Shown here: one piece after another, positions 1-33,546 of the stretch | Layout of the letters: each line of letters starts with the position of its first letter | How positions within the stretch are numbered: the first letter of the stretch is position 1 | DNA from: Treponemataceae bacterium | Lineage (GTDB): Bacteria > Spirochaetota > Spirochaetia > Treponematales > Treponemataceae | Assembly: GCA_024680915.1 (NCBI GenBank) | Contig: JAILBN010000083.1 | Span: forward strand, 1-33,546 | Reading direction: 5' to 3' | DNA length: 33,546 nt | Position numbers and translations under genes: made by a program | Notes under the pieces: generated by a model | What the model was told of the DNA's origin: nothing | Databases searched by the model: none | What the model saw: only the letters and a program-made list of their open reading frames with translations

Positions 1-150
1 TTCGTGTATAAACAGCTTTCAAGCATGCGCTTGCCGCATAAACAATCAGATTATTATAGCACATGAAAAGAAATCTCATAGGAAGTATTTTCTTATATAC
101 AAGAAAAAATTAGGTTTTTCAGCTCCTGGACTGGGTCAGAAAAAAATTAC

Positions 151-201
151 TTGCTAAAATTCTTTTTATGTCATATGCTTGAGCACAGTTATATTATAAC
201 T
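151..201 (+). promoter_or_regulatory. Promoter and operator-like palindrome of lipoprotein gene 1
   Basis: A -35 TTGCTA (151-156) is separated by 17 nt from a -10 TATGCT (174-179). Directly after the expected start of transcription lies a perfect 7+1+7 palindrome, AGTTATA-T-TATAACT (187-201). The same arrangement precedes the next two paralogues, so the palindrome is conserved along with the promoter. It may be a repressor operator or a short 5' hairpin; the sequence alone does not decide. Confidence 0.6.
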
Positions 202-225
202 TGTTTTTGTTCAGGAGGTTTTGAA

Positions 226-606
226 ATGAAAACATTTAAGAGATTATTTATAGTTCTGTTTGTGGCAGCTGTTGCTCTCACATTCACAGCATGCGGCAGC
301 CCGGGGGCAGATTTCGACGGTGTATGGAAATACGAAGGAACTGAAAGCTGGAGACAAGATTATCGATGGGAATTCCAAGACGGCGGGTCAATCGCAAAAA
401 CGTGGGCTACCAATGACAATTCTACTGGCTATGATGTACGATGGGGGGATGACAACACATTCGAGCTGGGGTCATATGGTGGAATTATCGAATTTACCGC
501 TTATAAATATGAGTATGAATTCCTTGACGATGAAAAGACCAGGTTAAAGCTGACAGTTGTGTCAGGAACTGACGGCTGTAGTGGTCAGACTTGGGTCAAG
601 CAGTAA
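226..606 (+). CDS. Small secreted lipoprotein, tandem paralogue 1
   Basis: A 126-residue protein starting MKTFKRLF. A basic N-terminus is followed by a hydrophobic stretch and a lipobox LTFTAC, with the lipidated Cys at residue 23, so it should be processed by signal peptidase II and anchored in a membrane. The ATG at 226 is chosen over an upstream ATG at 151 because AGGAGG (213-218) sits just before it and the signal peptide begins there. The mature part is short, rich in Trp/Tyr/Gly/Asp, with short beta-like segments such as WEFQDGG and YEYEFLDDEKTRLKL. That recalls small lipocalin-like lipoproteins, but I do not recognise the family. The signal peptide is nearly identical to those of the next two genes and the mature regions have diverged, so this is the first of three tandem duplicates. 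Function unknown. Confidence 0.85.
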   Translation: MKTFKRLFIVLFVAAVALTFTACGSPGADFDGVWKYEGTESWRQDYRWEFQDGGSIAKTWATNDNSTGYDVRWGDDNTFELGSYGGIIEFTAYKYEYEFLDDEKTRLKLTVVSGTDGCSGQTWVKQ

Positions 607-625
607 TCTCTCAAATCATAAGAAT

Positions 626-658
626 ATCCGCAGGGCATATCCACCTTGCGGATTTTTT
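626..658 (+). terminator. Rho-independent terminator of lipoprotein gene 1
   Basis: Stem ATCCGCA (626-632) pairs with TGCGGAT (647-653) and is followed by a run of T. It differs from the hairpin found after paralogues 2 and 3. Confidence 0.7.
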
Positions 659-660
659 AT

Positions 661-690
661 ATAAGTGGCCTATGCGCAGCATGAGACAGA
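661..690 (+). repeat. Decayed copy of the paralogue terminator
   Basis: The sequence ATAAGTGGCCTATGCGCAGC (661-680), which continues into ATGAGACA, matches the terminator hairpin after paralogue 2 (from about 1145). Its right arm has degenerated and it ends in A-rich rather than T-rich sequence. It shows that the duplicated unit originally included the terminator, and that the 626-658 hairpin now does the job here. Confidence 0.6.
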
Positions 691-703
691 CATAAAAAAA
701 AAC

Positions 704-754
704 TTGCTAATTTTTTTTTTATGCTGTACGATTAAATACAGTTATACTATAACT
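704..754 (+). promoter_or_regulatory. Promoter and operator-like palindrome of lipoprotein gene 2
   Basis: A -35 TTGCTA (704-709), 17 nt spacer, and -10 TACGAT (727-732), followed by a perfect 7+1+7 palindrome AGTTATA-C-TATAACT (740-754). Positions relative to the gene match paralogue 1. Confidence 0.6.
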
Positions 755-779
755 TGTTTTTGTTCAGGAGGTTTTAGAA

Positions 780-1115
780 ATGAAAACATTGAAGAGTGTA
801 TTATTGGTTCTGTTTGTGGCAGTTATTGCTCTCACATTCACATCATGTGGTGGAGCTGCCCCGGAGTTCGAAGGCAAATGGCAAGACGAAACTGGACTTA
901 CATGGGAATTCAAGAATGGTGGGGATGAAGCAGTAGAGCCTATAGGAATTCTGACACTTGACTGTGAATATGATACAGATAAGAACGAAATCACAATGAC
1001 TTGGCTCGGTTCAACATATGAAGTCTATACATATGAATGGCTTAATGATGATAAGACTCGGTTAAAACTGACTGCCAAATCAGATGGTACCGTCTGGAAT
1101 CTTACAAAGCTATAA
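780..1115 (+). CDS. Small secreted lipoprotein, tandem paralogue 2
   Basis: A 111-residue lipoprotein starting MKTLKSVLLV, with lipobox LTFTSC and the acceptor Cys at residue 23, preceded by CAGGAGG a few bases upstream. It is the shortest of the three paralogues. The mature part again shows the pattern EFEGKW, then WEFKNGG, and near the C-terminus YEWLNDDKTRLKLTAKSDGT, which aligns with YEFLDDEKTRLKLTVVSGTDG in paralogue 1. The protein therefore seems to be a compact beta-rich domain with a variable middle. Membrane-anchored; function unknown. Confidence 0.85.
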   Translation: MKTLKSVLLVLFVAVIALTFTSCGGAAPEFEGKWQDETGLTWEFKNGGDEAVEPIGILTLDCEYDTDKNEITMTWLGSTYEVYTYEWLNDDKTRLKLTAKSDGTVWNLTKL

Positions 1116-1148
1116 TTAGATTTCTTTACTTAAGCATTTTTATATAAG

Positions 1149-1180
1149 TGGCCTATGCGCAGCATAGGTCATTTTTTTTT
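1149..1180 (+). terminator. Terminator of lipoprotein gene 2
   Basis: Hairpin GGCCTATGC-GCA-GCATAGGTC (1150-1170, one G-T pair), then A and nine T. The same hairpin sequence recurs after paralogue 3 and, decayed, after paralogue 1. Confidence 0.8.
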
Positions 1181-1200
1181 AATATCTTTTTTCAAATATG

Positions 1201-1251
1201 TTGATAAAGGCTTTTTTATGCTCTATAATCAAATTCAGTTATACGATAGTT
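1201..1251 (+). promoter_or_regulatory. Promoter and imperfect palindrome of lipoprotein gene 3
   Basis: A -35 TTGATA (1201-1206), 17 nt spacer, and a perfect -10 TATAAT (1224-1229). This is the strongest of the three copies. The following palindrome (1237-1251) reads AGTTATA-C-GATAGTT, so its right arm has diverged from the other two. If the palindrome is an operator, this copy should be the least repressed. Confidence 0.65.
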
Positions 1252-1275
1252 TGTTTTTGTTCAGGAGGTTTAGAA

Positions 1276-1713
1276 ATGAAAACATTGAAGAGCGTATTAA
1301 TGGTTCTGTTTGTGGCAGCTATTGCTCTCACATTCACAGCATGTGGTGGAGCTGGGTCAGATTTCGAAGGCACTTGGAAAGTAGATATCAGTTCGATACC
1401 TAACCACACTGGATTACCAGATTCCTATTGGACTACTGCAGCCAAGCGCGAAGTAGCAGGAGAATACTTCTTGAATTTTGTGTTCGAAGATGGTGGAAGT
1501 ATATTGAAGATAGCTAACGTGGAGTTTGAATGCGAATATGAAGAGGGTGATGATAACGCAGGAAAAATCATAATCACTCAGGATGGAGTAGATGGAGAAC
1601 AAGAGGTTCAATATCGTTTCAAAAATGATGAATTAACTGCAGTTGAATTCAAAGGCTTTTTCGAATCCCCCTATAATAATGATTGGATTAAGTATACAAA
1701 GTCTGAAGAATAG
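1276..1713 (+). CDS. Small secreted lipoprotein, tandem paralogue 3
   Basis: A 145-residue lipoprotein, the longest of the three, starting MKTLKSVLMV with lipobox LTFTAC (Cys 23). The ATG at 1276 follows CAGGAGG and is preferred over the upstream ATG at 1198. The first 25 residues and the upstream DNA are almost identical to paralogues 1 and 2. The mature part (SDFEGTWKVDIS, then FVFEDGGSILKI, then a Glu/Asp-rich segment) is clearly more divergent. This suggests duplication followed by fast change of the exposed domain, or conversion that keeps only the signal-peptide end alike. Function unknown. Confidence 0.85.
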   Translation: MKTLKSVLMVLFVAAIALTFTACGGAGSDFEGTWKVDISSIPNHTGLPDSYWTTAAKREVAGEYFLNFVFEDGGSILKIANVEFECEYEEGDDNAGKIIITQDGVDGEQEVQYRFKNDELTAVEFKGFFESPYNNDWIKYTKSEE

Positions 1714-1740
1714 CAGATATAACGCTTTATTCACTTAGTC

Positions 1741-1781
1741 AAAAAGCGTGGCCTATGCACAGCATGGGTCACGCTTTTTTT
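1741..1781. terminator. Bidirectional terminator between lipoprotein 3 and the MATE gene
   Basis: A long stem from AAAAAGCGTGGCCTATGC to GCATGGGTCACGCTTTTTT with an ACA loop. It has A residues on the left and T on the right, so it can end transcription from both convergent genes. Its core CCTATGC...GCATGGG is the same hairpin as at 1150-1170. Confidence 0.8.
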
Positions 1782-1861
1782 GTCTGTCAGCCATTTGCTG
1801 GGCAAGTTTTTTTTTCATAACATAAGGATTCTTCACCTATGCTGCGAGCTTTACCAGGAAG

Positions 1862-3211
1862 CTAGGAGATAAGGGAATACTTCTGCCACTTACGGCTTTT
1901 CCAGCGTAGCAGCATGACAAGACCGCGGGTAGTCTCATCGGTACCAATTCCAAGCCAGAAGCCCACAAGCCCAAGCCCACATTTTATCCCCAGAATATAG
2001 CTGCCCAGCACCATTATTCCCCAATTGGAGAAAATTCCGTAAAGGACAGGGAATTTAACATCTCCGGAGCCTTTCAGAGCACCCACGTAGACAAGGTTGA
2101 GGGAGCGGCCGAACTCCATATAGGCTGAATAAATAAGAAGCGTGCATACAAGCTCGTGGACATCCGGTATATCTGTGAATATACCTACCACAGGGGTCTT
2201 TATAAGGTTGACTATGACTATCATCAGCATGGAAGAGCCTGTAGCCACCAGCTGATAAAGGAATACCTTTTTATATGCTATATCACTCTCACCGGCCCCC
2301 ACGTAATATCCGGCTTTAATCTGGGAGGCACTTCCCACCGCCATAGCCATAGCAAAGACAAAACGCAGTATAGTCATGGTGTAGACCTGGGCCGACATGG
2401 CATTAGTGCCCAGGCTGGAAATCATAGCCATGATGACAATCTGACTGACATTATAAGAAAGCCCTTCACCGGCAGTGGGAACACCGACTCTCAGGACAAG
2501 CCTGAAGCTTTCCTTGGGAACCTTCGTGATTCCCCTGAAATTGAAGGATACATCCTTACGCCTACGGATAAATACCGTAAAAAGGATACAGGAAACTACC
2601 ATGGATAAGCCGGAAGCACCTGCCACCCCTACCACACCAAGGACAGGAAGACCGAACCAGCCGTAAAGTGAAAGAGCGTTACCAAGGACATTAGTCAGGT
2701 TAGCCACCACAGAAACGATCATGGCTTCCTTAGTGTAGCCGTAGCTCCTTAATACAGCGCCCTGCAAAAGGCTGAAGGCATTGAAGAAGCAGAATATTCC
2801 ACCGTATATAATGAAATATTGCCAGGCATAGTCCCGGACAGTCTCCTCAAGCTCGTAGCAGGAAAGCAGGGCTGAAGTACCGGAAATAACGAGCAGGGTC
2901 AGCAGCAAGGACATGAGGAAGACCATAATGGTACTGGCCTGGGCTATATGGTTCAAATCCTTGTCAGATTTGTCGGCTCCAAGGAACTGGGCCAGAACTA
3001 TGGAACAGCCGGTTCCTATGACCGAGAAAATCAAGGTCAGGAAAAAGACATACTGGGATACGAGCCCCACTGCGGCAACCGCATCATTGTTATAGGAGCT
3101 CAGCATCATGGTGTCTACGGAGGAAACAAGAATCCTGAAAATCTGCTCCAAGGCGATGGGCAGAGTAAGCTTGAACATAGGCAAAGAGCCCCGGTTCATT
3201 TTCTGAGCCAT
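1862..3211 (-). CDS. MATE family multidrug/Na+ antiporter
   Basis: A 449-residue polytopic membrane protein of the usual MATE length, with about twelve hydrophobic segments. The N-terminal motif MFKLTLPIALEQIFRILVSSVDTMMLS is shown by positions 12-38 and is typical of MatE proteins; the second half repeats it (LRVGVPTAGEGLSYNVSQIV). MATE proteins export cationic drugs or metabolites in exchange for Na+ or H+; the substrate cannot be told from sequence. The ATG at 3211 follows an AGGAG about 10 nt upstream. It lies 13 nt after the stop of the threonine aldolase gene on the same strand, so the two are probably co-transcribed. Confidence 0.9.
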   Translation of the reverse strand: MAQKMNRGSLPMFKLTLPIALEQIFRILVSSVDTMMLSSYNNDAVAAVGLVSQYVFFLTLIFSVIGTGCSIVLAQFLGADKSDKDLNHIAQASTIMVFLMSLLLTLLVISGTSALLSCYELEETVRDYAWQYFIIYGGIFCFFNAFSLLQGAVLRSYGYTKEAMIVSVVANLTNVLGNALSLYGWFGLPVLGVVGVAGASGLSMVVSCILFTVFIRRRKDVSFNFRGITKVPKESFRLVLRVGVPTAGEGLSYNVSQIVIMAMISSLGTNAMSAQVYTMTILRFVFAMAMAVGSASQIKAGYYVGAGESDIAYKKVFLYQLVATGSSMLMIVIVNLIKTPVVGIFTDIPDVHELVCTLLIYSAYMEFGRSLNLVYVGALKGSGDVKFPVLYGIFSNWGIMVLGSYILGIKCGLGLVGFWLGIGTDETTRGLVMLLRWKSRKWQKYSLIS

Positions 3212-3224
3212 AGAAAGAGCACTC

Positions 3225-4283
3225 CTATATATGTCTGCTCAATGAGTCAAGAAGGGTATCCACATCTTCAGGTGTCGTTGCCCAGCTTGTCACAAAACGA
3301 ACTACAGTTCTTTTATCATCATATTTTTCCCAGAAGCCGAAGCCTGCACAGGAAGAAAGCTTTTTCATCTGTTCATTCTCCATAACGACGAAGATCTGAT
3401 TCGTAGGTGTCGGGAAATACAGAGTCATATTCAGAGTCTGAAGTCCCTTACGAAGGCGGTCTGCCGTCTCTATGGCATTTTTGCCCAGCTGGTAATAAAG
3501 ATTATCAGTGAAAAGAGCATCGAACTGAAGGCCAAGAATCCTTCCCTTGGCAAGAAGAGCCCCATGCTGCTTCACAATAGTGAAGAACTCAGGAATTATC
3601 GAAGGCTGAGGAAGGACCACAGCCTCACCGAACAAAGCTCCGCACTTAGTACCACCGATGTAGAATACATCGCACAAAGAGGCTATGTCCTTAAGAGTGA
3701 CGTCATTCTCAGGACAGGCAAGGGCATAGGCCAGCCTTGCCCCGTCCATATAAAGGGGGATATGTCTTTGACGACAGACCTCGCTTATGGCCTTCAGCTC
3801 AGAAAGACTGTAGAGAGTTCCGTACTCAGTGGGCTGGGAGATATAGACCATACCAGGCATAACCATATGGGAATGGTTGTCGTCATTATAGAAATCGTCC
3901 ATATAGGATTTGATTTTCTGGGCCTCAAGCTTTCCGAAAAGATGGGGCAAGGCCAGCACCTTGTGACCGGAAGCCTCTATGGCTCCGGCTTCATGACCGT
4001 TTATATGCCCTGTATCCGCGGAGATTACCCCCTGATAAAGCCTTAAAAGGGCATCTATGACGGTGGCATTGGCCTGGGTTCCACCTACAAGAAAATGAAC
4101 GGCAGCAGCAGGACAGCCGCACTCAAGCCGGATTTTGTTTCTGGCCTCCTCGCAGTAATCATCGGTTCCATAGCCGGCAGTCTTTTCCAGGTTAGTGTCA
4201 GCAAGCCTTTTCAAAATAGAAGGATGGGCTCCCTCCATATAATCAGATAAGAATAATATCTTCTCAGTATCATTTGCACTCAT
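3225..4283 (-). CDS. ltaE: Low-specificity L-threonine aldolase (PLP-dependent)
   Basis: A 352-residue fold-type I PLP enzyme of the beta-eliminating lyase group, which cleaves threonine or allo-threonine to glycine and acetaldehyde. Visible family marks are the LSDYMEGAHPSIL start (12-25), FLVGGTQANATVI (64-76), the GHINGHEAGAIE histidine segment (92-103), MDGARLAYA (179-187, cofactor-binding Asp180) and YIGGTKCGALFGE with the PLP lysine at 213. Length and motifs are complete. There is no Shine-Dalgarno before the ATG; TGATACATT (4290-4298 on the minus strand) ends 6 nt before it, so a leaderless transcript is possible though the -10 is weak. It is followed after 13 nt by the MATE gene. Confidence 0.9.
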   Translation of the reverse strand: MSANDTEKILFLSDYMEGAHPSILKRLADTNLEKTAGYGTDDYCEEARNKIRLECGCPAAAVHFLVGGTQANATVIDALLRLYQGVISADTGHINGHEAGAIEASGHKVLALPHLFGKLEAQKIKSYMDDFYNDDNHSHMVMPGMVYISQPTEYGTLYSLSELKAISEVCRQRHIPLYMDGARLAYALACPENDVTLKDIASLCDVFYIGGTKCGALFGEAVVLPQPSIIPEFFTIVKQHGALLAKGRILGLQFDALFTDNLYYQLGKNAIETADRLRKGLQTLNMTLYFPTPTNQIFVVMENEQMKKLSSCAGFGFWEKYDDKRTVVRFVTSWATTPEDVDTLLDSLSRHI

Positions 4284-4355
4284 ATTCTGAATGTATCAAA
4301 AAAAGCTATATTTGCCTATTTCTTTTCGCAGACGAAAGGCATGCTTTCAAAAAAA

Positions 4356-5771
4356 TTACCGGATAGAAACCTTCATGAGGGCTTTTTCCCTGTACATAGC
4401 ATTGTCTGCGTACTGAATGAGCTCCTCCACCGTTTTTCCGTTATCCGGGAAAACGGAGACTCCCACAGCAGCGGAAACATCCACGACAATACCGTTCCCA
4501 AGCAAAGCAGAGGCATTGATAGCCTTTCTTATCTTCTCAGCCATGTCAAGGTAGCCCTTTGTCTCCTGGCCTCTGAAGATAAGAATGAATTCATCTCCGC
4601 CAAACCTTGCAACTATATCCTCAGGAAGAGCCAGCTCCTTAAGTCTGTCTGCTACCCATCTCAAGGCATCATCTCCCATCGTATGACCGAAAGTGTCGTT
4701 GATTTCCTTGAAACCGTTCATATCAATAAAGCAGACACCCATATAGAGGCCGGTATGCTCAGCGTTCGCTATCTCATTCTCAAGGGTATGCACAGCCTGC
4801 TGCCGGGTGTAGAGTCCAGTCACAGGATCGATTATGGCAAGCTGGGCAAGCTTGCGATTATTCACATACTGCTGAACCACAAGGATAGCCAAGAAAAAGA
4901 AGGCAAGGATAAGAAGCAGGGACATAACCACCAGAACTATACAAAGCCTTAAATCCATCCACATATCTTCAGGCGCAAGGGCTATCTCCCAGTTGGTATT
5001 CGGTATGGTAATAGGCAGGGACACAGGTTTGTGCAAGGATTCATAGGGATTCCCATATATATGGATTTTTTCTTTTGTCTTATCATCAACTTTATAAATT
5101 GAGAATTTATATCCGTGTTTTTCCAGAGTTGAGAAATCCTTCTCCTTGAAAATATCTTCAACAAGGACATCCACATTGATGAAGCCCCAGAATTCACTTT
5201 TCGCATCATCAAGGAAGACAGGAAGACAAGCAATAAAACCGGTTCCCCCCTGAAGCAAAGAACAGGGACCGCAGACAACGAGGCACGCCTCATTCCTTGC
5301 AAAAAGAGCTTCCTCCGCACTTTTCTCACCCATGAAGACATTACGCCCGAGAAGAGCTTCATTACCTTCCAAAGGATATACCTGAGAGACGATTCCGTCA
5401 GGCGCGAAATGAATACAGGAAGCTGCAGGATAATCGGGAAGAAGATGCTTTGCCAGGATAGGAAAGTCCACAAGAATCTCCTCCTCAGCGAAAAGCAGGG
5501 TCGCTATTATCTCATTGAGGGCGAAGGTATGCATACACTCCCGCTCTATCTCGGCTCCTAAAAAAATAGCAAGATTCTCTGCCTCAAGCTCATGAGATTT
5601 GATGGAAGCGTATACCTCACGTGTTATAAACACTCCAAAAACGACCACAAGGACCATAAAGATGGCCAAAACAATAAATCTCTCTTTCCTTGGTATTTTA
5701 TTGAGAAGGGAGAATACACCGAGATTATTTTCATTCTCCGCAGGGGTTTCCGATGTCCCGACAATACTCAT
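4356..5771 (-). CDS. Membrane-bound CHASE-GGDEF diguanylate cyclase
   Basis: A 471-residue sensor enzyme making cyclic di-GMP from GTP. One membrane helix (about 31-50) is followed by a periplasmic CHASE-type ligand domain (about 60-265, with the hallmark HFAPDGIVSQVYPLEGNEAL at 121-140), a second helix (274-300) and a GGDEF domain (313-471). The active-site loop RFGGDEF (389-395) is intact, as are DPVTGLYTR (315-323) and FIDMNGFKEIND (348-359), so it should be active. The inhibitory I-site, normally RxxD just before the GGDEF loop, reads LPED (382-385). The Arg is missing, so product inhibition is probably lost. The start lacks a Shine-Dalgarno and lies 5 nt after a -10 box. Confidence 0.92.
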   Translation of the reverse strand: MSIVGTSETPAENENNLGVFSLLNKIPRKERFIVLAIFMVLVVVFGVFITREVYASIKSHELEAENLAIFLGAEIERECMHTFALNEIIATLLFAEEEILVDFPILAKHLLPDYPAASCIHFAPDGIVSQVYPLEGNEALLGRNVFMGEKSAEEALFARNEACLVVCGPCSLLQGGTGFIACLPVFLDDAKSEFWGFINVDVLVEDIFKEKDFSTLEKHGYKFSIYKVDDKTKEKIHIYGNPYESLHKPVSLPITIPNTNWEIALAPEDMWMDLRLCIVLVVMSLLLILAFFFLAILVVQQYVNNRKLAQLAIIDPVTGLYTRQQAVHTLENEIANAEHTGLYMGVCFIDMNGFKEINDTFGHTMGDDALRWVADRLKELALPEDIVARFGGDEFILIFRGQETKGYLDMAEKIRKAINASALLGNGIVVDVSAAVGVSVFPDNGKTVEELIQYADNAMYREKALMKVSIR

Positions 5772-5776
5772 ACCTA

Positions 5777-5805
5777 ATTGTATATCTATTTATCGAATTT
5801 AACAA
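5777..5805 (-). promoter_or_regulatory. Diguanylate cyclase promoter, predicted leaderless
   Basis: Read on the minus strand: -35 TTGTTA (5805-5800), 17 nt, -10 TACAAT (5782-5777), then TAGGT and the ATG at 5771. Transcription should begin at or within two bases of the start codon. Confidence 0.6.
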
Positions 5806-5912
5806 TATTTATGATGCCCATATCCCGAAGTCAAGTGTAGAAAAATCAACTCCATAACAATAGCGGTCTGATAAACTTCGGCTTTACAGAATGGCTGGAA
5901 ATTGTTAAATTC
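5795..5912. repeat. 12-bp inverted repeat across the divergent promoter region
   Basis: GAATTTAACAAT (5795-5806) and ATTGTTAAATTC (5901-5912) are perfect reverse complements 94 nt apart. Each contains the TTGTTA that serves as the -35 of one of the two divergent genes. Apart from these sites and promoters I see nothing else in 5772-5984. Confidence 0.6.
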
Positions 5913-5930
5913 AATAGGAAGCAATAAGAA
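5902..5930 (+). promoter_or_regulatory. Promoter of the BAX-inhibitor-1 operon
   Basis: A -35 TTGTTA (5902-5907), 17 nt spacer, and -10 TAAGAA (5925-5930). It leaves a normal 5' leader with GAGGAG before the ATG at 5985, unlike the leaderless divergent gene. Confidence 0.45.
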
Positions 5931-5984
5931 GTCTTACTTACGGGAAGGGTTTCCTTCATGAGACTTCAAAAAGAGGAGTTCATA

Positions 5985-6674
5985 ATGGATACAAGAATGA
6001 CATTGAACATGGCGGAACCCAGTGTACAGCGTAAATTCATGACAGGTGTATACCTCAGGATGTTCGTGGCTCTGCTTATAACAGCAGTCGCAGCTTATAT
6101 CACAGCCTCATCAGAGACCCTGCTGAAAGCAATTTATGGAAGCTACCTGATTTACGGGCTTATGATAGGAGAGCTGGCCCTTGTAATCATACTCAGCGCA
6201 ACCATCAGGAAGCTTTCTGCTCTTGCCGCGACCCTGTTTCTCCTTCTGTACTCAGTTCTGAACGGTGTGACTCTGGCATCTATTTTCTTAATATATTCAA
6301 TCCAGTCCATAACCCGGGTCTTTATTGCGTCAGCCGCGATGTTCCTTGCCATGAGCATTTACGGAATGGTGGCGAAAACCGATCTGACAAAATACGGACG
6401 TTATCTGGGCATGGCTCTTGTGGGAATCATCGTCGTATCCATACTGAACCTCATTTTCAAGTCATCCTTGATAGAATGGGGAGTTTCTATTCTTGGAGTG
6501 GGTATTTTCGCAGGACTTACAGCCTACGACACACAGAAATTCCTGAAGCTGTCAATCAACAACTACGGGACAGAGTCATTCCAGAAGCTTTCCATAATAG
6601 CATCCCTGGAGCTTTACCTGGACTTCATAAACATATTCCTCAGGCTTTTAAGACTCTTTGGAAAACGCAAATAA
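5985..6674 (+). CDS. BAX inhibitor-1 / YccA family membrane protein
   Basis: A 229-residue integral membrane protein with about seven hydrophobic helices, the family's usual size. Family signatures include the N-terminal RKFMTGVYLRMFVALLITA, FLLLYSVLNGVTLASIFLIY in the middle and the C-terminal GVGIFAGLTAYDTQKFLKL followed by ASLELYLDFINIFLRLLRL. The two Asp of the pH- and calcium-sensing site of bacterial homologues are expected in this C-terminal part (AYDTQ and YLDF). Members act as calcium-leak channels or modulators of membrane protease; the role here is unproved. ATG 5985 is chosen over 5958 because AGAGGAG lies 6-7 nt upstream. The next gene starts 10 nt after its stop. Confidence 0.9.
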   Translation: MDTRMTLNMAEPSVQRKFMTGVYLRMFVALLITAVAAYITASSETLLKAIYGSYLIYGLMIGELALVIILSATIRKLSALAATLFLLLYSVLNGVTLASIFLIYSIQSITRVFIASAAMFLAMSIYGMVAKTDLTKYGRYLGMALVGIIVVSILNLIFKSSLIEWGVSILGVGIFAGLTAYDTQKFLKLSINNYGTESFQKLSIIASLELYLDFINIFLRLLRLFGKRK

Positions 6675-6684
6675 AAGGATGCAA

Positions 6685-7314
6685 ATGAAAAACTTAATTC
6701 TCGACATTGATGGTACCCTGTGGGATTCCACCGGAGTCGTAGCCGCGGGCTGGAACAGAGCCCTGAAGGAAGCAGCTCTTCCCCAGCTTAAGGATCTTGT
6801 CATAACAGCGGACTGTCTGAAAAAGGAATTCGGAAAGCCCATGGATGTAATCGCAGATGATCTTTTCGGGCCTATTGATCCGGAGAAGAAGGCAGACTTG
6901 CTTAAGCTGTGCTGCCGCTATGAGCATGAGGCGATTGTAGAAAACACAAAGGACATAACTTTTCCCGGAGTCAGGGAGACTTTGCGCGAGCTTTCAAAAA
7001 AAGCGGGGCTATATATCGTGAGCAATTGCCAGGACGGTTATATTGAACTCGTCATGGAAAAGAACGGTATAAAAGATATAGTACGTGACTACGAATGTTT
7101 CGGCAGGACGGGACTCCAAAAGGACGAGAATATAAGACTAGTTGTGGAGAGGAATGCCCTGGAGGACGCAGTCTATGTCGGTGACACGGCAGGAGACCAG
7201 GAAGCATCCAAAAAAGCAGGAGTCCCCTTCGTATTCGCCTTCTACGGATTCGGAAACGTAAGTGAAGCGGATTACGTCATAAAAGCATTTCCTGACCTTC
7301 TTGAACTGGTTTGA
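6685..7314 (+). CDS. HAD superfamily hydrolase (phosphoglycolate-phosphatase-like)
   Basis: A 209-residue HAD phosphatase. Motif I is DIDGTLWDS near residue 6 (nucleophile and acid/base Asp), motif II is the Ser of LYIVSNCQDG, motif III probably the Lys of GLQKDENI, and motif IV YVGDTAGDQEASKKAG. A small alpha-helical cap sits between motifs I and II, as in subclass IA. The ATG at 6685 follows AAAGGA at good spacing; two upstream ATGs at 6658 and 6679 lack a usable site. The substrate is unknown. It sits between the BI-1 and QueH genes in one close-packed operon. Confidence 0.9.
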   Translation: MKNLILDIDGTLWDSTGVVAAGWNRALKEAALPQLKDLVITADCLKKEFGKPMDVIADDLFGPIDPEKKADLLKLCCRYEHEAIVENTKDITFPGVRETLRELSKKAGLYIVSNCQDGYIELVMEKNGIKDIVRDYECFGRTGLQKDENIRLVVERNALEDAVYVGDTAGDQEASKKAGVPFVFAFYGFGNVSEADYVIKAFPDLLELV

Positions 7315-7329
7315 AATCGGCAGGTTTAT

Positions 7330-8193
7330 ATGACGGATAAGACCACAGAGGGAAAAAACAAGAGCTGCAGACGGAATTACAGGAAGGAGATGGAAGAGAT
7401 ACTGGAGTCTCTGTCTGCCGGTTTTCCTGCCCCAAGCTCCGAGGCCAAGACTGACTCCAGCTCTGCGGCAGGCACCAGCTCTGCCACGGACTCCGGCTCG
7501 GCGGCGGATACCAGCTCTGCCACGGACTCCAGCTCTATTGCAGGCTCCAGCAAAAAAAAGCCCGCCCTGCTGCTTCACGCCTGCTGCGGGCCCTGCAGCT
7601 CCTACTGTCTTGAAACCCTGGTTCCTTATTTTGACATAACGATATACTACTACAATCCTAACATAAGCCCGCAGCAGGAATACTCACGCAGACTTTCAGA
7701 ATTGACCAAGTTTCTGGCCCGCTTTCCCCCTGCCATTTCAGGCAGTGTAAAGCTGGTAGAAGCTGAATACAATCCAGAGGACTTCTATAACGCCACCAAA
7801 GTACGTAATGAGCCTGAGCTTGCCGCCGAAGAGGAAAGGGGTGAGCGCTGCCGCCGCTGTTATAACCTCAGGATGAGCAGAGCCTACGAATATGCCTGCA
7901 AGAATGGCTTTGACTGGTTCACCACCACCTTGAGCATAAGTCCCCACAAGGATGCTGAGAAAATAAACATCATCGGGTTCGCGCTGGAAGCGGCGGCAAA
8001 AAAGGAAGCAGACTCCAAGCAGGAGGAAAGCGGGCCGAAAGGCTATACCCGCTTTTTACCCTCCGATTTCAAGAAGAAAAACGGCTTTTTAAGAAGCACT
8101 CAAATCAGCCAAGAATACGGGATGTGGCGGCAGGATTACTGCGGCTGTCCCTACTCCTTCCGAAAAAAAGCTGAGGATACTCACAATTCCTAG
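7330..8193 (+). CDS. queH: Epoxyqueuosine reductase QueH with a Ser/Ala/Thr repeat insert
   Basis: A 287-residue protein of the QueH (formerly DUF208) family, which reduces epoxyqueuosine to queuosine in tRNA and replaces QueG in many bacteria. Visible are LLHACCGPCSSYCLE, YYYNPNISPQQEY, ERCRRCYNLRM, TTTLSISPHKDAEKIN, DFKKKNGFLRS and DYCGCPYS, which hold the conserved Cys ligands and substrate residues. Unusually, about 40 residues between an N-terminal helix and the catalytic domain are a Ser/Ala/Thr/Asp-rich linker made by an in-frame DNA repeat. QueH proteins normally begin much closer to the HACCGPC motif, so the first 75 residues are an added, probably disordered extension. A weak CAGG lies before the ATG. 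Last gene of the BI-1/HAD/QueH operon. Confidence 0.92.
   Translation: MTDKTTEGKNKSCRRNYRKEMEEILESLSAGFPAPSSEAKTDSSSAAGTSSATDSGSAADTSSATDSSSIAGSSKKKPALLLHACCGPCSSYCLETLVPYFDITIYYYNPNISPQQEYSRRLSELTKFLARFPPAISGSVKLVEAEYNPEDFYNATKVRNEPELAAEEERGERCRRCYNLRMSRAYEYACKNGFDWFTTTLSISPHKDAEKINIIGFALEAAAKKEADSKQEESGPKGYTRFLPSDFKKKNGFLRSTQISQEYGMWRQDYCGCPYSFRKKAEDTHNS
7474..7530 (+). repeat. In-frame tandem repeat in queH
   Basis: A 21-nt sequence beginning ACCAGCTCTGCCACGGACTC occurs at 7474-7494 and again, exactly, at 7510-7530, a period of 36 nt. Related decayed copies lie on either side. It encodes TSSATDS-type units in the disordered N-terminal linker. Confidence 0.8.
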
Positions 8194-8258
8194 GCGGGAA
8201 GCAGGCCGGCCGTTCCCCAGGAAGAAAGAAGAACTGCTGACTGCATATCCGCAGGAAA

Positions 8259-8945
8259 TCAAGCTGCGTTGTTGTTGGGAGATCCCCTCGGAGTATCGTT
8301 ATCATTGCCATTCATCGTGAAAATCCACAAAAGACGCCTTATAGACCCAGGAAGAATATCGCGGATAAGCTCTGTCTCTGTGTTCTCAGGGGTCATTGTG
8401 ATTGCCTGCTCCATGACAGTAGACATCACAGGCGGCAGAACAGGGAAAAAGGCTTCTGCCTCTTCCTGGGTGTACTGCTTTCTCTGGATGGGAGGATTTC
8501 TCGCCGCAAGAAGGGAATCGGGATAAAAGCGGCAGGGTCGCCACACAGGAGCACCGTTTTTTCCCAGGGAGCAGGCGGCGCCGAAGAGCCTGCATATAAA
8601 AGCCCTTCCTCCGTATATGGAACAATGATAAGGATCGGCTTCGTCAAAGAAAGGGCAGGTTTTTCCGTTATCAAAGGGAAAATGCTCCTCCGCAATTTCC
8701 AGGGCTTTCTCATACTGGTTCTCAAGAAGCCAGGCCGCCATATAAAGGGCTTCGCATTCAAGCAGGTCCGGCTCAAAATTATGGCAGCAGGTGCCACAGC
8801 CTTCCGGACATGTAAAATTAGAAGTCTCGTACCAGAAGCTTTGTCTGTCTTTTATAGACTGGTACAAAAGCTCTGTTTCCACAAGTATGTCATATTCTTT
8901 TGTTCCGTACAAAAGGCCAAGAACATGATCTATCTCAGATTTCAT
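8259..8945 (-). CDS. YkgJ family cysteine-cluster protein
   Basis: A 228-residue soluble protein of the YkgJ (CxxCxxCC) group, thought to bind zinc or an iron-sulfur cluster. The motif CPEGCGTCCHNFEPDLLECE near residue 45 is followed by CPFFDEADPYHCSIYGGRAFICRLFGAAC and CRFYP, the usual remaining Cys ligands. The C-terminal 60 residues are less conserved. AAGGAT precedes the ATG. It converges on queH, with a 65-nt gap that holds no clear terminator, and sits 147 nt downstream of the AddA-like gene. Exact function unknown. Confidence 0.85.
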   Translation of the reverse strand: MKSEIDHVLGLLYGTKEYDILVETELLYQSIKDRQSFWYETSNFTCPEGCGTCCHNFEPDLLECEALYMAAWLLENQYEKALEIAEEHFPFDNGKTCPFFDEADPYHCSIYGGRAFICRLFGAACSLGKNGAPVWRPCRFYPDSLLAARNPPIQRKQYTQEEAEAFFPVLPPVMSTVMEQAITMTPENTETELIRDILPGSIRRLLWIFTMNGNDNDTPRGSPNNNAA

Positions 8946-9092
8946 AAAATCCTTTGGATCAGCCCCTTTTTTTGGGAGGCAATCTTAATTTAACGGGGTC
9001 TTAATCAGCTTTTACAGCAGATAAACTCCGAGAATCTTAGGAGTGACGACATATGATGCTACGAAAAAGAAATATGCCATAATTCATGATTT

Positions 9093-12000
9093 TTATGCAA
9101 TATATTCGCCGCATTTTTCCGTTATATCCACAGTCTTTCCGAAACGCAGATAATAAAGCAGGCAGCGGATGGAGGAAACATCCTTCACCCCCAGCATGGC
9201 GGCCACAGCCTGCCGGTAGCTGGCAAGCTGCAGATAGTAAAGCTCTGGTTTTATGGACTGATTTGTCTTGTAATCCACTATTGTGAAGCTTCCGTCAGGA
9301 TTCTCGAAAACAAGGTCAATAGTTCCTTTCAGAATGGATTTTGAAAGCCGGCTTCTGAAGCTGTACTCCGCTTTTATAAAACGCTTCGAAGCCATACAGG
9401 CCGCCACCTCGGAGCCCAGCTCCGATTTTCCAAAAACAGCAGCCATCTCTCCACAGATAGACTTGACAGTCTCTATCGCCTTCTTCCTATTCTCAAGCCC
9501 GGCCCACTCCCTCTCACTTATAACGGGCTCTTTACCTGTTATGGCAGCTTCCATATAGGCATGGGCTATAGTTCCGAAATTCGCGAAGGAGAATTTAGGC
9601 TCTGGTGTTTCTCCATTGTCTGCTTTAGCGGGCAGTGTACTTAAGACTATCTCCCCTATTTCCCAATAGGGAAGACTCTTGTCTATCTCAAGGCTGAAAG
9701 AATTCTCTTTCTTGTCAGCTCTCAGGGTCTCATCATCACTCTCATGAAGATGACTGGGATTCGTGTATTTCCGCTCAGGAAGCTCAAGCTTTATGAGCTC
9801 AGCCTTATCATAGGGTCTTACATTCCAAAGATATTCGACAAGCCTGCCTTTATCCTGAAGAGTATTCTTTCGACCAGACCTATCCAGCTGCTCTTTCCGG
9901 GGATAGAAGGGTATCTCCTCCACATCAAAGGGAGCGCAGTTTCCGGAAGCTGGCAGCAGCAGCTCACCCTGAGCTTCCATATAAAAAGAAAAAATATAGG
10001 ACAGGGGCTCAAAGACAGCGGTCATCTGCTTCTTGGTGCCGGGACAGTACTTGGAATAATCGTCCTCATAGCCTTTTGATGAATACTTACCATGGGTTAT
10101 GAAAAGCTCCTTCTTTGCCCTGGTCAAAGCCACATAAGCCTCACGGCGGAGTTCCGCATTCTTTTTGTTTATTTTCTCCTGCTTCACTTTAATAAAAAAG
10201 TAGTTTTTGCTATCCCCTTCTTTTCCAGAGGATGAGGCCTTCACCGTAAGGGCATATTCCTTACTGAACCTTATCTTGTCGTCTTTCTCGTAAACGCCGC
10301 CGCTCTCCGAATCGCATAGGAAGACAACATCGAACTCCAATCCCTTACTTTTGTGTATTGTCATTATTTTTACGCCGTCACTCTGTTCAAGGGGAATATC
10401 CATATCCTCAAGTCTTGAGTCTTTCTCTTTATACTGGTTAAGACAGTCAGCGAAGGCGGCTATGTTCATATTATTATTCTCACCCTGTCTGGCAAGCTCA
10501 AAGATAAGGTCATACTGCTTACTGAACATTTCCACAGAATGATTCCACATAGTTTCATAACGATAGCCGGAATCGTACCAAAGCCTGGAGACAGTCTTGG
10601 TCAAGGGCTCGTAAAGGCAGGACTCCGCAATGCGCCGATAAAAAGCGGCTGCCGCCTGGAAACGCTCCCGGCTTTGTCCAAGAAAGGAGAAGTCCTGGTC
10701 AGGGAAGACCCCATGAAGAGCAAGGATTTTCTCCATGTCCATTAAGGAAAGGTTCACAAAGGGAGAGCGAAGAACCTGAGCGTAGGAGGATTTGTCCTCT
10801 GGATTCACGCATAAATTTATGTAAGCCGTCATATCGGTGAAGGGGCCGTCGGAAAAAACATCAACGGCGACCTCAGTATTGTAGGGAATGCCGTGGCGGA
10901 GGAAGGTCCTCTCAAAAAGCATCTGAGATTTTATTTTAGGCAGGAGTATTGCTATATCAGAAGGATTCACAGGATCCTCAGGTCTCTTCATCAGCTCCTC
11001 GATTTTACGGGCGACCCATTCGGCCACAGCTTCCGCATCAAGCATAAAAGCCTTCTCATCCATTTTATTATCTTTGTTGTCCACCTTTTTCTGAAAAGCA
11101 AAATGCACATGGGGTTGATAGGCTTCACTCAATTTTTCTTTGGTGTCTATTTCCTTTATCTTCGAAGCGGGTACCAGGGCATTATGATAGACTGCCTCAT
11201 AGGGGGGCACATTTGTGGCGGGGATCGCGCTTTTAACATCGGAGAAAAAAACTGAGGGAAGGGCATCCACCGTGGCAGGCTTTCCGCTTACAGGATACTC
11301 CGCCCCGCCGAATATGGTGTTGAAGGCCGCTATAAGGGCTGGATGGGAACGGTAATTGGTATACATGAACAAATTACCGTCTTGGAACTGGGAAGAAAGG
11401 TTACGGAAGACAGAGACATCAGCGCCCCGGAACCCATATATGCTCTGTTTCTCGTCCCCGACGAAAAACAGCTTGTCGGGACAAAGCTCAGAGACCCGGG
11501 GTATGGATCTCTCCATGCGGTCTTCTCTTTCCGCAAGCAGATAAAGCATATCCCTCTGGTCTGAGTTATTGTCCTGAAACTCATCTATCATTATGGCTTT
11601 GTACTTCCGCTTTTCCACTAAGCGTATCTCAGGATAATCACGCAGAACACACAGAGCCATATTGGAAATATCGCTGAAGCCCAGAATACCGGAGCTCCTT
11701 TTTATATCGCAGACCATATCCTGGAACTCAACATAAAGGGGGATAAGGCTTTTTATGATATAAAAGGTGGAGATGTAGTCATACAAAGAAGGAAGGATTT
11801 CCAAGAGCTTTTTTATCTCATCAAGAATCTCACAAATCTCCTCAGCATTCTTCATGTTACCTGGTTTTCTAAAGGTAAAGCCTGCAAGAAGACCTTTTAT
11901 ATATTCCTCAATGGGGGAAACATCCCCACTCTCTATATCTTTCCTGGTAAGAAGAGGAATCTCCATCCCCTCAGCAAGCTCCGCGGCAGTCTCAAGCTTC

Positions 12001-12665
12001 TTGAAGGTGGCGGCTGCTTTGTTTCCCTCGAACTGATTCACAGCCCTTATAAAAGACTGCAAGGCATTTTCCATCTTATGGCTGCAGGAAGCCCATTCCT
12101 CCAGGACCTCATCCACCTGCCTGTTCACGCAGCTTTCAAAATCTATGGGCTCCGCTATGTTGGAATAATTAAGCATAGGCTCTACAAAAAGCTCAGAGCA
12201 CAGATCATCCAAGGGGCTTGTTCCGGCAAGGTACTTTATTCCGGGGTTATCCCTGTATTTGAGTATAAAAGGCAAGGATACAGCTTCTATTTCTTCCCTG
12301 AGAAGGCTTTTGTCTGTCTTGAAGTCAGGGCTGATTCCGTAAAAATGGGCTCCTAGCTTAGCCACATAGTTGCAATAAGCGTCCAGGGTCTTGATATTGG
12401 CTTTGTTGAACAAGGCTGCCTGCTCTGGAGCAGAACGCTTCAATACCTTATAGATGCGGGAGGACATCTCTACCGTGGCTTTTTTCGTAAAGGTAAGGGT
12501 AAGGATTTTATCGGCGCTATAGCCATTCTCTTGGATCAGATTGAGGAAGCGCTCAGAAAGAACAGTGGTTTTTCCCGAACCGGCTCCGGCACTTACCACG
12601 GAATTAAGCCTTGCCTTTATCGCCGCCATCTGATCTATATCTATTCTCTTTTCTTTCTCACTCAT
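9093..12665 (-). CDS. addA: AddA-like UvrD helicase / PD-(D/E)XK nuclease
   Basis: A 1190-residue subunit of an AddAB (RecBCD-type) enzyme that unwinds and resects double-strand breaks for recombination. The N-terminal Walker A is VSAGAGSGKTTVLSERF (24-40). Later come the Walker B region MIDEFQDNNSDQRDM, FVGDEKQSIYGFRGADVSVFRN, MTIHKSKGLEFDVVFL and YVALTRAKKELFITHG (superfamily 1 motifs). At the C-terminus a RecB-type nuclease shows GTIDLVFEN, IVDYKTNQSIKPE and YYLQLASYRQAV, so the nuclease looks intact. The start at 12665 (MSEKEKRID) is preferred to 12734: it begins 5 nt after the stop of the partner gene with AGGAAGGA upstream. Gene order addB-addA with near overlap supports a complex. Confidence 0.93.
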   Translation of the reverse strand: MSEKEKRIDIDQMAAIKARLNSVVSAGAGSGKTTVLSERFLNLIQENGYSADKILTLTFTKKATVEMSSRIYKVLKRSAPEQAALFNKANIKTLDAYCNYVAKLGAHFYGISPDFKTDKSLLREEIEAVSLPFILKYRDNPGIKYLAGTSPLDDLCSELFVEPMLNYSNIAEPIDFESCVNRQVDEVLEEWASCSHKMENALQSFIRAVNQFEGNKAAATFKKLETAAELAEGMEIPLLTRKDIESGDVSPIEEYIKGLLAGFTFRKPGNMKNAEEICEILDEIKKLLEILPSLYDYISTFYIIKSLIPLYVEFQDMVCDIKRSSGILGFSDISNMALCVLRDYPEIRLVEKRKYKAIMIDEFQDNNSDQRDMLYLLAEREDRMERSIPRVSELCPDKLFFVGDEKQSIYGFRGADVSVFRNLSSQFQDGNLFMYTNYRSHPALIAAFNTIFGGAEYPVSGKPATVDALPSVFFSDVKSAIPATNVPPYEAVYHNALVPASKIKEIDTKEKLSEAYQPHVHFAFQKKVDNKDNKMDEKAFMLDAEAVAEWVARKIEELMKRPEDPVNPSDIAILLPKIKSQMLFERTFLRHGIPYNTEVAVDVFSDGPFTDMTAYINLCVNPEDKSSYAQVLRSPFVNLSLMDMEKILALHGVFPDQDFSFLGQSRERFQAAAAFYRRIAESCLYEPLTKTVSRLWYDSGYRYETMWNHSVEMFSKQYDLIFELARQGENNNMNIAAFADCLNQYKEKDSRLEDMDIPLEQSDGVKIMTIHKSKGLEFDVVFLCDSESGGVYEKDDKIRFSKEYALTVKASSSGKEGDSKNYFFIKVKQEKINKKNAELRREAYVALTRAKKELFITHGKYSSKGYEDDYSKYCPGTKKQMTAVFEPLSYIFSFYMEAQGELLLPASGNCAPFDVEEIPFYPRKEQLDRSGRKNTLQDKGRLVEYLWNVRPYDKAELIKLELPERKYTNPSHLHESDDETLRADKKENSFSLEIDKSLPYWEIGEIVLSTLPAKADNGETPEPKFSFANFGTIAHAYMEAAITGKEPVISEREWAGLENRKKAIETVKSICGEMAAVFGKSELGSEVAACMASKRFIKAEYSFRSRLSKSILKGTIDLVFENPDGSFTIVDYKTNQSIKPELYYLQLASYRQAVAAMLGVKDVSSIRCLLYYLRFGKTVDITEKCGEYIA

Positions 12666-12670
12666 ATCTT

Positions 12671-15658
12671 TCAGTCCTTCCTGCCTACATTGAAGGTTTT
12701 CCTGCAAAGACCCTTGTATTTGCATCCGATACAACGCATAAAGTTCTGAACCTCAGGATCTGTCTCTATTTTCCCTGAGCTTATGCATTCCGCATAAAAG
12801 TCCATACATTCAAGAGTTTTCTCCACAAATTCCTCAAAATCCTCCGGAGTCACAGGATTAATTTCCTTTTTTTTCTGAGGTGGATTCCGCTTGAACAAAT
12901 CTGTTCCGAAAACATTGATGACCTCACCTTTTCCAACTATAAAGAAGCATGCGTTGCTGACCACTCTCTTTTTTTCTCCGTTTCTCAGCAGGAGCAGATA
13001 AATGGGTATCTGGAAATCGGGCAGCTTCTGCTGCATAAGAGGAAGCTCCTGAGGCTCAGGGCTATCCCCCTCCTCCTTTTTTTCAGGCAGAAAGTTCGGG
13101 GGAGCCTTCGTAGTCTTGTAATCCACAAGGAAATACCTGTCCTTGTCAGGATCCCGTAAGAGACAGTCGATACGACCGTTTATGGAATAGCTTTTATCTT
13201 TGAGCTGGACGGAGTAAACCTCCTCCACCTCATCAACCACACAGCCTTTGAAAGTTTTTGAGATGCTCATCAAGGCTTTCATCATTATCTCTGTGATGGC
13301 TTTCTTGTTAGAGTTAAGCAGTTCCCGGGAAAGATAGCAATTCTCATAGACATTTCTCCAGGAATCCACGCTTACGATTGCCTCGTCTATGCTTGTATTC
13401 ATGATATCCTCATATTGCCCGGGAATTTTTCCATCGTCGTCGATATCAAGAAGCAGCCCTTTCTCCTTCAATCGGGTCATAAAAAGCTCGAAGATTTTGT
13501 GGTAGAGTTTTCCATATGCAGAAGAGTTCATAAGGGTGGCCGCGTCATCCTGCTCCTTAAGCTTAAAGCCGTATTCGAAAAGCCAGCTGTAGGGGCAGAA
13601 AAAAAAGCTGCTGAGGCTTGTCTTTGAGATTGAGATTTTCTCCGTTCCGCGAACAGCGGCTTCTCCGCCAGCCCCGGTGGCTTCCACATCAATCCCGGCG
13701 GTCCCTACGCCAGACACGCTTTCTTCCACGCCAGACCGAGACCGGGTTGCCTCATCTGCGGCGGTCTCTGCTGGAGAAGCTCCGCCCTGCACACAAAGCC
13801 AGCGCTCAAAAGCCGACTTCATGCTTTCCGGTATGTGCTTGGGAAAAAGCTCTTTCTCAGGGAAAGATTTCCCGCCACTGCTTAAAAGCCAACGTTTTTC
13901 GGCAGCATAAGGGTTACTGTCCAGGAATGATGCACTTTCAGGCTTTTTCTCAGAAAGACAGCTGGAGACCTGAGCATAACCGGTGAAGGTTTTCTCCGCT
14001 GCAGTAAAACACACTTCATGCTCAATACTATTCATCATGTAAAGCTGAAGGAATTTCTCACTGCAATTTATTTCATCGCGCTTGGTAAGGAAACGCCTTT
14101 TTGTCTCCTGAAGGAAATGAAGACCTTCGTATACGACAGAGACAGCATCCTGACTGGTATCAACGACAATCTGGCAGTCAAAGGGGGCGCAGGAAGCGAG
14201 CTTGTAGGGCAAAATCTGGACTCCTGTCCTCTCAGTCTGCTCCAAATACTGTATGCCTGAAATATAATCCGTAAAAAAGGAGAAAGGGTCTTCCGGACGG
14301 TATTCCGAAGAAGGATCAGAAAAATATTCTTTCTCCAAATCGATGAGTCCCCCCAACTCCTTTATACAGCGGCTTAATATAAGATCACTTCTGGCAGGAC
14401 ATTTCGTCATGTCAAAAAAACGCTCTCTGAAGGCGAAATAATTCTCGCGGAGCTTCTCAAAGCTTGAGGACTGGGAAAGAGCCTCTATGGAGCTGTGCAG
14501 GGACCTGAAATAGCTCCGCAGGAAAGAGACATAGCTTTTTTTTCCGGAAGAGGAGTTTTTCTCCTCAAGAGAGAAGTTGTCCGCGAAGGATTTTTCCCAA
14601 ACCTTCACATGCTCCTTTTTGTACTCAAAATTACAGATACAGTGGTTTTCCCTGCCGAATTCAAGAAGTCTCCTGTTTTCTTTAAGGTCTTTCCAAGGCA
14701 GTTCCCTGTCCAGAAGAAGATTATAAAGGGATTTATAATCACAGCCCGACGAAGCGCACTGCCTTATAAGGGAGAAAAGACAGCCTGCCCCGGTAGCGCT
14801 GAGCTCCTTTGCATTCCTAATTACGTGGGGAATCTCATAAAGAGAAAGCTCCCTGCTGACATAGGCACCGTAGCTCTCAAGATCCGGCACACTCACCGCG
14901 ATCTCATTCCAAGGAAGCTTCTTTTTTTCATGGAGCTCCATCAGAAGAGAAGCGATATACTTAAGCTCACTACGGGAATTGTTGAAAAAAAGGACGGGAA
15001 GCTCCTCCAAAGAATAATTGTAACCATCCTTTTCCTCTGACAAGTCTTCCGGCAAATTCACCAGAGTTATATCCGGGGAGGATTTCAAAATATCCTCATA
15101 TACAAAATAGTCAGAAAGAATCTCCGGAAAGAAGATGAAATAGTGATTTCCATCCGGCTTGAAGGGAGGAGTTTCCCAGGCAGGGTCAAAAAAGCCGTAT
15201 TTCTCAAGGAAAGCTTTATAGCGGTCATAAAGCTGCAGGTAATCCCTGTCCTCTTCATCAGGGACCTTGCCGGAAGAATCAAAAAGCCTCTTCCATAAAG
15301 CAAGCTCCGGCAGCAGCTTCGTAATCCAGTCAAGGAAGGGGCCTGCACTTTTACTGTATTCTTCAGTGATTATGAAGGAAAGAAAAGCTTTCCTCGCATT
15401 TTCCTTTATCAGGGATGAAGCGAAAATCCGTCGCATTGCAGCCGGGACGGATCTTTTATCCTGATGACTGCTCCTGATAGACTCACTTTTGAAAGAATCC
15501 CAGGCCTTGAAGCGCTCCACAGCCACAGCAGTAACGCTTGTCACCAAAGTAGCCCTGTCGGCCCACCGGTCAGCAGCCATCTGTGTCGGGAACACAAAAA
15601 AGCTTTCCTGTTCTTTTATATGCTCACAAAGAACCTTCTCAATCAAGTTTTTCTGCAT
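12671..15658 (-). CDS. addB: AddB-like PD-(D/E)XK nuclease subunit
   Basis: A 995-residue partner of the AddA-like gene. The C-terminal nuclease shows SLSSFFFCPYSWLFEYGFKL, GKLYHKIFELFM, INGRIDCLL and FLVDYKTTKAPP. Three Cys close the chain in the pattern C976-x2-C979-x5-C985 (RCIGCKYKGLC) and a fourth lies in FFFCPYSW; this is the iron-sulfur staple of AddB. The N-terminal half is a degenerate helicase-like fold: the segment FFVFPTQMAADRWA is not a functional Walker A. Before the nuclease is a low-complexity Gly/Ala/Val/Glu linker of about 50 residues (encoded near 13640-13800) that looks like an insertion. The gene is followed directly by addA. Confidence 0.88.
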   Translation of the reverse strand: MQKNLIEKVLCEHIKEQESFFVFPTQMAADRWADRATLVTSVTAVAVERFKAWDSFKSESIRSSHQDKRSVPAAMRRIFASSLIKENARKAFLSFIITEEYSKSAGPFLDWITKLLPELALWKRLFDSSGKVPDEEDRDYLQLYDRYKAFLEKYGFFDPAWETPPFKPDGNHYFIFFPEILSDYFVYEDILKSSPDITLVNLPEDLSEEKDGYNYSLEELPVLFFNNSRSELKYIASLLMELHEKKKLPWNEIAVSVPDLESYGAYVSRELSLYEIPHVIRNAKELSATGAGCLFSLIRQCASSGCDYKSLYNLLLDRELPWKDLKENRRLLEFGRENHCICNFEYKKEHVKVWEKSFADNFSLEEKNSSSGKKSYVSFLRSYFRSLHSSIEALSQSSSFEKLRENYFAFRERFFDMTKCPARSDLILSRCIKELGGLIDLEKEYFSDPSSEYRPEDPFSFFTDYISGIQYLEQTERTGVQILPYKLASCAPFDCQIVVDTSQDAVSVVYEGLHFLQETKRRFLTKRDEINCSEKFLQLYMMNSIEHEVCFTAAEKTFTGYAQVSSCLSEKKPESASFLDSNPYAAEKRWLLSSGGKSFPEKELFPKHIPESMKSAFERWLCVQGGASPAETAADEATRSRSGVEESVSGVGTAGIDVEATGAGGEAAVRGTEKISISKTSLSSFFFCPYSWLFEYGFKLKEQDDAATLMNSSAYGKLYHKIFELFMTRLKEKGLLLDIDDDGKIPGQYEDIMNTSIDEAIVSVDSWRNVYENCYLSRELLNSNKKAITEIMMKALMSISKTFKGCVVDEVEEVYSVQLKDKSYSINGRIDCLLRDPDKDRYFLVDYKTTKAPPNFLPEKKEEGDSPEPQELPLMQQKLPDFQIPIYLLLLRNGEKKRVVSNACFFIVGKGEVINVFGTDLFKRNPPQKKKEINPVTPEDFEEFVEKTLECMDFYAECISSGKIETDPEVQNFMRCIGCKYKGLCRKTFNVGRKD

Positions 15659-15700
15659 AGTTTTTTCGATTCCCCTCTTCTTATGTGATACGGAAAGTAA

Positions 15701-16492
15701 CTATATCTGCCCGGAGACTGAGGCTTCTAAAAACTTATCCTTTATCGATAAAATTTCTTTCTCAGAAAACTTAAGCTCCTGGGAAAAATAATTCTCCACG
15801 GAACCGTAGCTTTCCTCCAGGGCAGAAAGAGAAGCCTGGATATATTCCTGCTCCGCCAAGAGATATCCCTTAAGCTTACGGGCAAAAATCCTGCTCCTCT
15901 GAAAAATCAGGCCGGCTACGTATGCCAGATAAGCCTTAAGATGCTTGCCTCTGTTCGTATATAGATAATCGCTTAATACGATGTTCCTGTCTACTCCCAG
16001 AAAGAGCAGCAGCAGGGCGGCCAGAACCCCGGTCCTGTCCTTGCCTGCGGAGCAATGAAAGATAACTGAAAAGCTGTCATTAGGCAAAAGAAGTATTTTT
16101 TTTAATATATTGCTTATGTTGGAAAGATTCTCAGAGCTTACCATCTGCCTGTAAAGCATTGTCATATCAGGCAGGCATAAAAGGGATTTTATACTATGAA
16201 CCTTTTTTTCATGGCTTATTCCCAGGACAGCCTCATCAAAAACCGGCATAAGATAATATGATACACCGTCTATCTGTATGTCTGGTTTTTCTGCCGCTTC
16301 CTTCTTTGTCCTGAGGTCGATTATCGTCCTCAAGCCATATCTTTTCCTGAGCAGGGAGATGTCCTTATCGTTTATCCTCGAAAGTTCTGTCCCCCGTATC
16401 AGCATGCCTTTTTTTAATACGCGGCCGTCCTCGGTCTTCACACCGCCCAGGTCACGATAGTTGCCTGCATGTCTTAAATCAATGGGTTCCAT
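15701..16492 (-). CDS. IphP-type tyrosine/lipid phosphatase
   Basis: A protein phosphatase of the DSP/IphP group, 263 residues from the chosen start. The N-terminus has RHAGNYRDLGGVKTEDGRVLKKGMLIRGTEL, the usual family opening, and the catalytic P-loop is FHCSAGKDRTGVLAAL (CxxxxxR intact). It may dephosphorylate tyrosine or phosphoinositide-like substrates. The open frame extends upstream to a GTG at 16537 and an ATG at 16525, but ATG 16492 gives the family-typical start; no start has a clear Shine-Dalgarno. A promoter with TAGACA (16532-16527), 18 nt, TATAAT (16508-16503) would start transcription about three bases before ATG 16492. Confidence 0.85.
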   Translation of the reverse strand: MEPIDLRHAGNYRDLGGVKTEDGRVLKKGMLIRGTELSRINDKDISLLRKRYGLRTIIDLRTKKEAAEKPDIQIDGVSYYLMPVFDEAVLGISHEKKVHSIKSLLCLPDMTMLYRQMVSSENLSNISNILKKILLLPNDSFSVIFHCSAGKDRTGVLAALLLLFLGVDRNIVLSDYLYTNRGKHLKAYLAYVAGLIFQRSRIFARKLKGYLLAEQEYIQASLSALEESYGSVENYFSQELKFSEKEILSIKDKFLEASVSGQI

Positions 16493-16502
16493 ATATCGAA
16501 GT

Positions 16503-16532
16503 ATTATACACGGAGAAGGAAACATCTGTCTA
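16503..16532 (-). promoter_or_regulatory. Promoter of the phosphatase gene, nearly leaderless
   Basis: On the minus strand TAGACA and a perfect TATAAT are separated by 18 nt, with 10 nt from the -10 to ATG 16492. If real, the upstream start codons at 16525 and 16537 are not used in this transcript. Confidence 0.45.
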
Positions 16533-16543
16533 CGCACAAAGCA

Positions 16544-17338
16544 TCAAGCCTGATCCCTGCGGGACCGCTTCCTGCAGATCCAGTTGTAGATAAGAAGCCC
16601 CAGGCCGCTTACTCCTATAGTTATCACGAATACTATGACCGCAAAGAAATAGTCCTTACTTCCAAGAGCGTTCCCCCCTATTGTGGAGGTTATTACGGAT
16701 GGAATACGCCCCAGAGAGCAGATAAGAAGCCATACCGGCAGCCGGATATCTGTGAGTCCCACGAAGTAGCTGAGCAAATCCTTAGGAGTCCCTGGAACTG
16801 TAAAGATGATAAGAAAAAGGAAGTCCCGCCGTGGAGAAGATTTCAGAAAACGCAGTTCATTAAGTTTTTTCTTGGGGAAGAAAACACCCACAAGTTTTTC
16901 GCCGAACCTCCTGACCAGGAGAAAGACACAAATGCTTCCCAAAGTGGCAGCCAGGATACAGAGGATGGTTCCCTCCACGGCACCGAAGGCATAACCGGCC
17001 GCTATCTCGAAGGGTTCCCCAGGGATTATCGCGATTATAACCTGAAGTATCACCACACCAACAAAGGCAAGCTTGCCTCCCAGCCCCCGCTCCTCAACCC
17101 AAAGACGGAATTTCTCAGGCTCAGAAATGAAACGGATCAGGGGAAGTCCCACAAAGATGAAAATAAGAACAGAAAGTATAACCGCGGCAAGAATGGCCGC
17201 AATACAAAGAATCCTCTGCTTCTTACGAATGGAGGGAGAATAATTATCCTCCGGTGCGGAAGTCTCTTCCTTAAGCATATCAGCAGCTACAGGTCCTTCT
17301 CCTGTCTCTTTATTAAAAAAATTTTTTAATCGTTTCAT
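16544..17338 (-). CDS. TVP38/TMEM64 family (DedA-related) membrane protein
   Basis: A polytopic membrane protein of about 264 residues. Hallmarks are IIPGEPFEIAAGYAFGAVEGTILCILAATLGSICVF and, further on, IIFTVPGTPKDLLSYFVGLTDI and LGRIPSVITSTIGGNALG, characteristic of SNARE-associated/TVP38 proteins, which are thought to scramble or transport lipids. A cytoplasmic N-terminus of about 45 charged residues precedes the first helix. The start is uncertain: ATG 17338 is used here, but a TTG at 17344 is possible, and neither has a clear Shine-Dalgarno. It starts about 20 nt after the HD-GYP gene's stop and is probably translated from the same mRNA. Confidence 0.87.
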   Translation of the reverse strand: MKRLKNFFNKETGEGPVAADMLKEETSAPEDNYSPSIRKKQRILCIAAILAAVILSVLIFIFVGLPLIRFISEPEKFRLWVEERGLGGKLAFVGVVILQVIIAIIPGEPFEIAAGYAFGAVEGTILCILAATLGSICVFLLVRRFGEKLVGVFFPKKKLNELRFLKSSPRRDFLFLIIFTVPGTPKDLLSYFVGLTDIRLPVWLLICSLGRIPSVITSTIGGNALGSKDYFFAVIVFVITIGVSGLGLLIYNWICRKRSRRDQA

Positions 17339-17357
17339 AATCAAAGCAAGTCATATC

Positions 17358-18680
17358 TCAATCAGAATATTTTGTCATTATATCTACTATCTGGCTTTTT
17401 ATCCTTTGGAACTCCGTTACAAGAATCGGATCAAAATGAGTCCCCGAAGAGGCTTTTATAATCTCGAAGGATGTCTCCACAGGGAAGGGTTCTTTATAGC
17501 AACGAGGAGAAACGAGGGCATCAAACACATCGGCTATGGCCATTATACGGGCACTCAGAGGTATCTCGTTGCACTTCAGCCCGGCGGGATAGCCTGAACC
17601 ATCCCATTTCTCATGATGGCACAGTACGATCTCTTTTACAATCTCCACATATTCATCATTCTCACTGCTTCCGAAAACCTCGTCCACAATCCTGGCTCCC
17701 TCCAGAGTATGACACTTCATGAGCGTGAATTCGTCCTCCGTAAGCTTTCCCTTCTTTTTAAGGATATTGTCCGCCACTATAATCTTTCCTATGTCGTGAA
17801 GAGGAGCCGCCTTGGTAAGATACTCAATATATCTGTCTGTAAGTATATTATTATAGAAATTATCCTGCCGGACCTGTTTCGCAAGCGCCTCCACATACGC
17901 GCTGGTCCGACGCACATGGCTTCCGGTCTCGGAATCACGATTCTCCACCAGGTTAGAAAGGCCGATGATGGCATTATCCTGCATATCCATAAGCTTCTTG
18001 TGCTGGGAGATAATCTCATCCATCTGCCTGTCCACTTCGCTTTTCAGCGCCTCCTTATAGAATTCTATATTCTGTTCCTTTATAAAAAGACGCTTGGAAT
18101 TCGCCCACTTGTAGATCACAAGAAAAGCAATGGTCACGAATACGATTATCGTACTGAACACACCAGAGGCTCCGAAGAAATTTTCTACATGGGCAATGGT
18201 CCTGAAAATACTGAAGGCCATAAAAACTATGAAACAAACAGGATGAACGGTAAAAACGATGGAGACAATTATGAACATCATTATCAGAACCATAAGCTCT
18301 GTGAAAAAATCTCCCTGAAGATGCAGGCTGATAAGGCAGTCTATTATTCCCAAAGAAAATGCGAGGTAAAAGGGCATCTGCCTAAGGATATAGTTCTTTA
18401 TCTTATATTTTTTTATAAGCAAGGAGGCCACCATGCAAAAAGCAGCGATTCCTATGTAGATAGAAAGAAAAACTATATGAAAACGAACAGGAAAAAGATT
18501 CCGTATGTTCGTCACGAAAAAAATCACTAAACCAAGGAAAGAAAGGATCGTAGTCACAATCAAGGTATAAACAGTCCTATTCAGGTTTATGTCCGCTATC
18601 TTGCAGCGAAACTCATAAGGCATGAACATATAATCACGTATACAGTTTAATGCACGCTCAATTATTTTGATTTCAGCCAT
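17358..18680 (-). CDS. Membrane HD-GYP cyclic-di-GMP phosphodiesterase
   Basis: A 440-residue protein with about six N-terminal membrane helices (35-190), a coiled-coil linker (about 200-235) and a complete HD-GYP domain (238-430). The metal and signature residues are present: HDIGK (295-299), HHEKWDGSGYP (355-365) with the GYP triplet, and ADVFDALVSPRCYKEP. It should hydrolyse cyclic di-GMP to pGpG or GMP. The N-terminal multi-helix region could sense a membrane or small-molecule signal but I do not recognise its family. AGGAGGTG lies just before the ATG. Confidence 0.93.
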   Translation of the reverse strand: MAEIKIIERALNCIRDYMFMPYEFRCKIADINLNRTVYTLIVTTILSFLGLVIFFVTNIRNLFPVRFHIVFLSIYIGIAAFCMVASLLIKKYKIKNYILRQMPFYLAFSLGIIDCLISLHLQGDFFTELMVLIMMFIIVSIVFTVHPVCFIVFMAFSIFRTIAHVENFFGASGVFSTIIVFVTIAFLVIYKWANSKRLFIKEQNIEFYKEALKSEVDRQMDEIISQHKKLMDMQDNAIIGLSNLVENRDSETGSHVRRTSAYVEALAKQVRQDNFYNNILTDRYIEYLTKAAPLHDIGKIIVADNILKKKGKLTEDEFTLMKCHTLEGARIVDEVFGSSENDEYVEIVKEIVLCHHEKWDGSGYPAGLKCNEIPLSARIMAIADVFDALVSPRCYKEPFPVETSFEIIKASSGTHFDPILVTEFQRIKSQIVDIMTKYSD

Positions 18681-18826
18681 CCCACCTCCTGTAATAGAAT
18701 ATAGAGCTTATGGAGTTATAGCAGAAAAAGAAATTAAATAGAATAGAAAAGATTCTTTTTTTCAAGAAATGCTTACTTTTTCCTAAAGATAATCGTAATA
18801 TTTTCTCTAAAATCTCATTTTTAAAA

Positions 18827-18854
18827 TTGTATAATTCATCCCTTCTGTTATTAT
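18827..18854 (+). promoter_or_regulatory. cheX promoter, predicted leaderless
   Basis: An extended -10 TGTTATTAT (18846-18854) ends 7 nt before the cheX ATG, with TTGTAT (18827-18832) 16 nt upstream. An alternative TATAAT at 18830-18835 would give a 20-nt leader but has no good -35. The 180-nt region upstream is AT-rich with no gene. Confidence 0.4.
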
Positions 18855-18861
18855 TAAATTC

Positions 18862-19320
18862 ATGGATGTTAAGATTATAAATGCCTTTCTTACAGCAGGG
18901 CTGAATGCATTTCAATCGATGTTCATGATAGAAGCATCAAACAACGAACCTTATCTGCTTAAACCCAGCACAGGCCACCCTTGGGAAATATCAGGTCTTC
19001 TGGGCTTAACGGGTGACTGCGGAGGTGTAGTCGCATTCCGGCTTCATAAAGTACTTTCCTTGAAGATGCTTGAGCTTTCAGGAATGACTTTCAAACCAGA
19101 AGAAAGAGACATAATGGCAAAGGGGCTTGTCAGTGAATTCACAAACATAATCTCCGGCAATGCTGTTACAGGTTTAAACCATATAAACCTTGACATATCA
19201 CCGCCAGTAACAATCTCAGGTCATAACCACGTGATTTCCTGGCCACAGGGATATCCGGTCATAGCCATCCCATTCACTACAAAATTCGGTCCCTTTGAAG
19301 TAGACGTCTGCTTCAAGTAG
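18862..19320 (+). CDS. cheX: Chemotaxis phosphatase CheX
   Basis: A 152-residue CheC/CheX/FliY-family protein that dephosphorylates CheY-P. It has the single ExxN active-site motif of CheX in GLVSEFTNIISGN (Glu92, Asn95), the GLLGLTGDCGGVVAFR beta segment before it, and the C-terminal IAIPFTTKFGPFEVDVCF strand used for dimerisation. Length fits the family. CheX is the main CheY phosphatase of spirochaetes, which supports the taxonomic reading. No Shine-Dalgarno precedes the ATG. It stands alone, with no other chemotaxis gene in view. Confidence 0.9.
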   Translation: MDVKIINAFLTAGLNAFQSMFMIEASNNEPYLLKPSTGHPWEISGLLGLTGDCGGVVAFRLHKVLSLKMLELSGMTFKPEERDIMAKGLVSEFTNIISGNAVTGLNHINLDISPPVTISGHNHVISWPQGYPVIAIPFTTKFGPFEVDVCFK

Positions 19321-19340
19321 CCCAATTTATCATCAGACAA

Positions 19341-19371
19341 GGGAGTCGTCCTGAAATCTCCTACGACTCCC
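19341..19371. terminator. Hairpin between convergent cheX and ohrR
   Basis: GGGAGTCGT (19341-19349) pairs with ACGACTCCC (19363-19371), loop 13 nt. It lacks a strong T tract on either side and overlaps the ohrR stop codon, so it is probably a weak bidirectional terminator. Confidence 0.5.
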
Positions 19372-19801
19372 CTATCCTTTCCATAATACAGTGTAAGCTA
19401 GACAACAAATCCCCTGCTTTTTCCAAGTCAAGCAAGTTATAGCACATCATTTGCCGGGGAATATCCTTGCATTTCTCCCGCAGGGCTTTTCCTTCCTCAG
19501 TCAGTTTTATAAAAACAGTGCGTTCATCATTCTGACTTCTGGTCCGGGTAAGGATTCCCTGCCCTTCCATTTTCTTCAACAGAGGAGTCAAGGTCCCCGA
19601 ATCAAGGAAAAGTCTTTTTCCAAGCTCCTTCACGGGAACATTATCCTTTTCCCACAGGCAGAGAAGCGTTATGTAGGAGGTGTAGGTAAGCCCAAGAGGC
19701 TCAAGTATAGGAGAATATTTTCTTATGATTTCCTTCGAGCATACATAAAGGGCAAAACAAAGCTGATTATCAAGTGAAAGTGGATTAAAATCATTTTCCA
19801 T
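19361..19801 (-). CDS. ohrR: OhrR, organic-peroxide-sensing MarR repressor
   Basis: A 146-residue winged-helix repressor that is closely similar throughout to the OhrR of Bacillus. It opens MENDFNPLSLDNQLCFALY, with the redox-sensing Cys at residue 15 as in OhrR, and has the DNA-binding segment LGKRLFLDSGTLTPLLKKME followed by the wing SQNDERTVFIKLTEEG. Oxidation of Cys15 by organic hydroperoxide releases the DNA. It is divergent from a peroxidase gene with two operator-like sites in between. There is no Shine-Dalgarno; the -10 TACAAT (19813-19808) ends 6 nt before the ATG and lies inside operator 1, implying autoregulation and a leaderless mRNA. Confidence 0.93.
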   Translation of the reverse strand: MENDFNPLSLDNQLCFALYVCSKEIIRKYSPILEPLGLTYTSYITLLCLWEKDNVPVKELGKRLFLDSGTLTPLLKKMEGQGILTRTRSQNDERTVFIKLTEEGKALREKCKDIPRQMMCYNLLDLEKAGDLLSSLHCIMERIGES

Positions 19802-19806
19802 AATTT

Positions 19807-19879
19807 AATTGTACACAATTCACTTGACAAAATCAAGTAGAAAATATATATTTATAAACGAAATTGATTGTGTGCAATT
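19807..19879. promoter_or_regulatory. OhrR operators and overlapping divergent promoters
   Basis: Operator 1 is AATTGTACACAATT (19807-19820) and operator 2 is ATTGTGTGCAATT (19867-19879); both fit ATTGTnnnCAATT. The peroxidase promoter is TTGACA (19824-19829), 17 nt, TATATT (19847-19852). The ohrR promoter on the other strand is TTGATT (19836-19831), 17 nt, TACAAT (19813-19808). Operator 1 covers the ohrR -10 and abuts the peroxidase -35; operator 2 lies just after the peroxidase transcription start. Binding at both would shut both genes. Confidence 0.75.
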
Positions 19880-19905
19880 TAATATCACACAAGAGGAGAC
19901 GTTTT

Positions 19906-20382
19906 ATGGCCTTATATGACATTTCAGTTAAGCAGAGGGACGGAAAGGAGATTTCTCTCAAAGAATATGAAGGGAAGGTGCTTCTTATAGTGAACACAGC
20001 TACAGGCTGCGGCTTTACACCTCAATATAAGGGGTTACAGGAGCTGTATAATAAATACAAGGACCAGGGCTTTGAGATCTTGGACTTTCCCTGCAATCAG
20101 TTCCTTAACCAGGCACCGGGAACAGACGAGGAAATACACACCTTCTGTACCGGCAGATTCGGCATAACCTTCCCCCAGTTCGCCAAAATAAAGGTGAACG
20201 GAAAGGATGAGTCTCCCCTATACACATTTCTGAAGGCTGAACAGGGTGGCGCCATGGGATCCCGCATAAAGTGGAACTTCACGAAATTCCTGGTGGGAAA
20301 AGACGGCACAGTGCTTCGGCGCTTCGCACCCACCGATACCCCGGAGCAGATTGATGCCCACATTGAGGCGGCTCTGAAATAG
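19906..20382 (+). CDS. Cys-type glutathione peroxidase (thioredoxin-dependent peroxidase)
   Basis: A 158-residue GPx-fold peroxidase. The peroxidatic Cys35 is in NTATGCGFTPQYKGL, the catalytic Gln in FPCNQF, and Trp/Asn in IKWNFTKFLV (123-124). A further Cys81 (HTFCTGRFG) is where plant and fly thioredoxin-dependent GPx carry the resolving Cys, so thioredoxin is the likelier reductant. The ATG at 19906 follows AGAGGAG and gives the normal family start MALYDISVK; an upstream frame from 19864 runs through the operator and is not used. The gene takes the place usually held by ohr next to ohrR. Confidence 0.93.
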   Translation: MALYDISVKQRDGKEISLKEYEGKVLLIVNTATGCGFTPQYKGLQELYNKYKDQGFEILDFPCNQFLNQAPGTDEEIHTFCTGRFGITFPQFAKIKVNGKDESPLYTFLKAEQGGAMGSRIKWNFTKFLVGKDGTVLRRFAPTDTPEQIDAHIEAALK

Positions 20383-20439
20383 GGCACAGGCAGAAGCTGG
20401 CGACAAGCCGGGCGGGAAGGTTCTGAAATAGAAGCAGGA

Positions 20440-20790
20440 GCCGCTTTCAGGCCGGGCAGTTAGGCCCGGTGCAGCACCTAAACGGGCTAGTGACAGGCCG
20501 GGTGGCGGCCCCCCTTAAATAAAGGCAGGAGCTGGTGGCAGGCCGGGTGGCGACAGGCCCGGTGCAGCACCTAAACAGGCTGGTGGCAAGCCGGGTGGTG
20601 GCAGGCCCGGTGCAGCACCTAAACAGACTTGTGGCAGGCCGGGTGGCGGCCCCCCTTTAATAAAGGCAGGAGCCGCTTTCAGGCCGGGCGGTGACAGGCC
20701 CGGTGCAGCACCTAAACAGGCTAGTGACAGGCCGGGCGGCGCCCCCCCTTAAATAAAGGCAGGAGCTGGTGGCGGGCCGGGCAGTTACGC
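20440..20790. repeat. GC-rich compound tandem repeat
   Basis: A visibly GC-rich stretch after the peroxidase gene. The core GGCCCGGTGCAGCACCTAAA starts at 20463, 20556, 20604 and 20697, giving intervals of 93, 48 and 93 nt, so a 48-nt unit alternates with a 45-nt unit that contains CCCCCCTTAAATAAAGGCAG. Every core includes the palindrome GGTGC-A-GCACC, and CCGGG/CCCGG arms recur on either side. Short frames across it are repeat translation and not credible genes. With the array that follows it fills the 20383-21153 gap. Confidence 0.85.
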
Positions 20791-20820
20791 CCTGAACTTG
20801 CGAAAACCAAGACTTCCAAT

Positions 20821-21061
20821 TAGTCGGGATTATAAAGTCATGTGGCAATATGTTCCCGACTAAAGCTGTAAAAACGTCATTTTAGTCGGGAAGTTATCAT
20901 ATAATGCGACAACGATTCCCGACTAAATGCTTAAAAATCGGAGATTAGTCGGGAATTTCAGATTTGATAGGCTGTTGTCGAGGTGGTTTTCCCGACTAAA
21001 AGCTGTAAATCGTAAGATTAGTCGGGAAATATAACGGCGCATGGCAATATGTTCCCGACTA
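20821..21061. repeat. Phased inverted-repeat array 1 (TAGTCGGGA / TCCCGACTA)
   Basis: Four TAGTCGGGA motifs start at 20821, 20883, 20946 and 21019, and four TCCCGACTA motifs start at 20854, 20917, 20990 and 21053. From each TCCCGACTA to the next TAGTCGGGA the gap is exactly 20 nt (three of three). From TAGTCGGGA to TCCCGACTA the gap is 24, 25, 35 and 25 nt. The 20-nt spacers resemble each other (AGCTGTAAAAACGTC type) and are reverse complements of those in array 2. No reading frame crosses the array. See the findings for the comparison with array 2. Confidence 0.95.
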
Positions 21062-21084
21062 AAGCTGTGAAAACGTCAATACAC

Positions 21085-21128
21085 AAAAAGCCCCTGGAAT
21101 CGGAACAATCCAGTTGACTTCCAGGGGC
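21085..21128 (-). terminator. Terminator of the xylanase gene
   Basis: On the minus strand GCCCCTGGAA (21128-21119) pairs with TTCCAGGGGC (21099-21090), followed by TTTTT. Confidence 0.85.
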
Positions 21129-21153
21129 CTGCTTTTATTCCAAGCTTCTATTT

Positions 21154-22434
21154 TTATTCCAAGGTCACAGAAGCATCCGGGCAGCCGGCAGCAAGGCGGA
21201 ATTTGCCCTTTTTGCCGCTAGAAGTTATCTCATAGCTGCCCTTGAAGCCATCAACCGTGACGAAACCGTCAGCATCGGTAACAGCCTCAAAGCCAGTATG
21301 CCACTCTTCCTTGATAAGCTTGTGAAGAGCTTTGTAGGAAGGCTTGAGAGAGTTGTCCCTTCTGATAACACCGCTGGGGGCGTTTATCCAGGCACCGTCA
21401 CCGTAGTCCCAGTTGGTTATGGCAGTCACGAGAGGATGATTCTCGAAAAGATTGCGGTACATCTTCTCCAGATTCTCGGCCTGCTGAGCCTCGTACTCAG
21501 GTGTGGCCGCATCGTCCTCATAGTGGGCATCCTGAAGGTCGTCTATCTCAGGAGGCACCAGAGGGCCTGCTACAATAGTATTCTCAGTGAAATGGATAGG
21601 AAGGCCGAAATGCTCATAGCGGCTGAGGATTTCCTCAGTCTTTTCCTTGGTCCATACGCCCTGATGCTGGTGGGACTGAAGACCTATGGTCTTTATAGGA
21701 GCGCCTGCGTTGAGACAGCCGTCAATAAGAATCTCGTAGTTTGTAGAAAGGTTGAAGTCATTGATGAGGAAAATGCCGTCAGGATTGGTCTCCTGGGCGG
21801 CATCAAAGACAGCCTTGACCAGAGCCACACGCCCCTTCTCCTTGCAGATCCGGGTTATGGCGTTGTCGTATTTTTTATAGATAGGCATTATGACAACTTC
21901 GTTTATCACATCCCACATATCGATGACACCCTTGAAGTTTCCCACATCACGGTGAATGCGTTCCAGCTGCTTTTTCAGGATGGTGGCATTGTCATAGTTC
22001 ATGAGCCAGGGTACACAACCCGTATGCCAGCAGAGAGGATGGCCTTTAACAGTGACATCCTTGCTTCTGAGGAATTTCGCCGCATTCATAAGCTGTTCTG
22101 TATGAGGCTTTCCTTCCTCAGGCTCAAAGCCACCCCAATAGAAGGGCAAGGTTCCGTAATTGAAAAGCCCCAGCCATTTCTGCATGCGGTCTTCCAAATT
22201 AGCCCTGAAGGCTTCCTTCTCCTTATCAGTCATTTCCTTGACTTCGGTAAGCCGGCCAGTGCCGTTATGAACAGAAGGTCCGTTCGTATAAGGCAGAGAC
22301 TCAAAAGCACCGCATCCGAACAAGAACTCGTGGTTGACCTGATTCACCACGACCTTAGCATTTGCAAGCGGTTGTCCTCCGCATCCTAAAACCTTCACCT
22401 TGGCCTTAGCCTTTCTGTGGGAAATATCCGGCAT
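21154..22434 (-). CDS. GH10 endo-1,4-beta-xylanase, intracellular
   Basis: A 426-residue glycoside hydrolase family 10 enzyme. The acid/base Glu179 is in IDMWDVINEVV (171-181) and the nucleophile Glu284 in LPIHFTENTI (278-287), where most GH10 enzymes have TELD. Substrate-site residues are in KGHPLCWHTGCVPWL (130-144) and GLQSHQHQGVW (251-261). There is no signal peptide or membrane helix, so it probably cleaves imported xylo-oligosaccharides in the cytoplasm. A roughly 40-residue N-terminal beta segment precedes the barrel and a short beta tail follows it. GAGGTG lies before the ATG. It has its own terminator. Confidence 0.92.
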   Translation of the reverse strand: MPDISHRKAKAKVKVLGCGGQPLANAKVVVNQVNHEFLFGCGAFESLPYTNGPSVHNGTGRLTEVKEMTDKEKEAFRANLEDRMQKWLGLFNYGTLPFYWGGFEPEEGKPHTEQLMNAAKFLRSKDVTVKGHPLCWHTGCVPWLMNYDNATILKKQLERIHRDVGNFKGVIDMWDVINEVVIMPIYKKYDNAITRICKEKGRVALVKAVFDAAQETNPDGIFLINDFNLSTNYEILIDGCLNAGAPIKTIGLQSHQHQGVWTKEKTEEILSRYEHFGLPIHFTENTIVAGPLVPPEIDDLQDAHYEDDAATPEYEAQQAENLEKMYRNLFENHPLVTAITNWDYGDGAWINAPSGVIRRDNSLKPSYKALHKLIKEEWHTGFEAVTDADGFVTVDGFKGSYEITSSGKKGKFRLAAGCPDASVTLE

Positions 22435-22537
22435 AAAACACCTCTTTGATTATGAATGAGCATGTATATCGGAACTAATTCGAGGCCTTTCCCGAAGCTC
22501 AGCAGAAAAAGAGTCCCGATACATACAGAGTCAATTA

Positions 22538-22559
22538 TAAGGGGGATTTTTCCCCCTTA
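22538..22559. other. Short perfect hairpin between lipoprotein and xylanase genes
   Basis: TAAGGGGGA and TCCCCCTTA form a 9-bp stem with a TTTT loop. Without a clear T tract it could be a weak terminator of the upstream lipoprotein gene or a processing or stabilising hairpin. Confidence 0.5.
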
Positions 22560-22583
22560 GCTATCTGTGCTTTTACCTATGTT

Positions 22584-23666
22584 TCAGTAAATAAACTCCA
22601 AGCCCTCATAGGTGGGTGGAGTGCGGATGAGAGGGACATCACCCATAATCGCTAAAAGCTCGTAGTACATATGGAAAAAAGCCTCCACCCCGCCAAAGGT
22701 GGCATATTTTGCGGCCAGGTACTCTTTGGTGTAGTCACCATTATTCCAAATCTCATCAACCCGGGTGTCAGCATCTATCATCAGGGATATTTGTGCTTTT
22801 TTCTTTTCCAGCTGGGGTTCGACGAACTTAAGGAAGAGGGAAAGAATCTGACGGTTGTACTCCGCCACAATCTCGGCTTCCCGTTTACGTTCATCAACGA
22901 ACCACTGAGGTACGGCTACAGGTCTTTCACGCCTGACACGCTCCATAAGCTCATCCTCTATAGCCTGTACCTGCTGACAGGCATCAGATGTATACCATTC
23001 CCGGCATATCTTTTTTATAAGAGGCATAAAGTCATCGAAGAGAAAACGGGGAAAGCCGCCATTTCTCACATTTATCAACCAAGCCACCTCATCGTCATCC
23101 CGGCCATCAAAATAAGTCAAAAGATCGGACATCAAAGCCCATTCTTCCGAATACATAGGAGTAATCTTATTGACAGCCTCATTATATTTTTCGGCATTGG
23201 GATCAATGATAAATTCAGGAGTAAAGGAAGAATCCTTTGAAGCACGGATAGCATTATTCATCATAGCCTCATTGTTTCTTTCCCTTGCTGTCTCAAGCTC
23301 CTCATGGGATTCTGTGTTTTGGACGGCTTCAATGCAGGATTCACAGATATAATTGATAAAGTAGGCCATTTCTTCCCTGGTATCCAAGTCCGAAAGCTCA
23401 GGCAAGAGCAGTAAATTCTCGTATGCTTCCTCATAACTGCCGTATGTATGTTCCATAACCAGAGCCTTGTATTCCGCAGATTCAGAATCAAAGCTTGTGG
23501 GAAAAAATCTATCCGAATCCTCATAATCCGAAACGACATTTCCACCCAGATTCTTGGCGAAATCCACTTCCTCCAAAATCGGGACAGGTCCCATACCATC
23601 GGTTGTCAGGCATCCGGTCGTAAGAACTGAAAATAAAACTGCAATGACAAGACTTATTTTTCTCAT
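22584..23666 (-). CDS. Lipoprotein of unknown function
   Basis: A 360-residue protein with a lipoprotein signal MRKISLVIAVLFSVLTTGC, lipid-acceptor Cys at 19. The ATG at 23666 follows GAGGAG and begins the signal peptide; the longer frame from 23714 is not supported. The mature protein is acidic and looks mostly alpha-helical, with several Trp/Tyr/Glu-rich helices (for example EEVAWLINVRNGGFPRFLFDD region around 200-225) and a run RERPVAVPQWFVDERKREAEIVAEY. No domain is recognised. It may be co-transcribed with the xylanase gene 150 nt downstream, with the hairpin at 22538 between them. Confidence 0.8.
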   Translation of the reverse strand: MRKISLVIAVLFSVLTTGCLTTDGMGPVPILEEVDFAKNLGGNVVSDYEDSDRFFPTSFDSESAEYKALVMEHTYGSYEEAYENLLLLPELSDLDTREEMAYFINYICESCIEAVQNTESHEELETARERNNEAMMNNAIRASKDSSFTPEFIIDPNAEKYNEAVNKITPMYSEEWALMSDLLTYFDGRDDDEVAWLINVRNGGFPRFLFDDFMPLIKKICREWYTSDACQQVQAIEDELMERVRRERPVAVPQWFVDERKREAEIVAEYNRQILSLFLKFVEPQLEKKKAQISLMIDADTRVDEIWNNGDYTKEYLAAKYATFGGVEAFFHMYYELLAIMGDVPLIRTPPTYEGLEFIY

Positions 23667-23746
23667 ATTTCTCCTCAACACATATAGTGTGACAAGCATT
23701 CTAACACAAATCAAAGGAATTTTCTAACAAAATAAAGCAGAATAAC

Positions 23747-23789
23747 AAAGTTTAACTTTAGTGAGCTCTCAGATTGTTCCTGCTATAAT
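23747..23789 (+). promoter_or_regulatory. Palindrome and extended -10 upstream of the XRE regulator
   Basis: A 13-bp palindrome AAAGTT-T-AACTTT (23747-23759) lies 24 nt before an extended -10 TGCTATAAT (23781-23789). The -10 ends 6 nt before the ATG at 23796, so the transcript is predicted to be leaderless. No good -35 is seen, as expected for an extended -10 or an activated promoter. The palindrome sits between two divergent genes. Confidence 0.5.
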
Positions 23790-23795
23790 TCAGAC

Positions 23796-24637
23796 ATGAA
23801 TAAGGCAGATACCTTCATCAACTACATAATCGATCTGGAGGCAACCGGAAAGAATATCAGGACCTTCTGAAAATCACCGGTTACACGGCAAGGGAGCTGG
23901 AAAGACTTATGGGCTGCACCCAGATGACTTTTTTCAACTGGCAGGAGGGCAAGAACCTGCCCAGCTACGATAATCTTCTCCGTCTTGCAGGCATACTCAA
24001 GATTCCCCTTGAGAAAATCGTCGTCTTCAAGAAATTCACGGAGGAGAAGCTTCCCCTTAAGGAGACCAACAGCGGTTTCATCCGCAACAACGTCTTTTTC
24101 ACCTATAACCGTGCCACAGAATGCGTGCTGCGAGACTGTATGGTATTCAAGAAAAAATACGACTCATACCCGGACCAGCTGATTCTTTCTTCCAAGGCCC
24201 TTGAGAACTGGAAAAAGAGAGAGAAGGAGGAGGAAGCAGAAGCGGCTGTGGAAGCTGAGGAGACCTTACCTGATTACAACAGCATCCCGGACTTGGTTCC
24301 GCAAGGCAGAAGCGGTAGTGGCGGAAGCTACCAAGGGGCTCCCCTCACAGGTGCGGACAGGGGGCCTTTCACAGGTGCGGACAGGGGGCCGTTCACTGAT
24401 GCGGACTTGGCTCCCCTCACAGGTGCGGACAGGGGGCCGTTCACCGATGCGGACTTGGCTCCCCTCACAGGCGCGGACAGAGACCCGCTCGCAGGCGTGG
24501 ACTTAGCTCCCCTCACAGGCGAGCTTGCCCTTGATGAGGCGGGAAAAGAAAGGGTCAGGACCCTGGCCTTCTCAATAGAAATCATTTTGAAAGAAGATAT
24601 GCCGGAGCATTATTACAGGCTTATAAAAGCCTCTTGA
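23796..24637 (+). pseudogene. Frameshifted XRE-type helix-turn-helix regulator
   Basis: The ATG at 23796 opens MNKADTFINYIIDLEATGKNIR, then meets a stop at 23868. One base appears to be missing near 23860: in the next frame the protein continues DLLKITGYTARELERLMGCTQMTFFNWQEGKNLP and a second stretch SYDNLLRLAGILKIPLEKIVVF, a complete XRE DNA-binding domain. The joined product would be about 280 residues. The second half has a charged region, an acidic linker, seven copies of an 8-residue repeat (TGADRGPF / TDADLAPL) and a conserved-looking tail RVRTLAFSIEIILKEDMPEHYYRLI. It may be a dead gene, a sequencing error, or a programmed frameshift. A start at ATG 23909 would cut through the DNA-binding domain. 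Confidence 0.75.
24338..24522 (+). repeat. 24-nt in-frame tandem repeat in the XRE gene
   Basis: About seven copies of ACAGGTGCGGACAGGGGGCC plus TTTC-like endings, period 24 nt, coding TGADRGPF alternating with TDADLAPL. Neighbouring copies are nearly identical, suggesting recent expansion. Confidence 0.85.
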
Positions 24638-24663
24638 GAAAATCTTTATAAAGGAGCTTTGAT

Positions 24664-25206
24664 ATGACAAGAATCCACGAAGCCATCAACTTTGCAGCGA
24701 TCAAGCACCAGAACCAGAAGAGGAAAGGAACCCAGATCCCCTACATAGTCCATCCCATGGAAGTGATGCAGATACTGACGGCGAACGGTTGTTCCGAAGA
24801 TGTCATACTTGCGGGAATACTCCACGACACCCTGGAGGATACCGACACAAAAGCCGTTGAAATCGAGGAGAAATTCGGAAAGGCCGTGCTTGAAATAGTG
24901 CTTACCGAAAGCGAGGACAAATCCAAGACCTGGCGGGAACGAAAGCAGCATACCACCGACTGCCTGCAAAAGGACAGCCTGGAGACCCGCCTCGTCTGCT
25001 GTGCCGACAAGCTTTCAAACATCCGAAGCATCTATGCTGACTTAGAGACCAAGTGGGATAAGCTTTGGGAACGCTTCAATGCTCCCAAGGAAGACATCAA
25101 ATGGTATTACAAATCGATTGCCCAAGCACTAAAAGGGCTTTCTGGCTACAAGATGTACGATGAGCTTTGTCAGACTGTAAAAGCAGTTTTCTACCCGGAG
25201 GATTAG
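24664..25206 (+). CDS. Small alarmone hydrolase (Mesh1/SpoT-type HD domain)
   Basis: A 180-residue stand-alone HD hydrolase of the RelA/SpoT homologue group, predicted to remove the 3'-pyrophosphate of (p)ppGpp. The manganese ligands are visible: His30 in YIVHPMEV, His54-Asp55 in GILHDTLEDT, and Asp115 in CCADKLSNI; the ED pair (58-59) needed for hydrolysis is present. No synthetase, TGS or ACT domain follows, so it is a hydrolase-only small protein. It begins 26 nt after the regulator's stop with AAGGAG upstream and ends 1 nt before the next gene, so it lies in an operon. Confidence 0.88.
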   Translation: MTRIHEAINFAAIKHQNQKRKGTQIPYIVHPMEVMQILTANGCSEDVILAGILHDTLEDTDTKAVEIEEKFGKAVLEIVLTESEDKSKTWRERKQHTTDCLQKDSLETRLVCCADKLSNIRSIYADLETKWDKLWERFNAPKEDIKWYYKSIAQALKGLSGYKMYDELCQTVKAVFYPED

Positions 25207-25207
25207 C

Positions 25208-26080
25208 ATGGCTGAGAAAATAAAATACTACTTGCACGATGAAGGCGAGCTTTGGAAAAAAGAGGATGGCAAGGATTTCTATTTTTCCAGCACAAAGCTG
25301 GAGTGGATAGAAAGCAGAATCTATTTTATCCTTCCTTCCTGGGATTATGAAAATGCCCTTGATCCCCACAAGGCAGAGGAAATACTTTCTGCATACAAGG
25401 CAGATGGAAAATGGGAAGAAGAGGAAACTCCCCTCAGATATTTCGCAAATGATAATGATTCTGTATACGCCGAAGACATTTATGGAAAGGAGTTCTATGT
25501 CCTTGCGGATATGACCCTCAAACCCGCAAGAAAAGGCACCGTGGACTGTATGTGGGGAGGACTTACAAGGGAAGAAGCGGAAGACTTCTGCAAAAAAGAA
25601 TACAAAAAAGACGACTGGATCATGGTAAATTGCGGAAGAACCTTAGTCCGCTATATAGGGGACGACTACATAGGGACTATCAGACTTGAAGAAGATAGGC
25701 AAGAAGGCACTGAAAAGGAAAAGCTTTATCGCGCAGAAATACAGCTTGATGATGGGATGGATTATCCCTATGTAGTGTCATATCTTGAAGCCACCAGCCT
25801 TGAAGAGCTTAAGAAAAAAACAGAAAGAAAGATGAAAGAAAGAAAGAAAGAAAGAAAGAAATGCCTTCAGGAATCGCCAAAGCTAGAAGCAGCCAAAGCC
25901 AGAAGCCGCAAAAGCCAGAAGACGCTCCACGCCAGGAGCCGCCAAAGCCAGAAGCCGCTCCACGCCAGGAGCCGCCAAAGCCAGGAGCAGCCCTACGACA
26001 GGAGCCGCCAAAGCCAGAAGCCGCTCCACGCCAGAAGCAGCCAAAGCCAGGAGCAGCCCTACGACAGGAGCCGCCACTGA
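25208..26080 (+). CDS. Unknown protein with repeat-switched basic C-terminal tail
   Basis: A 290-residue protein of no family I recognise. Residues 1-205 form an ordinary soluble domain rich in Trp, Tyr and Asp/Glu (YYLHDEGELWKKEDGKDFYF, then YFILPSWDY, CMWGGLTREEAEDFCKKEY). A Lys/Glu/Arg stretch (KMKERKKERKK) is encoded by a GAAA tract, after which the tail is a Ser/Arg/Gln/His repeat (ARSRQSQKPL type) of 11-residue period. The same DNA read in another frame gives a Pro-rich tail (APRQEPPKPEA type) to a stop at 26091, which looks more natural. Gain of one GAAA unit would connect it. GGAGG precedes the ATG; only 1 nt separates it from the alarmone hydrolase. Confidence 0.8.
   Translation: MAEKIKYYLHDEGELWKKEDGKDFYFSSTKLEWIESRIYFILPSWDYENALDPHKAEEILSAYKADGKWEEEETPLRYFANDNDSVYAEDIYGKEFYVLADMTLKPARKGTVDCMWGGLTREEAEDFCKKEYKKDDWIMVNCGRTLVRYIGDDYIGTIRLEEDRQEGTEKEKLYRAEIQLDDGMDYPYVVSYLEATSLEELKKKTERKMKERKKERKKCLQESPKLEAAKARSRKSQKTLHARSRQSQKPLHARSRQSQEQPYDRSRQSQKPLHARSSQSQEQPYDRSRH
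25834..25861 (+). repeat. (GAAA)7 tetranucleotide tract inside a coding sequence
   Basis: Seven uninterrupted GAAA units, with further GAAA just before. Because four is not a multiple of three, gain or loss of a unit changes the reading frame of the tail. One more unit gives the Pro-rich tail ending at 26091; one fewer gives an early stop at about 25886. Confidence 0.95.
25910..26075 (+). repeat. 33-nt tandem repeat coding the tail
   Basis: Four to five copies built on GCTCCACGCCAGGAGCCGCC followed by AAAGCCAGAAGCC, period 33 nt (11 codons). Two variants, one with CTCCACGCCAG and one with CCCTACGACAG, alternate. The period is a multiple of three, so copy number changes length but not frame. 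Confidence 0.85.
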
Positions 26081-26145
26081 CCGGCGCTTGATGAATGCTG
26101 CACGGTTCATAAAAAACAAAGCTAGACATAAGTGAGGAGAAGAAA

Positions 26146-26307
26146 ATGACAATAGCAGAAAGGGAAGAAATAATACGCCAGGATTCCATACAGATGAATC
26201 TTGCCTCTGATCTGGACTTTCCATGGCTTGAGGATGAGGTTAAAGATATTCCTCCCATAGAAGAGTGCGAGGATTACGTACCACCGGGGACACAGAAGGA
26301 GGATTAA
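26146..26307 (+). CDS. Small acidic protein, 53 residues
   Basis: A short gene with GAGGAG (26134-26139) six bases before the ATG. The protein begins MTIAEREEIIRQDSIQMN, continues LASDLDFPWLEDEVKDIPPI and ends PPGTQKED. It is strongly acidic, has no signal peptide or membrane segment, and could fold as a helix plus extended tail. I recognise no family. It lies 65 nt after the repeat-tailed protein and 4 nt before array 2, so it is the last gene of the regulator/alarmone-hydrolase group. A small acidic protein next to a basic-tailed one could be a partner or inhibitor; that is a guess. Confidence 0.75.
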   Translation: MTIAEREEIIRQDSIQMNLASDLDFPWLEDEVKDIPPIEECEDYVPPGTQKED

Positions 26308-26311
26308 ACTT

Positions 26312-26938
26312 TCCCGACTAAACTGGCCTTTTTGTGGTTTTGGTCGGGAAAATATTGCCATGCGATGTTATATTCCCGTCTAAACTGACATTTTTGGCGA
26401 TTTAGTCGGGAAAAACTCGTCGGCAACAGTCTTTCGGGACCTATTTTTCCCGACTAAATTGGTGTTTTTGTGGTTTTGGTCGGGAAAATATTGCCACATG
26501 ACTTTGCATTCCCGACTAATCTCACAATTTCCAGTTTTTAGTCGGGAATCGTTGTCGCATTACATGAGAATTTCCCGACCAAGTTGGCGTTTTTGGGGAT
26601 TTAGTCGGAAAAACCACGTCGGCAACAGTCTTTCGGGACCTATTTTTCCCGACTAAGTTGGCGTTTTTGGAAATTAGTCGGGAAAAACTCGTCGGCAACA
26701 GTCTTTCGGAACCTATTTTTCCCGACTAATCTGGCGTTTTTGTGGTTTTGGTCGGAAAAATATTACCATGCGATGTTATATTCCCGTCTAAACTGACATT
26801 TTTGGCGATTTAGTCGGAAAAAAAATCGTCAGCAACAGTCTTTCGGGACCTATTTTTCCCGACTAAGTTGGCGTTTTCACAGCTTTAGTCGGGAAAAAAT
26901 CGTCGGAAACTGTTTTTGCGGCCTGATTTTCCCGTCTA
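26312..26938. repeat. Phased inverted-repeat array 2 (TCCCGACTA / TAGTCGGGA)
   Basis: Ten TCCCGACTA-type motifs start at 26312, 26374, 26448, 26510, 26573, 26647, 26720, 26782, 26857 and 26930. Nine TAGTCGGGA-type motifs (some TGGTCGGGA or TAGTCGGAA) start at 26341, 26403, 26477, 26539, 26602, 26675, 26749, 26811 and 26886. The inward gap is 20 nt in eight of nine cases and 19 once; the other gap is 24-25 or 35-37 nt. Most flanks extend the arms to TTTTCCCGACTAA and TTAGTCGGGAAAA. It is the same element as array 1 in opposite orientation. From 26939 to 27119 I see nothing but AT-rich DNA. Confidence 0.95.
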
Positions 26939-27119
26939 TTCATTCGAGAACATCTGCCGGGAAGACGGAAAGACAAAGCTTAACGACAGAGACTACAAGC
27001 ACTTTTTTATCGCGCCCACCTGTGCTAGAATCATATAAAGACCCCTGCCCTGGCTGTCCTCTCAACTTCATCAAAAAAATCAACATAGAATAAGATTCTC
27101 CCTACTATCCTATATAATT

Positions 27120-27159
27120 ACGGTAAATCTAAAAAATACTATGCTATAATATTTACCGT
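27120..27159 (+). promoter_or_regulatory. Extended -10 flanked by a perfect 9-bp inverted repeat
   Basis: ACGGTAAAT (27120-27128) and ATTTACCGT (27151-27159) are perfect reverse complements 22 nt apart. Between them lies TGCTATAAT (27142-27150 region, TATAAT 27145-27150). The right arm runs into the GTG start codon at 27158. A dimeric repressor bound here would cover the promoter and the translation start. Confidence 0.6.
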
Positions 27160-28480
27160 GAAAAAGAGTCTATCCATAAGCGCCTTAGTAGTTATTTTTA
27201 TCGCTGAGCTTGCAGGTATTCTGGGAATCCTCTATCTCATGTACTGTATGAGGGTCCAGGCCGAGCTCTTCAATTCAATGACAGAGGAGGTCATTGAGGT
27301 TGAGAATGATGTGGAAGAATTAAGAGCCCTCCTCTACAAATATGAATATGATATGCTATCAGAATTGATAACATCAGATTCAGAGAATGAAGAGACATTA
27401 AAGGAACTGGCAAGGACAGAGCTTCAAATCAGGAATCAGTTAATGATTCATGGTCAAATAATGCAGAGGATGGAGAAAGGCAGCCAAAGGGAAATCCTCT
27501 TCAGGAATGTGAATGATGACATATTGAAATACCTGAATTTCAACGTTGTGATCCTTTCCATGAAGGGAGTCGAAGAGCCTGAGGCTATGGGGCTCTTCGC
27601 ACAAAATAATATCTTCCCACTTATGAAAAGCGTAAACCAAAGCATCGATACTCTCTCAAGCATAAACAAATCCTATATAGAGCAATCCAAGCTGGAGGTA
27701 TCTTCTTATCAGGAATCCTCGCATTTTTTTGCCATAGCAGGCTTCATCGTAATTATCATCGCCATTATCATAAGCATTATATACAGTTACAGAATCCTGA
27801 ACAACCTGGAGGAAAAGAATTCCTTCTTTAAGGAAAAATCAGAAAGCAATGAGAAGCGAATTACAGAGATCCAGAACAACACGATTATGGGAATTGCAGA
27901 TCTTGTGGAAAGCCGAAGCGGTGAGACCGGTCAGCACGTTAAGAGGACAAGTCATCTTGTAAATCTGATTTTGCTTCAGGCAAAAAAACAGGGAAAGTGG
28001 GCTGAAATTCTTTCAGATCAATATATTGATTATGTAACCAGGGCTGCTCCTATGCACGATTTAGGGAAAATCATTATTTCTGATACAATTCTGAACAAGC
28101 CAGGAAAGCTTACTCCCGAAGAATTCGAAATAATGAAAACCCACGCCGAGGCTGGTGGAAAGATAATCCATGACATTATCGGAGGAGTGGCGGAAAAGGA
28201 ATATGTCGATATTGCGGCTGATATCGCGAACTATCACCATGAAAAGTGGAACGGCAAAGGCTATCCCACAGGCAGGAAGGGAAAGGAGATTCCTCTTTGT
28301 GCAAGAGTCATGGCAGTGGCAGATGTCTTTGATGCCCTTATAGCAGAACGCTGCTACAAAAAGCCTATGTCCTATGAGGATGCTTTTGCCTTGATAGAAA
28401 GAGAGGCCGGGGAGCATTTTGACCCGGAGGTCGTCGGGTTATTTTTGGAGTTGAAAGATGAAATCTATGCGGAGCGTTAA
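27158..28480 (+). CDS. Two-helix membrane sensor HD-GYP phosphodiesterase
   Basis: A 440-residue protein starting with GTG. One helix (about 8-30), a periplasmic helical sensor of about 155 residues (31-186, like four-helix-bundle chemoreceptor domains), a second helix (188-212), a coiled-coil linker (215-240) and a complete HD-GYP domain (243-438). Catalytic residues are HDLGK (300-304) and HHEKWNGKGYP (360-370). It should degrade cyclic di-GMP in response to an external ligand. No Shine-Dalgarno; the -10 ends 7 nt before the GTG. Its 3' end overlaps the sugar-binding protein gene by 23 nt, so they share an mRNA. Confidence 0.92.
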   Translation: MKKSLSISALVVIFIAELAGILGILYLMYCMRVQAELFNSMTEEVIEVENDVEELRALLYKYEYDMLSELITSDSENEETLKELARTELQIRNQLMIHGQIMQRMEKGSQREILFRNVNDDILKYLNFNVVILSMKGVEEPEAMGLFAQNNIFPLMKSVNQSIDTLSSINKSYIEQSKLEVSSYQESSHFFAIAGFIVIIIAIIISIIYSYRILNNLEEKNSFFKEKSESNEKRITEIQNNTIMGIADLVESRSGETGQHVKRTSHLVNLILLQAKKQGKWAEILSDQYIDYVTRAAPMHDLGKIIISDTILNKPGKLTPEEFEIMKTHAEAGGKIIHDIIGGVAEKEYVDIAADIANYHHEKWNGKGYPTGRKGKEIPLCARVMAVADVFDALIAERCYKKPMSYEDAFALIEREAGEHFDPEVVGLFLELKDEIYAER

Positions 28481-29708
28481 AATCATCCTGCCCCTATTGA
28501 TGGCTTTTTCTCTTTGCCTTACTTCCTGTAAAAGTAAAAAATCAGAAGAAGAGCCATGCTCCATCAGATTCTCATGGTGGGGAAAAGAAGCCAGAAATGA
28601 ATATACTCTGAAGGGACTTGAAAGATTCAAGGAAGAGAATCCCGCCCTTGAGGTCATTCCTGAATATGAATCCTGGACAGATTATGAAGCCGCTTTCGGG
28701 GAAAGGTTAGAATCCGGTCAATGTGCGGATGTAATGCAGGTTAATTTTGACTGGCTCTACAAGTATTCTCCGGACGGAAATGCCTTTTACGACCTCAACA
28801 AGCTTTCTGAATACATAGAGCTTTATAATTTCACTCTTGATGACCTGGCCTACGGAAGCATAGAAGGAAAGCTTAATGCTGTTCCGATCGCCTTCAATAC
28901 AGCCATTCCAGTTTTTGACATGGAGCTTCTGAAGGAAAATAAGCTGACCATTCCTTCTACCTGGGATCAGCTTTTCGAAGTGGCAGAGGCTCTTAAGAAA
29001 AAGGATATGTATGTTTTTACAATCAGCAGGCGACATTTGTTCTTCCTTTCTATGGCCTGGTTTGAGCAGAATTACTCAAAAAAAATGTTTACCGATGATG
29101 GCAAGCTCAATATTTCAGAAGAGGAAGTATCTATAATCTATGATTTTGTAAAACGCCTTGTGGATGAAAACGTAATTTATGCCTTGGAAGAAGGCTTCCA
29201 GCTTTCTGCGGTGGGAGAGAAAAAGGTCGCCGGAGCCGTCATGTGGTGCAATGAAACTTCAAATTTCCTAGAAGAAGTGAATTCCCTCGGGGGGAATCCT
29301 GTGCTTGGGAATTTCATTACCACACCAGGAGCAAGTGAATCAGGCTGGTACTTAAAGCCCGCCAGCTTGTACGCCATCAAGAAGGACTGCAAAAATCCAG
29401 AAGCAGCAGCAAAACTTGTGAACTATCTTTTGAACGACCAGAGCTTTGCCCTGCTCCAGGGAAATGAAAAAGGAGTCCCCATCAGCAATAAAAGCCTTAC
29501 CGCCCTTATGGAGGCAGGTAAATTAGAATCCATGCAATATAAGGCCCTGATGAAAATCCGCTTTAACAGCGATTCCATAAACAAGATGCTCCCCTTCATG
29601 GAGGACAGCGAGTTGATTACTCCCTTTTCTGATAACGCTTTCGACTATGTAAAGGGCAGAAAATCAAAGGAAGCAGCTGCTAGGGATTTTTATCTGGCTA
29701 TAAAATGA
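28458..29708 (+). CDS. Sugar-binding lipoprotein (ABC-type extracellular solute-binding family 1)
   Basis: A 416-residue solute-binding protein with a lipoprotein signal ending LCLTSC (Cys 24). Family 1 marks include IRFSWWGKEARNEYTLKGLERFKEENPALEV in the first domain (38-68), ADVMQVNFDWLYKYSP, VPIAFNTAIPVFDMELL and LTIPSTWDQLFEVAEAL, then a late AAKLVNYLLNDQSFALLQGNEKGVPIS segment typical of ABC sugar binders. Several Trp near the N-terminus suit carbohydrate stacking. GGAG lies 7 nt before the ATG at 28458; a second ATG at 28467 is possible. No permease or ATPase gene is adjacent. It overlaps the HD-GYP sensor gene upstream and precedes a GH43 gene by 25 nt. Confidence 0.9.
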   Translation: MKSMRSVKIILPLLMAFSLCLTSCKSKKSEEEPCSIRFSWWGKEARNEYTLKGLERFKEENPALEVIPEYESWTDYEAAFGERLESGQCADVMQVNFDWLYKYSPDGNAFYDLNKLSEYIELYNFTLDDLAYGSIEGKLNAVPIAFNTAIPVFDMELLKENKLTIPSTWDQLFEVAEALKKKDMYVFTISRRHLFFLSMAWFEQNYSKKMFTDDGKLNISEEEVSIIYDFVKRLVDENVIYALEEGFQLSAVGEKKVAGAVMWCNETSNFLEEVNSLGGNPVLGNFITTPGASESGWYLKPASLYAIKKDCKNPEAAAKLVNYLLNDQSFALLQGNEKGVPISNKSLTALMEAGKLESMQYKALMKIRFNSDSINKMLPFMEDSELITPFSDNAFDYVKGRKSKEAAARDFYLAIK

Positions 29709-29733
29709 AAGAGTTTTTATCAGGAGGATTTTG

Positions 29734-31185
29734 ATGAAAGAATATATAAAAGGTGCAAATCCCTATATGCCATTATGGGAGCATGTTCCAGATGGAGAAC
29801 CGAGGGTTTTTGAGTATAATGGAGAAAAACGGGTCTATGTTTATGGCTCTCATGATACAGAAAAGACAGAATACTGTGGCCGCGATCAGGTTGTCTGGTC
29901 GGCTCCTGTAAACGACCTCACTGACTGGAAGTGTCACGGAGTCTGTTACGAAGCGAGCGACAAGTCTATTCTTTTTGCTCCAGATGTTGTTCAAAAGGGC
30001 GATAGCTTTTATATGTATGCGGCCGAAGACCATGGCTCCCGGGTTATGGTAGCCAGCAGCAAGAACCCTGCGGGCCCCTTCATAAATCCGGTTAAAACTG
30101 ATCTGGGCTTTGATCCTGGAGTCCTTGTGGACGATGACGGACGGGTCTACGCCTTCTGGGGCTTTTGCAAGCAGTACTGTGCAGAGCTGAACGATGATAT
30201 GGCCACCATAAAGGAAGGAACCTTCCACGAAAACATTATAAAGCACTGCAATGCTGACTGGGCCCCGGACGACGGAATGTATGATGAGGCAGATGCCTTT
30301 TTCGAGGCTTCATCCCCCCGTAAGGTAAAGGGCAAGTATGTTTGCATTTATTCTAAAAGATATTATGAGGCCTATCCCCAGTATGGAGTACCAGCCGGCG
30401 GATGCAATGGCTTTCTCTCTTACAAGTACAGCGACTCTCCTTTGGGTCAATACAAGATGGGAGGAGATATAAGCTTTAACGGCGGAGAGCTTTTACAAAA
30501 CCCAGATGGCTCCAAAACAATGACCTACCGTTGGGGAAACAACCACGGTTCGATTATGCAGATAGAAGGCCAGTGGTATATCTTCTATCACCGCCAGACC
30601 GGCACCGACGAATTCTCCCGCCAGGCCATGCTGGAACCAGTGGATGTCGCACAAGACAAAAACGGCAGAATCTTTATCGGCAAAATAACCTATAAGGATG
30701 GAGAGCCTGTTTCCTCTGAACCTGTTGAGATGACATCCCAGGGGGCCCACATAAACGGCCTTGATGCCCGTAAGATTATTTCTGCAGGATACGCCTGTCA
30801 CATCTTCGGAGGAGAAAAAGGAGGCCCCAACGGAGGACCAGGAGGAGCCTACATCAAGGCAGTTTACGAAGAAAGCGATGAGACATCAGCCCCCATCGTT
30901 GATATAAGCAACGGCCTTACAGTGGGTTTCCGCTACCTGCAGTTCGGAAGCCTTACCCCTGAATCCGTAAGTGGCAAGATTACCGCAAAAGAAGACCTTA
31001 GAATAAACCTTAGGGTAGATGACTATAAAGGCAAGATTATTGCGTCCTGCACCATGAAAAAAGGAGAAAGCTCCTTCACAGCCCCAGTGACAAGCGGCCT
31101 TATAGGAAAAAGAGCCATTTACTTTGAATTCCTTTCAGAAGCAAAAGGCCTTATCGCCGATTTTGATTGCTTTTATTTTGAGTGA
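29734..31185 (+). CDS. GH43 glycosidase (xylosidase/arabinofuranosidase type), intracellular
   Basis: A 483-residue five-bladed beta-propeller hydrolase of family 43. Likely catalytic residues: general base Asp20 in EHVPDGEPRVFEY, the pKa-tuning Asp127 in GFDPGVLVDDDG, and general acid Glu191 in FFEASSPRKVKGKY. GNNHGSIMQIEGQWYIFYHRQ is also typical. The last 130 residues form a beta-sandwich-like accessory domain. No signal peptide, so it should act on imported oligosaccharides from xylan or arabinan. The ATG at 29734 follows AGGAGG by 6 nt; an in-frame TTG at 29731 is too close. It is the third gene of the HD-GYP / sugar-binding protein operon. Confidence 0.9.
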   Translation: MKEYIKGANPYMPLWEHVPDGEPRVFEYNGEKRVYVYGSHDTEKTEYCGRDQVVWSAPVNDLTDWKCHGVCYEASDKSILFAPDVVQKGDSFYMYAAEDHGSRVMVASSKNPAGPFINPVKTDLGFDPGVLVDDDGRVYAFWGFCKQYCAELNDDMATIKEGTFHENIIKHCNADWAPDDGMYDEADAFFEASSPRKVKGKYVCIYSKRYYEAYPQYGVPAGGCNGFLSYKYSDSPLGQYKMGGDISFNGGELLQNPDGSKTMTYRWGNNHGSIMQIEGQWYIFYHRQTGTDEFSRQAMLEPVDVAQDKNGRIFIGKITYKDGEPVSSEPVEMTSQGAHINGLDARKIISAGYACHIFGGEKGGPNGGPGGAYIKAVYEESDETSAPIVDISNGLTVGFRYLQFGSLTPESVSGKITAKEDLRINLRVDDYKGKIIASCTMKKGESSFTAPVTSGLIGKRAIYFEFLSEAKGLIADFDCFYFE

Positions 31186-31201
31186 TTTTGGAGGAACCCG
31201 G

Positions 31202-31239
31202 AAAAAGCCATTAACAGCCAAACAAGGCAGAGGCTTTTT
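31202..31239. terminator. Terminator between GH43 and aldo-keto reductase genes
   Basis: AAAAAGCC (31202-31209) pairs with GGCTTTTT (31232-31239) around a 22-nt loop; T or A runs on both sides allow use in either direction. It overlaps the last codons of the aldo-keto reductase gene. Confidence 0.55.
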
Positions 31240-32356
31240 TCATTCTTTCCACAATTTTGACTTCGAAAGGACAGCGGCTTTCACAAGTGTGGCAGGCTAT
31301 ACATTCAGCAGCTTTGTGGAGAATGAGCGAATAGTGGGAGCGGATGCTGTCCGGCACTTTTGGCTGCTGACTTGCTAAATCATAAAACTTATTTACCATA
31401 GCTATAGCTATATCAGATGGGCAGGGCTTGCAGTGTCCGCAATAAGTGCACTGACCTTTATAGGAATGATAGGGCGCACTTGCAATTACAGAGGCATAAT
31501 CCTTTTCATCAGAGCTGGCATCTTCATAAGCCACTGCTTCATCAATTTGAGTAATTGTATCGTAACCGCATAAAATAGAAGTCACGGCCGGCCTGGTAAG
31601 GGCATAATGGATGCACTGAAGCGGAGTAAAGGCCGCTCCAAAAGGTGAGGTCTTGGCATCAAAAAGCTTTCCACCAAAAAAGCCTTTCATTACGGTGATT
31701 CCCACATCATTTTCCTCGGCAAGCCGGTAAAGTTCGCTTCTCTCAGGGGCTATTCCTTTCATATTCTGATCATCATACCAGCCGAACATTTTCATAAGGT
31801 CGTCACTAGGAGGCTTCATGTCAAAGGCTGGATTTATAGAGAACAAAATCATTTCTATAAAGCCGGAAAGTACAGCTTTTTTTGCAATGAGGGGGTTATG
31901 GGTGCTAAGTCCGATATGTCTGATAATACCACGCTCGTGCAGGTCTTTTACAAAGTCAAAATAGGCTCCGCTGGTACAGGCAGCCCAGTCCTCTTCTGAA
32001 TCAACATAGTGAATCATTCCAAGGTCAATGTAATCTGTTTTAAGACGGCTAAGCAAATCGTCAAAGGCGGGTTTAACATAATTCATGTCGCGGGTTCTTA
32101 CATATTGTCCCTTCTGCCAGGTTGAACCAATGTGACCTTGAATAATCCATTTGTCACGGGCCCCTTCAAGAGCCTTTCCAATTATATCCCGTGATTTTGG
32201 ATCGGCCATCCAGCAGTCAATTATGTTTATGCCTTTATCCTGAGCATATTTTATAAGGGCAAGGGATTCTTCAAATTCGTGCCGCTCAAGCCATTCTCCG
32301 CCAAAACCAATTTCACTGACCATGAGTCCTGTTTTTCCAAGTCGTCTTTTATTCAT
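31211..32356 (-). CDS. Aldo-keto-reductase-fold protein fused to a 2[4Fe-4S] ferredoxin domain
   Basis: A 381-residue protein. The N-terminal barrel begins RRLGKTGLMVSEIGFGGEWL and holds IHYVDSEEDW and GIIRHIGLSTHNP. The C-terminus has two cluster motifs, CTYCGHCKPCP and CIACHTCESRCPF. The usual catalytic tetrad looks incomplete: the Tyr position after the first Asp (INIIDCWMADPKSRDIIG) reads Asp, and the Lys strand reads KWIIQGHIG without the Lys; the His of MIHY remains. A related group of ferredoxin-tailed aldo-keto-reductase proteins exists in anaerobes with unknown substrates. The ATG at 32356 is 7 nt after TAGAAT and lacks a Shine-Dalgarno; an upstream ATG at 32362 would fall too close to the -10. 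Confidence 0.87.
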   Translation of the reverse strand: MNKRRLGKTGLMVSEIGFGGEWLERHEFEESLALIKYAQDKGINIIDCWMADPKSRDIIGKALEGARDKWIIQGHIGSTWQKGQYVRTRDMNYVKPAFDDLLSRLKTDYIDLGMIHYVDSEEDWAACTSGAYFDFVKDLHERGIIRHIGLSTHNPLIAKKAVLSGFIEMILFSINPAFDMKPPSDDLMKMFGWYDDQNMKGIAPERSELYRLAEENDVGITVMKGFFGGKLFDAKTSPFGAAFTPLQCIHYALTRPAVTSILCGYDTITQIDEAVAYEDASSDEKDYASVIASAPYHSYKGQCTYCGHCKPCPSDIAIAMVNKFYDLASQQPKVPDSIRSHYSLILHKAAECIACHTCESRCPFEVKIVERMKKASALFGC

Positions 32357-32363
32357 AGTCATA

Positions 32364-32393
32364 ATTCTACTATATGTCTAAGATAATTGTCAG
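32364..32393 (-). promoter_or_regulatory. Promoter of the aldo-keto reductase gene, predicted leaderless
   Basis: On the minus strand CTGACA (32393-32388), 18 nt, TAGAAT (32369-32364), then 7 nt to the ATG at 32356. Confidence 0.5.
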
Positions 32394-32401
32394 TAAATCT
32401 T

Positions 32402-32583
32402 TTATAAAGAAGCAGCTTCCTTATTCCATTCTTTAATTAAAAATTTTGCAACTCCATCTTCCTGATTGCCGGCAATTATTGTGGTGGCGGCAGCTTTCGT
32501 TTCTTCCAAGGCATTTGCTACCGCATAAGAGTGCCGTCAAGATCTGTAACAAATAGGGTTTTCTGGATGGAAGCATTATTCAT
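32402..32583 (-). pseudogene. Cof-type HAD phosphatase remnant with internal deletion
   Basis: On the minus strand an ATG at 32583 opens MNNASIQKTLFVTDLDGTL, the start of a Cof/YidA-type HAD phosphatase. It then hits a stop, and in another frame the DNA reads AVANALEETKAAATTIIAGN followed by QEDGVAKFLIKEW to a stop at 32402, which is the usual C-terminus of the same family. The middle of the gene, about 200 codons, is gone, with the junction near 32524-32533. It is the clearest scar of gene decay in the window. Confidence 0.8.
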
Positions 32584-32733
32584 CATATTTTGATTACAAC
32601 AAATGACAGGGCTTGCTGTCTCGAAAACACAAGACCTATTATGGAGTTTCTGACCTTTATCAACTTTTTAAGTAGTATTAAAGATTATATTCACTTACCC
32701 CTGCCTGTAAGCCCACTTGCGCCCGTGCATTTT

Positions 32734-32824
32734 CTGCCGTAGACTGGAGGCATGGAAAAGGTTGTTCCGCACAGAGCCGGACACAGCTCCAAGCTTTGTG
32801 CGGCAGAGCATAACGGCAGTTTTT
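32734..32824 (+). other. Nested hairpin ending in a T run
   Basis: An outer stem CTGCCGT (32734-32740) with ACGGCAG (32813-32819) encloses an inner stem CCGCACAGAGC (32767-32777) with GCTTTGTGCGG (32793-32803, one mismatch). TTTTT follows the outer stem. It may be a structured RNA or an old terminator; 32584-32733 shows no gene. Confidence 0.4.
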
Positions 32825-33376
32825 GCGGAGGTTTGCAGACACTGTTAACTTTGTGGATGCGTGGGGACTGGAAACAACAGTTATGATTATACATGCAGAT
32901 TCACCATGGGAATGGATATTTAATGGTTCTCATGCAGCTATTCATTTTAGCAATCCTGGCAAAGATGAATATGGAGAAGTTTTCCCACAAACGCTATATG
33001 ATCCAAGTGGCTAATATGAAGCTTACACTGGTTATGGAAACGGAAATTCCGTCCATCATCAGGAGTATTCATGGGAGATTCTCAAGCTGATTTAAATAGT
33101 TATATTGAATCAGTATTGTCAAGGGAAAATGGAGAATATGTTGTCACATACAGTATAGATACAACACCTGAAGAAGAGTCTGCAATGATTGAGAAAGCAA
33201 TCCAGAATGGAGATGGCTGGGGCTTTAGTTGTGCCGATTACGTTTCTGATTTTCTGACCACTTTAGATTTTAATCATGTATTAATACCAGGGGACCTTGA
33301 AGACCAATTGAAAAAATCTGAAAAGGTAACTAAAACAAAATTACATACAAGAGAGAATAGTTGTGATCAACACTAA
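32823..33376 (+). pseudogene. Orphan Rhs-type toxin C-terminal tip, broken
   Basis: The frame from 32823 reads TVNFVDAWGLETTVMIIHAD then WIFNGSHAAIHFSNPGKDEYG and YDPSG, stops at TAA 33012, and continues in the same frame YEAYTGYGNGNSVHHQEYS. One base then seems missing near 33070, after which frame 33071 reads MGDSQADLNSYIESVL, TYSIDTTPEEESAMIEKAI and FSCADYVSDFLTTL. The DAWGL start resembles the conserved end of Rhs cores (VDPWGL), and SHAAIHFSNP with a later CAD resembles variable Rhs effector tips with a His/Cys papain-like pair. No Rhs core precedes it. A stop and a frameshift make it a displaced, inactive tip. Confidence 0.65.
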
Positions 33377-33546
33377 AAAATACCTAATGTATATATTGAT
33401 ATATATGAGACTGTGAAGTCCTTTCTGTAAATTCAGTAGGCTGCGGTAAAAAGTTTTAATGCGGGTAAGGTCCGCAAGCAGCTGACAGCTACTGTTACTT
33501 ATTCGAATATAAAATACTGCTGATTTTTTATCAAGAGTTATTTTAA

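Follow-up and report, generated by a model that had tools for sequence, protein, structure and literature searches.

The window, the whole 33,546-nucleotide stretch of Treponema DNA analyzed here, carries two arrays in which a 9-mer alternates with its reverse complement. There are 18 exact copies of TAGTCGGGA, grouped into two clusters at 20821-21061 and 26312-26894, whereas dinucleotide shuffles of the window average 0.10 copies and never exceed 1; the alternation described in an initial annotation of this DNA is thus confirmed. Array 1 (20821..21062), located 3' of a GH10 gene, consists of three complete 40-bp dyad units, the first reading TTCCCGACTA-N20-TAGTCGGGAA (20853..20892), followed by units at 20916..20955 and 20989..21028, with one further half-site at each end. 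Array 2 (26311..26938) holds nine dyad units, two of them with TCCCGTCTA half-sites, and a terminal half-site. Its units lie at 26311..26350, 26373..26412, 26447..26486, 26509..26548, 26572..26611, 26646..26684, 26719..26758, 26781..26820, and 26856..26895; the left half is TTCCCGTCTA in the second and eighth, the sixth has a loop of 19 nt, and the degenerate terminal half-site TTCCCGTCTA is on the reverse strand (26929..26938).

Gaps from TCCCGACTA to TAGTCGGGA are 20 nt throughout, with a single 19-nt exception, and gaps of the opposite sense are 24-25 or 35-37 nt, giving unit periods of 62-63 or 73-75 bp. These lengths agree with those first noted, but the earlier description had overlooked a further weak motif, TCGTCGGCAA, which has 2 mismatches and lies within the 35-37-nt gaps of array 2, as well as the degenerate TTCCCGTCTA half-sites there. 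No open reading frame of at least 80 aa extends across either array, and no Rfam family or tRNA was found at either, in keeping with their earlier classification as noncoding. The same annotation had set aside a CRISPR and an integron array, and both exclusions hold: orientation alternates, spacers and loops recur within and between arrays, and unit periods are too short for cassettes. A reading of the window arrays as terminators was likewise rejected.

Pattern searches of the source genome, which is of the rumen Treponema type, placed the TTCCCGACTA-N20-TAGTCGGGAA unit in about 10 arrays on eight contigs when degenerate copies were included, two of these being the arrays of the window. A genome-wide search for exact unit pairs, as the initial annotation had suggested, returned 27 on seven contigs and none for a reversed control; its companion suggestion of a search among relatives found the exact pair in none of 58 related genomes. 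Other half-site families surfaced only with the relaxed pattern GACNAAA-N16-TTTNGTC. Within the main family, arm columns are 77-100% conserved and most loop columns 35-67%. The exact unit was also searched in viral contigs, where two single matches were found, and the source genome holds other, unrelated tandem arrays beside those with dyads.

A common geometry was evident across these arrays. In nearly all of 34 arrays, half-sites occupy positions -19 to -11 from the dyad, with the consensus xxCxxAYxA; the remaining half-site positions diverge, and the columns flanking the half-sites vary between loci. All arrays pair 9-bp half-sites about 20 bp apart (9-20-9) and repeat with periods of 53-106 bp. 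Unit spacings fit multiples of 10.5 bp (Rayleigh R 0.87, 69 values), and the same phasing was obtained by half-site family (R 0.94, p about 8e-7, 16 unrelated families). A+T content also oscillates, with a best period of 10.5 bp, and does so outside the half-sites, 20-47 bp from the dyad, with an amplitude of 0.060 versus at most 0.014 in controls. The proposed placement of the sites on a single helical face is thus well supported.

When both sides of one unit had changed, the changes were symmetric in 12 of 12 cases, with 1.7 expected. DNA binding alone would not predict this, and it leaves room for a hairpin or RNA role, in which transcribed or extruded arrays would guide or feed a nuclease, as in TIGR, CRISPR, or REP systems. 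Such changes would be compensatory in a hairpin, and TIGR arrays likewise adjoin an effector gene with a repeat sequence that varies by locus (PMC12045711). We nevertheless consider a hairpin system improbable, since RNA hairpins need neither 10.5-bp phasing of units nor an A+T oscillation in spacers, and recurrent loops and spacers are unlike unique guides. One repeated spacer had no exact match among 2.9 million viral contigs, and the nuclease described below has no Nop domain among its Pfam matches.

The arrays are linked to a gene that lies outside the window and so beyond the view of the initial annotation, as did the remaining members of the roughly 10 arrays and the arrays with differing half-sites. 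This gene (G000:C106:41121-41999) encodes a 293-aa PD-(D/E)XK nuclease; it is bracketed by one array, and the end of the nearest unit lies about 27 bp 5' of its ATG. All four genes of this nuclease family in the source genome have an array directly 5', each with a different half-site. Among Treponemataceae, at least two repeated dyad units occurred within 900 bp 5' of 50 of 71 family loci, and at least three in 32, compared with 4 of 71 on the 3' side and none in shuffles. Arrays often end 0-150 bp short of the nuclease frame, and some run to 10 or more units; no 5' array was detectable in about 30% of family loci, some of which are cut by contig ends. In Lachnospiraceae, at least two dyad units were found 5' in 16 of 30 family loci, where contig ends shorten several of the 5' flanks. 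Of 145 Treponemataceae genomes, 24 carry the family, as do about 38 of the 120 in a Lachnospiraceae sample. The array-nuclease association spans two phyla, Spirochaetota and Bacillota. No neighboring gene was common to more than 6 of the 71 loci.

Some arrays without an adjoining nuclease gene share half-sites with a resident nuclease locus; arrays 1 and 2 of the window are both solitary in this sense and belong to the C106 half-site family. One solitary array lies within the pst operon, between pstA and pstB; this array and those at dapL and C16 are missing from the corresponding sites in relatives. No target-site duplication was seen at arrays. Some solitary arrays are common to several species by vertical inheritance, and genomes G112 and G122 contain solitary arrays for which an intact nuclease of exactly that half-site was not found, both of which count against inferring present-day mobility.

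The position of the arrays raises the possibility that they are operators of a nuclease that is fixed rather than mobile, such as a defense effector, and whose cooperative binding only represses its own gene, with solitary arrays as decoys, regulon sites, or relics. Their nearly constant 5' placement close to the frame, as at C106, would suit this explanation, as would helical phasing, which is typical of cooperative operators, and a C-terminal domain that also occurs in the defense candidate PDC-S68. Solitary arrays, however, lie beyond promoters, in the pst operon and 3' of the GH10 gene, and both the arrays of at least 10 units and those flanking the gene on both sides (C106, L173, and L114) exceed the needs of an operator. 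Overall, we regard a purely regulatory role as a serious but rather unlikely alternative.

The nuclease family is predicted, from sequence and structural models, to belong to the PD-(D/E)XK superfamily. RSKSE, PDF, WEHFG, and K254 are conserved, and the core residues E181, P221-D222, E237, and K254 are retained. A match to the C-terminal end of PDC-S68 in PADLOC, its nuclease domain, was obtained for 63 of 63 family members. The predicted structure (pLDDT 93.7) gave fold matches with Z below 8 in every case; for the C-terminal half, I-Bth0305I was nearest (Z 7.9, 88 residues, 2.5 A), followed by TnsA (Z 7.5, 118 residues, 3.8 A), with VRR-NUC also among the closest. TasH appeared among unspecific coiled-coil matches (Z 6.5). 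The N-terminal domain modeled alone (pLDDT 90.7) returned nothing convincing in a fold search, mostly coiled coils such as prefoldin with Z below 7. A sequence search for solved structures gave none, and a search for plasmid or phage copies turned up nothing beyond partial C-terminal matches and an unannotated fecal contig at 29% identity.

Half-site distance correlated with distance between N-terminal domains (Mantel r 0.62, p 0.0005), an association that persisted given the C-terminal domain (partial Mantel 0.36, p 0.0005); the converse, C-terminal given N-terminal, was not significant. Shared ancestry accounts for part of this correlation. A per-column specificity scan yielded weak signals at S44, K46, and I66, in a predicted beta-hairpin region. 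Nucleases and arrays appear, from these comparisons, to have shifted target sequence jointly, as would be expected if a nuclease and its binding sites made up a system not yet described. Passive expansion of tandem repeats in a repeat-prone genome, with incidental nuclease linkage, would fit the unrelated tandem arrays of the source genome. It would not lead one to expect the 5' linkage (50/71 versus 4/71), a dyad geometry that stays the same in different half-site families and phyla, or this co-divergence, and the neighboring tandem arrays tested had no dyad geometry; we give it very little credence.

We propose, with a probability of roughly 0.6, that the arrays are double-stranded DNA sites of a cognate dimeric PD-(D/E)XK nuclease and that the pair is REPtron-like with an unrelated enzyme. 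Geometry, phasing, linkage, co-divergence, and dispersal are all directly visible in the sequences. We infer from them that the nuclease would bind as a homodimer, probably with its N-terminal domain reading each 9-bp half-site, the two half-sites of a dimer being separated by about 20 bp, with an A/T tract at the center. Consecutive units would share one helical face, so that several dimers could stand side by side on curved DNA. Gene and 5' array form a single locus, in which the array could double as an autoregulatory operator, and arrays of the same half-site also stand alone elsewhere in the genome. The nuclease would presumably cut or nick inside bound units, and repair might then copy, expand, and spread the arrays, by which the pair would work like a REPtron. 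Self-dispersal as the purpose of the pair is the most speculative element of this proposal.

Searches of Pfam, NCBIfam, Rfam, and the literature found no family and no description of the nuclease-array pairing; the earlier remark that the arrays are of an undescribed kind stands on the same terms. The chances are about even that the pairing represents an unrecognized class, in which a compact PD-(D/E)XK nuclease and the helix-phased arrays that its dimers recognize would propagate themselves in Spirochaetota and Bacillota with co-shifting specificity and without HUH enzyme or guide RNA. An unnamed nuclease family would gain a cognate DNA target legible from the sequence beside each gene, making specificity, mobility, or regulation immediately testable; dozens of natural protein/half-site pairs could be used to decode recognition, and a class of intergenic repeats would be explained as a nuclease footprint.

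Several known systems share individual features with this pair. Its arrays lack the constant direct repeats with unique spacers of CRISPR-Cas and the attC-separated cassette genes of integrons. Neisseria NIME/dRS3 arrays are intergenic mosaics with inverted GGGAA-type ends and variable inserts; to our knowledge, neither nuclease gene linkage nor helical phasing has been described for them. Unlike restriction-modification systems, the nuclease has no companion methyltransferase or other frequent neighbor at the 71 loci, and unlike a homing endonuclease gene, its gene does not interrupt the target, the adjoining arrays keeping intact sites. The catalytic domains of the homing endonuclease I-Bth0305I and of TnsA are the closest solved folds for its C-terminal half, with no sequence relation found, Z below 8, and differing remaining domains. 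PDC-S68, a PADLOC phage-defense candidate, has the C-terminal nuclease domain in common (residues 168-292) but is a protein of about 1200 aa, whereas members of this family have about 280 aa and their own N-terminal domain.

In TIGR-Tas, short alternating elements lie beside a single effector gene and repeats are locus-specific (PMC12045711), and both features are found here. The present units are longer (53-106 bp versus about 36 nt), show double-stranded DNA phasing, and follow the 9-20-9 layout, which does not match the 8-12-nt edge and loop repeats with 9-nt spacers that TIGR-Tas processes to 36-nt RNAs; Pfam profiles gave no Nop domain in the nuclease, and no box C/D layout was seen. The REPtron (TnpA-REP/RAYT with REP/BIME/REPIN) combines cognate palindromes beside the enzyme gene with intergenic dispersal and co-divergence, and REPIN clusters adjoin RAYT (PMC8266576, PMC3116915). 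In the same way, a nuclease-type gene has matching palindromes alongside it and dispersed between genes, and enzyme and repeat co-diverge. The linked gene, as judged from those adjoining arrays, nonetheless encodes a PD-(D/E)XK rather than an HUH (Y1) enzyme, the GTAG/CGTC tetranucleotide foot is absent, with xxCxxAYxA as the half-site consensus, and the sites form helix-phased double-stranded DNA arrays of several specificities per genome. Should the pair disperse itself, the REPtron would have an independent counterpart built on an unrelated enzyme.

Exact copies of TAGTCGGGA occur 18 times in the window, compared to a mean of 0.10 in shuffled sequence, and cluster at 20821-21062 (array 1) and 26311-26938 (array 2). 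Exact counts confirmed the alternation of motif and reverse complement across 20-nt gaps described in the initial annotation: the dyad unit is TTCCCGACTA-N20-TAGTCGGGAA, with a single exception carrying a 19-nt loop, and units are separated by 22-23 or 33-35 nt when measured between 10-mers (24-25 or 35-37 nt between 9-mers). The arrays were also correctly read as non-coding, as neither holds a long ORF, and no Rfam family or tRNA was found in the two. A weak third motif, TCGTCGGCAA, appears in longer array 2 spacers (26417, 26689, and 26900), on the strand of the half-site (one 9-bp arm of the unit) just before it. Unrelated tandem-repeat arrays fall within these intergenic regions or next to them (20462-20782, 24337-24521, 25868-26076, and 7453-7551, the second and third toward ORF 3' ends), as well as at L020:8190-8460 and 9080-9620, a locus on contig C41; the 9-20-9 dyad geometry was found in none of these neighbors.

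A search of the whole genome, as the initial annotation proposed, recovered the exact unit pair 27 times, across 7 contigs, compared to 0 for reversed controls; counting degenerate copies, the source genome holds about 10 arrays of this main family. Their spacers increase by increments of roughly 10.5 bp, measuring 22-23, 33-36, 44, and, in one case, 66 nt. Half-site columns are mostly 93 to 100% conserved (lowest, 77%), and most loop columns only 35 to 67%. In the source genome, a de novo flank scan revealed a second array that shares this layout but carries another arm, TTACGGACGAAA-N16-TTTCGTCCGTAA, at a period of 95-96 bp. With the search extended to related genomes as proposed, the exact unit pair was found in 0 of 58. 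The relaxed pattern GACNAAA-N16-TTTNGTC gave 33 matches in the source genome, 19 in G028 (different genus, same family), and no more than 1 per genome in the remaining 57.

On contig C106, two TTCCCGACTA arrays flank a 293-aa gene (L021:8119-9000, minus strand) of an unnamed PD-(D/E)XK nuclease family. Its three homologues within the source genome, on C30, C50, and C123, each have an array directly 5' with a distinct half-site (TACGGGTCA, TACGGACGA, and TACGGCTAA, respectively). The family is present in 24 of 145 Treponemataceae genomes at 1 to 10 copies per genome. In the 900 bp preceding the frame, 50 of 71 family loci have at least two repeated dyad units and 32 have at least three, compared to 4 loci on the 3' side and 0 for shuffled 5' sequence. 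Among Lachnospiraceae, 41 of 120 sampled genomes matched the profile (a few through the C-terminal domain alone, within a protein of >1,100 aa), and 16 of 30 loci examined carry at least two units 5', with periods of, e.g., 53, 64, 73-75, and 84-85 bp. Several of these genes lie near contig ends, as would be expected if arrays break assemblies. In-frame stops interrupt two family genes (G112:C1:765835-766464 and G117:C7:146125-146709), both in genomes where arrays persist. Similar hairpins, AAAAAARACCACCTACCCnnnnGGATAAGTGGT, possibly terminators, lie 3' of nuclease genes in two genera (L075:1018 and L079:6960).

In nearly all of 34 arrays aligned on the dyad, the half-site occupies positions -19 to -11; it follows xxCxxAYxA, with the remaining positions varying by locus. 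Unit-to-unit distances (69 locus values) fit a best period of 10.6 bp, with Rayleigh R of 0.87 at 10.5 bp; since these values are non-independent, the test to trust takes one value from each of 16 half-site families (R, 0.94; p about 8e-7). Mean A+T peaks near 1, 10, 21-23, 31, and 42 bp from the dyad, and a 10.5-bp period fits best even over positions 20-47 bp away, on which the arrays had not been selected; the amplitude there is 0.060 versus at most 0.014 in controls. This periodicity is a property of double-stranded DNA, and array DNA is probably curved.

No model for the nuclease family was found in Pfam or NCBIfam, and all 63 aligned members matched the C-terminal end of PADLOC PDC-S68. 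RSKSE, PDF, WEHFG, K254, and E274 are kept in the alignment. In the confident structure model (pLDDT, 93.7), the C-terminal half is closest to I-Bth0305I (Z, 7.9; 88 residues; 2.5 Å) and also near TnsA (Z, 7.5; 118 residues; 3.8 Å), and the N-terminal domain is modeled as a helix, a beta-hairpin, and a long helix, for which structure comparison found no clear fold relative. Half-site distance correlated with both N-terminal (r = 0.62) and C-terminal (r = 0.55) distance over 27 loci, to which shared ancestry contributes. The partial correlation was 0.36 for N given C (p = 0.0005) and 0.09, not significant, for C given N, and the N-terminal effect remained after close pairs were dropped; this asymmetry favors the N-terminal domain as the putative half-site reader. 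A 29% identical relative (residues 63-293) is carried by MT839528.1 (hit H3), an unannotated fecal "Bacteriophage sp." contig.

Cooperative binding of array double-stranded DNA by cognate nuclease dimers would be the best-supported mechanism from sequence comparison. The 5' array likely would control nuclease expression as well, since at C106 only about 27 bp separate the nearest unit from the ATG. Where both half-sites of one unit deviate, they do so symmetrically (12 of 12 versus 1.7 expected), which does not fit pure DNA binding; possible explanations are conversion through hairpins, units acquired from related families, and a role for the hairpin itself. More speculatively, a cut or nick inside units could promote array copying and spread.

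Arrays also stand alone. TTCCCGACTA arrays lacking a nuclease occupy about nine further places in the source genome, including both window arrays. TACGGACGA forms one solitary array there, on C41, and in G028 a nuclease locus plus three solitary arrays; TTACATAAA has one of each in G028, and CCTACA-type arrays occur beside nucleases and alone in G117, G121, G154, and G161. Three Treponema relatives lack the pst-operon array in their pstA-pstB interval. On C41, that interval (L020:8188-9691) spans about 1.5 kb with three different repeat arrays; in two relatives the gap is about 60-150 bp. In G001 and G005, the dapL site has neither nuclease nor arrays, and the C16 array is likewise absent from both, although gene order also breaks at this position. 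Certain solitary arrays are common to several species with identical loops (G112, G117, and G122). Solitary four-unit arrays with loops kept between species (L200 and L201, from G112 and G122, and G117:C11:55861) adjoin a methyltransferase-like gene, and L199, L202, and L207, from three species, share one gene neighborhood and have 2, 5, and 4 units that match. Of the units seen in G154, G108 retains just the two outermost (first and last), a pattern consistent with unit-exact loss. With lineage-specific absences alongside arrays common to species, dispersal appears specific to lineages at some scales but stable at others, and active movement is putative.

No description of this nuclease-array pairing was found in open PubMed Central papers, the literature covered. 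TIGR-Tas likewise places an array beside a single effector; however, its unit size differs, and Pfam models detected no Nop domain in the nuclease (PMC12045711). Although it lacks the defining enzyme and foot motif of REPtrons, the pair is most like a REPtron in its working (PMC8266576, PMC3116915).
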